In this document: piece by piece, positions 1-64,000 of the stretch
How the letters are laid out: each line of letters starts with the position of its first letter
How positions within the stretch are numbered: the first letter of the stretch is position 1
NCBI RefSeq assembly: GCF_014639315.1
Contig: NZ_BMFY01000002.1
Span: forward strand, 1 to 64,000
Direction: 5' to 3'
Length of the DNA stretch: 64,000 nt
DNA from: Sediminivirga luteola
GTDB lineage: Bacteria; Actinomycetota; Actinomycetes; Actinomycetales; Brevibacteriaceae
Translations under genes and position numbers: made by a program
Notes under the pieces: generated by a model
The model's input: the letters and a program-made list of their open reading frames with translations, nothing else
What the model was told of the DNA's origin: nothing
The model's database searches: none

Positions 1-1
1 G

Positions 2-415
2 ATGTCACCTATCGGTGCGGCAGTCCCTTCGTCCTCTGAATCGGAACCGCTTCTGCATTCTCTGATGGATCACCGTGACCGCAGCCTGGTAGTCCCTGAC
101 CCGGCACATGTCGTCCACGCGGCCCGCATGCGCTACGAATTCCAGATCACACTCGAAGAACTATTGACCTATCGGGAACAGGAGGTCCTTGGCCTGCGCT
201 ACGGCTTCCACGGAGAGGAATATACGCTCGAGGCAGTCGGCGCGCGGTTCAGCGTCACTCGAGAACGGATTCGCCAGATCCAGAAGCAGGCGCTTGAAAA
301 ACTCGCTGCTGCGACCACACACCAGGCTGCGGATATGCCTGCTCCACCGGAAGCGGGAACGAATGCGGATCGTCCCTCCGGAACTCGTGAATCGGTTGGT
401 CTGGCTCCTTCATAG
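2..415 (+). CDS. Sigma-70 region 4 (RpoD-type C-terminal) protein, possibly cut by window edge
   Basis: The 137-residue frame contains a clear sigma-70 region 4.2 helix-turn-helix at about residues 53-100: LTYREQEVLGLRYGF followed by TLEAVGARFSVTRERIRQIQ. This part of a sigma factor contacts the -35 element. No region 2 or 3 is visible, and the reading frame begins at the window edge. It is either the tail of a longer sigma factor or a free-standing region-4 protein. The residue after RIRQI is Q where group-1 sigma factors usually have E. The last 35 residues are low-complexity and not conserved-looking. The domain call is firm; whether the ATG at position 2 is the true start cannot be decided. 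Confidence 0.75.
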   Translation: MSPIGAAVPSSSESEPLLHSLMDHRDRSLVVPDPAHVVHAARMRYEFQITLEELLTYREQEVLGLRYGFHGEEYTLEAVGARFSVTRERIRQIQKQALEKLAAATTHQAADMPAPPEAGTNADRPSGTRESVGLAPS

Positions 416-501
416 GCGTGGCGGCCTCTGCTCAGCGGACACATGATGGTCCCGTGAGCCAGCTCAAGCAGTTACATCCGATACGTATGACAGGAGGACC
501 C

Positions 502-729
502 GTGCGGCTCAACAGCAAGGGACAGGTCACGATCCCCGCGAACCTCCGGCGGCAGTTCGGCTTCGTGGAAGGTGACGAGGTCGACGTCGTCGCAGAGGAT
601 GGTCAGTTGCGGATCGTTCACCGGGAGGCTGGAAAGAGCACTGGCGCCCGGATTGTCGGCAAGATGCGAGGACGCGCGACCACGGAGATGACAACAGACG
701 AACTCATGGATCTTCTCCGTGGCGATTAA
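502..729 (+). CDS. VapB-like antitoxin, AbrB/SpoVT DNA-binding fold
   Basis: About 75 residues. The N-terminal half is a typical swapped-hairpin AbrB domain (LNSKGQVTIPANLRRQFGF, then GDEVDV). Such small proteins are usually antitoxins that bind the toxin with their C-terminus and the operon promoter with the AbrB fold. The frame is open from 418, but AGGAGG at 492-497 lies four bases before GTG 502, which fits better than the upstream GTG 418 or ATG 487. The C-terminus (ATTEMTTDELMDLLRGD) looks like a VapB toxin-binding tail. The stop overlaps the start of a PIN-domain remnant by 11 bases, the usual vapBC arrangement. Confidence 0.75.
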   Translation: MRLNSKGQVTIPANLRRQFGFVEGDEVDVVAEDGQLRIVHREAGKSTGARIVGKMRGRATTEMTTDELMDLLRGD

Positions 730-813
730 CGCGGCTGCCGCTCTCGTCGATTCGAACGTCCTCCTGGACACCCTCACCGAGGATCCAGTCTGGGCCGGGT
801 GGTCGGCTGACAC
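719..813 (+). pseudogene. Truncated VapC-type PIN-domain toxin remnant
   Basis: A GTG start at 719 overlaps the antitoxin stop and opens a frame reading AALVDSNVLLDTLTEDPVW, then AGWSAD. This is the first strand and helix of a VapC PIN RNase, including the first catalytic aspartate (VDSN). Homology ends about residue 30, where the frame runs antisense into the 3' end of tadA. The three other acidic PIN residues are absent, so no active toxin can be made. The frame stays open for 223 codons, but the rest is shadow of tadA. A deletion that fused a vapBC operon to the tadA end is the simplest explanation. Confidence 0.7.
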
Positions 814-1278
814 TCACCGCAGCCGGTCGAAGAAATCCCCGAGCAGGGCCGCACATTCCTCGGAGCGAACTCCGGCGATGACCTCCGGCCGGTGCAGGGC
901 ACCGCGGTCGCGCAGCACGTCCCAGCGGGAGCCCACCGCGCCGGCCTTCTCGTCCCAGGCGCCGAAGACCAGGCGGTCCATCCGGGCCTGCCCGATCGCG
1001 CCGGCGCACATGGCGCACGGCTCCAGCGTCACCGCCAGAGCACAGCCGTCCAGGCGCCAGCGCCCAAGCGACGCCGCCGCCTGCCGCATCGCGACGATCT
1101 CCGCATGGCCCGTGGGGTCGCGGTCGACCTCGCGCCGGTTCACCCCGCGCCCGATGACGGTGCCTGATTCCAGCTCCACCACCACCGCGCCGACCGGGAC
1201 GTCACCCGTGGCCTGCGCCTCGCGGGCAAGCTCCAGCGCCTGCCCGATCCAGTCGCGTTCCCGGCGCCCGGGCTTCAG
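814..1278 (-). CDS. tadA: tRNA-specific adenosine-34 deaminase
   Basis: Converts A34 to inosine in the anticodon of tRNA-Arg(ACG). The zinc motifs are present: HAEIVAMR (zinc His plus catalytic Glu) and PCAMCAGAI (two zinc Cys). The first ATG/GTG/TTG codon in frame is GTG 1185, but that would delete the conserved N-terminus (ERDWIGQALELAREAQATGD, then VPVGAV). In this frame the only start-like codon upstream is CTG at 1278-1276. It overlaps the TGA of the upstream gene, and GGAGG at 1290-1286 stands seven bases before it. I therefore place the start at this CTG, giving about 154 residues, normal for TadA. The gene is translationally coupled to its partner gene. Confidence 0.85.
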   Translation of the reverse strand: MKPGRRERDWIGQALELAREAQATGDVPVGAVVVELESGTVIGRGVNRREVDRDPTGHAEIVAMRQAAASLGRWRLDGCALAVTLEPCAMCAGAIGQARMDRLVFGAWDEKAGAVGSRWDVLRDRGALHRPEVIAGVRSEECAALLGDFFDRLR

Positions 1279-1871
1279 CGGACCGCCTCCAGCTGCTCGG
1301 CGAAACCGACCGCTTCGCCGATGTGCGCCACCACGCGTGCCGGATCCGAGGAGTGCAGCGCCACCTGCTCCAGCAGCTCCTCCTGGCTGATCCCGCGGTC
1401 GGCGAAGATATCGGCGTCGCCGGCCCAGCCCGGCGACGGAGGCGGCACGGCGCCGCCGTCGAGTTCGCTCTCAGGATCGGCGTCCTCATCGGCTACCCCA
1501 GCACCCTCACCGGAGCCCTGCTCGCCCTCGTCCGCGCCGTCCTCCTCGAACTCCTCCGGCTCTTCCTCGTCGCGGCGGGCCAGCAGCTCGGGCCGGTTCA
1601 GGTACTCCGCGAACAGCTCGCCGAAGGGGCTCTCCGCCGCCGCATCGGCGTCCGAGAGGAACACCCGCAGCTCCTCGTCCTCGCAGAACAGCCGTACCAG
1701 GCCGAACCAGTCGTCCTCGTGCTCGATCACGGCGAGCGCCTCACCCTCGGGGTCGCTCACCGACCGCATGACCTCCGCGAGGTCCTCCAGCGTCGCGTAG
1801 TCCCGCACGTCCAGGTCCAGGGCCCGCCATTCACCCTCGGCCAGAGTGAGGATCTCCGTGAAGTACGACAT
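1275..1871 (-). CDS. TadA-associated protein (actinobacterial family of unknown function)
   Basis: 198 residues. The N-terminus ([20 protein letters not shown]) and the pattern [20 protein letters not shown] match the actinobacterial family found next to tadA and named only for that position. A very acidic low-complexity insert spans about residues 100-140. It is followed by a short C-terminal segment with [19 protein letters not shown]. Its stop overlaps the proposed tadA start, so the two are probably expressed together. No catalytic motif or membrane segment is visible. The molecular role is unknown; help with TadA folding or tRNA binding would be a guess. Confidence 0.75.
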
Positions 1872-2061
1872 ACCCGTATTCTCGCCGAAACGACCGCCGG
1901 ATTTCCATAGTCATGCCTCCCGAGCACGCATCGTGACGCCCGCTCGCGGGCAACTCGGGGGCCAAGGTGCCGTGAGCTATCCCTGCGGGCGGTATCCGGC
2001 GTGCTCGACACCTCACGCCGAGCGCTGCCCCGGCCGGGTCGCTCACGGTAGATTCGTATCC

Positions 2062-2700
2062 ATGCACCTCCATGTCGCGGACCACCCGCTCATCACGCAC
2101 AAGCTCACCGTCCTGCGCGACGAGCGGACGGACTCCCCCACCTTCCGCCGCCTCACCGAGGAACTCGTCACCCTGCTGGCCTACGAGGCCACGCGGGACG
2201 TGCGGGTGGAGGAACGGCAGATCCGCACGCCGGTCGGCCCGCACACCGGCGCTCGCATCGCCTCGCCCCGGCCGATGGTGGTGCCGATCCTCCGCGCCGG
2301 CCTGGGCATGCTCGAGGGCATGACGCGCCTGCTGCCCACCGCCGAGGTCGGTTTCCTCGGCATGGTCCGGAACGAGGAGACCCTCGAGATCAGCACCTAC
2401 GCCGAGCGGCTCCCGGACGACCTGACCGGGCGTCAGGTGTTCGTCGTCGACCCGATGCTCGCCACCGGCGGCACTCTCGTGGAGGCGATCAACTTCCTGC
2501 TCAAACGGGGCGCCCGCGACGTCGTAGCCGTCTGCCTGGTCGCCGCGCCCGAAGGCGTGGAGACCGTCCGTCGCGAACTCGACGACCGCGCCGATGTCCG
2601 CGTCGTCACCGCGGCACTGGACGAGGGGCTCAACGACTCGGGCTACATCGTCCCGGGCCTCGGCGATGCAGGGGACCGCCTCTACGGCCTCACCGACTGA
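2062..2700 (+). CDS. upp: Uracil phosphoribosyltransferase
   Basis: Makes UMP from uracil and PRPP in pyrimidine salvage. The 212-residue protein has the family length. It carries the PRPP loop [12 protein letters not shown] at residues 129-140, the upstream [10 protein letters not shown] segment, and the uracil-binding C-terminal [20 protein letters not shown]. The frame is open from 1846, but homology begins at ATG 2062 ([20 protein letters not shown]). It is divergent from the tadA pair, with about 190 bases between them. Confidence 0.95.
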
Positions 2701-3007
2701 GGAACCCGCCAGCCCGGCGGCGTCACATAGCGTCATATTCCGCGCCGGGCTGATCACCGCTATTGTGCTCGCCAGCACGGATGGCGAATAATGACAGGCG
2801 TGAACACGGCAGAACGAATGCGCAGCCGACCGACGCTCCGGCACATGCCCGGCGTCTGTTGTTGTCTCTAGGAGCACACCGCCGACACCGGAAAGCCCCG
2901 GCGCGGATGCGCCCGCAGCAGCAGACGAGATCGCATACCGATCGGCGCATCCACGGTCAGAACCACTAAGAGACCAGCCCTCGCATTCGTTCGCATAAGG
3001 AGCCACC
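2701..3007 (+). other. 307-base gap between upp and the winged-helix gene; weak promoter candidate
   Basis: No protein-coding or RNA gene was recognised. A possible sigma-70-like promoter is TTGTGC at 2763-2768 with AATAAT at 2787-2792, spaced 18 bases. If real, it would leave a leader of about 210 bases before the next gene. AAGGAG at 2997-3002 is the ribosome-binding site of that gene. The short repeat CGTCA occurs twice near 2720-2736. No stable hairpin stands out. Confidence 0.3.
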
Positions 3008-3787
3008 ATGACCTCCCTGCCCGCCCGTCCCGCACACCCCCGCTCGGCCAGTTCCACCCGCCGCGGCGGCCTGCGCGCCCCGCTCACCCCCGTCGCCGAT
3101 GCGCAGAACGCACCGCACACGCTGGCCCCCGGCGGAGTGACGCCCGGTCCCCGCGCGGCCCGCGGCATCATCCTCTATGTCGGGCTCGATGAGGCTAAAG
3201 CCGCCGAGGACGGCACCAACCTGGCGGCGGTCGCCCAGGAGCTCCAGCGTTACGCCAACGAACTCGCCTCCCGAGCGGAGACCCAGGCCGTCATCGCCCT
3301 GGCCCCGGAAGGCCCCGGCCGCGACATCGACGCCGTGCGCGCCGTCGTCTCCGGCTCCCCGGCCGCCACCGGCAAGCCCGCCGCCGCGCACGGCCCGGTC
3401 CGTTCCCGTATCCCCACCCGCGTGCAGGCGCCGGCGCTGCGGCCGCAGCAGGACCCCGCGACCGGGCTGCTGGTGGACGCACCGCGCCGCGAGGTGCACA
3501 TCGACGGCACCCCGGTGTCCCTGACCCACAAGGAATTCGACCTCCTCACCTATCTGATCTCCCATGAGGGCGAGACCATCAGCCGCGAAACCCTGATCGA
3601 GGCGCTCTGGTCCGACAGCCCTGAGGGCGAAGCCCCGACGGTCCGCACCATCGATGTGCACATCCGCCGTCTCCGCGGTCGCCTGGGCACCTACTCGTCC
3701 GTGGTGCGTACCATCCGCGGCGGCGGCTATCGCTACGACGCGCATCCCGACGTCACGTTCTGGAAGGCCACCGCCCGCTCCGTCTGA
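3008..3787 (+). CDS. Winged-helix (OmpR/PhoB-type) DNA-binding transcriptional regulator
   Basis: 259 residues. The C-terminal domain at about 153-244 is a Trans_reg_C fold: LTHKEFDLLTYLISHEGETI, LIEALW, TVRTIDVHIRRLRGRLG and VRTIRGGGYRYD. There is no receiver domain; no phospho-acceptor aspartate context was found. Residues 50-115 (GIILYVGLDEAKAAEDG and AVIALAPEGPG) look folded but are not assigned. A proline/arginine-rich linker follows. ATG 3008 is preceded by AAGGAG at good spacing. Target genes are unknown; it stands alone. Confidence 0.8.
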   Translation: MTSLPARPAHPRSASSTRRGGLRAPLTPVADAQNAPHTLAPGGVTPGPRAARGIILYVGLDEAKAAEDGTNLAAVAQELQRYANELASRAETQAVIALAPEGPGRDIDAVRAVVSGSPAATGKPAAAHGPVRSRIPTRVQAPALRPQQDPATGLLVDAPRREVHIDGTPVSLTHKEFDLLTYLISHEGETISRETLIEALWSDSPEGEAPTVRTIDVHIRRLRGRLGTYSSVVRTIRGGGYRYDAHPDVTFWKATARSV

Positions 3788-3974
3788 GCGCCCCGGCCGC
3801 CGGGAAACCGGCGAACGACGAAGCGTCCCCGGCTCCCGGCTGAGCATCGCCGGGATGCGTGTCACACCCGCCCGGGCCCGCAGCGTGCTGTCACCATTCC
3901 GACAGATTCCGCCGCTATCGTGGTGGCCTGATCGTGTCGGGATGACTGTGAACGAAAGGCGCTGCACGAAGCAC

Positions 3975-5024
3975 ATGGCGAATGCCCCATACGGCCGGCC
4001 GCACGGGCCACGCCCCACGCACGCACACCGGGCCGGCGGACGCCGCCCCGTCCGCCGGAAGAAGCACAAGGGCTATCTGACCCTCGTCGCGGGCCTGCTG
4101 CTGGCGGTTTTCTTCGCAGCGCACCGGATCATCCCCACCGACCGCGGCATCGCGCTCGTGATCGAATCAGCCCTGCCCTGGTTCGGGGTTCTGATCGTGC
4201 CGCTCGCCCTCGTCGCGCTCTTCCGGCTCTCCTGGGTGGCCGGCATCGGCGTGCTCATTCCCGCACTGGTCTGGGGCTCCATGTTCGGCACGCAGCTCCT
4301 TCCCCGGCAGGACGAGACCGCGGCGCCGGACCTCACCATCGCCACTCAGAACGTCGGCGCCCGCCTGCCGCAGCCCACCGCCACAGCGGACCGGCTCATC
4401 GCAGCCGACCCGGACATCGTCACGGTCCAGGAGATCGAATCGCTCTCCGGGCAGATCATCCAGGAACGGCTGGGCTCCCACTACGAGCACGGGCGCGTGG
4501 TGGACACCATCGGGGTGTGGTCCCGGTATCCCATCGCCGAACCGCAGGAGGTGGATCTGGGTCTGGGCTGGCCGCGTGCCTTCCGCACGACCGTCAGCAC
4601 CGATGTCGGCACGGTCGCCTTCTACGCGGTGCACATGCCCTCGGTGCGTCCGGGCAGCGAGGCCACCCGCAACCGGGCCATCGTGCGGCTCACCGAGGTG
4701 CTCGCGGCCGACAGCGCCGAGCGGATCGTCCTGGCCGGGGACCTCAATGCCGCCACCACCGACCGGTACTTCGATCTGCTCGATGACCAGCTGCTGGACT
4801 CCCGCCAGCACGTCGGCGGCGGCTTCGGGTTCACCTGGCCGGGAATCTTCCCGGTCACCCGGCTGGATCACGTGATGGTGCGCGGATTCACCCCGCTCAC
4901 CGATGAGGTCCTCGGCCGCGGGACAAGCGACCACCGGGCCGTGATCGTGGGCCTGGCCGACGGCGGGCCGGACACCGCCGGTGAGGACACGGGCGCCGAC
5001 GACACCGGGGACGCCGACGGCTGA
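3975..5024 (+). CDS. Membrane-anchored endonuclease/exonuclease/phosphatase-family protein
   Basis: About 349 residues. After a basic N-terminus come three predicted membrane helices (about residues 35-115). An outward EEP domain then shows TIATQNVGA, DIVTVQEIES, FYAVHMPS, RIVLAGDLNAATTD and TRLDHVMVRG followed by GTSDHRAV. These are the metal and catalytic positions of DNase I-like hydrolases. The substrate could be nucleic acid or a phosphorylated lipid or small molecule; the sequence does not tell. ATG 3942 is an alternative start, and neither has a strong ribosome-binding site. The C-terminus is acidic and low-complexity. Confidence 0.75.
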   Translation: MANAPYGRPHGPRPTHAHRAGGRRPVRRKKHKGYLTLVAGLLLAVFFAAHRIIPTDRGIALVIESALPWFGVLIVPLALVALFRLSWVAGIGVLIPALVWGSMFGTQLLPRQDETAAPDLTIATQNVGARLPQPTATADRLIAADPDIVTVQEIESLSGQIIQERLGSHYEHGRVVDTIGVWSRYPIAEPQEVDLGLGWPRAFRTTVSTDVGTVAFYAVHMPSVRPGSEATRNRAIVRLTEVLAADSAERIVLAGDLNAATTDRYFDLLDDQLLDSRQHVGGGFGFTWPGIFPVTRLDHVMVRGFTPLTDEVLGRGTSDHRAVIVGLADGGPDTAGEDTGADDTGDADG

Positions 5025-5171
5025 TCTGCGTTACCGCCTCGGCCTCGCTGCTGCCGCTCTCCAGCCGTACCCCGCCGCGCCGGCAGCTCGCCGGCGGGCC
5101 GAACGTCCCGAGAAGCCACGGCCGGCCAGCCGCCGGGCCGCGGCCGTGGGCCTTCGCGCCGCCGATGCCGT

Positions 5172-6368
5172 TCAGGCCGCGAGGCACGCCCCCGAGGAGA
5201 CAGGTGCCGTCTGCTCGGCGGCGTCCTCCAGGACGGGTGAGATCTCATCGAGGGTCAGGGCGTACCCAGTCTCATCGTCAGATTCCGAGCGGCCGAAGAC
5301 CAGGCCGATGACATCGCCGTCGGAGTCCAGCAACGGCCCGCCGGAGTTCCCCGGCCGGACGATCCCGCGCAGCGAGTAGATCTCCCGCGTGACTGTGTCC
5401 CGGTGGTAGATATCCAGCCCCCTGGCCTGCATGACATCGCGCACCCGGGACGGCGAGATGGTGTACGGCCCGTTCTCCGGGTAGCCGACGACGACGGAGT
5501 CCTGTCCCACTGCGGCGCGGTCACCCAGCGGCAGGGCCGGTGCCCCGAGGTCCGGCGCCCGCAGCACGGCGATGTCCCGGCCCGGATCGAAGGCGACGAT
5601 CTGCGCGTCATAAGGCCGTCCGACACCGCCGATCTGCACGCTGACATCCTCGGCACCGGCGACCACATGCGCGTTCGTCACGACGAGACCGTCCCGGTAG
5701 ACCCAGCCGGTCCCCTCCGAATCGTTGCGGCAGGCCGGGGCGCCAGCGTTCACTTTCAGCACGCTCTCGCGGACCTGCTGTCCCACCTCGGTTATCCGCG
5801 GATCCGGTTCGCCGACCCCGCGGATGATCTCCCGCTGCCCGGAGAACACCCGGGGGAAACGGTCCGCGCCGAATGCCTCCACGGCGGCGCCGAGAACGCG
5901 TTCGGAGGTCATCGGAGCCAGCCGGTCCAGGCCCGCCACGACGGAGGAACTCGCGACGACCCGGTTGACGTCCAGCATCGGCGTCGTCCGCACGAACCCG
6001 GCTGCCAGCCAGATGACCAGGAAATACGCCACCATCGAGGTGAGCGCTCCCAGCGCCGAGTCCGAGACCCGGGCGGGACCGTCCTCGCGGGTCCGGGAAC
6101 GGATGAACGCGCCCACATCGGCGAGGACCTTCCCGCCCAGGATACCGCCGAGGACCACCAGTGCCGCCGCGACCGCGCCGCTGACGTAGGGTTCCACCTG
6201 CAGGCGGCTGCCCAGCAGCCCGTGCACGATGGGGGCGAGCTGCATCGCCAGCAGCATGCCGAGCACGAATCCCGCGAAGCCTCCGGCGCTGATCAGGAAG
6301 CCCCGCCCCCAGCCCAGTGCCAGGAGGACGACAGCGCCCAGGAGGAGCGCGATGTCGGGAATGCTCAT
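5172..6368 (-). CDS. MarP-like membrane serine protease (CvpA-type membrane domain plus trypsin-like domain)
   Basis: 398 residues from ATG 6368. The first 160 residues contain about four membrane helices in a colicin-V-production-like (CvpA) arrangement. A periplasmic chymotrypsin-fold domain follows, with VVTNAHVVAG (His), DPGRDIAVL (Asp) and RPGNSGGPLL (Ser). This order is that of MarP, the acid-resistance protease of Mycobacterium. Two cysteines (PACRN near the domain start and GACLAA at the end) could form the disulfide known in MarP. Divergent from the aminotransferase gene. ATG 6401 and ATG/GTG codons just upstream are less likely because homology starts at MSIPDIALLL. Confidence 0.85.
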   Translation of the reverse strand: MSIPDIALLLGAVVLLALGWGRGFLISAGGFAGFVLGMLLAMQLAPIVHGLLGSRLQVEPYVSGAVAAALVVLGGILGGKVLADVGAFIRSRTREDGPARVSDSALGALTSMVAYFLVIWLAAGFVRTTPMLDVNRVVASSSVVAGLDRLAPMTSERVLGAAVEAFGADRFPRVFSGQREIIRGVGEPDPRITEVGQQVRESVLKVNAGAPACRNDSEGTGWVYRDGLVVTNAHVVAGAEDVSVQIGGVGRPYDAQIVAFDPGRDIAVLRAPDLGAPALPLGDRAAVGQDSVVVGYPENGPYTISPSRVRDVMQARGLDIYHRDTVTREIYSLRGIVRPGNSGGPLLDSDGDVIGLVFGRSESDDETGYALTLDEISPVLEDAAEQTAPVSSGACLAA

Positions 6369-6441
6369 GCGTGCCATTCTGGCGCACGCACCTGAGCACA
6401 ACCCTCAAGACGCCGCAGGAACAGGTGGAGACCGGCGCGCT

Positions 6442-7530
6442 ATGATCCGTAGCATGCGCATCCGCCCCGACCTCGCCCAGGCCGCCCGCTACGTCCCGGG
6501 GAAGTCGATCCCGGACGCCATCAAGCTTGCCAGCAACGAGAGCGCCTACGGCCCCCTTCCGAGCGTCGTCGCGGCTCTCACGGAGGAGGCCTCCGGCGCC
6601 AACCGGTATCCCGACCCGGCCGGGACGCTGCTGCGTGCACGGCTCGCCGCACGGGCGGGCCTGCAGCCGGAGAACGTCATGCTCGGCAACGGCTCGGTCT
6701 CGCTCTGTCTGCACCTGGTCCAGGCCACCTGCTCCCCCGGCGATGCGGTCGTCTTCGCCTGGCGCTCATTCGAGGCGTACCCGATCCTGGCGCGCACGGC
6801 GATGGCACGGGCCGAGCAGGTGCCGCTCGACGCCGGGGGCCGGCATGACCTGCCCGCGATGGCGCAGCGGATCGAGGAGCTCGAGGCAGCCGGCACCCGC
6901 GTGGGCCTGGTGTTCGTCTGCAATCCCAACAATCCCACCGGCACCGTCGTCCCGGACGAGGAGATCGACGCTTTCCTGGACCGGGTGCCGGACGACATCA
7001 CGGTCGTCCTGGACGAGGCCTACCGCGAGTTCAACGAGCAGGAGAGCGACGGCCTGCGGTACCTGAGCGGTCCTGCGGCGCGGCCCAACGTCGTGGTGCT
7101 GCGCACCTTCTCCAAGGCCTACGGGCTGGCGGGCCTGCGGGTGGGCTACGGATTCGCCGGCGAGCAGATCGTCGATGCCGTCTCCGCCGTGACGCTGCCC
7201 TTCAGCGTCACCTCGGTGGCCCAGCGCGCCGCCCTCGCCTCACTGGAGGACGATGCCTGGCCGGAACTGTCCGCCCGGGTCGAGGAGGTCCGGAGCGAAC
7301 GCGCGCGGCTCATCGCGGAACTGCGCGCGCTGGGCCTGCCGGTGCTGCCCTCTCAGGGCAACTTCGTATGGCTCGCCGAGGCCGAGCGCACGCCGGCGCT
7401 GGACGCCTTCCTGCACGCGCGCCGCCTCGTGGGCCGGGCGTTCCCGGAAGGCATGCGCCTGACCGTCTCCAGCCCCGCGGAGAACGACGCGCTCCTGGCC
7501 GCGCTACGCGACTGGGCCGCCGAACGCTGA
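6442..7530 (+). CDS. Class I/II PLP aminotransferase, HisC/Pat-like (histidinol-phosphate or aromatic amino acid)
   Basis: 362 residues. Family signatures are KLASNESAYGPLP, GNGSVSL, FVCNPNNPTGT, VLDEAYREF and the Schiff-base lysine in TFSKAYGLAGLRVGYG. Histidinol-phosphate aminotransferase and aromatic aminotransferase Pat share this fold, and sequence alone does not separate them. No his genes are adjacent, which slightly favours Pat or a general aromatic role. ATG 6442 has a GGTGGAG 11 bases upstream; ATG 6454 is an alternative giving MRIRPDLAQ. It is divergent from marP with a 73-base spacer that must hold both promoters. Confidence 0.85.
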   Translation: MIRSMRIRPDLAQAARYVPGKSIPDAIKLASNESAYGPLPSVVAALTEEASGANRYPDPAGTLLRARLAARAGLQPENVMLGNGSVSLCLHLVQATCSPGDAVVFAWRSFEAYPILARTAMARAEQVPLDAGGRHDLPAMAQRIEELEAAGTRVGLVFVCNPNNPTGTVVPDEEIDAFLDRVPDDITVVLDEAYREFNEQESDGLRYLSGPAARPNVVVLRTFSKAYGLAGLRVGYGFAGEQIVDAVSAVTLPFSVTSVAQRAALASLEDDAWPELSARVEEVRSERARLIAELRALGLPVLPSQGNFVWLAEAERTPALDAFLHARRLVGRAFPEGMRLTVSSPAENDALLAALRDWAAER

Positions 7531-7618
7531 ACAGGGAACCACCGGGGGCATCGCCTGGACGCTGCGGCTGCCGGCCCGGAGGACCTCTCCGCGAGCACGC
7601 CGGGCCAAGCGCAAAGGC

Positions 7619-9409
7619 TCAGCCGGGCATGCCGGCGCGCTGCAACAGTTCGCTGCGCAGCCGGGTGAACCCGGCCAGGAGCTTGGCCTCACTGGCCCGT
7701 TCAGCCCCGGTGGTACGGGGATTGAGCAGAATCCTGTGCCGCAGCACCGCCAGCAGCGCCGAGGTGCGGATCATCTTCTGCATGATCGGCTTACCGCCCG
7801 GGAACCGCGCGGCCCAGGCACGGCCCTTGCGGCGACCGGCCCAGCTGCCGAACATCTCCGCCTCCGCCGGGGTCAGCCAGCCGGCCTGCGCGTAATCCTC
7901 CAGCGCCTGCCTGGTCCGCTTCACCTCATCGCGCCGCAGCAGCAACGCCGCCGTGAGCCAGCCGGCGAAGCACAGGAAGCCCATCAGCGCGGCCACCAGC
8001 AGATCCAGCAGGAACGTCAGGGACGTGCTGGCGATCAGGTTCCACAGGCCGTGCAGCAGCATGCCCACCGGCAGCCCCGCGAAGAACAGCCCGATGCCCC
8101 AGCCGAGCCCCGGCCGCCTGGCGCCGAAGCCCATGATCAGGCCGATCGCGCCAGTGAAGGCGACATGTGCGAAAGGAGTGAGCACGCCGCGCAGGAAGAA
8201 CGTCAGGCCTCCTGCGACGATCCCCCCACCGGCGCCCAGCTCCTGGCCTGCCATGGTGGCCGTGCCGATGTAGAGGATGTCCTCGGTGAAGGCGAAGCCG
8301 ATGCCGATCAGCGAGCCGAACAGGAGTCCCTGCAACGGCCCGTCGAAGTGCTTCCTCGCGAAGATCAGGATCGCAAGGAGCAGGACGCCCTTCGTCGACT
8401 CCTCGAACAGGGGAGCGTGGATGACCGGCCCGACCCAGTCCGGCGGGGCGCCGATCGTGAGCGCATAGGCGATCTCCGCGCCCAGCCCCAGCACGAGCGT
8501 CATCACCACCGAGGCGGCGGCGCCCCACAGCACGCACAACGCCATCATGATCGGCGACTGCGGCCGCCACCTGTCCAGCAGCCAGATGACGCCGACGACC
8601 ACGATCAGCGGCAGCGCCGCGAGCGGGACCACGACGAGCGCCGCCGGCCCGAAGACGAGCAGCGCGATCAGGAGCATGACGAGCAGCGCGACCGCCAGGA
8701 CGCATACGCCGATGAGCGCCACGATCCGGCGGGCGCTCCAGGACTTGCGTTGCCCCGGGAGCGCGATGGCGGTGGTGGTCCACTCGGTGCGCGGCTCAGC
8801 CGGGCGATAGGGCTGTTGCGGCGGCGCCACCTGGTGGCGCAGGCGCATCTCCTGGGTGATGGTGGGCGCGAAGACCGGCTGCGCAGCGGCCGGATAAGGC
8901 CGCTGCGGTCCTCCGGGCGGCACCAGCCCGCCCGGGTGGCCGGGCTGGGAAGGGCCGGGAGAGAAACCGCGCGGCGGGCCCGGCTGCGGCGCTGGCCGGG
9001 AGGGCTGGGGCTGCCGCGGTCCGGGCGGCTGCGAGCCCACCGGTCCCGGTGAGGACCGGAACGGAGCAGAAGCGGGAGCGCTCTGCGGGCCGGGCGCGCT
9101 CGCTGGCCGGGAGGCTCCGGGACCGGGGGAGGACGCCGGGGCGCCGTGGGGGTCCGGCTGCCCCTGGGGGTCCTGCCGACCCTGAGTGCCGTGCCCGCCG
9201 GGCGTGCCCTGGACGATGGGAGCGGGAGGCCTCGGCCCTGCCGGTCCCTGCGGTGGCGAGCCGGCGCGATGTCCCTGGGGTGTGCCCTGTGCGGATCCCG
9301 GCTCCGGGGTGGCTGGCGGGCGGAAACGCGGCGCCGCGGGACGGTGACCCGGCTGGGGCGGCGGGGACGGCCGAGAGGGATCGGTCGGTTCAGTCGACGG
9401 CTGGCTCAT
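7619..9409 (-). CDS. PrsW-family intramembrane metalloprotease with proline-rich N-terminal tail
   Basis: 596 residues. The first about 200 residues are an extreme Pro/Gly/Gln-rich cytoplasmic tail. About eight membrane helices follow, with the PrsW/abortive-infection signatures LFEESTKG, GFAFTEDILY, HVAFTGAIGLIMG and HGLWN. The glutamates and histidines are the expected zinc ligands. In Bacillus, PrsW cleaves an anti-sigma factor; the substrate here is unknown. A soluble tail of about 120 residues ends the protein. GAGGAG precedes ATG 9409. Upstream lie two strong hairpins that separate it from the DUF4190 gene on the same strand. Confidence 0.85.
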   Translation of the reverse strand: MSQPSTEPTDPSRPSPPPQPGHRPAAPRFRPPATPEPGSAQGTPQGHRAGSPPQGPAGPRPPAPIVQGTPGGHGTQGRQDPQGQPDPHGAPASSPGPGASRPASAPGPQSAPASAPFRSSPGPVGSQPPGPRQPQPSRPAPQPGPPRGFSPGPSQPGHPGGLVPPGGPQRPYPAAAQPVFAPTITQEMRLRHQVAPPQQPYRPAEPRTEWTTTAIALPGQRKSWSARRIVALIGVCVLAVALLVMLLIALLVFGPAALVVVPLAALPLIVVVGVIWLLDRWRPQSPIMMALCVLWGAAASVVMTLVLGLGAEIAYALTIGAPPDWVGPVIHAPLFEESTKGVLLLAILIFARKHFDGPLQGLLFGSLIGIGFAFTEDILYIGTATMAGQELGAGGGIVAGGLTFFLRGVLTPFAHVAFTGAIGLIMGFGARRPGLGWGIGLFFAGLPVGMLLHGLWNLIASTSLTFLLDLLVAALMGFLCFAGWLTAALLLRRDEVKRTRQALEDYAQAGWLTPAEAEMFGSWAGRRKGRAWAARFPGGKPIMQKMIRTSALLAVLRHRILLNPRTTGAERASEAKLLAGFTRLRSELLQRAGMPG

Positions 9410-9432
9410 CGGCGTCTCCTCGGGACGGTACA

Positions 9433-9468
9433 GCAGAGCGGGCGGGATCCTGATCCCGCCCGCTCTGC
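9433..9468 (-). terminator. Perfect 17-bp inverted repeat, probable terminator of the DUF4190 gene
   Basis: Left arm GCAGAGCGGGCGGGATC at 9433-9449 and its exact complement at 9452-9468, with a two-base loop. It lies after the stop of the minus-strand DUF4190 gene and 24 bases before prsW on the same strand. No T-run follows on either strand, so it may act as an intrinsic hairpin of the GC-rich actinobacterial type, or as an insulator or leader structure. Confidence 0.6.
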
Positions 9469-9495
9469 CCGGACATGTCTATGAGGTCCTGCGTA

Positions 9496-9517
9496 CGCCT
9501 GCCCGTACGGGCAGGCG
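9496..9517. repeat. Perfect 22-base palindrome downstream of the DUF4190 gene
   Basis: The half-site is CGCCTGCCCGT (9496-9506), followed directly by its exact complement (9507-9517). It is 20 bases downstream of the DUF4190 stop and next to the 17-bp hairpin. It may be a second terminator stem or a protein-binding site. Confidence 0.5.
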
Positions 9518-9537
9518 GCACCGCGTGCGCAGCCGCG

Positions 9538-9870
9538 TCAGTAGCCGGCGGTACCCGCGGCGTTGACGGCGATCACGATGAAGACGATGTACGCGATCCA
9601 GAACAGGACGCCGATGATGGTGAAGATGATACCCAGGATGAAGCCCCACTTGCCCAGCTGGTTGTCCGCCAGGCCGGCCTCGCGGGACTTCTTCCGGGAG
9701 AGGAAGCCGAGGATGATGCCGACGGGGGCGGCCAGGAATGCGAAGACGAGGGCCAGGATGCCCAGGGTCTGACCCGGATCCTCCTGGGTCGGGGCGGGCT
9801 GGTAGCCACCCTGCGGGGCGCCGTAGTTCGGCTGGCCCGGCTGAGCGGGGTAGTTCGGGTTCTCAGACAT
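9538..9870 (-). CDS. Small DUF4190-like membrane protein
   Basis: 110 residues. The N-terminus is Pro/Tyr/Gln-rich (YPAQPGQPNYGAPQGGYQPA). A hydrophobic pair of helices follows at about 38-60 and 77-100, separated by SRKKSREAGLADNQLGKWG. This is the usual plan of actinobacterial DUF4190 proteins of unknown function. ATG 9870 is preceded by GAGGAGCC at short distance. It shares the proline-rich-tail style with the neighbouring PrsW protein, but no functional link is shown. Confidence 0.75.
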   Translation of the reverse strand: MSENPNYPAQPGQPNYGAPQGGYQPAPTQEDPGQTLGILALVFAFLAAPVGIILGFLSRKKSREAGLADNQLGKWGFILGIIFTIIGVLFWIAYIVFIVIAVNAAGTAGY

Positions 9871-10066
9871 GGACGTGGCTCCTCGTGTTGAGTTCTACCG
9901 GTGCTGGGGACGGACAGGTCAGTCGCCTTGTCCGCCCGCTCCACTAGTGATCATATGCGCCTCGCGGTGATTTTTCAGGATTCTCGCTGTGACGGATCGG
10001 ACACATGGCGACACACGAGGGCGCCCGGCCGGCAATCGGACCAGCTGCCAGGAGCGCCGGCGGGCC

Positions 10067-11305
10067 TCATCTCGGCAGGCGCGCAAGCGGTGCCGGCCGG
10101 TGCAGGGTGACGTGCTCCGGGGTGAGATCCTTCAGGGACGTCACGCCGATGAGCGCCATCGTCCGTGCCGCCTCCTGCGCCAGCAGCTCGATCACCCGGT
10201 CGACGCCGAGCCGGCCGCCGGCCATCAGACCGTACAGATAGGCCCGGCCGACGAGGGCGAAGTCCGCCCCCGCAGCGATCGCGGCGATGACGTCACCGCC
10301 GTTCATGATGCCGGTGTCGACGATGATCTCCGTGTCGCGGCCCACCCGCTCCCGGACCTCGGGGATGGTGTGCAGGGGCACCGGGGCGCGGTCGAGCTGA
10401 CGGCCGCCGTGGTTGGACAGGACCACCCCGTCGGCGCCGCTGGCGACGACGGCCGCGGCGTCATCGGCGGTCTGGATGCCTTTGACGAACAGCTTGCCCG
10501 GCCACTGCTGCCGCAGCCACTCCAGATCGGAGAACTCCAGAGTGGGGTCGAACATCTCGTTGATCAGCTCGCCCACCGTGCCGGTGTAGCTGCTCAGGGA
10601 GGCGAACGTCAGCGGCTCGGTGGACAGGAAGTTGTACCACCACTCGGGCCGGTAGGAGGCGTCCAGCACGGTCTTCAGGGTCAGCGACGGCGGGATGGTC
10701 ATGCCGTTGCGGACATCGCGCAGACGCGCCCCGGCGACCGCCGTGTCCACCGTGACCATGAGCGTGTCGAAGCCCGCCGCGGCGGCACGGTCCACGATGG
10801 CCCGGCTCTTCTCGCGGTCCTTCCACAGGTACAGCTGGAACCAGCGGCGGGAACCGGGCGCCGCTGCGGCGACGTCCTCGACCGAGGTCGTGCCCATGGT
10901 GGAGAGCGTGAACGGGATGCCTGCGGCGGCGGCCGCCTGGACGCCGGCGACCTCCCCCTCGGCGTGCATCATGCGGGTGAAACCGGTCGGCGCGATACCG
11001 AAGGGAAGCTCGGAGAAGCCCCCGGCGATGGTGGTGCCCAGATCGATCTGCGCGACATTGCGCAGCACCCCGGGCTTGAACTCGACGGCCTGGAACGCGG
11101 CCCGGGCCTTGGCGAGGCCGAGTTCCAGCTCAGCGGCACCGTCGGTGTAGTCGAACGGCGCCTTGGGCGTGCGCCGCTTGGCGATGCGCCGCAGATCCCA
11201 CACATCCGCCGCCGCAGCCACCCGCGCGCGCCTCCGGTTGAGGTCCGGCCGCTTGAACTGCAGAAGCGGGCGCAATTGATGCCATTCGGGTAGCTGACGG
11301 CGCAT
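10067..11305 (-). CDS. lldD: FMN-dependent alpha-hydroxy-acid dehydrogenase, L-lactate dehydrogenase-like
   Basis: 412 residues with the (S)-2-hydroxyacid dehydrogenase TIM barrel. Motifs are [56 protein letters not shown] and the substrate motif [10 protein letters not shown]. Likely oxidises L-lactate and passes electrons to the quinone pool. It is coupled to mqo: ATG 11314 overlaps the mqo stop (ATGA), while GGAAGG sits nine bases before ATG 11305, which I prefer. Pairing with mqo suggests joint use of lactate and malate. A mycofactocin-type or glycolate specificity cannot be excluded. Confidence 0.85.
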
Positions 11306-11310
11306 CGGGG

Positions 11311-12786
11311 TCATCCTTCCAGTTTGAGTGTCTCCGCGGTCTCCTCGCGTACCTTCTTCAGCAGGGCGGTGTCCTCGCGCAGGGCCGTGCCCAGGGACGG
11401 GATCCGCTCCTTGAGCTTGCTCTCCCAGCCGGCGTACCGCTGGGGGAAGCACCGCTGGAGCACGCCGATCATGGCGCTCACGGCGGTGGACGCGCCGGGG
11501 GAGGCACCCAGCAGGGCAGCCACCGAGCCGTCCGCGGCGGCCACCAGCTCGGTGCCGAAGGCGAGCATGCCGCCGCGCTTGGGGTCCTTCTTCATGATCT
11601 GCACGCGCTGGCCGGCCGTGATGAGCTCCCAGTCCTGCGCCGAGGCGCCCGGGAAGAACTCCCGCAGGCTCTCCAGGCGCTGGTTCTTGTTCTTCGCCAG
11701 CTCACCGATCAGATAGCGCATGAGGTCCTGGTTGTCCTTGGCGACGCCCAGCATGGTGCCGATGTTGTCGCCGCGGACGGAGCCGGGCAGATCCCACAGC
11801 TTGCCGGTCTTGAGGAACTTGGGCGAGAACCCGGCGTAGGGACCGAACATGAGGTATTCGCGCCCTTCGATCACCCGGGTGTCCAGGTGCGGGACGGACA
11901 TCGGCGGCGCGCCGGTGGCGGCCTGGCCGTAGACCTTGGCGCGGTGCCGGGCCACGAGTTCCGGGTTCGCGGTGCGCAGGAACTGCCCGCTCACCGGGAA
12001 TCCGCCGTATCCGCGGCCCTCGGCGATGCCGGACTTCTGCAGCAGCGGCAGGGCACCGCCGCCGGCGCCGATGAAGACGAACTTCGCGTCGAGCTCGAAG
12101 GTCTCGCGGCGCCCGCGGTCCTTCACGCGCACGATCCAGCCGGTGGCCGAGCGGGTCAGATCGGTCACCTCGTGGCCGGTGCGGATCGGCACGCCCTGGG
12201 AGCCGATGTGAGTCAGCAGCTGCCGGCTGAGGGAGCCGAAGTCGACGTCCGTGCCGGAGGTGAAGCGCGAGACGCCGTTGACCTCGCCGCCGGGCCGGCC
12301 GTCGAACATCAGCGGCAGCCACTCGGCGTGGGTGGCCGGGTCGTCGGAGTACTCGATGTCGGCGAAGAGCGGGTTCTCCTTCAGCGCCTCGTAGCGGGCG
12401 CGGATGTAGTCCCGGCCGGATTCGCCCCGGCCGTAGCTTAAGTGCGGCACCGGGTTGATGAAGGTTCCGGGCTCGTCCAGGACGCCCTCCCGGACCAGGT
12501 GGCTCCAGTACTGGCGGGAGACGTGGAAGCGCTCGTTGATGTCGATCGCCTTGGTGATGTCGATCGATCCATCGGCTTTCAGCGGCGTGTAGTTCAGCTC
12601 GCACAGCGCCGCGTGGCCGGTACCGGCGTTGTTCCAGGGGTCGCTGCTCTCCCGTGCCACGAAGTCGAGCCGTTCGAAGACCCGGATGTCGAGACCGGGT
12701 TCGAGGTCCTTGAGCAGAGCGCCCAGCGTGGCACTCATGATGCCCGAACCGATGAGGACTACATCAACGTTTTCTCTGGTCGACAT
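11311..12786 (-). CDS. mqo: Malate:quinone oxidoreductase
   Basis: Membrane-associated FAD enzyme of the TCA cycle that oxidises malate with quinone. 491 residues, the family length. [20 protein letters not shown] is the FAD-binding start. [47 protein letters not shown] and [14 protein letters not shown] are typical Mqo blocks. AGGAG lies directly before ATG 12786. It is first in a two-gene unit with the lactate dehydrogenase-like gene, so two quinone-reducing dehydrogenases are co-expressed. Confidence 0.95.
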
Positions 12787-12885
12787 CTCCTGTGCTTTCC
12801 TTGGGAAGCGATCGCGAACTCTCTGCTGGCACTCTACTCCGAGGCCCGGCGCGAGCAGGAATCGGGGAGCGGCACGCCAGCCGGC

Positions 12886-14847
12886 TCAGCCCTGCGCGTC
12901 CTGGCCGGCGGCCCGGACCTGCTCCCAGGACAACCGCCTGACCACGCCCGGCGGCGGCGCCGCCAGCGCCGCGATGGCCTGGTCCCTGCGATCGGGGTCC
13001 AGATCGTCTCCGATCCGGTCCAGCAGCACCACGCTGCGAGGCCGTGCCAGCCCGCCGAGCAGCTCGCGCACCGCGTTCATCAGATCGATCGCGAGGTTCT
13101 CCGCGCCCTCGGGGGTCGCGGCCCGCGCCGCGGCTTCCTGAGCGACGACGACGGCGGCGACCAGCGAGCGGCCCAGCCGCGCATCCGGCCGGACGGTGAC
13201 GAGCGCCTCGCGGACGAAGGGATGGTCCAGCAGCACCTCGCGGACCTCGGTGAAGGAGACCAGCTGCCCGGAGATGGACACCACATCGTCCTTCCGGCCA
13301 AGGAACTCCAGACTGACCGCCGCCTGTGCTGTCTGCGCCGCCTCGTCCGGGCCCGTCCCGGTGCCGGCTTGACCGCCGGGCACACGGCGCGCCAGGTCAC
13401 CGGTCGCGTACAGGCCCTCCCCCAGCCGGGTCCACTGCCGGGCGATCTCCTCGGCGGGCTCTCCCTCGACCCCTCGGATGGACCCCGGCCAGGGCAGCCG
13501 CAGCACCGCCTCGCCCCGGCCGTCGGCGCTCCCGGGGTCCTCGATCACGTCCAGGCCGCAGCCGGGGATGGGTTCTGCGGGGCTGAGACCGTTCTGCACG
13601 ACGATGCCGCCGAGCTGCAGCTGGCCCCAGGCGTCGCCCAGCTGCAGGGCGTCCCCGCCGGCACCGCCGAGCGCGTCGCGGATCCACTGCTGCAGTTCCG
13701 GTTCCACCGCCTCGCCGGCCGTGACGACTTTCTGCAGGGCGGAGTGCTGAGCCACGTCCGGCGGTTCGCCGTGCCAGGCGCGCATGGCCCGCAGCACGGA
13801 CGGCGGGGTGACCATGGTGCCCACCCGGTACCGGGCCAGGATCTCCCACGCCCTGCGCTGGGTGGGGACATCGAGGGTGCCCTCGTACATGACCGGCGTG
13901 TCGCCCCGCAGCAGGGGGCCGATGACGCCGGAGAACTGCGAGACCGCCCAGGCGATGTCCCCGGCGCACCAGAAGACCCGGCCGTCCTGCGGCCGCAGCG
14001 CGCCGTGCACCGCCAGCAGCGAGACCGCCAGGTGGGCGTTCCCGTGCACGGTCGAGGCGGGCCTGCCGCCGCGGTTGGCCAGGCTGACGGTGCACACCGG
14101 GGCCCCGGAGGGCAGTGAGGCCGCACGCCCGGCTTCCTCCTCGCGCCGCACCCGCGCGGCACCGGAGGCGGCGAGCTCGTGGTACCAGAGGTCGCCCTCG
14201 TACCACGCCACGTCCATCCCGGTACGGCGGACGACGATGGTCTGCTCGACGGAGTCGATGGCGGTGAGCGCCTCGTCCGCGCGTGCCTTGAGCGGCATCA
14301 CCGTGCCGTGCCGCCAGGCGCCGTCCTGGGTGAGGAGGATCCGGGGCTGCTGCGCGGCCAGCCGGTCGGCGAGGGCCTCGGCCGGCAGCGGCGCGGGCAG
14401 CACCGAGTACACGGCGCCGATGCGCATGCTCGCCAGCATGGCGGTGACGGTCTCCGGCAGCCAGCCCAGATGGATGCCCACCCGGTCCCCGGTGCCGATG
14501 CCCAGCCCGCGCAGGGCCGCCGCGAGCGCCTTCACATCGTCCAGCAGCTCCCGGTAGCTCAGGCTGCGCCGGTCTCCGGGCTCGCCCTCCCAGTGCATGG
14601 CGACGCGGTCACCGTGACCGGCGTCCACATGCCGGTCCAGCGCGTTCACGCTCAGATTCAGCCGTCCGCCGGCGAACCATTCCCCGCCGTACTCGCCTTC
14701 ACGCCACAGCTCCTGCGGTGCGACGTCCCAGTCCAGCCGCTCCATCACGCGTTCCCAGGCGGCGGTGTCGACACCGCGCTCACGCGCCGCCCGGCTGAAC
14801 TCCGGATCCCTGCCCGCCGCGCCCGTCATCGTCCTGTCCTCACCCAT
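12886..14847 (-). CDS. Acetyl-CoA-synthetase-like protein with degenerate catalytic motifs
   Basis: About 653 residues with the Acs layout: N-terminal WFAGGRLNLSVNALDRH, then RSLSYRELLDDV, DGRVFWCAGDIAW, YEGTLDVPT, DAWGQLQLGG (normally DtyWQTE) and GRKDDVVSISGQLVSFTEVR. Key parts differ from active AMP-forming enzymes. The phosphate-binding TSGTTGKPKG is replaced by SLANRGGRPASTVHG, and the C-terminal SGKIMRR-type lysine motif is replaced by GDDLDPDRRD. It may be catalytically weak or regulatory, or it may use another activated acyl. ATG 14847 overlaps the stop of the upstream iclR gene by eight bases; ATG 14829 is an alternative. Confidence 0.7.
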   Translation of the reverse strand: MGEDRTMTGAAGRDPEFSRAARERGVDTAAWERVMERLDWDVAPQELWREGEYGGEWFAGGRLNLSVNALDRHVDAGHGDRVAMHWEGEPGDRRSLSYRELLDDVKALAAALRGLGIGTGDRVGIHLGWLPETVTAMLASMRIGAVYSVLPAPLPAEALADRLAAQQPRILLTQDGAWRHGTVMPLKARADEALTAIDSVEQTIVVRRTGMDVAWYEGDLWYHELAASGAARVRREEEAGRAASLPSGAPVCTVSLANRGGRPASTVHGNAHLAVSLLAVHGALRPQDGRVFWCAGDIAWAVSQFSGVIGPLLRGDTPVMYEGTLDVPTQRRAWEILARYRVGTMVTPPSVLRAMRAWHGEPPDVAQHSALQKVVTAGEAVEPELQQWIRDALGGAGGDALQLGDAWGQLQLGGIVVQNGLSPAEPIPGCGLDVIEDPGSADGRGEAVLRLPWPGSIRGVEGEPAEEIARQWTRLGEGLYATGDLARRVPGGQAGTGTGPDEAAQTAQAAVSLEFLGRKDDVVSISGQLVSFTEVREVLLDHPFVREALVTVRPDARLGRSLVAAVVVAQEAAARAATPEGAENLAIDLMNAVRELLGGLARPRSVVLLDRIGDDLDPDRRDQAIAALAAPPPGVVRRLSWEQVRAAGQDAQG

Positions 14848-15592
14848 TGCCCAGCGCCCTTCCCGCGGCACGTGCGGCTTTCGTCAAGTGAGCGGCCACT
14901 GCCGCGCAGGCGGACTCGTCAGCCGGGTCCTCGACCGCCGCGGAGAGCGCCGCCACGGTGGCACCGGTGGCATCGACGACGGGCACGGCCACCTCGCCGG
15001 CGTGCACGGGATCGGGGCCCTCGGCGGCGAGCCAGTCCGCGCCCGCCCAGTCCTGCCGTGCGTCGTCCGCCAGCTGTGCCGTCTGAGGTCCGCACGACTG
15101 GAGCGCCTGCTGCCAGATCTCCTCGCCGCCCCGGGCCGCGATCAGACGGCCGCCGGCCGTGTGCAGTGCCGGATGCACACGATGCGAGTCCCGGTAGGGG
15201 CCGCTGTCCGGACCGTCGGCGTGATCGGCGTAGACCGTCTCCCCGCGGACCAGCATCTGCACTGACACGGTGCCACCGACCAGTGCCGGCAGCCCCGGCA
15301 GATAGGGGGTCAGGGCCGCCAGGAGCGGGTGCCGGGAGAGATAGCGGTGGGACAGGCGGGTCAGCTCAGGGCCCAGGCTGTACCGGGACGAACGTGGATC
15401 CTGGTGCACCAGATCCGCCAGCACGAGAGAGCGCAGCAGCCGGTGCACCGTGGGCACCGACATCCCCGAGCGCTCGGCCAGATCGGTCAGCTGCTGGTAG
15501 GCCGGGCCCTGGCCCAGGAGTTCCAGGAGCAGCACGGCGTTCCGCACGGTGCCGAGACTGCCCCGGCCCTTGGCGTCGTTCACCGCGGTCAT
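14840..15592 (-). CDS. IclR-family transcriptional regulator
   Basis: 250 residues. The winged helix is at about 12-70 (LTDLAERSGMSVPTVHRLLR, SRYSLGPELTRLS). An effector domain follows with VSVQMLVRGETVYADH, and a loosely conserved C-terminal half where typical IclR proteins have the FGR and CxAAP-like segments. It is transcribed with the Acs-like gene and divergently from the livG operon across a 231-base spacer. It is the best candidate to control both. The ATG has AGGCAGGAC just upstream. Confidence 0.8.
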   Translation of the reverse strand: MTAVNDAKGRGSLGTVRNAVLLLELLGQGPAYQQLTDLAERSGMSVPTVHRLLRSLVLADLVHQDPRSSRYSLGPELTRLSHRYLSRHPLLAALTPYLPGLPALVGGTVSVQMLVRGETVYADHADGPDSGPYRDSHRVHPALHTAGGRLIAARGGEEIWQQALQSCGPQTAQLADDARQDWAGADWLAAEGPDPVHAGEVAVPVVDATGATVAALSAAVEDPADESACAAVAAHLTKAARAAGRALGNG

Positions 15593-15684
15593 GTCCTGCC
15601 TCTCTCATGGGCGATCAGGGGAGGGCACGCGCAGAGGATGCGCGTTTTCGCATCATCACACGTGAGGACAGAATACTGAAAATC

Positions 15685-15721
15685 TTTCCATTGACCACTC
15701 TTGCCTTTCAGATAGTGGAAA
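15685..15721. promoter_or_regulatory. Candidate operator/promoter region between iclR and livG
   Basis: TTTCCA at 15685-15690 and TGGAAA at 15716-15721 form a spaced inverted repeat across TTGACC (15691-15696), a possible -35 box for the rightward liv operon. The spacer between the divergent genes (15593-15823) is noticeably AT-richer than the coding DNA here. A distinct -10 box is not clear. An IclR site is plausible by position only. Confidence 0.25.
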
Positions 15722-15823
15722 CGTATTGTCGGATCGTGACGTGAGCTGGTTCACATCGACGTGGACCTTCCGGCTCGACGCATCCGTACCGGAGCGAGCC
15801 GTACAGCGTGCGAAGGAGCACAC

Positions 15824-16699
15824 ATGCGTACCAGGGCGTACCAGCACAGCCTGAGTTCGAGCACGGTCCCCTCAGGGGAACCCCTTCTGGAAGTCGACGC
15901 CGTCTCCCTGCGCTTCGGCGGGGTGCAGGCACTGCGGAGCGTGTCCTTCACCGTCAACAGCGGCAGGATCCACTCCATCATCGGGCCCAACGGCGCCGGC
16001 AAATCCTCCCTGCTCAACTGCATCAGCGGCCTCTACCGGCCCCAGGAGGGAGAGGTGCGGCTGCACAGCCGCAGCGCTGAGGACACAGGAGGCGGCGCGG
16101 ATCGCACCCACCGGCTGAACTCGCTTCCGCCGTACCGGATCGCGCGGCTCGGCGTGGCCCGCTCGTTCCAGAACATCGAGCTGTTCTCCCAGCTGACCGT
16201 GCTGGAGAACCTGATGCTCGGCCGCCACGTGCACATGCGCCACAGCGTGCTCGCCTCCGCCCTGTGGTTCGGCCCCGGACGGCGCCAGGAGATCGCCCAC
16301 CGGGAACTCGTCGAGGAGGTCATCGACCTGCTCCAGCTCCAGGCACACCGGAAACAACCGGTCGGATCCCTGGCCTACGGCATCCAGAAGCGCGTCGAAC
16401 TGGGCCGCGCGTTGTGCTTGCAGCCGGCCCTCCTGCTGCTGGACGAGCCCATGGCCGGCATGAACGCCGAGGAGAAGGAGGACATGGCCCGCTACATCCT
16501 CGACGTCCACGAGCTCGCCGGGGTCTCGATCGTGTTGATCGAGCACGATATGAACGTCGTGATGGACATCTCCAGCCACGTGAGCGTCCTCGACTTCGGC
16601 AAGCTCATCGCCGACGGTCACCCGGACGAGGTCAAGGCCGACCCGCGCGTGATCGAGGCGTATCTCGGTGCCGAGGACTCGGAGGTGGCCCAGCCATGA
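15824..16699 (+). CDS. livG: Branched-chain-type ABC transporter ATP-binding protein (LivG-like)
   Basis: 291 residues. Walker A GPNGAGKSSLLN, Q-loop region ARSFQNIELFSQLTVLENL, signature LAYGIQKRVELGRAL and Walker B LLLLDEPMAGMN. The C-terminal EHDMNVVMDIS and YLGAED ending are typical of LivG. It would energise the LivH/LivM permease. AAGGAG at 15813-15818 fixes the ATG at 15824. First gene of a seven-gene unit; its stop overlaps the ligase start as ATGA. Confidence 0.9.
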   Translation: MRTRAYQHSLSSSTVPSGEPLLEVDAVSLRFGGVQALRSVSFTVNSGRIHSIIGPNGAGKSSLLNCISGLYRPQEGEVRLHSRSAEDTGGGADRTHRLNSLPPYRIARLGVARSFQNIELFSQLTVLENLMLGRHVHMRHSVLASALWFGPGRRQEIAHRELVEEVIDLLQLQAHRKQPVGSLAYGIQKRVELGRALCLQPALLLLDEPMAGMNAEEKEDMARYILDVHELAGVSIVLIEHDMNVVMDISSHVSVLDFGKLIADGHPDEVKADPRVIEAYLGAEDSEVAQP

Positions 16700-18717
16700 G
16701 CCCCGCCATGAACACCGCCACCGCGCTCGCGCCGGAGCCCGGGGTCACCACCGTGGAGCACACGTTCCCGCAGCTGCTGGAACAACTCGCCGCCGAACGA
16801 CCCGACGCCATCGCCATGCAGGAGAAGCGGTACGGGATCTGGCAGCCCATGAGCTGGGCGCTGTACCGCGAGCGCGTCCGCGACTTCGCCCACGGACTGG
16901 CCTCCCTCGGCGTGCAACCGGGTGAGATCGTCGCCGTCCTGGGAGACAACCGCCCCGAATGGCTGATCGCCGAACTCGCCGCCCAGAGCCTGCGGGCCGC
17001 CGTCGTCGGCATCTACCCGACCAGCATCGGCGAGGAACTGCGCCACGTCCTCTCCGTCGCCGCCTCGCGCATCGTGGTCGCGGAGGACCAGGAACAGGTC
17101 GACAAGCTGCTCAAGCTCCGGGACGACATGCTCGCCGCGGGCGAGCAGTTCCGGGTGGAGCGCATCGTGTTCTACGATCCGCACGGCCTGGAGCAGTACA
17201 CCGATCCCCTGCTGCTGGACTTCACCGAGCTGGAAGGCCACGGCCGCGCCTGGGGCGAGGAGCATCCCGGCTGGCTGGACGCGCAGGTCCGCGCCGGCAC
17301 CCCCGACGAGATCGCGGTCATCTGCACCACCTCCGGCACCACCTCCCGGCCCAAGCTGGGCGAGCTCAGCCACGCCAATCTCCTGGCCATGGCCGAGAAC
17401 CTCACCACCATCGACCCGATCGCCCCGAAGGACCGCTACGTGTCCTTCCTGCCGTTCGCGTGGATCGGCGAGCAGATGCTCTCCGTCGCCTGCGGGCTCT
17501 CGAAGGGCCTGACCATCTCCTTCCCCGAAGACTCCGCCACGCAGCGGGCGAATCTGAAGGAGATCGGGCCCGATGTCATGTTCGCCCCGCCGCGGATCTG
17601 GGAGTCGATGCTCTCGGAGGTTCAGGTGCGCATCGACGAGTCCGGCTGGTTCAAACGGCTGATGTTCGGCTTCGGCTACAAGGTCGGCGACGACATCGCG
17701 CAGCGCCGCGTGCAGGGTAAGGCGCCCACCCTGGGCCAGCGGATCCTCTCGCCCCTGGCCACGCTCGTTGCCTCCCACCCGGTGCGCAATCACCTCGGCC
17801 TGTCCCGGCTGAAGCGCTGCTACACCGGCGGCGCGCCGCTGGGGCCCGACGTGTTCCGGTTCTTCCACGCGATCGGCGTGAACCTCAAGCAGATCTACGG
17901 CCAGACCGAGATCTGCGGCATCGCGATCACGCACCGCGATGACGACATCGCCTTCCACACCGTGGGCACGCCCATCCCCGGCACCGAGCTGAGGATCGAG
18001 GAGGGGCAGATCATGCTCCGCTCCAGCTCGGTCTTCCAGGGGTACCGCGGGAATGCCGAAGCCACCGCCGAGGCCATCACCGAGGACGGCTGGCTCATCA
18101 CCGGCGACGCCGGCTACCTGGACGACAACGGCCACCTGGTCGTGATCGACCGCGCCAAGGACGTGCTGCGCGCCCCCGACGGGACGCTCTACTCCAGCGC
18201 CTTCGTGGAGAACAAGATCAAGTTCTCCCCCTATGTGGAGGAGGCCGTGGCCTTCAGCTCCAGCGACGGCGACGGGCTGACCGCCATCGTCGTGCTCGAT
18301 CCGGCCACGGTGGCCGCCTGGGCCGAGCACGAGCGGATCGGCTTCACCACCTATACCGACCTGGCCGGTAAGGACGAGGTGTACGACCTCATCGCCGAGG
18401 AGATCACCCGCTCCAACGAAGACCTCGCCGAGAGCATCCGGATCACCCGCTTCGTCATCCTGCACAAGCAGTTCGACCCCGACGACGACGAGATCACCCG
18501 GACCCGCAAGGTGCGCCGCAATGTGATCGGCGAGCGCTACGCGGCCATCATCGGCGCCCTGCAGCGCGGCGATGCCGAGGTGAGCATCACCAGCACCGTC
18601 ACCTATCAGGACGGTTCACGGGTGGAGCGTCCGCTCACCCTGAGGATCTTCGACCTGTCCACCTACCAGATCCCGCCGGGCCGGGGTCGCCGACCAGTCT
18701 GGAGCGGCCGCCGATGA
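16696..18717 (+). CDS. AMP-forming long-chain-type acyl-CoA synthetase embedded in the liv operon
   Basis: 673 residues. The adenylation motif is TSGTTSRPKLGELSHANL, with Ser where Gly is usual after TSGTT. Others are YTGGAPLGPDVFRF, QIYGQTEICG, DGWLITGDAGYLDDNGH and the C-terminal TRTRKVRRN with a plausible catalytic lysine. It resembles long-chain or aryl acyl-CoA ligases (COG1022). Sitting between livG and livH with ATGA overlaps on both sides, it probably activates the imported acid with CoA. The substrate is unknown. GGAGGTGG precedes the start. Confidence 0.85.
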   Translation: MSPAMNTATALAPEPGVTTVEHTFPQLLEQLAAERPDAIAMQEKRYGIWQPMSWALYRERVRDFAHGLASLGVQPGEIVAVLGDNRPEWLIAELAAQSLRAAVVGIYPTSIGEELRHVLSVAASRIVVAEDQEQVDKLLKLRDDMLAAGEQFRVERIVFYDPHGLEQYTDPLLLDFTELEGHGRAWGEEHPGWLDAQVRAGTPDEIAVICTTSGTTSRPKLGELSHANLLAMAENLTTIDPIAPKDRYVSFLPFAWIGEQMLSVACGLSKGLTISFPEDSATQRANLKEIGPDVMFAPPRIWESMLSEVQVRIDESGWFKRLMFGFGYKVGDDIAQRRVQGKAPTLGQRILSPLATLVASHPVRNHLGLSRLKRCYTGGAPLGPDVFRFFHAIGVNLKQIYGQTEICGIAITHRDDDIAFHTVGTPIPGTELRIEEGQIMLRSSSVFQGYRGNAEATAEAITEDGWLITGDAGYLDDNGHLVVIDRAKDVLRAPDGTLYSSAFVENKIKFSPYVEEAVAFSSSDGDGLTAIVVLDPATVAAWAEHERIGFTTYTDLAGKDEVYDLIAEEITRSNEDLAESIRITRFVILHKQFDPDDDEITRTRKVRRNVIGERYAAIIGALQRGDAEVSITSTVTYQDGSRVERPLTLRIFDLSTYQIPPGRGRRPVWSGRR

Positions 18718-19586
18718 GCACTGCTGTCAATCTCCTGATCTTCGGCCTCGCCGATGGCGCGATCCTGGCGCTGGCGGCGCTCGGCTTCGTGCTGATCTAC
18801 AAGGCCACCGCCGTGATCAACTTCGCTCAGGGCGAGTTCCTGCTGGTCGGCGCCTACACCTTCTACACCTGCTTCGTGATCTTCCAGCTGCCCATCACGG
18901 TGGGCATCCTGGTGGGCGTCGTGGTCGCGGTGCTGCTGGGCATCGTGGTCGAGCGGCTCATCCTGCGCCCCATGATCGGGCAGAGCCATATCAGCATCAT
19001 CATGGTCACGATCGGCCTCTCGGGCCTGCTGAACGCGATCGTGCAGATGTTCTTCGGCACCGGCGTGCGCGCCCAGCCCGCCGTGCTGCCCAGCCCGCCG
19101 GTGAGCATCCTGGGCGCCACCATCCCCGGCAACCGGCTGCTGGCGATCCTCATCGCCGCCATCGTGCTGACGGTGCTGACCATCTTCTTCCAGAAGTCCA
19201 AGCACGGCATCGCCATGCGCTCGGTCGCCGATGACGAGCAGGCGGCGATGACCGTCGGCATCTCGGTGCGGCGGGTCTACGCCATGTCCTGGGCGCTGGC
19301 GGCGGTCTCGGCGCTCATCGCCGGCATCCTGCTGGCGGACATCACGGCAGTGGACCTGCACATCGCGTCCTTCGGCCTGATGGTGTTCCCCGTGGTCATC
19401 CTCGGCGGCCTGGACTCGGTACCCGGCACCATCATCGGCGGCCTGACCATCGGCATCGTCACCCAGCTGGTTTCCGGCTATCTGGATCCCGGCCTGGCCG
19501 AGGTCATCCCCTACATCATCCTGGTCCTGATTCTGCTGATCCGCCCCTACGGCATCTTCGGCGAAAAGCGCATCGAGAGGGTCTGA
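18714..19586 (+). CDS. livH: Branched-chain-type ABC transporter permease LivH
   Basis: 290 residues with about eight membrane helices. Typical LivH blocks are NLLIFGLADGAILALAALGF, AVINFAQGEFLLVGAY, ERLILRPMIGQS, MRSVADDEQAAMTVGI and FPVVILGGLDSVPGTIIGG. It forms the membrane channel with LivM. The ATG overlaps the ligase stop, and livM begins three bases after its own stop. Confidence 0.92.
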   Translation: MSTAVNLLIFGLADGAILALAALGFVLIYKATAVINFAQGEFLLVGAYTFYTCFVIFQLPITVGILVGVVVAVLLGIVVERLILRPMIGQSHISIIMVTIGLSGLLNAIVQMFFGTGVRAQPAVLPSPPVSILGATIPGNRLLAILIAAIVLTVLTIFFQKSKHGIAMRSVADDEQAAMTVGISVRRVYAMSWALAAVSALIAGILLADITAVDLHIASFGLMVFPVVILGGLDSVPGTIIGGLTIGIVTQLVSGYLDPGLAEVIPYIILVLILLIRPYGIFGEKRIERV

Positions 19587-19589
19587 CAC

Positions 19590-20651
19590 ATGGCTGCGAC
19601 TCAAACCGGACTGCATCACCGCAGCTACGCCTCAGAGCTGAGGATCTGGACCAGCCGCGCCCAGTGGATCCGGCTGGGACTGCTGACCGTCCTGCTACTG
19701 GCGCTGCCGTGGGTACTGGACAACTACTGGCTCTCCATCGTCAACACCGCCCTCATCGCGGTGGTCGGCGCGATCGGCCTGAACATCCTGGTCGGCTACA
19801 CCGGCCAGATCTCCCTGGGCCAGGGCGGCTTCCTGGCGGTGGGCGCCTACACCAGCGTGATCCTGGCCGACCGGGCCGGGCTTCCGGTGCCGCTGAGCAT
19901 CGCCTCGGCCGTGATCGTCACCGCCGTCGTCGGGACGTTCTTCGGTCTGCCTGGCCTGCGGCTGAAGGGCCTCTACCTGGCGATCGCCACCCTGGCCTCC
20001 CAGCAGATCATCCTGTTCATCGTGCGCCGCTGGGGCTGGCTCACCGAGGGCCGCGGCTTCGTCGACGTCAGCCGGCTGGAGTTCCTGGGCTTCCGCATCC
20101 AGCGGGAGACCTTCGAGCAGCAGTGGTACTGGATCCTGCTGATCATCGCGATCCTCGCGGTGCTGGTCGCGGTGAACCTGTTCCGCTCGGGCCTGGGCCG
20201 CTCCTTCATGGCGGTGCGCGACCAGGACATCGCCGCCGCCGCGATCGGCGTCAACGTCGCCCGCGCCAAACTGACCGCCTTCGCGGTGTCCTCGGGCTTC
20301 GTCGGCCTGGCCGGCGCTCTCACGGCGCACTACACCGAAGTCATCTCCTGGGAGAGGTTCACGCTGGACGTGTCCATCCTCTACCTGGCGATGATCATCG
20401 TCGGCGGGCTCGGCAGCGTCGCCGGCTCGGTCTACGGGGCGGTGTTCATCACCTTCCTGCCGGTGGTGGTCCGGGGCTTCGCGGAGTTCGCCGGCGGATT
20501 CGCCCCGTTCCTGCAGGCCCAGCTGCCCGCCTTCCAGAACGCCGTCTTCGGGCTGGTCATCATCGTCTTCCTCATCATCGAGCCGAGAGGACTGAACCAT
20601 ATATGGACCCGGATCAAGGACTACTTCGGCTACTGGCCCTTCCGATACTGA
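19590..20651 (+). CDS. livM: Branched-chain-type ABC transporter permease LivM
   Basis: 353 residues with about nine to ten membrane helices. LNILVGYTGQISLGQGGFLA, LRLKGLYLAIATLASQQI, RDQDIAAAAIGVNVARAK and IVGGLGSVAGSVYGAVFI are the LivM hallmarks. The cytosolic loop GWLTEGRGFVDVSR is somewhat longer than in E. coli LivM. Partner of livH; a 79-base spacer with a fresh ribosome-binding site leads to the binding protein. Confidence 0.92.
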   Translation: MAATQTGLHHRSYASELRIWTSRAQWIRLGLLTVLLLALPWVLDNYWLSIVNTALIAVVGAIGLNILVGYTGQISLGQGGFLAVGAYTSVILADRAGLPVPLSIASAVIVTAVVGTFFGLPGLRLKGLYLAIATLASQQIILFIVRRWGWLTEGRGFVDVSRLEFLGFRIQRETFEQQWYWILLIIAILAVLVAVNLFRSGLGRSFMAVRDQDIAAAAIGVNVARAKLTAFAVSSGFVGLAGALTAHYTEVISWERFTLDVSILYLAMIIVGGLGSVAGSVYGAVFITFLPVVVRGFAEFAGGFAPFLQAQLPAFQNAVFGLVIIVFLIIEPRGLNHIWTRIKDYFGYWPFRY

Positions 20652-20730
20652 CGGCCCGGACGCACCACATCGCAGCACACCACTGACCGACACGCGGATG
20701 TCAACGACGACGCACGCAAAGGAGAACATC

Positions 20731-21972
20731 ATGTCCCACACGACGAAGCAGCGGAGGCGAGGCTCCTCGGCCACCCGCACGACGGGCCTGCTGAAGGCCG
20801 GCAGCCTGGCGGCCGTCACGGCACTCGCCCTGGCCGCCTGCGGCGGAGGCGGCGGGGGCGGTGCCGCCGAGGGCGACGGGCCCATCCCCATCGGCGTCAT
20901 CGCGGACCTGTCCGGCGCCACGGGCGATGTGGGCACGCCCTACAACCAGGGCATGCTCGCCTACGTCGACTGGATCAACAGCGCCGGCGGCGTGGAGGGC
21001 CGCGAGATCCAGGCGATCAGCAACGACTACGCCTATGAGATCCCGCAGGCCGAAGAGCTCTACCGCCGGTATCTGAACGAGGACGTCGTCGCCGTCCAGG
21101 GCTGGGGCACCGGGGACACGGAAGCCCTGCGCACCCGGGTGGCGAACGACGAGCTGCCCTTCATCTCGGGTTCGTTCTCCGAGGAACTGGCCGACCCGGC
21201 CGAATCGCCCTACAACTTCCTGATCGCACCGACCTACTCGGACCAGATGCGGGTGGCGCTGAACTACATCGAGGAGGAGGGCGGTGCAGGCAGTGAGGTG
21301 GCGGTGCTGCACCACGACTCGCCGTTCGGTGCCTCACCAGTGGCCGACGGCCAGGAGTGGGTGGACTCCGGCGAGGTGGATCTCGGTTACCAGTCCTACG
21401 CGATGCCCACCGGCACCTCGAACTTCGTCGGTATCCTCTCCCAGGCCCAGTCCCAGGGGGCGGAGTACATCGTGATCCAGAACGTCGCCAGCCCGGCCTC
21501 GCAGGTGGCGCACGACATCGCCGCGCAGAACCTCGACATGAAGATCGTCTGCCTCAACTGGTGTGCCAACGATCTGTTCATCACCGGTGCCGGGGACGCC
21601 GGTGAGGGCTCCGTCCTGGTCCAGCCGTTCGCCCCGGTAAGCGCGGACAAGCCCGGGCACGCGGACATGCGCGCGTACCTGGAAGAGCAGGGCGAGGACC
21701 CGGACTCCAAGGGTTCCGCCTGGGTCCAGGGCTGGCTGGCGATGCACATCATGGTGGAGGGCATCCGCCACACGCTGGAGCAGGGCAACGACCTCACCGG
21801 ACCCAATATCCGGGAGTCCCTGGAGACCATGGGCCCGATCGACACCGGCGGCGTGATCGGCGCCGGCATCGTCGAGTTCTCGCCCGAGACCCACGCCGGC
21901 ATCCACAGCTCTGGCGTCTACGAGGTGCAGGACGGTCAGATGGTCGAGATCGCCGAGGGCGCGGAACCGTGA
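20731..21972 (+). CDS. livK: Branched-chain-type ABC transporter substrate-binding lipoprotein (LivK-like)
   Basis: 413 residues. The signal peptide ends in LALAAC, so Cys37 should be lipidated. The mature protein is a type-I periplasmic binding fold: IPIGVIADLSGATGDVG, NQGMLAYVDWINSAGGVEGR, QGWGTGDTEALRTRV. This family also binds aromatic acids, amides and urea, so the ligand need not be an amino acid. AAAGGAG at 20718-20724 selects ATG 20731 over ATG 20698. The stop overlaps livF as GTGA. Confidence 0.9.
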   Translation: MSHTTKQRRRGSSATRTTGLLKAGSLAAVTALALAACGGGGGGGAAEGDGPIPIGVIADLSGATGDVGTPYNQGMLAYVDWINSAGGVEGREIQAISNDYAYEIPQAEELYRRYLNEDVVAVQGWGTGDTEALRTRVANDELPFISGSFSEELADPAESPYNFLIAPTYSDQMRVALNYIEEEGGAGSEVAVLHHDSPFGASPVADGQEWVDSGEVDLGYQSYAMPTGTSNFVGILSQAQSQGAEYIVIQNVASPASQVAHDIAAQNLDMKIVCLNWCANDLFITGAGDAGEGSVLVQPFAPVSADKPGHADMRAYLEEQGEDPDSKGSAWVQGWLAMHIMVEGIRHTLEQGNDLTGPNIRESLETMGPIDTGGVIGAGIVEFSPETHAGIHSSGVYEVQDGQMVEIAEGAEP

Positions 21973-22808
21973 GCCCGCAGGCCGCACCAGCGGCGGAGCC
22001 CGCCTCCCCGGCGGCGGGCTCCCCGCTCCTGGTGCTCAACAACATCGAGGTCATCTACGACGAGGTGATCCTGGTCCTGCGCGGCCTGTCCCTGTCCGTG
22101 CCGGAGGGGAAGATCGTGGCGCTGCTGGGCTCCAACGGCGCCGGCAAGTCCACTACGCTCAAGGCCGTCTCCGGACTGCTGCCGAGCGAACGCGGGGAGA
22201 TCTCCTCCGGCTCGGTGACCTTCGAGGGCCGCGACGTCACCCGGATGGACGCGCCGGACCGGGTGAAGAACGGGATGAGCCTGTGCATGGAGGGCCGGCA
22301 CGTCTTCCCGCACCTGACGGTCGCGGACAACCTCATCGCGGGGGCCTACACCCGCCGGGACAAGGCCGAGCAGATCGAGCTGGTCTACGAGTTCTTCCCC
22401 AAGCTGGCGGACATGCGCAACCGCACCGCCGGCTATCTCTCCGGCGGCGAACAGCAGATGCTCGCCATCGGGCGGGCGCTCATGGCCAAGCCGCGGCTGC
22501 TGATGCTGGACGAGCCGTCGCTGGGGCTGGCGCCACTGCTGGTCACTGAGATCTTCGGGCAGATCGCCCGGCTCAACGCCGAGATCGGCCTGACCGTGCT
22601 GGTGATCGAGCAGAACGCCCGCCGCGCCCTGGAGGTGGCCCATCACGGCTACATCATGGAGCAGGGCCGGATCGTGCTGGAGGGCTCCTCCACGGAGCTG
22701 CAGGAGAACCCCGATGTGAAGGAGTTCTACCTGGGCGTCGGCGGCGAAGGCGGACGGAAGAGCTACCGCGAGGTCAAGCACTACAAACGCCGCAAGCGCT
22801 GGCTCTAG
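21969..22808 (+). CDS. livF: Branched-chain-type ABC transporter ATP-binding protein LivF
   Basis: 279 residues with GTG start overlapping the livK stop. Walker A GSNGAGKSTTLK, signature YLSGGEQQMLAIGRAL, Walker B LLMLDEPSLGLAP and H-loop region VIEQNARRALEVAHH. It has a longer basic C-terminal tail (SYREVKHYKRRKRWL) than usual LivF, a form often seen in liv operons that carry CoA ligases. Works with LivG on the LivHM permease. Confidence 0.9.
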   Translation: MSPQAAPAAEPASPAAGSPLLVLNNIEVIYDEVILVLRGLSLSVPEGKIVALLGSNGAGKSTTLKAVSGLLPSERGEISSGSVTFEGRDVTRMDAPDRVKNGMSLCMEGRHVFPHLTVADNLIAGAYTRRDKAEQIELVYEFFPKLADMRNRTAGYLSGGEQQMLAIGRALMAKPRLLMLDEPSLGLAPLLVTEIFGQIARLNAEIGLTVLVIEQNARRALEVAHHGYIMEQGRIVLEGSSTELQENPDVKEFYLGVGGEGGRKSYREVKHYKRRKRWL

Positions 22809-22827
22809 CGACGAGAGGGAGACGTTG

Positions 22828-24066
22828 ATGCCTACCAAGGAACTGCCCCGGGCGCTGGGGCACCATGCCCGTTCCCGCGCGGGCGAGCTGGCCGCGGCTC
22901 TTCAGCGGGCGATGCGCGTACCGGCGACCGCCGAGCGGCTCCGGGCGGCGGGCATCGATCCGGCGCTGCTCCAGGACGCCGATGACGCCCTCGCCGCGCT
23001 CGATTCCCTCCCGGTGCTGCGCAAGGACGACCTCATCAACCGGCAACGCGGCGAGCCGCCGTACGGCGGGATGGTGCCGGCCGGCGTCACCCCACGGCGG
23101 ATCTTCCAGTCGCCTGGCCCGCTCTACGAGGCCCAGCTGGCGGACGGGGACGAATGGGACTGGGCGCCGGCGCTGACCGCGGCGGGCATCGGCGCCGGGG
23201 AGGTGGCGGTCAACTGCTTCGGCTACCACCTCTCCCCCGCGGGCGCGATGTTCGACCACGGGCTCGCCGCCGTGGGCGCCGCGGTGGTGCCGGCGGGCAT
23301 CGGCAGCCAGGACCTGCAGCTCCAGGCGGTACTGGACACCGGCGCCAGCGTGTACATCGGGCTGCCGAGCTATCTGAAGGCCCTGCTGGACAGGTTCACG
23401 GCCTCTCCTAGCGCAGCCGCGTGGCCGGTGTCGAAGGCGATCCTGACGGCCGAGCCACTGCCGCCCTCGCTGCGCGCCGAACTCGAGCGGCACGTCCCGG
23501 TGGTGCGCATGGCGTACGGCACGGCGGAGGCCGGCTGCATCGCCTATGAGGACGGCACGGGACCCGGGATGCGGGTGAACGACGCGGTCTTCGTGCAGGT
23601 GTGCGACCCGGTCACTGGCGAGGCGATCGCCGAGGGCGAGGGCGAGGTGGTGATCACCCGGCTGCGCGGCGAGTATCCCCTGGTCCGGTTCGGCACCGGG
23701 GACCTGTCGGCCTGGCAGCTCGACTCCGACGGCGGTCTCCGCCTGGCGGGCGTGCTCGGACGGGTAGGCGAGGCGGTCAAGGTGCGCGGCATGTTCCTGC
23801 ACCCCCGGCAGGCCGCAGCGGCGCTCGGCGACGTCCCGGGAGTGTCCGGGTTCCGCTTCGTGGTCCGGCGGCAGGACCACGTCGATGCGATCCGCTGCGA
23901 GGTCGTCGGCGCCGACGGCGGTGGTGGTGACGCCGGCGCGGCGGAGCTTGTCGGCCGGGTCACCGCCGCCATCCGCGAACGGCTGCGGTTCCGCGCCGAG
24001 GTCGTCGTGGTGGAGCGCCTCCCGGAGGACTCTCCCGTCCTGGTGGACGAGCGCGACTGGAGCTGA
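22828..24066 (+). CDS. Phenylacetate-CoA-ligase-family (PaaK-like) protein without the usual phosphate loop
   Basis: 412 residues resembling COG1541. SPGPLYEAQ stands where PaaK has SSGTTGKPT. Other blocks are VNCFGYHLSPAGAMFDHGL, VYIGLPSYLKALLD, AYGTAEAGCIAYE, RFGTGDLSA and GRVGEAVKVRGMFLHP. The C-terminal catalytic lysine region reads PEDSPVLVDERDW, with no lysine. As I recall, a form with SPGPxYE accompanies other liv operons, so this may be a real subfamily and not decay. Role in CoA activation is probable from context, but the chemistry is uncertain. GAGAGGGAG precedes ATG 22828. Confidence 0.7.
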   Translation: MPTKELPRALGHHARSRAGELAAALQRAMRVPATAERLRAAGIDPALLQDADDALAALDSLPVLRKDDLINRQRGEPPYGGMVPAGVTPRRIFQSPGPLYEAQLADGDEWDWAPALTAAGIGAGEVAVNCFGYHLSPAGAMFDHGLAAVGAAVVPAGIGSQDLQLQAVLDTGASVYIGLPSYLKALLDRFTASPSAAAWPVSKAILTAEPLPPSLRAELERHVPVVRMAYGTAEAGCIAYEDGTGPGMRVNDAVFVQVCDPVTGEAIAEGEGEVVITRLRGEYPLVRFGTGDLSAWQLDSDGGLRLAGVLGRVGEAVKVRGMFLHPRQAAAALGDVPGVSGFRFVVRRQDHVDAIRCEVVGADGGGGDAGAAELVGRVTAAIRERLRFRAEVVVVERLPEDSPVLVDERDWS

Positions 24067-24107
24067 CACCCGGAGGCGCCGCGCACGGCCCCCCGCCGGG
24101 CCGCCGG

Positions 24108-27100
24108 TCAGCGCCGCAGTTCCTCCGCGAGCGCGTGGAAGGCCGGGCTCGGGTTGCCGAATCGGTGCAGCGTCATCGACACCGCCTGCTCCTTGAGCCA
24201 GTACCGCAACTCGACCCGTCCGGAGGCCGTGACGGGATCGTCCAGGAGCGCGATCTCCGGACGAGCCGAGGTCTTCCCGCGCAGCTGCGCCGGTACCGCG
24301 CCCAGGTGTCGGACGCGCGCCTGGCCCTCGGCGTGGAAACGCCCCTGAAGCAGCCCGGCCGCGAACTCTTCATCGTCGCAGACGACGGGCGCCTCAAGAC
24401 CGAACTCGGCGGCGGCTGCCTCGGCCACCGTCCGCGCCGCGGCCGGGGATTCCGGGTGCACCACGAGCCGCAGGGAGGCACCGGCCCGCCGCCCCGCCGC
24501 GAGCGCCCGCGCTGCCGATGCCGCGTCGGCGTCCGCCCCCAGCCGCACCGTCACCTGCGCCGGCAGGTACCGGAAGACGTTCGCCTCGCACTGCAAGCCC
24601 GTGTGATCGCGACCGTGCCCGAACTCCTCCTCCCACCAGCGGGAGTCGTCGGCGATGGCCGCCCGCAACCAGTCCAGATCTGCACCCGGCAGCAGACCAC
24701 CTCGTACCAGGCGCCCCAGCAGGCCGCCGATGCCGCCCGCGGCCGGATCAGCCGGCGACGTTCGATCCCCGGCGGCTTCCCCGGTTCCGGCAGGCCCGTC
24801 TCCGCGGCCGGGCACCGGTTCCGTGCCTCGCAGGGTGTCCTGCCAGGTGCCGAACTGCATGAGGTAGTTGGGACCGCCCGCCTTGGAGCCCAGGCCGACG
24901 GAGGATTTCTTCCAGCCGCCGAACGACTGCCGCTGCACGATCGCGCCGGTGATGCCGCGGTTCACGTAGACGTTGCCGGCCTGGACCATGGCCAGCCAGC
25001 GGCGGACTTCCGCCGGCTCCAGGCTGTGGATCCCGGCCGTGAGTCCGTACTCGGTGGCGTTCTGCAGGCGGATTCCCTCGTCCAGGTCCTTCGCGCGCAT
25101 CAGCCCGAGCACGGGTCCGAAGCACTCGGTCAGATGGAAAAACGACCCCGGCCGCACCCCGTCCTTGATGCCCGGCGACCACAGCCGGCCGGTCTCGTCC
25201 AGCTGCCGCGGCTTGAGCAGCCAGCGTTCTCCCGGTTCCAGCTCCGTGAGCGCCCGGTGCAGTTTTGCACTGGGCTGCTCGGTGAGCGGGCCCACCGTCG
25301 CCGAGAGATTCTCAGGCCAGTCCACCACGAGCGAGGACGCGGCGTCGACGAGCTGCCGGCGGAAACGTTCGGAATCGTAGACGCTGCCGGTCAGGATGCC
25401 CAGCGAAGCCGCCGAGCACTTCTGCCCGGCATGGCCGAATGCGCTGTGCACCAGATCGGCCACGGCAAGGTCGCGGTCCGCCGAGGGGGTGATGAGCAGC
25501 GCGTTCTTGCCCGAGGTCTCGGCGCTGATGGCCAGATCCGGGCGCCAGCCGGCGAACGTCGCGGCGGTGTCGGAGGCACCGGTGAGGATCACGCGGTCCA
25601 CCTCCGGATGGCTGATGAGGAGGCGGCCGGATTCACCCTCGTCCGGCGAGACCCCGTGCAGCACCTCCCTGGGTACGCCGGCGTCCCACAGCGCCTGCAG
25701 CAATGCCATGGCGCAGTGCGGCGCCGGGCCCGAGGGCTTGTGGATCACGGCGGCACCGGCCGCGAGCGCCGCGACGGTGGAGCCCAGCGGGATCGCCAGC
25801 GGGAAGTTCCACGGCGGCGTCACCACGATGACGCGGTCCGGGGTGAACCGCGCATGCTCCACCTGCTCGAGCTCCAGGGCCCGGTGCGCGTAGTAGCGGG
25901 CGAAGTCGATCGCCTCGGAGACTTCCGGATCGGACTGGGCGACGGCTTTGCCCACCTCCGCGGCTGCCAGGGACACCAGATGGCCGCGCCGCGCCGCCAG
26001 CAGGTCCGCGGCCCGGTAGAGGATGCGGGCGCGGTCGATGGCGGGCCGGGCCGCCCACGCGGCACCCGCCTCGCGCGCGGTGGCGACCAGGGCGTCGACG
26101 CCGTTTACCGCCAAGGCGTCCGGCACCGGCTGGGCATCCAGCCAGCCAGGGCTGACGGCGCGCTCGACGGCTGCACGCGCCCACTCCTGGTTGGCCGCCA
26201 GCGCCGGGTTGGTGTCCGGTTCGTTGCGGAACGGCGGCAGGGCCTCTCCGTCTGCTGCGATGTGAGGGGAGGGGTCCCCGCCCGCATCGGAGCCGGGAGG
26301 GGCGTCTGATGCCACCGTTCCCGGGGCGTCACCGGGCATGATGCCTGTCCCGGTGCCCGGGTGCGCGGCCCGCTCGGCCGCGAGCTCCTCCGCCGCCCGA
26401 TCCTGACGGTGCTGCGCTCCGGGAGGCCGGAGCCCGTGGGCCGTCAGGATCTGGGAGAGAGTCGTCAAGGAGTCCCGGAACCGCTGTTCCTCGCGGCGGA
26501 ACGTCTCATTCCCCGGGGCGAGGTCTAAGATCCCGGACATGAAGTTCTCCTGCGCGGCGTTCTCCTCCAGGCGACGCACGAGATAGGAGATCGCGACGTC
26601 GAACTCCTGGGGCCTTACGGCGGGCACATACAGAAGGAGCTGGCCGGTGTCGGCGCTGACGGCCTCGGCCTGCTCGGTGGCCATGCCCTGCAGCATCTCG
26701 AACTCCATCAGCTCGCAGACCCCTCGCCGGCGACCGAGCAGATGCGCGAATGCGATGTCGAACAGGTTGTGCCCGGCCACGCCGATGCGCAGGCCCCGCA
26801 TCCGCTCCCGGTCCAACAGCCAGTGCAGCACGAGTTTGTAATTGGCATCCGTGGCCTGCTTGGAATCGCATGTCACGAGCGGCCAGCCGGCCAGTTCCGC
26901 ATGCACTCGCTCCATCGCGAGGTTGGCGCCCTTGACCAGCCGCACCTTGATTCCCGCGCCTCCGGCGTCGACGCGCCGGGCGGCGAACTCCGCCAGCTCC
27001 TGCATCGCGCCCAGCGCGTCCGGCAGATAGGCCTGCAGCACGATGCCGGCCTCCAGGTCCCGGGTCTCCGGGAGGGAGAGCAGCCGGGAGAAGACGGCCA

Positions 27101-27854
27101 TGGTGAGCCGCAGATCCCGGTACTCCTCCATGTCCAGGTTGATGAACTTCGCGCCGGCCGGCGCCTCGGCGGCCTCCAGATAGAGCGGGGTGAGCCGCTT
27201 CACCACGTAGTCGACGGTCTCATCGAAGCCCCACATCGACAGCTGGGAGGCGATCGAAGAGACCTTGATGGAGACGTAGTCGACGTCGTCCCTGGCCAGC
27301 AGCCTGCGTGTCTCCTCCAGGTGGTGATCGGCCTCCGCCTCACCCAGCACCGCCTCGCCGAGCAGGTTGATGTTGAGCCGGTGGCCGCCCGCCTTCAGCT
27401 CGGCGACGGCCTTGCCGAACGGCTCCTCGCGCGCGTCGACGATCATGTGCCCCACCATGGAGCGCATCCGGGCACGCGCTGCCGGGACGACGGCTTGGGG
27501 CAGCAGCCGGCCCAGGAGCGAGCCGGCGGTGATCTGCGCCCGGTCCAGAGCCGAGAGCGCCGCGGGGGTGAACTCCGCCAGTTCCGCGAGTGCCTGCGCG
27601 GCGGCGCGCTGGTCCTCGGTGCGGATCACCCGGTCCACGAAGCCGACGGTGAAGTCCAGTCCCCGGTCGTCGGAGAGGACGGCGGCAAGCCGTTCGGCAG
27701 AGGCGTGCGGCCTGGCGGTGCCTGCGCTGTCCCTCAGCCAGGCGGCGACCTTGGCGGTGGCCGCCTCGGCCAGCTCGGCGAGCTCCTGTTCCGGGGAGCC
27801 GGTGGCGTTGCCCGGCGCGGGGTCCGGCGCTGCGGCCGGGACGGGTGCGTGCAT
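24108..27854 (-). CDS. putA: Bifunctional proline dehydrogenase / glutamate-semialdehyde dehydrogenase
   Basis: 1248 residues. Residues about 90-430 form the FAD proline dehydrogenase barrel (KVSSIASQLSMWGFDE, VRLVKGANLAMERV, AGHNLFDIAFAHLLGRR). About 540-1010 is the aldehyde dehydrogenase (VTPPWNFPLAIPLGS, VILTGASDTA, SAETSGKNALLI, catalytic Cys in GHAGQKCSAAS). A further 200-residue tail has only weak ALDH-like features. There is no N-terminal ribbon-helix-helix domain, so it should not repress itself as in enterics. The enzyme turns proline into glutamate and feeds electrons to quinone. Divergent from the two-HTH regulator gene. Confidence 0.95.
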   Translation of the reverse strand: MHAPVPAAAPDPAPGNATGSPEQELAELAEAATAKVAAWLRDSAGTARPHASAERLAAVLSDDRGLDFTVGFVDRVIRTEDQRAAAQALAELAEFTPAALSALDRAQITAGSLLGRLLPQAVVPAARARMRSMVGHMIVDAREEPFGKAVAELKAGGHRLNINLLGEAVLGEAEADHHLEETRRLLARDDVDYVSIKVSSIASQLSMWGFDETVDYVVKRLTPLYLEAAEAPAGAKFINLDMEEYRDLRLTMAVFSRLLSLPETRDLEAGIVLQAYLPDALGAMQELAEFAARRVDAGGAGIKVRLVKGANLAMERVHAELAGWPLVTCDSKQATDANYKLVLHWLLDRERMRGLRIGVAGHNLFDIAFAHLLGRRRGVCELMEFEMLQGMATEQAEAVSADTGQLLLYVPAVRPQEFDVAISYLVRRLEENAAQENFMSGILDLAPGNETFRREEQRFRDSLTTLSQILTAHGLRPPGAQHRQDRAAEELAAERAAHPGTGTGIMPGDAPGTVASDAPPGSDAGGDPSPHIAADGEALPPFRNEPDTNPALAANQEWARAAVERAVSPGWLDAQPVPDALAVNGVDALVATAREAGAAWAARPAIDRARILYRAADLLAARRGHLVSLAAAEVGKAVAQSDPEVSEAIDFARYYAHRALELEQVEHARFTPDRVIVVTPPWNFPLAIPLGSTVAALAAGAAVIHKPSGPAPHCAMALLQALWDAGVPREVLHGVSPDEGESGRLLISHPEVDRVILTGASDTAATFAGWRPDLAISAETSGKNALLITPSADRDLAVADLVHSAFGHAGQKCSAASLGILTGSVYDSERFRRQLVDAASSLVVDWPENLSATVGPLTEQPSAKLHRALTELEPGERWLLKPRQLDETGRLWSPGIKDGVRPGSFFHLTECFGPVLGLMRAKDLDEGIRLQNATEYGLTAGIHSLEPAEVRRWLAMVQAGNVYVNRGITGAIVQRQSFGGWKKSSVGLGSKAGGPNYLMQFGTWQDTLRGTEPVPGRGDGPAGTGEAAGDRTSPADPAAGGIGGLLGRLVRGGLLPGADLDWLRAAIADDSRWWEEEFGHGRDHTGLQCEANVFRYLPAQVTVRLGADADAASAARALAAGRRAGASLRLVVHPESPAAARTVAEAAAAEFGLEAPVVCDDEEFAAGLLQGRFHAEGQARVRHLGAVPAQLRGKTSARPEIALLDDPVTASGRVELRYWLKEQAVSMTLHRFGNPSPAFHALAEELRR

Positions 27855-27955
27855 GGTTCCTCGCTTGTGGCTCGTGGTCCCGTCGGGACGCTTCCGATGA
27901 GGGTCTGATGTGTGTGTCAGTGTGTGCCGTGGCGCTCGTCACTGAGAAGTCCCAC

Positions 27956-27992
27956 CTGACCGAGCACATCAGTTTTGATTCATAATTGGCTC
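27956..27992 (+). promoter_or_regulatory. Promoter candidate giving a nearly leaderless transcript
   Basis: CATAAT at 27981-27986 is a good -10 box. CTGACC at 27956-27961 is a modest -35 box with a long 19-base spacer. Transcription would start about 27992-27994, on or beside ATG 27993, and no Shine-Dalgarno sequence precedes that ATG. Leaderless mRNAs are common in actinobacteria. Confidence 0.4.
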
Positions 27993-29462
27993 ATGTCCGA
28001 TGTGCCGCGGGGACGACCCCGGATCCAGGAGACGGCCGACGACATCGTCGCCAGCGTGCTGGCCACGGCCGGCGCCCGGGTGGGCACGAGCGATTTCAGC
28101 ACCCGGCGCGTAGCCGCGCTGACCGGTCTGAGCCAGCCTGTCGTCGCCCGGTCCTTCGCCCGGATCCGGACCGGCGGATCGCCGCCGGGCCACGCGGCCG
28201 GCGTACCCCGCGAAGGCACGCCGCCCCCGCGCGCGGCGGCGCTCTCCCGCGCTTCTCCGCCCCTGGAGCTGGCGGAGTTCCGGGTGGCCTTTCCACGTAT
28301 CCGCATCCGATTCCGCCCAGCGGCCTCGCCCGCCGCGCCGGGCGAGGCGCGTGCTGCGCAGCGACGGGCCGCGGCGGTCATGGCAGCGCTGTGGGTATCC
28401 GGCGCCGCGGACTGGAGAGCGGCCGGTACCGGCACGACCGGTGAGGCCCCCACGACCCGCGCCGCCGACGGTTCCAGTGTCAGGGCGGGCGAGGAGCCCG
28501 AGGCGCTCTGGGACCCTGACGGCGGCGGCACGTGGCCGGAGTTCCTCGCTGCGGCCGGGCATGCCCTGCAGCGGTGCGCTCCCTCGCTCGAAGCCATTCC
28601 CGGCGATCTCCTGCGTCTTCTCGCCTCCCGCGCGGGCCGCGGACTGCACGGCGTGGACTGGAGGCGTGGCATGGCGAGGAAACGTGCCGCTAATTCTGAA
28701 TCAGATGTCCTCGCGGTGCCGGAGTTCCCCGCGCCTCAGCAGGGACCACCGGGCACGGACCGGCGCGGTCCCGGCCGCTGGTTGCCGCGCCAGCAGCTCT
28801 CCGTGACCGAGCAGATCGCCATCGCCTTGCGCAAGGAGATCATGAACGCCGGTTTCCGGGCCGGAGACCGCATCTCACCGGCGCCGCTGGCCGCCCATAT
28901 GGGGTTACCGGCCGGCACCGTCCGCTCGGCGATGGGGCGGCTCGCCGACGACGGCCTGCTGGCGGTGACGACGCGCGGCTTCGGCGTGCCGGCGGTCACG
29001 GGGGCGGATGTGATCGACCTGTACGCGGCGCGCCTGCACGTGGGCATGGTCCTGATCCGGGCACTGGCGGCGAGGCCCCGGCACCACCTCCTTCCCGCCC
29101 GTCTGGCGCTGCGAGCGGTCGAGGCCGCGGCCGCGCAGGGCACCAGCGCAGACGTCGACCAGGCGGATCTGCATTTCCAGCAGGAGCTCGCCGATGCCTC
29201 CGGGCTGGGTCAGTCCTCGCGTAGTTTCCACGCCCTCACTCTGCGGGTCCGCATGTTCATCTCGGTGCTCCAGCTGGACTACAGCCCCGCCGTGGACCGG
29301 ATCGTCAGCGACGACCGGCGGCTGCTGGCGGCCGTGGCCGCGGGCAGGACGGAGGAGGCGCTGCGCGTGTGGCGGGGGAAGCTGGACAACGCGGTGCGCC
29401 ATATGTCGGCGCTCTCACCCGAGTCCTTCGACGCGGACCTCTGGGAACGGCTGAGCCGCTGA
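27993..29462 (+). CDS. Transcriptional regulator with two DNA-binding segments: N-terminal HTH plus GntR/FCD half
   Basis: 489 residues. The N-terminal 60 contain a TetR/LuxR-like HTH look (GRPRIQETADDIVASVL, then FSTRRVAALTGLSQPVVARS). About 170 residues of Ala/Arg/Pro-rich linker follow. From about 265 a complete GntR-type winged helix (VTEQIAIALRKEIMNAGF, GDRISPAPLAAHMGLPAGTV, RLADDGLLAVTTRGFGV) leads into an FCD-like helical effector domain to the end. GntR/FCD proteins are normally about 230 residues with one HTH. Being divergent from putA, it may sense proline or a related acid. Possible misreading: the N-terminal part could be a small separate regulator fused by a lost stop. Confidence 0.7.
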   Translation: MSDVPRGRPRIQETADDIVASVLATAGARVGTSDFSTRRVAALTGLSQPVVARSFARIRTGGSPPGHAAGVPREGTPPPRAAALSRASPPLELAEFRVAFPRIRIRFRPAASPAAPGEARAAQRRAAAVMAALWVSGAADWRAAGTGTTGEAPTTRAADGSSVRAGEEPEALWDPDGGGTWPEFLAAAGHALQRCAPSLEAIPGDLLRLLASRAGRGLHGVDWRRGMARKRAANSESDVLAVPEFPAPQQGPPGTDRRGPGRWLPRQQLSVTEQIAIALRKEIMNAGFRAGDRISPAPLAAHMGLPAGTVRSAMGRLADDGLLAVTTRGFGVPAVTGADVIDLYAARLHVGMVLIRALAARPRHHLLPARLALRAVEAAAAQGTSADVDQADLHFQQELADASGLGQSSRSFHALTLRVRMFISVLQLDYSPAVDRIVSDDRRLLAAVAAGRTEEALRVWRGKLDNAVRHMSALSPESFDADLWERLSR

Positions 29463-29899
29463 GCGCGTCGGTCCGCTGAACGGGACCCGAGCAGGGCCAG
29501 GCCGCGTCAGACCGGTAACCCCGGCCACCCGGCCACCCCGGCCAGACGAACCCACACGCGCCCAGGTAGATGGAAGCGCGTCCGTTCACAGCCAGCGCTC
29601 GACGCGCGCCACCCTCAGCCCGGCACTCGTCGGTGGACCCCAGTCCCGTGCCCAGCGCGCGACCTGCGCCGCCCTCAGCCCGGCCTTTCGCGGGCCTGCG
29701 GCAGAACTTTTTTCACGCCGGGCATCGCCGCTGGTCAGCGCGGAGGAAGCGGTAGTCCTCGGCCACCGCGGAACCGGCTTCGCGCTGGGCAAACCTCCGA
29801 AGACCGTGCTAATCGTTTAAGTGAACGATTAGCCGACCGCGCCCTGCGAGAGGAGGAGCGCACCAGTACGCACGCCCGTCGTCTCGAGGAGTTGTTCTG
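29463..29899 (+). other. 437-base intergenic region with degenerate direct repeats and an operator
   Basis: No gene recognised. CCCTCAGCCCGGC occurs twice (about 29614 and 29668) inside longer degenerate copies starting near GCGCTCGAC and GCGCGCGACC. A GC-rich run of CCCCGGCCA-type repeats lies near 29519-29544. The perfect inverted repeat at 29808-29833 is annotated separately. GAGGAG at 29886-29891 is the ribosome-binding site of the next gene. Confidence 0.5.
29808..29833. promoter_or_regulatory. Perfect 10-bp inverted repeat, probable operator of the peptide-transport operon
   Basis: GCTAATCGTT (29808-29817), six-base spacer TAAGTG, AACGATTAGC (29824-29833). It is 67 bases before the first gene of the ABC transporter unit, whose last gene encodes a TetR regulator. 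Size and symmetry fit a TetR-family operator. The AT-rich sequence stands out from the surrounding GC-rich DNA and probably overlaps the promoter. Confidence 0.6.
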
Positions 29900-31468
29900 T
29901 TGTCCGTGCACCTTTCCCGGCGCACCCTGCTCGGCGGTTCCGTGGGCGCCCTCGGTGCTGTGGCGGCCGCGAACCTGTCCGGCTGCGGTGTCCAGGCCCC
30001 GCTGAGCATTCCCACGGCCGCCCGCACCGGAACCCCGGCCCCCGGTGGCGTGATGCGGATCGCCCGGCCGGCCGCCTCGGCGGCGGAGACACTCGACTCG
30101 GCCAGCTCCCTCAACGCCTACGAGTACCTGGGCGCGCTCTACAACCGCCTGGTCCGGCAGGACGAGGACGGCACCACGGTCCCGGACCTCGCCGAGGAGT
30201 GGGACTCCGATCCGACCGCCAGCCGGTGGACCTTCCGGTTGCGCCGCGGCGTGCGCTTCCACGACGGACGTGAGTTCACCGCCGAGGACGTGGTCTACAG
30301 CATCCGGCATGTGCTCGACCCGGAGATCGGCTCGCCGCAGGCCGACACCCTCGCCTCCATGTTCGGCCCGGAAGACGTCCGGGCGATCGATCCGCTCACC
30401 GTGCAGTTCGATCTCCAGGCGGCCAACGCGGAGTTCCCCTCTCTGCTAACCTCGTACCACTGCTACATCATCCCCGACGGCTCCGCCGCGGAGATCGGTA
30501 CGACAGGCATCGGGACCGGCCCCTTCGTCCTGGAGTCCTTCACCCCGGCCGGCCCCGGCGTCGTCGTCGCCAATGAGGACTACTTCGACGGCCGGCCCGT
30601 ACTCGACCGGATCGAGTTCTACTCGATCCAGGACGCCACCGCCCGCGTGAACGCGCTGCTGGCCGGGCAGGTGGATCTGCTCGCCCAGACCAACCTGGAC
30701 CATCCCACCGCCCGGGTCGTCACCGGCACGGCCGGCACCACCGTGGCCCGGGTGGAGAACGCCCAGTGGTACACCATCCCGATGCTCTACTCCTCGGAGG
30801 AGTTCTCCGATCCGCGCGTGCGGCAGGCGATGAAACTCGCCTACGATCCGGAGGCCATCCTGCGCACCGCCCTGCAGGGCGAGGGCGACGCCGGCTGGGA
30901 CAACCCCGTCCCGCCGGGCATGGCCGGGCGGCTGGACTACCAGCGGGAATACGACCCCGAACGTGCCGGCGCCCTCTTGGCCGAAGCCGGCAAGGAGGGC
31001 TTCACCACGACGCTGCACACCTCCGCCTACGAGGCAAACCTCACGCCTATCGCCACCGCCTTCGCCGATCAGGTCGCGGAGGCGGGGATCACGCTGCGGA
31101 TCACCAATGTCTCAGCCGACTCCTACTACACCAGCTCCTGGATGCAGACACCGCTCATGGTGAGTTACTTCGCCACCGGCCGGCCCCTCGACCAGCTGCT
31201 CAACCAGATCTTCCGCTCCGGCTCCGGCTACAACGAGTCCCTGTGGGAGAACCAGCAGTTCGACGAGCTGCTGGACGCGGCCCGCGCGGACGTGAACGAG
31301 AGCACCCGGATGCAGAAGTACCAGGACGCGCAGCAGCTCATCATCGACGAGAGCCCGCATATGACGCCGCTGTTCGGCGACCGCCTGGTGGGCTTGTCCG
31401 AGCGGGTCGTGAACTACCGCGAGTTCGGCTTCGAGTTCGACTACCTCGGCATCGGACTGGAGGACTGA
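29900..31468 (+). CDS. Peptide/nickel-type ABC transporter substrate-binding lipoprotein, Tat-exported
   Basis: 522 residues, SBP family 5 (TFRLRRGVRFHDGREFTAED, VVYSIRHVLDPE, RVRQAMKLAYDPEAI). The signal has a twin arginine at residues 7-8 (SRRTLLGG) and a lipobox LSGC with Cys29, so export by Tat and lipid anchoring are likely. TTG 29900 is chosen because GAGGAG ends eight bases before it; GTG 29906 would be 14 bases away. Five-gene transport unit plus TetR gene follows at short spacing. The cargo is probably an oligopeptide, given the peptidase-like hydrolase in the operon. Confidence 0.88.
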   Translation: MSVHLSRRTLLGGSVGALGAVAAANLSGCGVQAPLSIPTAARTGTPAPGGVMRIARPAASAAETLDSASSLNAYEYLGALYNRLVRQDEDGTTVPDLAEEWDSDPTASRWTFRLRRGVRFHDGREFTAEDVVYSIRHVLDPEIGSPQADTLASMFGPEDVRAIDPLTVQFDLQAANAEFPSLLTSYHCYIIPDGSAAEIGTTGIGTGPFVLESFTPAGPGVVVANEDYFDGRPVLDRIEFYSIQDATARVNALLAGQVDLLAQTNLDHPTARVVTGTAGTTVARVENAQWYTIPMLYSSEEFSDPRVRQAMKLAYDPEAILRTALQGEGDAGWDNPVPPGMAGRLDYQREYDPERAGALLAEAGKEGFTTTLHTSAYEANLTPIATAFADQVAEAGITLRITNVSADSYYTSSWMQTPLMVSYFATGRPLDQLLNQIFRSGSGYNESLWENQQFDELLDAARADVNESTRMQKYQDAQQLIIDESPHMTPLFGDRLVGLSERVVNYREFGFEFDYLGIGLED

Positions 31469-31472
31469 CCCC

Positions 31473-32456
31473 ATGGCACAACTCCTGATCCGGCGGATCC
31501 TGACCAGCGTCGTCACGCTCCTCCTGGCCTCGTTCCTGGTCTACTTCGCCACCAGCGCACTCCCCGGCGATGTCGCCCAGCAGCTCCTGGGCCAGGACGC
31601 CACCGAGGAGGCACTCGCCCAGATGCGCGAGGACCTCGGGCTGGAACAGAGCGTCTGGGCTGGCTACGCCGCCTGGCTGGGCGGCATCCTCACCGGTGAT
31701 CTGGGCACCTCGCTGGTGAGCGGGGAACCGGTCGCCGGCATCATCGGCGGCGCCTTCGGCAACACCCTGCTCATCGCGGTGCCGGCGATCGTGATCGGCG
31801 TGGCGCTCTCCCTCGCGCTCGGCGTCGCGGCGGCGGTACGGCGCGGACGCGGCGCCGACACGTCGATCTCCATGATCTCCCTGGCGGCGATGAGCATCCC
31901 GGAGTTCGTCATCGCCACGCTCCTGGTGCTGGTCTTCGCCATCGCCATGCCGGTCTTCCCCGCCGTCGTCCTGATGGGCGACGACGCCGGCCTCGGCGAT
32001 CTGCTGCCGGCCGTCTGGCTCCCGGTCGTCACGCTCGTGCTGGTGATGGCCGCCTACATCATCCGGGCGATGCGTTCCTCGACGATCGACACCATGGCCA
32101 CCGAGTACGCTCTCACCGCCGAGCTCAAGGGGCTGCGCCGCCGGGACGTGCTGCTGCGGCACGTGGTCCCGACCGCGCTGCTGCCGGTGCTGCCGGTGAT
32201 CGCCATCAACATCGCGTGGCTGCTCGGTGGCGTCGTCGTGGTGGAGACCATCTTCAACTACCCCGGCCTGGGGGCGCTCATGATCGACTCGGTCTCCACC
32301 CGTGATCTGCCCGTCCTCCAGGCCATCGCGATCGTCACCGCGACCGTGTACGTCTCGGTCAATCTGGTCGCGGACCTGCTGGCCATGCTGATCGACCCCC
32401 GGCAGCGCGGAACCACCCGGTCCCGCGCTGCCGCACCGAAGGAGGAGACCGCATGA
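31473..32456 (+). CDS. ABC transporter permease, DppB-like
   Basis: 327 residues with six membrane helices. N-terminal LIRRILTSVVTLLLASFLVY, LPGDVAQQLLGQDATEEAL and LTGDLGTSLVSGEPV are typical of DppB/OppB. The ABC-contact loop is EYALTAELKGLRRRDVLLRH. First of two permeases; its stop overlaps the next start as ATGA. The C-terminal cytosolic tail is slightly extended and basic. Confidence 0.9.
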   Translation: MAQLLIRRILTSVVTLLLASFLVYFATSALPGDVAQQLLGQDATEEALAQMREDLGLEQSVWAGYAAWLGGILTGDLGTSLVSGEPVAGIIGGAFGNTLLIAVPAIVIGVALSLALGVAAAVRRGRGADTSISMISLAAMSIPEFVIATLLVLVFAIAMPVFPAVVLMGDDAGLGDLLPAVWLPVVTLVLVMAAYIIRAMRSSTIDTMATEYALTAELKGLRRRDVLLRHVVPTALLPVLPVIAINIAWLLGGVVVVETIFNYPGLGALMIDSVSTRDLPVLQAIAIVTATVYVSVNLVADLLAMLIDPRQRGTTRSRAAAPKEETA

Positions 32457-33301
32457 GCACGCAGACCGCAGCGCCCCGCCAGAGACGGATCACCGCGGCG
32501 GGCATCGGCGCGGCCGCGGTCGTCGTGACGATCCTGATCGCCCTACTCTCGCCGTGGCTGACGCCCTACAGCGCGGTGGCCACGAACGCCGATGCCGCCC
32601 TGCTCGGTCCCACGCCGGCGCACTGGCTGGGCACCGACCAGTATGGCCGGGACGTCCTCACCCGCACGCTGGAGGGCGGACGCTACGCGCTCCTGGTGGC
32701 GTTCCTGGCCACCAGCATCGCCGTCACCCTGGGCACCCTCGTCGGCGCCGTGGCCGCCTACGCCGACGGCTGGCTGGACGAGGCGATCAGCCGCGTCCTG
32801 GACGCGATCCTCTCGGTGCCCGCCGTGCTGGCGCTGCTGCTGATCGTAACGGTCTTCGGTCAGGGCCTGTGGGTGATCGTGCTGGCAGTGTCCATCGTCT
32901 ACGCGCCGGCCGTCGCCCGCGTCGTCAGGGGCGCCGCCCGCCCGGTGGTCTCCAGCGGCTACGTGGCCGCGGCGCGGGCCCGGGGCGAGCGGGCGCTGCC
33001 GATCATCGGCCGGGAGATCCTGCCCAATGTCCTCGACACCGTCCTGGTGGAGTTCGCCATGCGCGCCTCCTGGGTGGTGCTGCTGGTCTCGACCCTGTCC
33101 TTCCTCGGATTCGGCGCGAATCCGCCCACACCCGATTGGGGCCTGATGATCCAGGAGAACCGCACCGCGCTGACCGTCGCCCCGCTGGGCACGGTGGCGC
33201 CCATCGTGTCCCTGGCCGTGCTGGTCATCGGGCTCAACCTCGCCGCCGACGGCCTGGCCAAGCGGATGGGCGTGGACCGGGCCGCGAGGGCTGCCGCATG
33301 A
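32453..33301 (+). CDS. ABC transporter permease, DppC-like
   Basis: 282 residues, about six membrane helices. HWLGTDQYGRDVLTRTLEGG is the DppC/OppC entry motif and YVAAARARGERALPIIGREI the coupling loop. LSFLGFGANPPTPDWGLMIQ is strongly conserved in the family. Pairs with the DppB-like protein. Stop overlaps the ATPase start as ATGA. Confidence 0.9.
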   Translation: MSTQTAAPRQRRITAAGIGAAAVVVTILIALLSPWLTPYSAVATNADAALLGPTPAHWLGTDQYGRDVLTRTLEGGRYALLVAFLATSIAVTLGTLVGAVAAYADGWLDEAISRVLDAILSVPAVLALLLIVTVFGQGLWVIVLAVSIVYAPAVARVVRGAARPVVSSGYVAAARARGERALPIIGREILPNVLDTVLVEFAMRASWVVLLVSTLSFLGFGANPPTPDWGLMIQENRTALTVAPLGTVAPIVSLAVLVIGLNLAADGLAKRMGVDRAARAAA

Positions 33302-35013
33302 CCCCGGCACGCGCCCAGGCGGGGGCCGATCCCGTCATCGACGTGGCCAATGTGTCCATCTCCTACGCCTCCGGCACCAGGATGGTCCCGGTGGCCCGGA
33401 ACATCACCTTCCAGGTGTACCCCGGCGAGGCCATCGCCCTGGTGGGCGAGTCCGGCTCGGGCAAATCCACCATCGCCAGGGCGCTGCTCGGATCGCTGCG
33501 CGCCGGCTCGCAGCTGGTGGGCGGCTCGGTCCGGGTGGGCGGCGCCGATGTGTTCGCCCTGCCCGCGCCCGAGCTGCGCTCCCTGCGCGGCGGGACGGTG
33601 GCACTCGTGGCGCAGAACGCCGGGCATGCCCTCACGCCGTCGTTGCGGGTGAGCACCCAGATCGCGGAGGCTCTGCGGGCGCACGGCCTGGACGCCTCGG
33701 CCGCACGCATCACCCGGCTCGCCGAGCTGGTCCGGCTGGGAGACCCCTCCCTCCTGCAGCGGTACCCGCACGAACTGTCCGGTGGACAGCAACAGCGCGT
33801 AGCCATCGCCATGGCGCTCGCCGCCGAACCCGAGGTGCTGGTCCTGGACGAACCGACGACCGCACTCGATGTCGTCACCCAGCGCGCCATTCTGGATCTG
33901 CTCGCCGAGCTGCGCTCCACCCTGGGGGTGGCCGTCGTCCTGGTCAGTCACGATCTGGGCGTCGTGGCGGAGATCGCCGACACCGTGCTGGTGATGCGCC
34001 GCGGGGCGGAGGTCGAGTACGGCCGCACCGCGCAGGTGCTGCGGGCGCCCGGCGCCGAGTACACCCGCACGCTGGTGGCGGCGGCGCCCCGGCTGGACCG
34101 CGACGCCGCGCAGGGCCCCGGGCCCGCTGACCCGGAGCACCGCGAGCCGTCCCGGGATGGGGCCGGAGCGGGCCAAGCCGCTCGGCCCGGCCCCGGCCCG
34201 GTCCTCGCCTGCCGCGGACTGGATGTGCGCTACCGGCGTGGCGCACCACTGGCGGTCAAGGGCTTCACCGCCGAGATCATGTCCGGTGAGACCCTTGCGG
34301 TCGTCGGCGAGTCCGGTTCCGGGAAGTCCACCGTGGCGCAGGCCCTCGCCGGCCTGATCGCCGCCGAAAACGGGGAGATCAGCTTCGCCGCGACGCCCTC
34401 GGACGCGGCGGAGGGCTCGGCTCCCGCGCCGCGCTCCGATCTGCTCAAGCGCGCCGGACGGCGGAGCCTCCAGGTGCGCCGCGCCATCCAGCTGGTCTTC
34501 CAGAACGCTGACCTGGCGCTGAATCCGCGCCGCACGGTGGGGGATTCCATCGCTCGTCCCCTGCGGTACTTCCGCGTGGTGCGCAGCCGGGCGCAGATCG
34601 CCGAGCGCGTCGAGTCGCTGCTGACCGAGGTGGGTCTGGACGGCAGCTTCGCCGGGCGGGTCCCGGCGCAGCTCTCCGGCGGGCAACGGCAGCGGATCGG
34701 CATCGCCCGCGCGCTCGCCGCCGAGCCCAGCCTGCTGATCGCCGATGAGATCACCACCGCGCTCGACGTCTCGGTGCAGGCGGAGGTCCTGGACCTGCTG
34801 CGCGCGCTGCAGCGGCGGCGCGGGCTCAGCTGCCTGTTCATCAGTCACGACCTCGCGGTGGTCCAGCGCGTGGCCGACCACGTCGCCGTGATGAAATCGG
34901 GAGAGATCGTGGAGCAGGGCACGGCCGGGCAGATCCTCATCGCGCCGGCCCATCCCTATACCCGGCAGCTGCTGGACTCCACGGTGGATCTCAGCACCGC
35001 AGTGAAGGAGTGA
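33298..35013 (+). CDS. Fused dual ATP-binding protein of the peptide ABC transporter (DppD-DppF)
   Basis: 571 residues containing two complete ATPase domains. The first (about 12-270) has GESGSGKSTIA, LSGGQQQRVAIAMAL and VLVLDEPTTALDVV. The second (about 302-560) has GESGSGKSTVAQ, QLSGGQRQRIGIARAL and LIADEITTALDVS. A Pro/Gly/Ala-rich linker joins them. Such DppD-DppF fusions are common in actinobacteria. The second Walker B has ADEITT, with Ile in place of the usual Pro. ATG 33298 overlaps the upstream stop, so the open frame before it is shadow. Confidence 0.9.
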   Translation: MTPARAQAGADPVIDVANVSISYASGTRMVPVARNITFQVYPGEAIALVGESGSGKSTIARALLGSLRAGSQLVGGSVRVGGADVFALPAPELRSLRGGTVALVAQNAGHALTPSLRVSTQIAEALRAHGLDASAARITRLAELVRLGDPSLLQRYPHELSGGQQQRVAIAMALAAEPEVLVLDEPTTALDVVTQRAILDLLAELRSTLGVAVVLVSHDLGVVAEIADTVLVMRRGAEVEYGRTAQVLRAPGAEYTRTLVAAAPRLDRDAAQGPGPADPEHREPSRDGAGAGQAARPGPGPVLACRGLDVRYRRGAPLAVKGFTAEIMSGETLAVVGESGSGKSTVAQALAGLIAAENGEISFAATPSDAAEGSAPAPRSDLLKRAGRRSLQVRRAIQLVFQNADLALNPRRTVGDSIARPLRYFRVVRSRAQIAERVESLLTEVGLDGSFAGRVPAQLSGGQRQRIGIARALAAEPSLLIADEITTALDVSVQAEVLDLLRALQRRRGLSCLFISHDLAVVQRVADHVAVMKSGEIVEQGTAGQILIAPAHPYTRQLLDSTVDLSTAVKE

Positions 35014-35017
35014 ACTC

Positions 35018-37087
35018 GTGAGCCCCGCCGACGGCGCCCGGATCATCGACCTCGACCCCGGTTCCCATCTCGTCCGGGATCTCTGGATCCCGATGCCCGA
35101 CGGCGTCCGCCTGCACGCGCGGGCGTGGATGCCCGCCGATATCGACACCGCGCCCGCGCCGGTCCTGCTGGAGTACCTGCCGTACCGCCTGGACGACTGG
35201 ACCAGCGTGCGCGACTCCGAGCGGCACCCGTTCTACGCCGCCCACGGCTATGTGTCCGTGCGGGTGGACATCCGGGGCACCGGCAGCTCGGAGGGCCTGT
35301 TCGAGGACGAGTACTCCGCCGCCGAGCTCAATGACGGCGAAGAGGTCATCCGCTGGCTGGCCGCCCAGCCGTGGAGCACCGGCCGGGTCGGCATGTTCGG
35401 CATCTCCTGGGGCGGCTTCAACTCCCTGCAGCTGGCCGAGCGCGGCGTCGAGGGCCTGGACGCCATCGTGACCGTCTGCTCCACCGACGACCGCTACGAC
35501 AACGACGTCCACTACATGGGCGGTGCCGTGCTGGGCATCGACATGGCCGCGTGGGCCGGGACCATGCTCGCCTTTGCCTCACGCCCGCCCAGGCCCGAGG
35601 TGGTGGGCGAGTCCTGGCTGGAGATCTGGCGTGAGCGGCTGGAGAAGCAAGAACCACTCGCCCCGGTCTGGCTCTCCCATCAGGAGCGGGACGATTACTG
35701 GCGGCGCGGCAGTGCCTGCGAGAACTATCCGGGGATCTCCGCCGCCGTGCTGGCGGTCGGCGGTTGGGCCGATCCGTATCACGACACCGTCTTCCGGCTG
35801 CTGGAGAACCTGCCGGGACCGCGCAAGGCGCTGCTGGGACCCTGGTCGCATCAGTACCCCGACAGGGGCCTGGCGCCGGGACCGGGGATCGACTTCCTCG
35901 GCGAGACACTCCGCTGGTGGGACCGCTGGCTGAAGGACGAGGACACCGGAGTGGAGCAGGATCCCGATCTGCGGGTGTGGATCGGCGAGTCCGAGCCCCC
36001 GGCCACCTACTACGCCGAGCGCGCCGGGCGGTGGGCCGGCATCCCGGAATGGCGGCGAGCCCCGGAGACGACACGCTTCCCGCTCACGGGCCTGGGCGAG
36101 GCCGGCGATCCCAGCACGGTGCTGCTGCGGGCGCCGCTGGCGACGGGACAGGACGCCGGACGGTTCTTCCCGTTCGGGAACGCGACTGACCTGCCGCCGG
36201 ACCAGCGCGCCGAGGACGGCCGGTCCCGCTGCGTCGATCTGCCGGTAGGCGGGGACGGCCTGAACGTCCTGGGGTCTCCGGAGGTCAGGCTGCGCCTGCG
36301 CTCGTTCTCACCGCGGGCGCACGTCATCGTCCGGCTGTGCGATGTCGCGCCGGACGGTTCCAGCGCGCTCATCACCCGCGGGGTGCTCAATCTGACCAAA
36401 CGCCATGGGATGGATCGCGCCGATGAGATGGTGCCGGGTCAGTGGGAGGACGTCACGGTCCGGCTGGTCTCGGCCGGGTACCGGGTGGCGCCCGGTCACC
36501 GGCTGCGGGTGGCCGTCTCCGATCAGTACTGGCCCTGGGTGTGGCCGCATGCCGGGCGTTCCGGGCTGGAGCTGGACCCGGCCGCGAGCACGCTTCACCT
36601 CCCGCTCTACGAGGGCCGGCAAGAGCAGGAAGTCTCGTTCGAACCGGCCCGGCACGTCCGCCCGATCACGATCGGGACCCCGGAGATGCCCGATGCGCCG
36701 GAACTTCCCGAGCGGATGGTCCAGGTGGACGTCGCCAGCGGGGAGACGATGCTGAGCGTCGACCCCGGGTACGGCGGCAGCCGGGTGTACCCGGACGGCC
36801 TGGAGTTCACCGAGTCGGCCAGGGAGGTCTACCGGATCCGGGAGGACGATCCCCAGTCCGCATCGGCGGAGTCGCAGTGGACCCTGGTGCTCAGCAATCA
36901 GAAGCCCGGTGGCGCGGCGGCGCGCCCCTGGCGGGCCGAGATCCGCACCCGCTCGCTGATCACCGCCGAGGACGGGGATTTCGTGGTGCGGAACTGGGTG
37001 GCGGCCACGGCCCAGGACGGCGATGGCGAGCAGGTCGAGGTGGCCAACCGCAGCTTCGAGGCGCGGGTGCCGCGCACCTCGGCCTAA
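35018..37087 (+). CDS. CocE/NonD-family (X-Pro dipeptidyl-peptidase S15-like) hydrolase
   Basis: 689 residues with GTG start; AAGGAG at 35005-35010 precedes it. An alpha/beta-hydrolase domain shows the nucleophile elbow GISWGG (Ser about residue 129), the acid in GGWADPYHD (about 250) and the His in PWSHQYPD (about 278). A beta-sandwich C-terminal domain of the X-Pro peptidase type follows from about residue 410. No signal peptide, so it acts in the cytosol. In the operon it could cleave imported proline-containing peptides, or acyl/ester groups from the cargo; CocE cleaves cocaine, so specificity cannot be read. Confidence 0.85.
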   Translation: MSPADGARIIDLDPGSHLVRDLWIPMPDGVRLHARAWMPADIDTAPAPVLLEYLPYRLDDWTSVRDSERHPFYAAHGYVSVRVDIRGTGSSEGLFEDEYSAAELNDGEEVIRWLAAQPWSTGRVGMFGISWGGFNSLQLAERGVEGLDAIVTVCSTDDRYDNDVHYMGGAVLGIDMAAWAGTMLAFASRPPRPEVVGESWLEIWRERLEKQEPLAPVWLSHQERDDYWRRGSACENYPGISAAVLAVGGWADPYHDTVFRLLENLPGPRKALLGPWSHQYPDRGLAPGPGIDFLGETLRWWDRWLKDEDTGVEQDPDLRVWIGESEPPATYYAERAGRWAGIPEWRRAPETTRFPLTGLGEAGDPSTVLLRAPLATGQDAGRFFPFGNATDLPPDQRAEDGRSRCVDLPVGGDGLNVLGSPEVRLRLRSFSPRAHVIVRLCDVAPDGSSALITRGVLNLTKRHGMDRADEMVPGQWEDVTVRLVSAGYRVAPGHRLRVAVSDQYWPWVWPHAGRSGLELDPAASTLHLPLYEGRQEQEVSFEPARHVRPITIGTPEMPDAPELPERMVQVDVASGETMLSVDPGYGGSRVYPDGLEFTESAREVYRIREDDPQSASAESQWTLVLSNQKPGGAAARPWRAEIRTRSLITAEDGDFVVRNWVAATAQDGDGEQVEVANRSFEARVPRTSA

Positions 37088-37100
37088 AGGGAGGCCGGCG

Positions 37101-37748
37101 ATGACAGCGCTGCCTCCCATCGAGCGGCGGCAGGAGAGCGTTCCGCCGGCGCGCCGACGCCTGGCGCCCGAGGCCAGACGGCGGCAGATCGTCGCGGCAG
37201 CGCGGGCGGTGATGCTCCGGCGCGGGCTGGCCGCGACCTCGTTGCGGGACATCGCCCGCGAGGCGGAGGTCTCGGTCGGCACCGTGACATACCATTTCGG
37301 CGGCGTCGACGAGATCCTGCGAGAGGTGGTCACGAGCGAGAGCCACGGCTTCTACTCACGGGTGGTCGCCGAGGCCCGGGCGGCCTCGGATCCGCGAGCC
37401 GGGCTGCGGGCTCTGATGGCGCCGATGTTCGCCGATTCCGAGCCGGTGCGAGAGCACTGGCAGATCTGGGCCGACTACTGGGGAGCCGTGGGACGCCGGC
37501 CGGAGATCGCCCAGACCTACGCCCAGCAGATCCGGGTGTGGGAGGACTGCTGCACCGAACTGATCGAGCAGGGCACCGCGGAAGGCGTCTTCGCCGACGT
37601 TCCCGCGCGGGAGACCGCGGTGAAGCTGGCCGCGTATTCCGACGGCGTCGGCATGCAGCGCGCCCAGCAGGTGCCGGGACTGAGCTCGGAGAAGGCGCTG
37701 GCCTGGATGCTCGAATTCGCCGGCGCCCTGCTGCGCTGCGAGATCTAA
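37101..37748 (+). CDS. TetR-family transcriptional regulator closing the peptide-transport operon
   Basis: 215 residues. HTH at about 25-75: RRQIVAAARAVMLRRGL, LRDIAREAEVSVGTVTYHFG. The C-terminal half (REHWQIWADYWGAVGRRPE, VWEDCCTELIEQG) resembles BetI-type ligand domains. It starts 13 bases after the hydrolase gene and is probably co-transcribed. The inverted repeat 67 bases before the operon is the natural candidate for its operator, giving simple feedback control. Confidence 0.85.
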   Translation: MTALPPIERRQESVPPARRRLAPEARRRQIVAAARAVMLRRGLAATSLRDIAREAEVSVGTVTYHFGGVDEILREVVTSESHGFYSRVVAEARAASDPRAGLRALMAPMFADSEPVREHWQIWADYWGAVGRRPEIAQTYAQQIRVWEDCCTELIEQGTAEGVFADVPARETAVKLAAYSDGVGMQRAQQVPGLSSEKALAWMLEFAGALLRCEI

Positions 37749-37758
37749 GGGCGCGTGC

Positions 37759-37962
<204 letters not shown>

Positions 37963-38805
37963 TCATGGAGAACCGAGCTGGGTGCTTCCCGAGCGGAGAT
38001 AGCGGCTGGCGTGCCCGGCGTACTCGCGGAGGCACGATTCCACCTGCCGCGGCCTGTCCTCGGCGTTCCGGGCCGGCATGCTCACCGCGACCGAGCCGAT
38101 CACGAGGCCAGACCCGTTGCGCACGCCCACGGCCGCGCAGGTCTGCCCCGGCACGAACTCCTCCTGTTCCCACGCGAGGCCGCGCGTGGCGACGTCGAGC
38201 AGATGCGCTTCCAGGGTCTCCCGCTCGGTGATGGTGCGCGGCGTGAGCGGCCGCAGGCTGTGCCCCTCGAAATAGGCGTCCCGTTCAGGCGCGGACATGC
38301 CCCCGAGCATGATCTTGCCGAACGCCGTCGCGTGCGCGGCCTCGTGGAAACCGAAGCGCAGCGGCGTCAGACGCGGGTGCGAAGGGCAGTCCGACAGATA
38401 CGTCAGCACGACGTCCAGTCCCCGGTACACGGCGAAGTACGCGGCCATGCCCAGTGTCCGGTGGAGTTCGTCGATCACCCGGCGCACGGGCGAGGGCGCC
38501 ACGATGCGCCTCTGCAGGGAGAGACCGAGACCGAACACCTTGTGACCGAGCTCGAAGCTGTGCTCGGCGCGCAGATGGACCAGATAACCGGCGGCGACCA
38601 GTTCGTTCAGCAGACGGTAGACGCTCGGCAGCGGAATCGACAGCCGTTCCGAGAGTTCCCTGGCGCTGATGCTGCCGGATGCCGAGACCTCCTCGAGTAC
38701 GGCGAAGGCTCGCTGCAGCGTCGCGACGCCCTCCTCGCGCGCGGTCGTCCTCCACCCCGTCTCGCCGGATCCACGCTGATCCGGGCGATAAGCCGCGGTG
38801 CTCAT
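37963..38805 (-). CDS. IclR-family transcriptional regulator
   Basis: 280 residues from ATG 38805. Winged helix at about 25-85 (VATLQRAFAVLEEVSASGSI, LSERLSIPLPSVYRLLNELV). The effector domain has MAAYFAVYRGLDVVLTYLSD, HATAFGKIMLGGM and GVRNGSGLVIGSVAVSMPA. Divergent from the alcohol dehydrogenase gene; it is flanked on both sides by TTCTCG-N5-CGAGAA. Probable regulator of the oxidoreductase genes to its right. ATG 38829 is an alternative but gives an unusual extension. Confidence 0.85.
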   Translation of the reverse strand: MSTAAYRPDQRGSGETGWRTTAREEGVATLQRAFAVLEEVSASGSISARELSERLSIPLPSVYRLLNELVAAGYLVHLRAEHSFELGHKVFGLGLSLQRRIVAPSPVRRVIDELHRTLGMAAYFAVYRGLDVVLTYLSDCPSHPRLTPLRFGFHEAAHATAFGKIMLGGMSAPERDAYFEGHSLRPLTPRTITERETLEAHLLDVATRGLAWEQEEFVPGQTCAAVGVRNGSGLVIGSVAVSMPARNAEDRPRQVESCLREYAGHASRYLRSGSTQLGSP

Positions 38806-38849
38806 GTTCCCGATCCTGGCCCCGAGCACCGAGCACCGTCAAGGCTCGA

Positions 38850-38866
38850 TTCTCGCAGGACGAGAA
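38850..38866. promoter_or_regulatory. Palindrome TTCTCG-N5-CGAGAA, copy 2 (iclR/adh intergenic)
   Basis: TTCTCG CAGGA CGAGAA, 45 bases from the iclR start and 104 from the adh start. It matches copy 1 in both arms and in spacer length. Its place between divergent genes fits an IclR operator controlling both. Confidence 0.6.
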
Positions 38867-38969
38867 CAGCCCTGTCCGGCGTGCGGGCTCCGGTCCTAGC
38901 GTGGGCCCATCACCGCGCGGCCGGCCCGGCCGGATCAGCGCGACGGGGACCTCGACGAGGAGGATGAAC

Positions 38970-39998
38970 GTGAAAGCCGTCCGCGTACACGCCTATCAGG
39001 AGCCGCCGCGGTACGAATCGGTCCCGGAGCCGGCCCTCCAGGGTCCCTGGGACGTCATCGTCGACATCGGCGCGGCGGGCCTGTGCCGGACCGATCTGCA
39101 CATCATCGAAGGCCAGTGGGAACCCATCCAGCATCCCCGGCTGCCCTACACGCTGGGGCATGAGAACGCCGGCTGGGTCCGCGAGGTCGGTTCCGCCGTC
39201 ACGACCGTGGCGCCGGGGGACGCGGTGATCCTGCATCCGCTGACCTCGTGCGGCCTATGCCCGCCCTGCCGCGTGGGCGAGGACTCGCACTGCGAGAACG
39301 CCTCGTTCCCCGGCATCAACGCCGATGGCGGGATGGCCGAGCGGATGCGCACGAACGCCCGGGCGATCGTGCCCCTCGGCGAAGGCCTCGAACCCCGGGA
39401 CGTCGCCGCCCTGGCCGATGCCGGTCTGACCGCCTATCACGCGGTCCGGAAAGCCGCCGCCCGGCTCGTCCCGGGCACCCACGCCGTCGTCATCGGCGCC
39501 GGCGGCCTGGGGCACATCGGCGTCCAGGCGCTCACGGCGATCACCGCCGCCCGGATCACGGTCGTGGACCGCTCCGAGGAGGCACTCGCGCTCGCCCGCA
39601 AGCTGGGCGCGCACCACACGGTGCTGGCCGGCGATGATGAGACCACGGTGCGGGAGGCGCTGGACATCACCGGCGGCGGGGCGCACGTCGCGTTCGACTT
39701 CGTCGGCGAGCAGGGCGCGGAGCTGCTGGCACCGCGGATGATCCGGGGTCGCGGCCAGCACTACGTGATCGGCTACGGCGGCGAGGTGCGCCTGCCGACC
39801 ATCGAGATCATCTCCCGCGAGATCGACGTCATCGGGAACCTGGTGGGCACGTACCAGGACCTGGTCGAGCTCATGGCCCTGACCGCCGACGGCCGCGTGC
39901 GTCTCCACACGCAGACGTATCCGCTGGAAGCCGCCGGCGACGCGATGGCGGACCTGGCCGCGGGGCGCATCCGCGGCCGCGGCATCCTCATCCCCTGA
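38970..39998 (+). CDS. Zinc-dependent medium-chain alcohol dehydrogenase
   Basis: 342 residues. Catalytic zinc ligands in GLCRTDLHI and LGHENAGWV; structural zinc site CGLCPPCRVGEDSHC; NAD(P) fold GAGGLGHIG with acidic VVDRSE after it, favouring NAD. It probably oxidises an alcohol or polyol. AGGAGG at 38958-38963 sits six bases before GTG 38970 (MKAVRVHAYQEP), while ATG 38964 has no spacing, so I choose the GTG. Confidence 0.88.
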   Translation: MKAVRVHAYQEPPRYESVPEPALQGPWDVIVDIGAAGLCRTDLHIIEGQWEPIQHPRLPYTLGHENAGWVREVGSAVTTVAPGDAVILHPLTSCGLCPPCRVGEDSHCENASFPGINADGGMAERMRTNARAIVPLGEGLEPRDVAALADAGLTAYHAVRKAAARLVPGTHAVVIGAGGLGHIGVQALTAITAARITVVDRSEEALALARKLGAHHTVLAGDDETTVREALDITGGGAHVAFDFVGEQGAELLAPRMIRGRGQHYVIGYGGEVRLPTIEIISREIDVIGNLVGTYQDLVELMALTADGRVRLHTQTYPLEAAGDAMADLAAGRIRGRGILIP

Positions 39999-40086
39999 CC
40001 TGGCCGCCGCGTGCCCGCCGGAGGCGACGGCAGCTGAGCAGGTTTTCGCGCAGATTCCGATCACGACGAGCAAAGGAGCTCATCAG

Positions 40087-40665
40087 ATGGTGTTCCCAGC
40101 CAAATACCCATCCCTCAATGCCACCGAGCTCACCGATGAGGCGAGGTCCGTGCTGATCCGGGTGATCCGAGTGGCGTTCCCTCACGAGTCCTTCCCGGAC
40201 GGGCCCTACGAACGTACGGCCGACAAAATCCTCGACGAGGCGCAGGAGTCCACCTGGTTCCGCGTGCAGCTCACCCAGGGCCTGCTCTCGCTCGGTCAGC
40301 TGGCGGGAGGCGACTTCCGGGACCTGCCCGATGAGCAGGCACTTCGCGTCCTGCGACGGGTGGAGTCCACCGACTTCTTCGGGTTCATCCGGCGGACCAC
40401 GGTGCTGAACCTCTACGACGACGAGGAAGTCTGGGAGACCCTCGGCTACGAGGGCCCCTCCTTCGACAAGGGCGGGTACGTGCACCGCGGCTTCGACGAT
40501 CTGGACTGGCTGCCGGAACCGCGCATCGACTACCTGCCCGGCGAGGTACTGGAGGAGATCGCTCCGGGCGCTCCGGTTCCCACCAGCTGGACCATCACGA
40601 CGCAGGCGGTGCCGGGGAACCAGCCCGGCGCGACGAGCGCCCAGGGACGGGAGGCGAGGAAATGA
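40087..40665 (+). CDS. Gluconate 2-dehydrogenase subunit 3-like small partner of the GMC oxidoreductase
   Basis: 192 residues. The pattern VLNLYDDEEVWETLGYEGPS and the end FDDLDWLPEP resemble the small subunit family that accompanies membrane or periplasmic GMC dehydrogenases. There is no obvious signal peptide, unlike the Tat-exported classical subunit. AAAGGAG lies about nine bases before the ATG. The stop overlaps the GMC gene start as ATGA, so the two form a complex in all likelihood. Confidence 0.7.
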   Translation: MVFPAKYPSLNATELTDEARSVLIRVIRVAFPHESFPDGPYERTADKILDEAQESTWFRVQLTQGLLSLGQLAGGDFRDLPDEQALRVLRRVESTDFFGFIRRTTVLNLYDDEEVWETLGYEGPSFDKGGYVHRGFDDLDWLPEPRIDYLPGEVLEEIAPGAPVPTSWTITTQAVPGNQPGATSAQGREARK

Positions 40666-42230
40666 TGGCATCCCAGGACCAGAACGAGGAGACCGTCGTC
40701 ATCATCGGCTCCGGTGCCGGCGGGGGAACCCTGGCCTACGAGCTCACGGCGAAGGGCATCCCGGTCGTCGTGCTGGAGGCGGGCCCGTATCTGCGCAACG
40801 AGGACTACGTCAACAACGAGTGGGAGGCGTTCAACCAGATGGCATGGCTGGATCCGCGCACCACGAGCGGGTCCTGGCGGATCGCGCGGGACTTCCCGAA
40901 TCTGCCGGCGTGGATCGTCAAGGCCGTCGGAGGCACCACGACCCATTGGTCGGGCGCGACACCCCGGTTCAAGGCCCACGAGTTCGCCACGCGCAGCGTC
41001 TACGGGCGGGTGGAGGGGGCGAATCTGCTCGACTGGCCGCTGACGCTGGCCGAGCTGGAACCCTATTACGACCGCGCCGAACGGGCCATGGGTTCTACGC
41101 ACGTCCACGGCCGTCCTCCGCTGCCGGCCAACAACAACTACAAGGTCTTCGCCGCAGGGGCTGAGCGGATCGGGTACAAGCACTACGCGACCGGCCCTTA
41201 CGCCACCAATGCCGAGGAGTACGACGGCCGCCCCGCCTCCATCCAAGACGGATTCAACTTCCAGGGCGATAAGAACCGGTCCAAATGGTCGACCCTCGTC
41301 CGGGAGATCCCCCGCGCCGAGAGCACCGGTCTGCTGGATCTGCGGCCGCTCTCGCAGGCCGTCCAGATCACCCACGATTCCAGCGGCCGCGCCGATGCGG
41401 TGTTGTACCTGGACGAGAACGGCACCCTGCACCGGCAGGCCGCGCGCGTGGTGATCGTGGCCTGCAACGCGATCGAGACGCCCCGGTTGCTGCTGCTCTC
41501 GGCCACCGCCGCGTTCCCGGACGGCCTGGCGAACTCCTCCGGGCAGGTGGGCCGCAACTACATGCGCCACACCACGGGCTCGGTGTACGCCGCGTTCGAC
41601 AAACCGGTACGGATGTACCGCGGTGAGACCATGGCGGGGGTGATCGCCGATGAGTCCCGGCACGATCCGGACCGGGGGTTCGTCGGCGGCTACTTCCTGG
41701 AGACTCTCTCGCTGGGCCCGGCATTCCTGGCCGCGTTCGTGGATCCGGGCTCCTGGGGCCCGGACTACACCCGGCTGCTCGACGCCTACGCCCAGACCGC
41801 CGGGCTGTGGATCGTCGGCGAGGACATGCCACAGGAGTCCAATCGGGTCACGCTCAATACGACGGTCAAGGACGAGAACGGGCTGCCGGTGCCCAATGTG
41901 CATTTCGACGATCATCCGAACGACGCAGCGATGCGCGAGCACGCCTACGCCCAGGCGGAGTTGCTCTACGAGGCGGTGGGGGCGCTGAGCGCGCACCGGA
42001 CGCCGCCGTACCCGTCGACCCACAACCTGGGCACGGCGCGGATGAGCGAGCGGCCCGAGGACGGCGTCGTGGACCGGTGGGGACGCGCGCACGATGTGCC
42101 GAATCTCTTCATCGGCGATGGTTCGGTCTTCACCACGGGAGCAGCGGCGAACCCGACCCTGACGATCGTCGCCCTGGCGATCCGGCAGGCCGAGAGGATC
42201 GCAGACCAGTTGCGCACCCGGGAACTCTGA
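40662..42230 (+). CDS. GMC-family FAD oxidoreductase (sugar/alcohol dehydrogenase)
   Basis: 522 residues. FAD-binding [20 protein letters not shown], then [49 protein letters not shown] and the C-terminal [20 protein letters not shown]. Similar proteins are the large subunits of gluconate, sorbitol or glucose dehydrogenases. The substrate is not readable. Coupled to its small partner and followed 35 bases later by a PEBP-like gene. Likely under the IclR regulator with adh. Confidence 0.85.
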
Positions 42231-42265
42231 GGGCGCGCCCGCGCCCCAATCTTCGAGGAGGAAAC

Positions 42266-42796
42266 ATGTCCGGCAATCCCTACGACTCCATTGCCCGGGT
42301 GCCATCGTTCACGCTGAACAGCGAGGACATCTCGGACGCCGCTCAGCTGCCGTCCGGGCAGGTGAGCGGGATCTTCGGCGCCGGCGGCACCGACACCAGC
42401 CCGCAGCTGAGCTGGTCCGGGTTCCCGTCCGGCACGAAGAGCTTCCTGGTCACGGTCTATGACCCCGATGCGCCCACGGCCAGCGGGTTCTGGCACTGGG
42501 CGGTGGCCGGGATCCCCTCATCCGTGACCGAGCTGCCCCGGGGCGCCGGAGACGAGAACGGCTCCCTGCTGCCGCCGGGCGCCTGGCAGCTGCGGAACGA
42601 CGCGGGACTCGCCCGGTACCTGGGAGCCGCTCCCCCGGCAGGACACGGCCGGCACACGTACTGGACCGCGGTCCACGCGCTCGACGTCGACGACCTGGGC
42701 GTGTCCCGCGACGCCACTCCGGCGTTCCTCATGTTCAATGCTTCCGGCCACACGCTGGCCCGCGCCGTGCTCGCGCCGTGGTGGGAAGCGCACTGA
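42266..42796 (+). CDS. YbhB/YbcL-type phosphatidylethanolamine-binding-like protein
   Basis: 176 residues. [40 protein letters not shown] and [15 protein letters not shown] are the PEBP signature blocks. GAGGAGG at 42255-42261 precedes the ATG. Members are cytosolic and of unclear role in bacteria. Followed by a strong terminator. Confidence 0.88.
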
Positions 42797-42853
42797 CGCT
42801 CCCGCCGGCTCTCGCGCCACGCCGAATGCCCGTGCCGGGTGCCGTGCACAAGG

Positions 42854-42895
42854 CGAAGGGCCCTGCCGCGGGCTCGTAAGCGGCAGGGCCCTTCG
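42854..42895. terminator. Bidirectional terminator between the PEBP gene and pckG
   Basis: Perfect 16-bp stem CGAAGGGCCCTGCCGC (42854-42869) and its complement (42880-42895) with a 10-base loop, between two convergent genes. Short AAGG/CTTCG flanks instead of a long T-run. Confidence 0.8.
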
Positions 42896-43022
42896 TGAGA
42901 GACCGCGCGTCATCGACGCGGTGCGCCTCTCGTGCGAAGGCGGTCGGTCCTCCTGGCTCTAGGGAGACCGGCCGCCTCGTCTCGGCGGGGATCACACGGG
43001 GAGCGGAAGGGATCGGCTCGGG

Positions 43023-44843
43023 TCAGGCGAGTCCCAGGCGCGAACGCAGCCTGCTCACCTGATCCTTCAGCTCCGCGGGCACGTGGTCCCCGAGCTCCCG
43101 GTACCAGTCCTCGATGTCCTCCAGCTCGGCAGCCCATTCCTCAGGGCGTACCGCGAGCGCGTTGGCCACCTGTTCCTCGGTGATACCCAGGCCCTCGATG
43201 TCCAGCTCGCCCGGTGCCGGGGAAATGCCGATGGCGGTCTCGGTGCCGGTGGCACGCCCGGAGAGCCGGTCCACGATCCACTTCAGCACCCGGCTGTTCT
43301 CGGAGAATCCCGGCCAGAGGAAGCTCTTGTCCTCCGCGCGGCGGAACCAGTTGACGTAGAAGATCGCCGGGAGCTTCGCTCCGCGGGTGGCGCCGATGTT
43401 CAGCCAATGCTGGAAGTAGTCGCCGACGTTGTAGCCGATGAAGGGGCGCATCGCCATCGGGTCGCGACGGACCACGCCCACCTGACCGGTAGCCGCGGCG
43501 GTGGTCTCCGAGGAAAGCACCGAACCCATGAAGACGCCGTGCGCCCAGTCGAAGGTCTGGGTGACGAGCGGCATGGTGGTCTTGCGGCGGCCGCCGAAGA
43601 GGATCGCGTCGATCGGAACGCCGTCGGGGTTCTGCCACTCCTCCGCCAGAGTCGGCACGTTCTCCATCGGCGTGCAGAAACGGGAGTTCGGGTGCGCAGC
43701 CGGCCTCTCCGACTCCGGCGTCCAGTCGTCACCGCGCCAGTCGGTCAGATGGGCGGGCTCCTCCTCGGTCATTCCCTCCCACCAGACATCGCCGTCGTCG
43801 GTGAGCGCCACGTTCGTGAAGATGCTGTTGCCGGCCTCGATGGCCTCCATCGCGACGGGATTGGTGTGGCGGCCGGTACCGGGGGCCACACCGAACAGGC
43901 CGGCCTCCGGGTTGACCGCGTACAGACGTCCGTCCTCGCCGAATCGCATCCAGGCGATGTCGTCACCCAGGGTCTCGGCTTTCCAGCCGGGCAGGGTGGG
44001 CTTGATCATGGCCAGGTTGGTCTTGCCGCATGCCGAGGGGAAGGCGGCGGCGACGTACTTGACCTCGCCTTCCGGGCTGGTCAGCTTGAGGATGAGCATG
44101 TGCTCGGCCAGCCAGCCCTCGTCACGGGCGATGGCGGAGGCGATCCGGAGGGCGTAGCACTTCTTGCCCAGGAGCGCGTTGCCGCCGTACCCCGAGCCGT
44201 AGGACCAGATGGACCGTTCCTCCGGGAAGTGGGAGATGTACTTGGTGGTGTTGCACGGCCACGGCACATCGTCCTCACCCGGCGCCAGAGGCGCGCCGAC
44301 GGAGTGCACGCACTCGACGAACTCAGCGTCCAGCTCACCCATGCGGTCCAGGATGTGCTGTCCGGCACGAGCCATGATCAGCATCGAGAGGACGACATAC
44401 GGGGAGTCGGTGACCTCGATCCCGAACTTGGGGTCCTTGGCGTCGGCGTGGCCCATCACGAAGGGAATGACGTACATGGTCCGGCCGGCCATGGACCCGG
44501 CGAACAGCTCGGACAGCGTCCGCTTCATCTCCCCCGGGTCCACCCAGTTGTTGAGCGGCCCCGCGTCTTCCTCGCGCTCGCTGCAGATGAAGGTGCGGTC
44601 TTCCACTCGCGCGACGTCGTCCGGATCAGAGGCGGCATAGTAGGAGTTGGGCTTCTTCGCCAGAGGCTTGAGCGTACCGGCTTCCACCAGCTCGGCTGCC
44701 AGGCTGCGCTTCTCCTCGGCGGTGCCGGTCACCCAGTGCACCCGCTCGGGGGCGGTGAGCGTCGCGATCGACTGGACGAAATCCAGGATCCTGCGGTTCG
44801 ACGTCGGAGCTGAGCTGAGCAGATCGGTTTCGACGACGGTCAT
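43023..44843 (-). CDS. pckG: Phosphoenolpyruvate carboxykinase (GTP)
   Basis: 606 residues, the length of the GTP-dependent class. [16 protein letters not shown] is the kinase loop with the reactive Cys. Other blocks are [52 protein letters not shown] and [18 protein letters not shown]. Makes PEP from oxaloacetate for gluconeogenesis. With lldD, mqo and putA elsewhere in the window it fits growth on organic and amino acids. AGGAG-like sequence precedes ATG 44843. Confidence 0.96.
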
Positions 44844-44953
44844 TGAGAACTCCTGTGGTTGCCGGACGTCCGGGACGGTGAGCGCTCCCGGGGGTGTTAT
44901 TCAGGCTAGGAGGGTTGCCTGCCGCTCTGGTCGGGGATGAGGCGCAAAGAGCC

Positions 44954-44969
44954 TGTGCGGTAGATCACA
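44954..44969. promoter_or_regulatory. CRP/GlxR-like half-palindromes upstream of pckG
   Basis: TGTGC GGTAGA TCACA differs from the CRP/GlxR consensus TGTGA-N6-TCACA at one position. It is about 110 bases before pckG. A possible promoter on the same strand is TTGTCA (45025-45020) and CATATG (45002-44997), spaced 17, which would place the site in the early leader. GlxR control of pck is known in Corynebacterium; here it is inferred. Confidence 0.4.
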
Positions 44970-45207
44970 GTTAGGTCACGACAGCCGCTTTAAGGTCATA
45001 TGTCTGATTGATTTTGCCATGACAATGAACAAAACAGTCAGAACTCTGTGATCGACTGAGTCATAGGCGGGGGAAGAGCCGGACCAACCGCACCAAGCGC
45101 CCCCCTCCCCCCGATGGGCAGCTCAGTACTCGTGCGGCACCCGGCGAGGGTTTGGCATCGCCTACGGATGTGTGTAGACTCGTTGAGTCGTGGAGGAAGC
45201 TCCGCCG

Positions 45208-45280
45208 GCGCCATTAGCTCAACGGATAGAGCATCTGACTACGGATCAGAAGGTTGGGGGTTCGAATCCCTCATGGCGCG
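45208..45280 (+). tRNA. tRNA-Arg (anticodon ACG)
   Basis: A complete 73-base cloverleaf: acceptor GCGCCAT pairing with ATGGCGC, D-arm GCTC/GAGC, anticodon stem TCTGA/TCAGA with loop CTACGGA (anticodon ACG), T-arm GGGGG TTCGAAT CCCTC. The 3' CCA is not encoded. A34 must be edited to inosine by TadA to read CGU, CGC and CGA; tadA is present at the left end of the window. Confidence 0.97.
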
Positions 45281-45285
45281 CAGCA

Positions 45286-45328
45286 GAAACCGGCCCTGAC
45301 CAGCACACAAGCTGGCAGGGCCGGTTTC
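45286..45328 (+). terminator. Rho-independent terminator after tRNA-Arg
   Basis: GAAACCGGCCCTG-A-CCAGC (45286-45304) pairs with GCTGGCAGGGCCGGTTTC (45311-45328), an 18-bp stem with one bulged A and a six-base loop, followed by TT. Six bases after the tRNA. Confidence 0.85.
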
Positions 45329-45385
45329 TTATACCGCGCCTCAGGCCCGCGGCCGTCCGCTTCAGCGACTCAGCCTCTTGACACT

Positions 45386-45418
45386 TATCGTTTTTCGATA
45401 CAGTATCGAAAAACGATA
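45386..45418. promoter_or_regulatory. 33-bp perfect inverted repeat made of two tandem palindromes; probable XRE operator
   Basis: TATCGTTTTTCGATA (45386-45400) and TATCGAAAAACGATA (45404-45418) are each 5-5-5 palindromes, and together they form one perfect 16-1-16 inverted repeat. TTGACA at 45378-45383 is a consensus -35 box, so the repeat covers the -10 region (CAGTAT at 45401-45406, 17-base spacer). A related half-site ACGATAAG follows at 45428-45435, mirrored by CTTATCGT at 45384-45391. An autoregulated switch by the XRE protein two genes on is likely. Confidence 0.7.
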
Positions 45419-45448
45419 TATTGACTAACGATAAGTCCGGAGGCGAAC

Positions 45449-46081
45449 ATGAGTCCCAGCACAGATCCCGCACGTAGTGGCACCGGCAAGCCTCGCGCAA
45501 AGGGTGCGGGCGCGGGCGGCGAGTACCTCGTCCTCCTCCCCGCGGTATTCCTTGCCGGCGACGTCCTCGGCAGCATCGTCCGGGCCGTCAGGCACCGGGA
45601 ACTGGATGTCACGCTCGACTTCACCGATGACGCAGCCGCCAGCGCCCTTACCGAGGGCACGGCAGTCCCCCTACGGGGCATGGCGGAACTCAGCATTCCG
45701 TTCGGCGACCTGGCCGGCGTCACCATCGGCATGCTGATCGCGGCCAAGATCATCCTCGTCCTCGGGCTCATCATCTGCTCCTGGTGGGCAGGGCGCGTAC
45801 TGAACCGCGTCGCCGAGGGCCGGGCCTTCGCCGACCAGCCCATCATCGACCTCGGCCGCATCTTCTGGGTTGGGGGCTCCACGCTCATGCTCCACGGCGG
45901 GCTGCTCCTCCTGGGCAGCAATCTGGCGACCCGGGATCTGGGCCTCGCCGAACACGTGAACAACAGCGTGTCCACGCTGGACATCTTCACGGCGCTGGCG
46001 ATCCTAGGTGCCGTCGAGGTCGTGCGCCGCGCGTTCGTCTCCGGGAAGAAGGCCCACGACGAGCTGGAAGGGGTCATCTGA
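45449..46081 (+). CDS. DUF2975-type membrane protein
   Basis: 210 residues with four membrane helices (about 27-48, 88-115, 140-163, 178-197). VLNRVAEGRAFADQPIIDL and the topology match DUF2975 proteins, which are typically encoded just before a small Cro/CI regulator. The extracellular loop of about 40 residues is acidic. CCGGAGG at 45437-45443 precedes the ATG. Function unknown. Confidence 0.75.
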   Translation: MSPSTDPARSGTGKPRAKGAGAGGEYLVLLPAVFLAGDVLGSIVRAVRHRELDVTLDFTDDAAASALTEGTAVPLRGMAELSIPFGDLAGVTIGMLIAAKIILVLGLIICSWWAGRVLNRVAEGRAFADQPIIDLGRIFWVGGSTLMLHGGLLLLGSNLATRDLGLAEHVNNSVSTLDIFTALAILGAVEVVRRAFVSGKKAHDELEGVI

Positions 46082-46082
46082 G

Positions 46083-46337
46083 GTGTCACCCTCCAGCCCC
46101 GCGCCGCACGCGAGAATCGTCTGCCATCTAGACGAACTGCTGCAACGAAGAGGCATGACCCTGACCGAGCTCTCCTCGCAGGTCGGCGTCAGCCTGGCGA
46201 ATCTCTCGGTGCTGAAGAACAACCGCGCGAAGGCCGTGCGTTACACCACCCTCGTCGCCCTGTGCCAGGCGCTCGACTGCCAACCCGGCGACCTGTTCAC
46301 GATGGAGGCCGTGGCTGACGTGCCAGGCCACGACTGA
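46083..46337 (+). CDS. Small XRE/Cro-CI regulator (YozG-like)
   Basis: About 84 residues. LDELLQRRGMTLTELSSQVG then VSLANLSVLKNNRAKAVRYT and TLVALCQALDCQPGDLF are the YozG-type HTH. GTG 46083 starts one base after the DUF2975 stop with GGAAGGGG upstream. Probably binds the tandem palindromes in front of the pair. Confidence 0.85.
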   Translation: MSPSSPAPHARIVCHLDELLQRRGMTLTELSSQVGVSLANLSVLKNNRAKAVRYTTLVALCQALDCQPGDLFTMEAVADVPGHD

Positions 46338-46367
46338 GGCGCGGCGAGAGCACGCGGGCATGGAAGC

Positions 46368-46395
46368 GGGGCGCCCCGCATACGCGAGACGCCCC
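46368..46395. terminator. Possible terminator between XRE gene and nuclease gene
   Basis: GGGGCG (46368-46373) and CGCCCC (46390-46395) can pair. Inside lies part of the palindrome GCGGGGCGCCCCGC (46366-46379), so alternative stems are possible. Located between convergent genes; no clear T-run. Confidence 0.4.
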
Positions 46396-46420
46396 ACATC
46401 CTTGTGCTAGTGCTTGCCGG

Positions 46421-49400
46421 TCAACCGTTCTGACGGCGGCTGACGCACAGGGCTGCTGCGCCGGCTGCGATCAGCGCCAAGCCCGCGCCCAGACCAGCCA
46501 GCTCGGCACCAGTCCGCGGCAGGCTACTACCCCCACCGCCACCGGAACCGTTATCACCGCCGGAGCCAGAACCGCCGTCACCGTCGCCGGAGCCGGGCTG
46601 ACCCGGATCGGCGTCCTCTGCGACCTCGAACGACGCCGACAGATCCGTGCCTTCCACACCCACGGTGTAGCTACCCACATACACGGCAGGGTTGGCCGGG
46701 TTGTCCCCATAGATCACGAACTCCGCCACACCCTCAGCATTCACTTCAACCGTCTCAGACAGGCCCGTGACGTCGCTGCCGTCAGGGACCACGGTGAACG
46801 TCACGCTCTCACCGGCGGTGAACCCGCTCGCGGTGGCCCTCACGCCCTGCTCCGGATCCACGAACGCCTCCGGAGTGACCCGCTCCGGTGCCACGCTCAA
46901 CGCCGGCTCGGCCGGGGCGTCATCGGCGAGGACCTCGAACGGCGTGGAGAACACCACTGTCTCACCCTGGAACACCGTGAACGTGTGCTCACCGGCGTCG
47001 ATCTCCGGGACGGTGAACCTCACCGCACCCCCGTCCACCGTGGCGGTGCCCAGGTCGACCGGGTCGGAGTTGAACTGGCCGCGGAGCTCTTCACCTTCGT
47101 ACTCCTCCAGTCCGGTGACGGTGATCGGGTCACCGGGATGACCGGAGGTGACATCCACCTGGATACCGGTACCGGGCTCAGTCGGATCCGTCGTCGGCTC
47201 GGGCTCAGTCGGATCCGTCGTGGGCTCGGTCGGTGCCGGGGTGGTCGGCTCCGGCTCCGTGGGTGCCGGGGTCGTCGGTTCCGGTTCGGTCGGGTCCGTG
47301 GTGGGCTCCGGCTCCGTCGGGTCCGTGGTGGGTTCCGGCTCCGTGGGTGCCGGGGTGGTCGGCTCCGGCTCCGTCGGCTCAGGGGACGGTCCCGGTTCCG
47401 TGCCGTCGAACAGGCCCACGATGAGCGGATCGTGGTCCGAGGCGCGGAACGGATCCGGTGCGTACAGCTCGGCGACGTTGTAGTTGTACCGGCTGTACTC
47501 GTAGGCGACGGCCTCCACCGAGTTGATCTGCCAGATATCGGCTCCCTGCACCGCGTCCCGGGCAGGGCCCTCCAGCGCCAGGATGTGGTCCAGGCTCCCG
47601 GTGCGTCCGCTGAACACGTAGGTGGACTTGTCCGTGAGCTCCTGGCCGATGTTGTGGTAACCGGCCTCGTAGAACACCTGCATCGGGTCTTCCTCCGTGT
47701 AGGAGTTGAAGTCACCCAGCAGATAGACGCTCTCAGTCCCCAGCTCCTCGCGCAGCTCCTCGGCGAAGGACACCAGCGCGGTCGCCTGCGCGACGCGGTC
47801 CGCGTTCGAGGCGCCCTGGCCGTCACCGGTGTCCTCATTGCCCGGACCCGAGCCGGAACCCTTGGACTTGAAGTGGTTCACGATGGCCAGGAACGCGTTC
47901 TCCTCCTCCGGCTCCCCCGAGGCGTCCAGCGGGGCGAAGGCCTGCGCGAGCGGGGCCCGCGCGTTGTGGAAGGCGTCGTCGATCTGCGCCGCCGAGTCTC
48001 CGAGGGGAGCGACCTCCGCGGGCTGGTAGATGAAGGCGGTGCGGATGACATCGTCGTTCTCCGGCAGTTGCTCCGGCGAGCGGATGTAATCCCACCTCTC
48101 CTCACCGGCGTGCTCGTTGAGCGCCTCGACCAGCTGCGCCAGCGCGGCATCGCGGTCCAGATCGAAGCGGCTGGAGTTCTCGATCTCCTCCAGCGACAGC
48201 ACCGAGGTGTCCATGCGGTTGATGGCCTCGACGATCTTCGCCTGCTGCCGCTCGAAGCTCTCCGCGTTCGCCGCGCCGCGGGCATCGCAGCCGCCGCGGA
48301 CCGTGACCGGATTGCCTTCGCGGTCGTTGTAGTACTGGCAGCCGTCCAGCTGATCGCCTGTGGTGATGAAGTAGTTCAGCACGTTGAAGCTGGCCAGAGT
48401 GATCCGCCCCGGCACCTCCAGCGGCGCGTCCTGACGGGTGTCCTCGATCAGCACCGGCTGCGCTGCCTCCGCATTGTCCCCGGTCAGCTGCTCGAGCGGC
48501 TGGAACCGCCAGGCGTCGAAGCCGTAGCCGAGGACGACCGGCGAGGTGAAGGACACCTGCGCGCCGACCCGCGGGGAAGCTTCCGGGTACAGGTACGGAA
48601 ACGGCGTGCCCTGCGCCTGGCTGTTGTTCATGTAGTTCCAGCTGCTGCCATCGTCCAGAATGACCTCGCGCTCGGCGTTCTCCGCCTCGACGGCGAGGGC
48701 CTCGTCCGAGAGCGGCGGGGCCACATCGGTCGGCTGGCGCAGCGGCTCCTCGCCGAGGGCCAGGAGCAGCTCACCGTACTGGTTCGCCTGGTAGTTGTCG
48801 CTGACGGTGAAGACGTCCTCCGGCTGCAGCAGCATGCCCTCCAGCGCCTCCCGCTCTTCATCGGTCAGCGGGAACGAGGCGACGGGCTTGGGTGCTTCGA
48901 CGGCCTCGTCCAGGACGCTCGCGCCGCCGGCGGCGACGGTGATCTGAGTCTGCCCGTAGTACTCCGAGACCTGACCGGTGACCTCGACGTATTGGCCGGT
49001 CTGCACGTCGTTCACCGTGGCCGAGGAGTACACGAAGATGCCGTCGGAGGCCTCCCGCTCCTCCTCGCCGCCCGTGCCGGGCGTCTGGATGAAGTACCCG
49101 TTCAGCCCGCCCGTGGGGTAGGCGGCGGTGACCACGCCGCGGGTGGTGACGGTCTGGCCCTGCAGGGGGCTCTCCTCCCCGGTGCCCTGGATCTCCGCGA
49201 TGGCGGTGACCTCGCCGGGCTCGACCGGCGGCTCAGTCGGTTCGGCGCCGGGTCCGCCGGGCAGCGTGCCGGGGGTCGGAGCCGCCGAGGTCCAGCTGCC
49301 GTCGACGAGCTGGATGCTCTCCCCGGAGGCGGCGACGGCACCCGTCGGGCTCGCCTCCACTCCGACGACCGCCGCTGGGGTCTGACCGCCGGCAGCACCA

Positions 49401-49879
49401 GTGACGCCGCGGCCGCCGGCAACGCCGCCGATCTGCTGGAAGTCGTGGAGCGTACCTTCGGCGTCGATGACGAAAGCGCTCGCGCCATACGAACCGTCGG
49501 CGGCGGCACCGCTGTTCACGCTGTTGGTGATCTGCACCTCGACCGCGAGGGCGCCGGACTCACCGACCTGTGTGCCCTCGGGCAAGGTGACCAGGTAGTC
49601 CGCGGCCTGCACGCTGCCGCCGCGAGTCACCGAGCCGACCGTCCAGCCGGACAGGTCGGTGCCGGGGTCAGCAGCGACCTCGATGAAGTCCGCCGGGAGG
49701 GTGTAGCCGATCTCGGTGATCGCGGCCGGGTCGGGCAGATCCGGGACGGTGGCGGCGGTGGCCGCGGGGGCGAATCCGACGGCGAGGACGGTCGCGGCTG
49801 CGGCGGCACCCGCGGTGAGAATGGGCTTGCGGGTACGCGGCGGCACGCCGCCCGTACCCTGGGGGATGGATCCGGGCAT
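46421..49879 (-). CDS. Large LPxTG-anchored extracellular nuclease (ExeM/NucH-like)
   Basis: 1152 residues. Signal peptide to about residue 42 (APAATAATV). A lamin-tail-like domain (about 45-190), an OB-fold segment (GQTVTTRGVVTAAYPTGG) and an EEP nuclease domain follow, the last with ITLASFNVLNYF, SLEEIENSSRFD, AIVNHFKSKGSG, YLLGDFNSYTEEDP and ASDHDPLIVG. Then come a Pro/Thr/Glu stalk, two Ig-like domains and the sorting signal LPRTG plus a membrane helix and RRQNG. It would be sortase-bound to the wall and degrade environmental DNA for nutrients or biofilm turnover. AGGAG precedes ATG 49879; the longer frame upstream is shadow. Confidence 0.9.
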   Translation of the reverse strand: MPGSIPQGTGGVPPRTRKPILTAGAAAAATVLAVGFAPAATAATVPDLPDPAAITEIGYTLPADFIEVAADPGTDLSGWTVGSVTRGGSVQAADYLVTLPEGTQVGESGALAVEVQITNSVNSGAAADGSYGASAFVIDAEGTLHDFQQIGGVAGGRGVTGAAGGQTPAAVVGVEASPTGAVAASGESIQLVDGSWTSAAPTPGTLPGGPGAEPTEPPVEPGEVTAIAEIQGTGEESPLQGQTVTTRGVVTAAYPTGGLNGYFIQTPGTGGEEEREASDGIFVYSSATVNDVQTGQYVEVTGQVSEYYGQTQITVAAGGASVLDEAVEAPKPVASFPLTDEEREALEGMLLQPEDVFTVSDNYQANQYGELLLALGEEPLRQPTDVAPPLSDEALAVEAENAEREVILDDGSSWNYMNNSQAQGTPFPYLYPEASPRVGAQVSFTSPVVLGYGFDAWRFQPLEQLTGDNAEAAQPVLIEDTRQDAPLEVPGRITLASFNVLNYFITTGDQLDGCQYYNDREGNPVTVRGGCDARGAANAESFERQQAKIVEAINRMDTSVLSLEEIENSSRFDLDRDAALAQLVEALNEHAGEERWDYIRSPEQLPENDDVIRTAFIYQPAEVAPLGDSAAQIDDAFHNARAPLAQAFAPLDASGEPEEENAFLAIVNHFKSKGSGSGPGNEDTGDGQGASNADRVAQATALVSFAEELREELGTESVYLLGDFNSYTEEDPMQVFYEAGYHNIGQELTDKSTYVFSGRTGSLDHILALEGPARDAVQGADIWQINSVEAVAYEYSRYNYNVAELYAPDPFRASDHDPLIVGLFDGTEPGPSPEPTEPEPTTPAPTEPEPTTDPTEPEPTTDPTEPEPTTPAPTEPEPTTPAPTEPTTDPTEPEPTTDPTEPGTGIQVDVTSGHPGDPITVTGLEEYEGEELRGQFNSDPVDLGTATVDGGAVRFTVPEIDAGEHTFTVFQGETVVFSTPFEVLADDAPAEPALSVAPERVTPEAFVDPEQGVRATASGFTAGESVTFTVVPDGSDVTGLSETVEVNAEGVAEFVIYGDNPANPAVYVGSYTVGVEGTDLSASFEVAEDADPGQPGSGDGDGGSGSGGDNGSGGGGGSSLPRTGAELAGLGAGLALIAAGAAALCVSRRQNG
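47172..47400 (-). repeat. Tandem Pro/Thr/Glu repeats within the nuclease stalk
   Basis: About 75 codons of the units EPEPTTDPT and EPTTPAPT in irregular order, encoding a wall-spanning stalk. The DNA repeats are near-identical, so copy number may vary between strains. This is coding repeat, not a CRISPR array. Confidence 0.85.
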
Positions 49880-50213
49880 GGGAGCACTCCTGAAGTCAGG
49901 CACGGATGGGTGACTAGAGCGTAACGCAAGGCTCCCTGGGAACAGGTGGCCTTCAGTTGAACAGCGCGCGAACGCCCAAGACCCGCCCGCGCCCCATCCA
50001 CCGCGGCACCGCGGAAAACCACTGCCCGGCCGGTCCGGCACAACGGCATCGGCGTCGCGATCGTGCCGCCGGCCACGGCATCGGCGCCAGTGGAAACCTG
50101 GCCGAAACATCCTTGACACAGGTCCTATACACGCGTGGAGAAGAATCGACACGGACCACGCTCCCGGCCCGCGAAAGCGGCCATCGACCCTCAAGCCCGC
50201 AAAGGATCCGCCC

Positions 50214-51353
50214 GTGAGCGAGACGACCGCCATCGACTTCCTGTACCTCTCCGAGCCGGACATGATCCGGGCCGGCGTGACCGATATGGCCGCCTGCGTG
50301 GACACGATGGAGGAGACGCTCGCGCTCCTGCACGCCGGGGACTACCGGATGGCCGGAGCCAACAACGACTCCCACGGCGCCATGATCGGCTTCCCCGAGC
50401 AGCCCGCGTTCCCGGGCATGCCCGCGCACGGCCCCGACCGCCGCTTCATGGCCATGCCGGCCTACCTGGGCGGCCGCTTCGGCACCACCGGGGTGAAGTG
50501 GTACGGCTCGAACGCCGCCAACCGCGACCGCGGCCTGCCCAGGTCCATCCACGTCTTCGTCCTCAACGACACCGAGACCGGCGCGCCGCTGGCCCTCATG
50601 TCCGCCAACCTCCTCTCCGCCTACCGGACCGGCGCCATCCCGGGAGTCGGCGCACGGCACCTCGCCCGCCCGGACGCCACGACCGTGGGCATCCTGGGAC
50701 CGGGCGTGATGGCGCGGACTTCACTGGCGGCGTTCCTCGTCGCCCGGCCCGGCATCCACACGGTCAAGGTCCTCGGCCGCGGCGAGCGCAGCATGCGCGC
50801 CTTCACTACCTGGCTGGCGGAGGAGTTCCCGCAGATCAGCACCGTCACACCGGTCTCGAGTGTGGAGGAGGTGGTGCGCGGCAGCGATATCGTGACTTTC
50901 TGCGCCACCGGCCGCGCCGACACCGTCGCGGAGTTCCCCACCGTGCGACGGGAGTGGGTCAAGCCCGGCGCGTTCCTGAGCATGCCGGCGACGTGCAACA
51001 TCGACGACGCCCTCACCGCGCCCAATGTCCGCAAGGTGGTCGACAACTCCGGCATGTACGAGGCCTGGGCCGCCGAGTTCCCCTACCCGACGCACCCTGA
51101 GGTGGGCATCATCGGCACCAAGTTCACGGATCTGATCGCCGAGGGCACGATGGACAGGACGCAGATGGAGGACATCGGCGCCATCATCACCGGCGAGGCG
51201 CCCGGGCGGAAGGACAATGAGGAGATCGTCGTGTTCTCCGTCGGCGGGATGCCGGTGGAGGACGTCGCCTGGGCCACGACGCTTTACCGGCGGGCGGTGG
51301 CAGAGGGCATCGGCGTCCGCCTGAACCTCTGGGATGCGCCTGCGCTGGCGTGA
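50214..51353 (+). CDS. Ornithine cyclodeaminase / mu-crystallin family protein
   Basis: 379 residues. The NAD-binding Rossmann part is TVGILGPGVMARTSLAAFL. Before it KWYGSNAANRDRGLPRSIHV and SANLLSAYRTGAIPGVGARH are typical. The long N-terminus with NNDSHGAMIGFPEQPAFPGM is not in classical ornithine cyclodeaminases. It recalls a subfamily annotated as a tyramine oxidase subunit; I recall this only loosely. GTG start with AAAGGA upstream. Followed by the first MTOX-like oxidase, so a role in amine or N-substituted amino acid metabolism is likely. Confidence 0.75.
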   Translation: MSETTAIDFLYLSEPDMIRAGVTDMAACVDTMEETLALLHAGDYRMAGANNDSHGAMIGFPEQPAFPGMPAHGPDRRFMAMPAYLGGRFGTTGVKWYGSNAANRDRGLPRSIHVFVLNDTETGAPLALMSANLLSAYRTGAIPGVGARHLARPDATTVGILGPGVMARTSLAAFLVARPGIHTVKVLGRGERSMRAFTTWLAEEFPQISTVTPVSSVEEVVRGSDIVTFCATGRADTVAEFPTVRREWVKPGAFLSMPATCNIDDALTAPNVRKVVDNSGMYEAWAAEFPYPTHPEVGIIGTKFTDLIAEGTMDRTQMEDIGAIITGEAPGRKDNEEIVVFSVGGMPVEDVAWATTLYRRAVAEGIGVRLNLWDAPALA

Positions 51354-51411
51354 GCGGGCAGAATCACGACCAGGACCAGACGAGGAACGACGCCAGACGA
51401 CGCGAGGGACG

Positions 51412-52614
51412 ATGACTCAGACACGAGTGGACGTGGCCGTGGTGGGCCTGGGCAGCATGGGCGCGATGGCGCTGTGGCAGCTGGCCAAGCGCAATGCCCG
51501 CAGCGGCAGCAGCCGGATGACGCTGCTGGGGATCGAGCAGTACGGAGGCGTTCACGCCGCCGGCGCCTACGCCGGGGAGTCCCGCCTGTTCCGCGTCGCC
51601 GCCAAGGAGGGCCGGCTCTACACCCCGGCGCTGCTGCACGCGCGCCGGTTGTGGCAGGAACTCGGCGCCTCCACCGGCCGTGACCTGCTCATCCAGGCCG
51701 GGGCCCTGAGCATCGGCCCGGCTGGGCACGGGGACCTGGAGGCGACGCTCGCCTCGATCGCCGAGCACGAGCTGCCCCATGAGGTGCTCGACCACGCGGA
51801 ACTGCGCGAGCGGTACCCGCAGTTCGCCGTGCGCGAGGAGGACATCGGCGTGCTGGATACCCTGGGCGGCGCGGTCCGCCCGGAGGCAGCCGTCCTGGCG
51901 GCGATGGAACAGGCGCTCGAGCACGGCGCGCAGGTCGCCACCGGCACCGAGGTCACCGCGATCGAACCGGAGCGGGACGGCGTGCTCATCACGACCGCCG
52001 CCGGTGAGCGCATCCGCGCCGGACGCGCCGTGGTCACGGCCGGGCCCTGGACCACCCGCCTGCTGCCTGAGCTGAGCGAGCTGATCGAGGTGGTCAGCTA
52101 CGCGCTCACCTGGCTCATGCCGCGGCACATCGAGCATTTCACTCCGTCCCGGTTCCCCGGCTTCATGCGGGACCTCGACGAGGTGCACGCCTTCGGCGTC
52201 CCCACGCTCGACGGCTACAGCATCAAGATCTGTCCCCATGTGGACCTGCCCGCCGGGACGGACATCGGCGGCCTGACCCTCACCCTGGACCGGGAGCAGC
52301 TGCGCTGGGCCGGGGAGCAGGCCCGGCGGATGATCCCCGATCTGATGCCCGAGCCGGTGCGCTGGTCCGTGCACCCGGAAGGCCGCACGGCCGACAAGAT
52401 GCCCGTGATCGACACCCTGGCGGACGGGCGGATCGTGGTGGCCGGCGGGATGAGCGGCAACGGCTTCAAGTTCGCGCCGGTCTACGGCCAGGCGCTCGCC
52501 GAGCTGGCGCTGGATGGCGCGAGCGAGTGGCGGCACGAGGAGTTCACCGTGGCCGCGCATCAGCGCCGGCGGGAATCCTGTGCGCAACCGCCTGAGAGGG
52601 GCACAGACCGCTAG
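51412..52614 (+). CDS. FAD-dependent MTOX/SolA-like (N-methyl amino acid) oxidase, copy 1
   Basis: 400 residues of the DAO superfamily. VDVAVVGLGSMGAMALWQLA binds FAD, YGGVHAAGAYAGESRLFRVA follows the MTOX pattern, and GMSGNGFKFAPVYGQALAEL is the C-terminal flavin motif. By-eye alignment with E. coli SolA puts Val/His where the cysteine that tethers FAD should be (WSVHPEGRTADKMPVID), so the flavin is probably not covalent. The substrate may be another secondary amine. Starts 58 bases after the OCD-like gene; the HAD gene begins right after its stop. Confidence 0.8.
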   Translation: MTQTRVDVAVVGLGSMGAMALWQLAKRNARSGSSRMTLLGIEQYGGVHAAGAYAGESRLFRVAAKEGRLYTPALLHARRLWQELGASTGRDLLIQAGALSIGPAGHGDLEATLASIAEHELPHEVLDHAELRERYPQFAVREEDIGVLDTLGGAVRPEAAVLAAMEQALEHGAQVATGTEVTAIEPERDGVLITTAAGERIRAGRAVVTAGPWTTRLLPELSELIEVVSYALTWLMPRHIEHFTPSRFPGFMRDLDEVHAFGVPTLDGYSIKICPHVDLPAGTDIGGLTLTLDREQLRWAGEQARRMIPDLMPEPVRWSVHPEGRTADKMPVIDTLADGRIVVAGGMSGNGFKFAPVYGQALAELALDGASEWRHEEFTVAAHQRRRESCAQPPERGTDR

Positions 52615-52615
52615 G

Positions 52616-53305
52616 ATGAAGGGCGTGACTCTCCTCGCCCCGCTTCCCGATGGCCGCACGCCCACCGCTCTGATCTTCGACTTCGACGGGACCATCTGCG
52701 ACTCCGCACCCGGGGTGTTCGTCTCGCTCAACGCCGCGTTCCGCGAGCTCGGCCTGCCCGAACTGCCGGACGAGGAACTGCGGGAGTGGATCGGCCCGCC
52801 CACGCAGGTGTCCTTCCGCGAGCGCCTGGGCATGGACCCCGAGGCGGCGGAGGCGGCCCGCCAGGTGTTCCGCCGCCACTACGACGAGCTGGGCATGGAG
52901 CTGAGCCGTCCGTTCCCCGAGGTGCCCGAGCTGATCCTGGAGCTCGCCGGCCGCGGCGTGCCCCTGGGCATCGCCACCTCCAAGCCCGAGTTCGCCGCCC
53001 GTGCCCTGCTGGAGCAGTACGGCCTGGCCGATTCCTTCCAGGCGATCTCCGGTGCCAGCGCCGATGAGAAACTCAGCTCCAAGGCGTATGTCCTCGGCCG
53101 CGCACTGGAGGGCCTGCAGGCGCGGGACGCCGATGTCTCCCTGCCGGTGCTCATCGGGGACCGCATCCACGACGTCGAGGGCGGACTGGAGCACGGCGTG
53201 GGCACCATCGCGGTCGCCTGGGGCTACGGCCGCGAGGAGGAGTGGGCCGATGCTCTCGCCCGCGTCGCCACCCCCGCCGAGCTCCGCGCCCTCCTGCTGG
53301 GCTGA
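52616..53305 (+). CDS. HAD-superfamily phosphatase, phosphoglycolate-phosphatase-like
   Basis: 229 residues. Nucleophile motif FDFDGTICDSAPG, motif II GIATSKPEFA, motif III lysine in EKLSSKAYVLG, and GDRIHDVEGGLEHGVGTIAV. The cap domain is of the C1 helical type, as in Gph/PpaX. Substrate unknown. It starts one base after the oxidase stop; GTG 52625 is an alternative start. Confidence 0.88.
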   Translation: MKGVTLLAPLPDGRTPTALIFDFDGTICDSAPGVFVSLNAAFRELGLPELPDEELREWIGPPTQVSFRERLGMDPEAAEAARQVFRRHYDELGMELSRPFPEVPELILELAGRGVPLGIATSKPEFAARALLEQYGLADSFQAISGASADEKLSSKAYVLGRALEGLQARDADVSLPVLIGDRIHDVEGGLEHGVGTIAVAWGYGREEEWADALARVATPAELRALLLG

Positions 53306-53328
53306 CACGACCGCCGGGCCGGTGCGGC

Positions 53329-53961
53329 TCAGGTGCCCAGGTATCGTCCGGGGCGGTGGTTGAAGGCCAGCACGATGTTGAGCACGACCGCCCCGGCGAC
53401 GGAGAGCAGCACCAGTGGCGGGGAGACCACCGCGAAGGCGGCCAGCACGACCGCCAGGTCCAGGCTCAGCTGCACATAGCCGGCCCGCCAGCCCAGGCGT
53501 TCCTGCGCCAGCAGCGCGAGCACGTTGAAGCCGCCCAGGCTGCCACGATGCCGGAAGACGACCAGGAGCCCCACCCCGATGATGAGGTTGCCGGCGAGCG
53601 CCGCGTAGACGGGGTGGATCTCGATGCTGCCTATGGCGCGCGGGTGCAGCGCTGACAGGGCCGAGACGAGGCAGACAGCCAGGAGCGTGCGCAGCGTGAA
53701 GCTCCAGCCCTTCTTCCACACCGCGAGCGCCAGGAACGGCAGGTTCACCACGACGAACAGCACCTCGAAGGGCGCCGATGTGGCGTATGTGAGCAGGAGC
53801 GAGAGCCCCGCGGTACCGCCGGTGACCGTTTCGCTGTCCTGGAGCAGGAACAACCCGAAGGACACCAGGAAGGTGCCGGTCAGGAAACCCAGGACGTCTT
53901 CGGGGACACTGTGCTTCAGCGTCTCCGGCGAAGGAGGCGGGGGCGGTGACGGCGCGGACAT
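53329..53961 (-). CDS. YitT/YczE-like five-helix membrane protein
   Basis: 210 residues with about five to six membrane helices. GLFLLQDSETVTGGTAGLSL, HPVYAALAGNLIIGVGLLVV and FRHRGSLGGFNVLALLAQER fit the YitT/DUF161 membrane family, whose function is unknown. It follows the amidase gene by 25 bases on the same strand and may be a transporter for its product or substrate. Confidence 0.75.
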   Translation of the reverse strand: MSAPSPPPPPSPETLKHSVPEDVLGFLTGTFLVSFGLFLLQDSETVTGGTAGLSLLLTYATSAPFEVLFVVVNLPFLALAVWKKGWSFTLRTLLAVCLVSALSALHPRAIGSIEIHPVYAALAGNLIIGVGLLVVFRHRGSLGGFNVLALLAQERLGWRAGYVQLSLDLAVVLAAFAVVSPPLVLLSVAGAVVLNIVLAFNHRPGRYLGT

Positions 53962-53986
53962 GCACACGATGATCTCATGGGCACCC

Positions 53987-55678
53987 TCACAGCTCCGGGG
54001 TACGGGGCGGCGGGACGCGCCGGGAGCCGGTGCGCTCGAACGCCACGGCCAGCCGCAGCAGCGCCGCATCGTCATAGGCGCGGCCGGCGAAGGTCAGGCC
54101 CACCGGCATGCCCGTGTCGGACATCAGCCCCATCGGCACCGTGACGGTCGGGATGCCCAGATGCCGGATCACGAGATTGCCGTTCGAGACCCAGACCCCG
54201 TTGCGCCAGCCCAGGTCGGCGGAGTCCGGATCGACGTCCATATCGGCGGGACCGACATCGGCGGCGGCCGGGAAGACCACGGCGTCCAGGCCAAGCCCGG
54301 TCATCCAGTCTTCCAGGTCGATCCGCCGGGTCTCTTCCAGCCCCCGCAGCCCTTCGGGCAGATGCGGGATCTCGGTGCAGGAGCGGTACCGCCGCCGGCG
54401 CACCAGCTCGGGATACTCGGCGATGTCGTCGTCGAAGCCGTGATAGCGGTCCGGCAGCGCGCCGTCGGGATGCGGGAAGATCGCCGCGCCGTCCACCTGG
54501 GTGAGGCTGTGCAGCACCGGATCGCCGTTGGCGGCCAGGAAATCGTCCCAGGCCCAGGCCGAGAGGTCCATGACCTCGCAGGTCAGGTACTCCGGACTCA
54601 CCAGGCCGCGGGTGCGGATGGTCGGCGCGCCGGGCCGGTCGCCCTCGTAGTTGGTGACGGCGGGGAAATCGACCTCGACGACCTCAGCGCCGGCCGCCTG
54701 CAGGTCCCTGCGGGCCGCCTCCCACAGCTCGATGACCGAGGCGCGGGTCTCGATCCGCTGACCCGTCGGGCCGCCGATGCCGCCGTCCTCCGCGGTGCCG
54801 GCCTCGGCGTCGGCGTTGATATACATCCGGGGCACCCCGAGACGCATCCCGGCCAGGGAGGCGTGCCGGGCGAGCGCCGGATAGGAGCCCGGGCGCACGG
54901 CCGAGGCCCGTGGCAGCGGGATCCACGGCTGGGTCCGCCAGAAGTCACCGCGGGTCTCGTGGTCGTCGGCGACCAGGACGTCCAGCAGTTCCAGGAGATC
55001 GGCCATGGTGCGGGTGTGCGGCACGACGACGTCCATCGTCGGCACCAGCGGCCAGTTCCCGCGGATGGAGATGACGCCCCGGCTGGGCGTGTAAGCGCAC
55101 AGCGCGTTGTTGGAGGCCGGGGCACGGCCGCTGGACCAGGTCTCCTCGGCCAGGCCGAAGGCCGCGAAGCTGGCCGCGGTCGCCACCCCGGAGCCGTTCG
55201 AGGAGCCGGAGGCGAAGGCGGCCGGCAGATAGTCCGGGTTGTAGGGCGACTCCGCCCGGCCGTAGACGCCGCGCTGCATGCCCCCGTTGGCCATCGGCGG
55301 CATATTCGTCAGGCCGAGCAGCACCGCGCCGCCGGCGCGCAGCCGCTCGATCGCGAAGGCGTCCCGCTGGGCCACGAGATCCTTGAACGCCGGGGAGCCA
55401 GCGGCGACGGTGAGCCCGCGGGCCGCGTAGGAGTCCTTGGCGGTGTACGGGATGCCGTCCAGCGGGCCCAGGGTGCGGCCCGCCGCGCGCCGCTCGTCCG
55501 AGGCCCGGGCCTCCTCCAGGGCGTCCGGGTTGAGGACCGGCACCGCGTTCAGCCTGATGCCCTCCCGGTCGTAGCGGGCGATCCGTTCCAGGTAGCCGCG
55601 GGTCAGCTCCACCGCAGTGGTGCGGCCGGCCTCCATCGCGGTCCGCAGCTCCGCGATGGAGGCCTCCAGGAGCCTCAT
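53987..55678 (-). CDS. Amidase-signature family hydrolase
   Basis: 563 residues. The Ser-Ser-Lys triad region shows the lysine in GIPYTAKDSYAARG, the first Ser in ASGSSNGSGVATAASFAA and the nucleophile region EETWSSGRAPASNNALCAYT. Probably cleaves a small amide to acid and ammonia. It is coupled to the agmatine-deiminase-like gene by an ATGA overlap. That enzyme makes ureido compounds, so an N-carbamoyl amine or acid is a reasonable substrate guess. Confidence 0.85.
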   Translation of the reverse strand: MRLLEASIAELRTAMEAGRTTAVELTRGYLERIARYDREGIRLNAVPVLNPDALEEARASDERRAAGRTLGPLDGIPYTAKDSYAARGLTVAAGSPAFKDLVAQRDAFAIERLRAGGAVLLGLTNMPPMANGGMQRGVYGRAESPYNPDYLPAAFASGSSNGSGVATAASFAAFGLAEETWSSGRAPASNNALCAYTPSRGVISIRGNWPLVPTMDVVVPHTRTMADLLELLDVLVADDHETRGDFWRTQPWIPLPRASAVRPGSYPALARHASLAGMRLGVPRMYINADAEAGTAEDGGIGGPTGQRIETRASVIELWEAARRDLQAAGAEVVEVDFPAVTNYEGDRPGAPTIRTRGLVSPEYLTCEVMDLSAWAWDDFLAANGDPVLHSLTQVDGAAIFPHPDGALPDRYHGFDDDIAEYPELVRRRRYRSCTEIPHLPEGLRGLEETRRIDLEDWMTGLGLDAVVFPAAADVGPADMDVDPDSADLGWRNGVWVSNGNLVIRHLGIPTVTVPMGLMSDTGMPVGLTFAGRAYDDAALLRLAVAFERTGSRRVPPPRTPEL

Positions 55679-56784
55679 GCCGCCACGCTCCCGGCGGCGC
55701 CGCGAGGGTCGTGCTCGCCGGTCCGTGCGGCGGGCTGCTGCTGGGTGATGCAGTGCACTCCCCCGCCCCGGGCGAAGAGCTCCCGGGCGTCGACGGTGAC
55801 CACCCGGCGGCCGGGATAGGCGGCGGCGAGGATCTCCTTGGCCCGGGCATCGGCGTCCGGTTCCCCGAAACCGCAGGCGATGACGCCGTCGTTGACGACC
55901 AGGTGGTTGATGTAGCTCCAGTCCACGAACCCCTCGGAGTCCCGGAGGGTGGCGGGCGCCGGCACGTCGATGATCTCCAGTGCCCGGCCGGCGGCGTCGC
56001 GCTGCCCCTCCAGCAGAGCGCGCAGCTCCCGGGTGACGGCGTGGTCCGGGTGGGCCGGATCCTCCTGGGCGTGCAGCAGCACGGTGCCCGGCGCCGGGCT
56101 GGTCGCGACGATGTCGACGTGGCCGCGGGTGCCGAAGGTGTCGTAGTCCCTCGTCAGGCCGCGCGGCAGCCAGATCACGCGGGAGGCGCCGATGGTGCGG
56201 GCCAGTTCCGCCTCCACGCGGGCCTTGTCCGCATGCGGATTGCGGCGCGGATCCAGCTGCACGGTCTCGGTGACCAGGACGGTGCCGTCGCCGTCCACGT
56301 GGATGCCGCCGCCTTCGTTGACCAGCAGGGAGGACACCACGGGCACCCCGGCCAGGCCGGCGACGAACCTCGCCAGGTCCTTGTCGTGCTCCCAGCCGGT
56401 CCAGTCGTCGTTGCCGCCCCAGCCGTTGAAGATCCAGTCCACCGCCGCCAGGCGGCCGGCCGCATCGTGTACGAACGTGGGACCGGAATCGCGCAGCCAG
56501 AAGTCGTCCAGCGGCCGCTCGACGAGCTCGACCGCCGAGCCGAGCAGCTGCCGTGCCCGCGCCGTCTCAGTGGGGTCGGCGATCATCGTGACCGGCTCGA
56601 ATTCCGCCACGGCCAGGGCCACCGCCGACCAGGCCGCGTACCCGGCTTCCCGCTCGGCCAGGGACGCCCCGAGCGTCTGCCCCTCGCGCGGGAACGCCAT
56701 CCAGATGCGGTCGTGCGGCCCCGTCTCGGCGGGCATCGTCAGCGGGAGCACCGGCGGCTGGTCCGGCGTCGGCGGCGTGGGCAT
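55675..56784 (-). CDS. Agmatine deiminase (peptidylarginine deiminase-like) family protein
   Basis: 369 residues. Guanidine-modifying fold with ERPLDDFWLRDSGPTFV, NEGGGIHVDGDGTVLVTET, RGHVDIVATSPAPG, SYINHLVVNDGVIACGFGEP and the catalytic Cys in GGGVHCITQQQP. Converts agmatine to N-carbamoylputrescine if it is a true AguA. AGGAG sits five bases before ATG 56784. First gene of an agu-amidase-membrane protein unit, divergent from a TetR gene. Confidence 0.88.
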   Translation of the reverse strand: MPTPPTPDQPPVLPLTMPAETGPHDRIWMAFPREGQTLGASLAEREAGYAAWSAVALAVAEFEPVTMIADPTETARARQLLGSAVELVERPLDDFWLRDSGPTFVHDAAGRLAAVDWIFNGWGGNDDWTGWEHDKDLARFVAGLAGVPVVSSLLVNEGGGIHVDGDGTVLVTETVQLDPRRNPHADKARVEAELARTIGASRVIWLPRGLTRDYDTFGTRGHVDIVATSPAPGTVLLHAQEDPAHPDHAVTRELRALLEGQRDAAGRALEIIDVPAPATLRDSEGFVDWSYINHLVVNDGVIACGFGEPDADARAKEILAAAYPGRRVVTVDARELFARGGGVHCITQQQPAARTGEHDPRGAAGSVAA

Positions 56785-56841
56785 CGTGTCTCCTGGGGAG
56801 TCGGCCGCGGACGGGCCGGGCGGTGCTCCGTCCACGAGTTG

Positions 56842-56857
56842 TTGATCACTTGACCAA
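56842..56857. promoter_or_regulatory. Imperfect palindrome in the TetR/agmatine-deiminase spacer
   Basis: TTGATCA-CT-TGACCAA, 7-2-7 with one mismatch, in the 106-base spacer between divergent genes. TTGACC could also serve as a -35 element. A TetR-family site is plausible from position and symmetry. Confidence 0.5.
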
Positions 56858-56890
56858 TAGCTGTGATGCGCACAACGCTATGGTGGGCGT

Positions 56891-57556
56891 GTGGCGGTGT
56901 CAAGGAATCCATCGGCGTCCCTCCCGGCGAAGCGGCCGGGGACGCCGGCGCGTGGTACCGCGCGGAAGGACCCCGGCCAGCGGGCGGCGGAGATCCGCGC
57001 CGCAGCCCGGGAGCTCGCGCTCACCGAGGGCCTGCCCGCGGTGACGCTGCGCGGGGTCGCGGCGCGCGCCGGGGTGACCCCGGGCCTGGTCGGGCATTAC
57101 GTGACGGGCATGGACGCGCTCGTCGCCGAGGCGTTCACCGCCATCACGGGCGAGGAACTGGACGAGATCCGCGCCCAGCTGGAGGCGCATGCCGACCCGG
57201 TCGAGCGGCTGCGAGCGCTCATCGGGACGATGCTGGATGACCGCCGCCGCGATGTGACGGCGGTATGGGTGGACGCCTGGAGCATGGGCCGGCGCTCCGA
57301 GCTGCTCGCCGGCGCCGTGCGGGCCCAGATGGACGCCTGGCAGGAGTTCGCGCACAGCGAGATCGCCGCCGGGATCGGCGCGGGACGGTTCAGCGCGCCG
57401 GACCCCGATGCGGCGGCTTGGCAGCTCATCGGCATGGTCGACGGGCTGAACGCCCAGGCCCTGGTGCGCTACCGGGACTCGGCTTCCCGGGGCTGGCTCC
57501 TTGCCCGTGCGCTGGAGGGCGAGCTCGGGCTGACGCCCGGCACGCTGCAGGACTGA
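56891..57556 (+). CDS. TetR-family transcriptional regulator
   Basis: 221 residues, GTG start; GTG 56897 is an alternative. HTH at about 30-75 (AAEIRAAARELALTEGL, LRGVAARAGVTPGLVGHYV). The C-terminal domain (VWVDAWSMGRRSELLAG, MDAWQEFAHSEI) is BetI-like. It is divergent from the deiminase-amidase unit and upstream of the second MTOX-like oxidase, so it may control both. Confidence 0.85.
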   Translation: MAVSRNPSASLPAKRPGTPARGTARKDPGQRAAEIRAAARELALTEGLPAVTLRGVAARAGVTPGLVGHYVTGMDALVAEAFTAITGEELDEIRAQLEAHADPVERLRALIGTMLDDRRRDVTAVWVDAWSMGRRSELLAGAVRAQMDAWQEFAHSEIAAGIGAGRFSAPDPDAAAWQLIGMVDGLNAQALVRYRDSASRGWLLARALEGELGLTPGTLQD

Positions 57557-57719
57557 TCCGGGCAGACCTCGCTTCGGCGCCGCGACGACGCCAGCGCCCA
57601 TGCCGGCGCGCACGGCCTCCCGGCTGCGTGGCGGTGCCGTTCGCCGCTGAAGCCACCCGGAAAGCGGATGCGCCCATCCGCACGCGGCTGAACGCGCGGA
57701 GCGAACCGCAGGACCGGCG

Positions 57720-57761
57720 GCCTGCCGACGTGTTTCGGGGAGGAAAACATCGGCGGCAGGC
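57720..57761 (+). promoter_or_regulatory. Imperfect hairpin between tetR and the second oxidase gene
   Basis: GCCTGCCG (57720-57727) pairs with CGGCAGGC (57754-57761); inner bases GTGTTT/AAAACA extend the stem imperfectly. It lies 88 bases before the oxidase gene. It may be the tetR terminator or a leader structure. The rest of the 290-base gap shows nothing else. Confidence 0.35.
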
Positions 57762-57848
57762 TCTTGCCCGGAATCACGCCGATGTGATCTGCTTCATAGG
57801 ACAAGCGCCCTCACCGGTGAAAACACGAACAGAACGGAAACCTAGAGC

Positions 57849-59000
57849 GTGGCGGCTTCACGGATCGCAGTGGTCGGGATCGGAACGATGGGCTCGCAGG
57901 TGCTCTGGCAGCTGGCCAAGCGGGGATACGACGTCACCGGCTACGAGCTGTTCGCGCCCGGTCACTCCCGCGGCGCCGCCGGCGGCGAGACCCGCCTGTT
58001 CCGCACCATCCAGATGGAAGACCACGGCTACGCACCCATCGCCGACCGCGCCGACGAGCTGTACCGCGCACTCGAAGCCGACTCGGGCCAGCAGCTGCGC
58101 GACATCACCGGGGCCCTCGTCATGGGCCACCCCAGCAGCCCGGACACCCAGACGGCGCTGGAGGCCGCGGAACGCTCCGCCCACCCCGTGCGCGTCCTCG
58201 ACCGCGAGGAATCGATGCGGGAATTCCCCGAGTTCGCCCTCGACCCCGGCGATGTGACCATCTGGGATGGCCACGGCGGCATCATCCGCCCCGAGCTGAC
58301 CGTCGCCACCGCAGCCGCCCAGGCCCAGCGGCACGGCGTCACGATCCTGCGCCGCCACCGCGTCACCGCCATCGAGGACACCGGTTCGGGCGTTCACGTG
58401 ACCGCCGACGGCCAGACCCGCCAGTTCGACCGCGTGGTCGCCGCGCCCGGCGCCTGGACCTCGCTGCTGTTCCCCGAACTGGCCGGGCTGTTCGAGATGC
58501 GCAGGCTGCTCTCCGCCTGGTTCTTCCCCGCCGTCCCGGGCCAGCTGGAGCGCGTGCTGCCGTTCCTGCGCACCAAACCCGCTCAGACCGAGAAGAACAC
58601 CTACGCCTACGGCCTGCCCTACGCCGACCGGACAGCCATGAAACTCGGCCTCGGCTCCGACCAGGAGGCACGCGTCGACAGCCCCGACACCGCCGATTAC
58701 TACGTCACCGACACGCTGCTGGAGCCCTTCGCGGAGTGGATCGGCCGCTATATGCCGGTACTCGACCCCTACCCGATGCGCATCGCGACCTACTTCGAGT
58801 CGTTCACGGCCTCCGGGCGCGAGTACGTCCAGGCCCATCCGCAGATGGAGAACGTCATCGTCATGGCCGGCTTCTCCGGTCACGGCTTCAAGATGGCCCC
58901 GGCCTTCGGCGAGATCGGCGCGGATCTGGCCGAAGGCCGCACCCCCGCGCTGGACATCGGCTTCCTCCAGCGCGACGAGGTGCCCCTCACGGCCGCATGA
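57849..59000 (+). CDS. FAD-dependent MTOX/SolA-like (N-methyl amino acid) oxidase, copy 2
   Basis: 383 residues, GTG start with weak GGAAAC upstream. IAVVGIGTMGSQVLWQLAKR binds FAD; HSRGAAGGETRLFRTIQ and MAGFSGHGFKMAPAFGEIGA are MTOX blocks. The covalent-FAD cysteine position reads Tyr in my by-eye alignment (ATYFESFTASG). It differs enough from copy 1 to have another substrate. Its stop is 16 bases from the convergent diflavin reductase gene. Confidence 0.8.
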   Translation: MAASRIAVVGIGTMGSQVLWQLAKRGYDVTGYELFAPGHSRGAAGGETRLFRTIQMEDHGYAPIADRADELYRALEADSGQQLRDITGALVMGHPSSPDTQTALEAAERSAHPVRVLDREESMREFPEFALDPGDVTIWDGHGGIIRPELTVATAAAQAQRHGVTILRRHRVTAIEDTGSGVHVTADGQTRQFDRVVAAPGAWTSLLFPELAGLFEMRRLLSAWFFPAVPGQLERVLPFLRTKPAQTEKNTYAYGLPYADRTAMKLGLGSDQEARVDSPDTADYYVTDTLLEPFAEWIGRYMPVLDPYPMRIATYFESFTASGREYVQAHPQMENVIVMAGFSGHGFKMAPAFGEIGADLAEGRTPALDIGFLQRDEVPLTAA

Positions 59001-59016
59001 AACGGCCGACGGCTTC

Positions 59017-60759
59017 CTAGTACACGTCGCGGACGTAGCGCTTGGCGCGCTTGAGCTCGTTGACGTACTCGACCGCCTGGTCGGCGGTCTTGCCGCCGTG
59101 CACCTGCACCACGTCGATGAGCGCCTGCTCGACGTCCTTGGCCATCCGGGTGGCGTCGCCGCAGACGTAGAAGTGGCCGCCCTCCTCCAGCCAGGCGTAC
59201 AGGTCCCGGCCGTTCTCACGCATCCGGTCCTGGACGTAGACCTTCTGCACCTGGTCCCGGGAGAAGGCGAGATCGAGCCGGTGCAGGACCCCTGCCTGGC
59301 TCCACGCGGTGAGCTCGTCCTCGTAGATGAAGTCGCAGGAACGGTGCTGATCGCCGAAGAACAGCCAGTTCCTCCCCTTCGCGCCGCGGCCCTCGCGCTC
59401 GGCGAGGAACGCCCTGAACGGCGCGATCCCGGTACCGGGCCCCACCATGATCATCGGCAGATCGTCGTCCTCCGGCACGCGGAACGCCGCATTCGGCTGC
59501 AGGAAGATCCCGACCTCGTCGCTCTCGCCGACCCGGTCGGCGAGCATGGTCGAAGCCACGCCGCCGTACTCCCGGGACTCGCTGCGGTGGCGCACCGCGG
59601 CGATGGTCAGGTGAATGCGGTCGGGGCTGGAGAGCGGGCTGGAGGAGATGGAGTACGCCCGGTGCGCGAGCGGCTTGAGCATGCCCAGCAGCTCATCGGG
59701 GCTCAGCTCGGCGCGGGGGTGCGCACGCAGCAGGTCCACCGTGTCCTTGCCCCACAGCCAGTTGTCCAGGGCGACGCGGTCGCCGCTGTCGAGCAGGCTG
59801 TCCAGTTCGCCGTGCGGTTCGCTGTCGGCCAGCCGGGCCAGGAGCTCCTTGGCCGGGGTGCGGATCTCGTAGCTGGTGCGCAGCACCTCGGGGAGGGGTT
59901 CGCCGTCGACGACCATCTCCGGATCCAGCCCGGCCGCGTCGATGAACTCCGCCACCAGCGCCGGATCGTTCTGCGGCAGCACCGCCAGGGCATCGCCGGC
60001 GGCGTACTCGATCCCGCTGTCGCCCAGCGCGATCTCGATGTGCCTGATCTCCTTGGAGGAGCCGGGGCCGGAGAGCACGCGGTTGTGCGCGAGCGTCGCC
60101 CGGTAGGGGTTCTTCCGGTTCCACTTGGAGCGCTTCTTCTTCGGCGCGGTCTGCTGCGGCACGGGCGCGCCGGACGCGCCTTCCGGTACCTCCGCGGCCA
60201 GCAGCTCGACGGCGCGGGCGGTGAACTCGGCGGCTTCGGCCTCGTAGTCCACATCGCAATCCACCCGCGGCAGCAGGCGCGTGGCGCCGAGCTGCTCGAA
60301 GCGGGTGTCGAGCACCTTGCCGGCCTGGCAGAAGTCGTCGTAACTGGAGTCGCCCAGCGCGATCACGCCGAACTTCAGTCCCTCCAGCCGCGGCACTCCC
60401 TCCGCCGCGAGCGCATCCCAGAAGAGCTCCGCGTTGTCGGGCATCTCACCCTCGCCGTAGGTGGAGCAGATCACGATGACATGGCCCATGCCGGGCAGCT
60501 CGTCCGGGGTGATCTGGTCCAGGCTGCGCACCTGGGCCCCGACGCCGGACTCGCCGAGGGCGGAGGCGAACTCCTCCGCGAGGGTCTCGGCGTTGCCGGT
60601 CTGGGAGCCGTAGAGGACCTGCACGGTCATCTGCGGCGTCGGCGTGTTGTCGTCCTCGGCCGCGAGTGCCAGGCCGGCCAGGTAGCCGGCCAGCCAGACC
60701 CGCTGCGACTCGGTGAAGGGGACGTCCTGGGGCAGCGTCTCGGGATGGATGACGCTCAT
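59017..60759 (-). CDS. CysJ-type diflavin (FMN/FAD) NADPH reductase
   Basis: 580 residues. Flavodoxin domain at about 44-190 (VLYGSQTGNAETLAEEFASA, STYGEGEMPDNAELFW, ALGDSSYDDFCQAGK). An FAD/NADPH reductase module follows (RAYSISSSPLSSP, GGVASTMLAD, GPGTGIAPFRAFLAEREG, FYVCGDATRMAKDVEQAL) and ends in RYVRDVY as in CysJ. No sulfite reductase haemoprotein or other cys gene is nearby. It is coupled by ATGA overlap to the glutamate-synthase-like gene, so its electrons probably go to that enzyme. Confidence 0.88.
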   Translation of the reverse strand: MSVIHPETLPQDVPFTESQRVWLAGYLAGLALAAEDDNTPTPQMTVQVLYGSQTGNAETLAEEFASALGESGVGAQVRSLDQITPDELPGMGHVIVICSTYGEGEMPDNAELFWDALAAEGVPRLEGLKFGVIALGDSSYDDFCQAGKVLDTRFEQLGATRLLPRVDCDVDYEAEAAEFTARAVELLAAEVPEGASGAPVPQQTAPKKKRSKWNRKNPYRATLAHNRVLSGPGSSKEIRHIEIALGDSGIEYAAGDALAVLPQNDPALVAEFIDAAGLDPEMVVDGEPLPEVLRTSYEIRTPAKELLARLADSEPHGELDSLLDSGDRVALDNWLWGKDTVDLLRAHPRAELSPDELLGMLKPLAHRAYSISSSPLSSPDRIHLTIAAVRHRSESREYGGVASTMLADRVGESDEVGIFLQPNAAFRVPEDDDLPMIMVGPGTGIAPFRAFLAEREGRGAKGRNWLFFGDQHRSCDFIYEDELTAWSQAGVLHRLDLAFSRDQVQKVYVQDRMRENGRDLYAWLEEGGHFYVCGDATRMAKDVEQALIDVVQVHGGKTADQAVEYVNELKRAKRYVRDVY

Positions 60760-63700
60760 CGGATCGCCTCCATCAGCTCACGCGCGCCGCGGGCCAGGTC
60801 GCCGCGGGCGGCGTCGTAGAACAGCGCGTCCAGGTCGATGTGCGCCAGCTTCCGGTGGTTCTTCCGCGTCTGGAACAGGATCCAGCCGTAGGTGCCCGGG
60901 GCGTCCATGCTGCGCACGTTCCGCCCAGCCAGCGACTCCTTGTAGTCGCCCAGCCGCTTGGCCGCGATCATCGCCGCCAGCTCCTGGTCCTCGAAGGACT
61001 CCAGCCGCGCCTTGGTGTACTTGGTGATCCGCTGCCGCAGGAAGAAGTCCTGGGTGAGGATCAGCTTGCGCGCGGCATCCTGGACGCGCGGGTCGCGCCC
61101 GTCCTCGGCCTCGGGGATCCGGCTCAGGGCGATCTCCAGCGCGCAGGAGTAGACCACGTAGCTGGACAGCAGCGCCCGGACGGTCTCCAGCCCGGAGTCT
61201 CCCAGCCGCGGGACCTGCCCGGCCAGGACGGCCTGACCGGCGCTCATGTCCTCCTTGAAGGACTGCAGGCGGTCCGCGGCGAGTGCCTGGGACAGCTCGT
61301 CGAGCAGTTCCTTGCGGTCCTTCGAGGCGAGGATCTCATCGGCGTCCTGGTACTGCAGGAGCGCCTTGGGGAAGCCGATGAAGAAGCTGCCGCGCGCGTT
61401 CTCCCAGTCGGCCAGGAGCCGAGCGCCCAGTTCCGAGCCGGTGGCCTCGACGTGCCATTCCAGCAGTAGCCTGATGGCCGTCTCGTGGTAGCCGATCTCC
61501 GCCTGGGTCTCCTCCTCCCCCAGCCGGAGCACCAGCAGGGAGTCCTCGGTGACGTTCCCGGCGATGGCGCCCTCCGGGTCGTACTGGTAGAGGAACCCGC
61601 CGCTCATGCCCGAGCCGAGGCCGACGCCGGCGTGGCCGAGGTTCAGCACCGCGCCGTTCGTCATGTACTCGCAGCAGAACTCGCCGACGCCCTCGACCAC
61701 GGCGGTGCCGCCGGAGTTGCGCACCGCGAAGCGGTCGCCGGCCTCACCGGCGATGAAGGTGCGGCCGCCGGTGGCGCCAAACAGCGCGAAGTTGCCGATC
61801 AGCACGTTCCCGCCGGGCCGGCTGGAACCGCCACCGGGCGAGCGGACCGCGATGGTGCCGCCGGACTGGCCCTTGCCCACGCCGTCGTTGCACATGCCGG
61901 TGTGGGTGAACACCAGGCCGTCGGCGAGGAAGGCGCCGTAGGACTGGCCCGCCGAGCCGTGGGTCGCGACCCGGACGGTGCCGTCGGGCAGGCGGCGGCG
62001 GCCGCGGTCGTCCTCCACCGCGGCGGGCATGTTCCGCTCGGCCGGGTTCTCCGAGTGGTTGAGCATGCGCTCGATGTCGATGCTCAGCTGAGCGCCGACC
62101 GACTTGTTGCGGTTGCCCAGGGCGACCGAGCCGATCTCGATCTCGCGGGCGCCGTCCTCGATGAGCGCGGCGCGCAGCTGCTCCAGGAGGGAGTCGTCGA
62201 TCGCGTAGTCCTTCTCCAGGTAGACCGGCTCCTCGATGACCGGCTCGGGCACCACGGCGAGCAGGTTCCTGGCGTCCAGATCGCCGACGGCGGCCGGGTG
62301 GTCCAGCAGCTGCAGCAGATCGGTCCGGCCGCGGGCCGCCTCCAGGGAGGGCAGGCCCAGGCGGGCCAGGATCTCCCGGACGTCGTGGGCGATGTTGAGC
62401 AGGTACTGCGCGAGCGCCCGCGGATCGCCGTCGAAGGCCTCCGGATTGGTGGTCAGGCCCGCCGGGCACTTGATGTTGCAGTTCTTGGCCATGACGCACT
62501 TGAGCATCATCAGGGCGGTGGTGCCGAACTCGAAGCTGTCGCCGCCCAGCAGCGCGGAGGCCACCACATCGGCGCCGGTCTGGTGGGCGCCGGAGCAGCG
62601 CAGCACGACCTTCTGCCGCAAGCCGTTGGCGCACAGTGCCTGATGCACCTCGGCGATGCCCAGCTCGGCGGAGCGGCCGGCGTACTTCAGGCTGGTCACG
62701 GCCGCGGCGCCGGTACCACCGGTGTTGCCGGCGACGTTGATGACATCGGCGCCGGCCTTGGCCACGCCCACCGCGATCGTGCCGATGCCCTCGGAGGAGA
62801 CCAGTTTGACGATCACGCGGACGCGGGCGGCCTTGGCGTCGTGGATCAGCTGCGCCAGGTCCTCGATGGAGTAGGTGTCGTGGTGCGGAGGCGGGGAGAC
62901 CAGCTCCACGCCGGGCGTGCCGCCGCGGGCGGCGGCAATGTCCACGGTCACCTTCGGCGCCGGCAGCTGGCCGCCCTCGCCGGGCTTGGCGCCCTGGCCG
63001 ATCTTGATCTCGATCTCCTCGAGCATCGGATCTGCCAGGTAGCCGGTCCACACGCCGAACCGGGCGGAGGCGAACTGCTTGATGCGCGACCCGCGGATGG
63101 TCCCGTAGCGCGAGTAGTGCTCGCCGCCCTCGCCGCAGTTGGACATGCCGCCGACCATATTGACGCCGTGCGCCACCGACTCGTGCGCGGCGGCCACGAG
63201 GGCGCCGTGGCTCATGGCGCCCGAGGCGAGGGCCCGGGTGATCTCGTGGGCGGGCTGGACCTCGTCCAGATGGATCGGGCCGGGGGCGGGCTGGATCAGC
63301 TCCAGCAGCCGTCCGGCGCGGCCCTGGGCGCGCACGACGAGGCCGCCGGCCTCGATCCAGTGGGCGCGGATGTCGTCACCGAAGAGGCGCATGAGCGCCT
63401 CCGCCAGCGCGGTGAGCCGGCCGAAGGGGTCGCTGCCGCCCTGATCGAAGACGATGCGATGGCTGCCGTCCTCGCGGCGGCTGACCTGCAGACCGCGGAT
63501 TAGGATGCTGTTGTTGCCGTCCAGGTGGTAGCGGCTGAGCTCCCGGGCCAGGTCCTCCGGGGTCTCCAGGCCCGAGACGTCACCGGGCAGGGAGAGGACG
63601 TCACGCAGCGCGGACGGGCGCCGCTGGCGCTCCCGGGTGGTGGCCCGCACGAAATCCTTGTATCCCGGGGTCTGCTGGAAGGAGTCGATGGCCTCGTCGC

Positions 63701-64000
63701 TCAGCGCGGCGTAGCCGGCGTTCTGGTACGCCTCGTCGCTGAGCCCGAAGGCCTCCTCCAGCTTGCCGAGGGTGAGCAGCCGCAGGGAGTCATCGGCTTT
63801 CTCCTGGCTGCGCTCCAGCGCGAGCCTCTCCTCGGTCATGTCGACGAAGCCGCGCACGGCGGTGGTCCCGAAGGAGTGCCCCGCGCCGTCCTGCCGTTCC
63901 TTGAACAGGCCCAGCATCGGGATCTCGCTCTCCTCGCGCACCCGCACGGCGCGCTCGTGCCACAGCGCCGCCGCGTGGGCGATCCGCTCGAAGCCGACGC
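60756..64000 (-). CDS. Glutamate-synthase-like large subunit (GltB-type), 5' part outside the window
   Basis: At least 1080 residues; the frame runs open through the window edge, so GTG 63947 is not necessarily the start. Numbering from it, about 230-545 is the FMN barrel (HYSRYGTIRGSRIKQFASAR, GQGAKPGEGGQLP, FGTTALMMLKCVMAKNC). About 580-830 is the GXGXG helix domain (GSAGQSYGAFLADGL, GGNVLIGNFALFGATGGRTF). Iron-sulfur cysteines are C484, C490 and C494, spaced x5 and x3 instead of the usual x5 and x4. A tail of about 200 residues follows with no family I recognise. The glutaminase domain, if present, lies beyond the edge. Confidence 0.8.
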   Translation of the reverse strand, partial: VGFERIAHAAALWHERAVRVREESEIPMLGLFKERQDGAGHSFGTTAVRGFVDMTEERLALERSQEKADDSLRLLTLGKLEEAFGLSDEAYQNAGYAALSDEAIDSFQQTPGYKDFVRATTRERQRRPSALRDVLSLPGDVSGLETPEDLARELSRYHLDGNNSILIRGLQVSRREDGSHRIVFDQGGSDPFGRLTALAEALMRLFGDDIRAHWIEAGGLVVRAQGRAGRLLELIQPAPGPIHLDEVQPAHEITRALASGAMSHGALVAAAHESVAHGVNMVGGMSNCGEGGEHYSRYGTIRGSRIKQFASARFGVWTGYLADPMLEEIEIKIGQGAKPGEGGQLPAPKVTVDIAAARGGTPGVELVSPPPHHDTYSIEDLAQLIHDAKAARVRVIVKLVSSEGIGTIAVGVAKAGADVINVAGNTGGTGAAAVTSLKYAGRSAELGIAEVHQALCANGLRQKVVLRCSGAHQTGADVVASALLGGDSFEFGTTALMMLKCVMAKNCNIKCPAGLTTNPEAFDGDPRALAQYLLNIAHDVREILARLGLPSLEAARGRTDLLQLLDHPAAVGDLDARNLLAVVPEPVIEEPVYLEKDYAIDDSLLEQLRAALIEDGAREIEIGSVALGNRNKSVGAQLSIDIERMLNHSENPAERNMPAAVEDDRGRRRLPDGTVRVATHGSAGQSYGAFLADGLVFTHTGMCNDGVGKGQSGGTIAVRSPGGGSSRPGGNVLIGNFALFGATGGRTFIAGEAGDRFAVRNSGGTAVVEGVGEFCCEYMTNGAVLNLGHAGVGLGSGMSGGFLYQYDPEGAIAGNVTEDSLLVLRLGEEETQAEIGYHETAIRLLLEWHVEATGSELGARLLADWENARGSFFIGFPKALLQYQDADEILASKDRKELLDELSQALAADRLQSFKEDMSAGQAVLAGQVPRLGDSGLETVRALLSSYVVYSCALEIALSRIPEAEDGRDPRVQDAARKLILTQDFFLRQRITKYTKARLESFEDQELAAMIAAKRLGDYKESLAGRNVRSMDAPGTYGWILFQTRKNHRKLAHIDLDALFYDAARGDLARGARELMEAIR

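Follow-up and report, generated by a model that had tools for sequence, protein, structure and literature searches.

Known pairs of regulator and membrane protein

We take the YoaS-YozG pair of Bacillus subtilis to have the same gene order, and to belong to the same families, as the pair of genes considered here, that of a membrane protein and a small XRE-type regulator from Sediminivirga luteola. Among the relatives is a pair of this type from Bacillus mojavensis (L104), whose genome has a single TTATYG-N5-CRATAA site. In the literature text that we found, YoaS-YozG and DUF2975 are named in passing only, with no description of an operator or of a function. Four 15-base operator strings were not found in a literature search that had most subscription journals outside it, and it is against this searched literature only that novelty holds.

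The sdpRI operon has, as its name indicates, its genes in the reverse order with respect to the present pair, and its regulator SdpR belongs to another HTH family, the ArsR type. It nevertheless associates an autorepressor and a polytopic membrane protein in one operon, and in Bacillus subtilis the membrane protein, SdpI, sequesters the repressor SdpR (PMC1626106, in its available part). CylR1/CylR2 of Enterococcus faecalis can be likened to our pair by gene arrangement: a suspected membrane protein and a small HTH repressor are encoded together, and CylR1 is needed for induction, by a mechanism which, in the portion of the report at hand, is not understood (PMC3709268). CylR1, however, has three predicted membrane helices, and the CylR pair has a divergent operon as its target and a peptide as its signal (same portion of PMC3709268). 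For the regulator itself, the nearest solved structure is that of VanUG from the vanG locus (PDB 3tyr/3tys), also a small HTH protein, both by fold (E 5.5e-5 with the model of our XRE protein) and by sequence (E 1.4e-7 with the regulator alignment). According to the passages available, VanUG represses its own promoter, where the protected region contains two adjacent imperfect palindromes, the repeats being 14 bp long and imperfect, as against the 15-bp sites found here (PMC4405338). The operon partners of VanUG form a two-component system, unlike the membrane protein of the present operon. The Aca repressors of anti-CRISPR operons offer a parallel of another kind, in that the product of a downstream HTH gene acts at inverted repeats in the core promoter to repress the operon, but with other partner genes and with one or two repeats per promoter (PMC9410906, excerpts).

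The two genes and their products

The window, that is the whole stretch of DNA analysed, comprises 64,000 nucleotides of S. luteola (assembly GCF_014639315.1, contig NZ_BMFY01000002.1, positions 1-64,000, forward strand). The gene for the membrane protein (45449..46081, plus strand; 210 aa) lies directly 5' of that for the regulator (46083..46337, plus strand; 84 aa), its stop falling at 46081 and the GTG start of the regulator at 46083; this latter start is our choice, the list of open reading frames carrying a longer form from 46008. A first-pass annotation, made from the letters alone, had seen in these genes a DUF2975/XRE pair, and the second term of this proposal stands, as the regulator is a member of Pfam HTH_26 (PF13443; 71.7 bits for a cut-off of 22). 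The first term has to be softened: the membrane protein scores 18.7 bits (E 0.0017) against Pfam DUF2975 (PF11188), below the cut-off of 27, and it is for this reason termed DUF2975-like here rather than filed under that family. A profile comparison (hhalign) between 16 membrane proteins of the window's family and 18 proteins encoded 5' of the relatives' regulators, a set where two of the proteins scanned are DUF2975 by Pfam, yielded a probability of 81.6 (E 1.1e-5, 97 columns, 12% identity), a match that the shared gene order helps. This is suggestive of a protein remotely related to the DUF2975 type.

The AlphaFold model of the membrane protein (mean pLDDT 78.5) displays four long helices, in rough agreement with the hydropathy peaks. 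Comparison of this model with the PDB (Foldseek) gave no match at E <=0.001, an absence that is no sign of a new fold, while a second structure comparison returned mostly helical bundles (Z <=10.2, with a designed protein on top) and is uninformative. The model of the XRE protein (mean pLDDT 85.2) comprises little beyond the HTH domain, with no obvious ligand domain, and its closest folds are those of VanUg, SaPI2 Stl and CylR2, a VanU/CylR2-like fold; against the VanU equivalog NF000090, the protein reaches 29.1 bits, short of the cut-off of 150. A defence system or a phage origin was also considered, and rejected: PADLOC gave no hit, and PHROGs returned generic regulators only for the XRE protein and nothing for the membrane protein.

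An operator array laid over the promoter

The sites, their register with the promoter, their conservation and their association with the XRE gene were all computed directly. The promoter has a -35 hexamer, TTGACA (45378..45383, plus strand), read from the sequence, the TTGAC of which is kept across the arrays of the family. Three 15-bp palindromic sites follow. O1, TATCGTTTTTCGATA (45386..45400), occupies the spacer between the -35 and the -10; O2, TATCGAAAAACGATA (45404..45418), overlaps the last bases of the -10 and covers the expected transcription start; O3, TATTGACTAACGATA (45419..45433), abuts O2 and is followed by a probable ribosome-binding site, GGAGG (45439..45443, plus strand), also read from the sequence. 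We take the -10 to be the CAGTAT found at 45401..45406 (plus strand), 17 bp 3' of TTGACA. A simple consensus scan names TCGATA/TATATT, not CAGTAT, and in many relatives the position is taken by AAGTAT or AAACAT. Transcription would be expected to start near 45413, inside O2.

Most of what the first-pass annotation had read in this region is there. The two TATCG-N5-CGATA palindromes that it placed over the promoter are found, with two matches in the 64,000-nt window for 0.00 expected (100 shuffles), and the consensus TTGACA does precede a perfect 33-bp inverted repeat (45386..45418; 16-nt arms with 1 nt between them), made of O1 and O2 and peculiar to the S. luteola genome. A third, related site exists near the ribosome-binding site, as announced, but it is O3, a complete site, and not a half-site. 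The same annotation had called for a genome scan for further TATCG-N5-CGATA sites, and here the outcome was negative: perfect sites number two in the entire 3.86-Mb assembly, namely O1 and O2, while the wider consensus TATYG-N5-CRATA has four matches genome-wide (3.86 Mb), three of which are O1, O2 and O3. Sites with at most one mismatch are not enriched genome-wide (18, against 32 for the pattern read backward). As these scans gave no convincing site or target beyond the array, a regulon in the S. luteola genome was rejected.

Conservation in the family of the window

The family was sampled with 60 genomes, 44 of which have a match to the membrane protein at E <=0.001. Seven of the 46 matches were dropped as weak and partial (E 2.6e-5 to 9.9e-4), three of them (L042-L044) showing no XRE gene and no sites in the part scanned, and this left an orthologue set of 39 loci, the window and 38 relatives. 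In all 39, the XRE gene is directly 3' of the membrane-protein gene, and in all 39 the pair is preceded by two to four TATYG-N5-CRATA-like sites, arranged in tandem and keeping register with the promoter, O1 lying between the -35 and the -10 and O2 starting at the end of the -10. The abutting O2/O3 pair, which served as the anchor for aligning the arrays, is exactly 15 bp apart in 39 of 39 (<=2 mismatches per site). O1 (<=2 mismatches, 16-20 bp before O2) is present in 35 of 39, at 19 bp in 34 of them and at 18 bp in the window. Among the four arrays without O1 by this rule, that of L040 has its third site downstream instead; with three sites at 15/15 spacing, it entered the information and array counts as a two-site array in shifted register. 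At locus L010, O1 is lost and the -35 and -10 are kept. A fourth site is found 34-37 bp upstream of O1 in four of the 39 loci (L004, L007, L022 and L031).

The first-pass annotation had staked its reading on conservation upstream of orthologous pairs, and this conservation is pronounced: the information per column is 1.32 bits for O1, 1.70 for O2 and 1.61 for O3, against 0.20 and 0.17 in the flanks (1.3-1.7 against about 0.2 bits), the TTGAC of the -35 reaching 1.4-1.7 bits per column at the same place. It is each 15-bp unit that is conserved. Among the 35 arrays that have O1, 34 show 3-6 differences over 15 positions between O1 and the reverse complement of O2, and that of S. luteola alone shows none, so that the 33-bp inverted repeat, perfect in 1 of 35 arrays, is accidental and was rejected as a functional unit.

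Two side observations belong here. Locus L045 is a second, diverged copy (XRE protein 61% identical) in one genome of the family, with its own three-site array at 17- and 16-bp spacing, and several genomes of the family (L046, L047, L052) have the site TATCGGGTAACGATA again elsewhere.

The same operator in distant bacteria

Beyond the orthologues, 18 further XRE loci of the family have diverged regulators and, where discernible, other or shorter membrane proteins; a perfect site precedes 7 of these 18, and a site with at most one mismatch 14. At the level of the phylum, 26 of the 396 Actinomycetota genomes sampled match DUF2975 at E <=1e-5, and the 28 loci obtained comprise 20 with a perfect site and 24 with a site at <=1 mismatch. 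A set of named genomes gave no match with the membrane protein as query; with the regulator alignment it gave 585 relatives, of which the best 80 were kept as loci, a Bacillota-leaning choice that includes metagenome-assembled records whose assignment is possibly wrong; a fragment, L072, was dropped. Five plasmid loci were added, and L129, on a cut contig, was left out of the 84-locus count.

Within the 320 nt upstream, a perfect site is present at 69 of these 84 named-genome and plasmid loci (the named set being the best 80 of 585), the controls giving 0 of 84 for downstream stretches, none for the reversed pattern and a mean of 0.18 (maximum 2) for shuffles. Extended to 850 nt upstream, the count is 72 of 85, with the same best 80 of 585 as named set. 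The plasmid loci are poorer: two of five have a perfect site, those of Methylosinus and Klebsiella have none that is perfect, and that of Vibrio has one site with one mismatch. When all sets are put together, 141 of 170 loci have a perfect site in the roughly 1,350 nt that precede the regulator, distributed as 39/39 in the window family, 7/18 at the further family loci, 20/28 in the phylum, 73/80 in the named genomes (best 80 of 585) and 2/5 on plasmids; five loci with short or cut upstream parts (L055, L088, L090, L129, L162) are counted among the 170. When these stretches were shuffled ten times, 0-3 of 170 had a site, and the reversed pattern was found in none. In three of the named loci counted as perfect (L107, L160, L173), no perfect match is nearer to the regulator than the 903-1,208 nt at which those counted stand, a distance too great for a simple two-gene operon, and there the match may be due to chance or belong to another gene.

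The records with a perfect site, several of which are metagenome bins, bear the names of Bacillus, Paenibacillus, Clostridium, Chitinophaga, Maribacter, Flavobacterium and Alistipes, as well as Candidatus Magasanikbacteria, Roizmanbacteria, Wolfebacteria and Anaerolineales; we take the phyla represented to be, besides other Actinomycetota, the Bacillota, the Bacteroidota, the Patescibacteria and, with one record, the Chloroflexota. That the same operator should be kept across phyla is, in our judgement, unusual for a local autoregulator. In 61 sites of the named set, chosen by TATTG-N5-CRATA, TT is added before the motif and AA after it, and the TTG doubles as the -35, with a TAAAAT-like -10 17 nt further on. 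As this TTG is part of the -35, a compromise with the promoter plausibly accounts for the T of the first half-site; O1 and O2 of the window would need no such T, the -35 lying outside the sites.

Sites and regulators occur together

The association between operator and regulator was followed in 397 genomes of one order of Bacillota, with the exact 19-bp form TTTATTG-NN-AAACGATAAA. This 19-mer is present in 140 of the 397 genomes, for six matches of the control, and a regulator (E <=1e-20) in 307, which makes this type of regulator a widespread one. All 140 genomes with the site have the XRE gene and none of the 90 genomes devoid of XRE has the site (Fisher p 1.4e-20, a value which ignores shared ancestry); 167 of the 307 genomes with XRE are without the exact 19-mer, variants of the site falling outside this count. 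Where operator copies without an adjacent XRE gene were checked, the genome holds an XRE gene elsewhere. The regulator itself shows a matching trait: where the recognition helix is followed by the motif [KR]A[KR]A, 141 of 163 proteins have a perfect site, against 0 of 7 for those without it (p 2e-6, again with shared ancestry ignored, and for a motif chosen after the data had been seen). Two loci, L067 and L086, keep the motif and have two-mismatch sites only, the 1,350 nt examined being free of sites with at most one mismatch. These associations support, indirectly, the view that the XRE protein is the ligand of the palindromes.

Other genes behind the operator

Inspection of 99 exact 19-mers gave 84 in front of a membrane protein/XRE pair, 4 in front of the membrane protein alone, 2 before a remnant in which part of the regulator persists, and 9 before something else. 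These proportions are not those of a random sample, since the 99 sites combine 30 automatic loci with chosen places, many from genomes with at least two sites. Five of the nine other targets seem to form one family by sequence, of which the one scanned with Pfam is DUF817, and another is a relative of undecaprenyl diphosphate synthase (L204). This suggests a small envelope regulon in several Bacillota, as far as can be judged from such sites.

The loci concerned may be listed for the record. The operator precedes a gene for a DUF817-like membrane protein in Bacillota loci L205, L276, L279, L283 and L285 (Pfam on L276 only), and a variant site precedes such a gene in L209. At L289, a DUF817-like gene stands behind the promoter and a short remnant of the membrane protein/XRE pair, from which it may be surmised that an internal deletion put it there. 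In L206, L214, L229 and L301, genes for DUF2975-type membrane proteins have the operator, with no XRE gene found adjoining.

A switch by which the operon would repress itself

A near-identical palindrome standing before related pairs in such distant bacteria is very probably the switch by which the XRE protein turns its own operon off. We hold it highly probable, on these comparisons of sequences, that the repressor of the operon is one of its own products, dimers of the XRE protein being predicted to bind TATYG-N5-CRATA sites and to block the promoter. Binding, dimerisation, repression and cooperativity are what we infer, and the sequence of events might be the following. Dimers of the small XRE protein would occupy O1, within the -35/-10 spacer, then O2, which covers the -10 and the start site, as well as O3 just downstream; together, the occupied sites would block RNA polymerase, and expression of both genes would stay low, at a level governed by the XRE protein. 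As the sites lie close to one another, dimers could fill them cooperatively.

The role of the membrane protein is a separate matter. By analogy with the SdpI/SdpR or CylR1/CylR2 switches, the membrane protein encoded upstream would release the repressor on some envelope signal; we put forward this role of sensor tentatively, the balance leaning somewhat against it. What suggests an antagonist is the near-constant adjacency of the genes, together with a better-conserved C-terminal tail. Among 78 named loci, most have a gap of about 10 nt between the two genes, and the frequency of the top residue is 0.74 in the tail versus 0.49 in the rest of the protein (0.68 versus 0.44 in a second alignment). 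Part of this conserved tail also encodes, in the window family, the likely ribosome-binding site of the next gene; in nine named loci the codons of the tail are mostly unlike such a site. One may go further and imagine an ancient envelope switch, with TATYG-N5-CRATA as its cis code in at least five phyla, where the tail of a membrane sensor captures a small autorepressor and where some Bacillota promoters were captured by other envelope genes (DUF817, undecaprenyl diphosphate synthase) to produce small regulons, but this broader picture is a doubtful one.

The alternative that survives best bears on this role. The membrane protein may simply be an effector, for example a transporter, the XRE protein responding either to its own abundance or to some small molecule, with no interaction between the two proteins, and we give this view little less than an even chance. 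In the part consulted of a genome survey (PMC2701414), the entry for the YoaS-like family reads 'a membrane protein, likely permease', and the four Bacillota copies, out of 99 sites, that lack an adjoining XRE gene keep the operator. Against it may be set the tail, better conserved than the remainder of the protein, and a regulator reduced, in its model, to little more than an HTH domain, where a ligand domain is not apparent.

The other alternatives fare far worse. The XRE protein could bind the sites and activate the operon, or both activate and repress it, and the fourth site present in four of the 39 family loci, upstream of the -35, would be a possible seat for an activator. We find this improbable, as the conserved sites sit on the spacer, the -10 and the start, or overlap the -35 in the named set, which are positions typical of repression, and as the neighbour by fold, VanUG, is a repressor (PMC4405338, available passages). 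A toxin-antitoxin module, with a toxic membrane protein and the XRE protein as its antitoxin, deserves slightly less credit still: the operon is compact, with two genes and probable autoregulation, and pairs of YoaS-like and Xre proteins are tabulated in a survey of such modules, yet the entry is starred in the table as available to us (PMC2701414), PADLOC, which holds defence models only, gave no hit, and copies of the membrane protein persist with no adjoining XRE gene. That another, unlinked regulator should bind the sites, the XRE gene being a mere passenger, appears far-fetched when all 140 site-bearing genomes of the order have XRE, including those checked where an operator copy is away from it, when the same site precedes the pair across phyla and when XRE proteins with an altered motif go without the site (0/7). 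Finally, RNA hairpins (terminator, attenuator or riboswitch) may practically be dismissed, for although the 33-nt perfect repeat could fold as RNA in S. luteola, O1 and over half of O2 lie upstream of the transcription start expected near 45413, the 33-bp pairing is lost in relatives that keep the 15-bp units, and Rfam finds a tRNA only.

Self-repression through the palindromes, if retained as the working view, has practical consequences. With a fixed operator, targets become predictable from sequence, a ready-made reporter promoter is at hand, and the role of the membrane protein becomes testable.

Features next to the operon

Upstream of the operon lies a tRNA-Arg (ACG) gene at 45208-45280, followed by a 14-bp perfect inverted repeat (45285-45329). 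A tRNA gene is present in 2 of the 19 loci scanned, so that linkage to a tRNA is no general feature of the operon. On the other side, a long convergent ORF (46421-50305, minus strand) encodes a protein with an LPRTG-like motif at its C-terminus and a hydrophobic tail, which we take to resemble a sortase-anchored extracellular nuclease.
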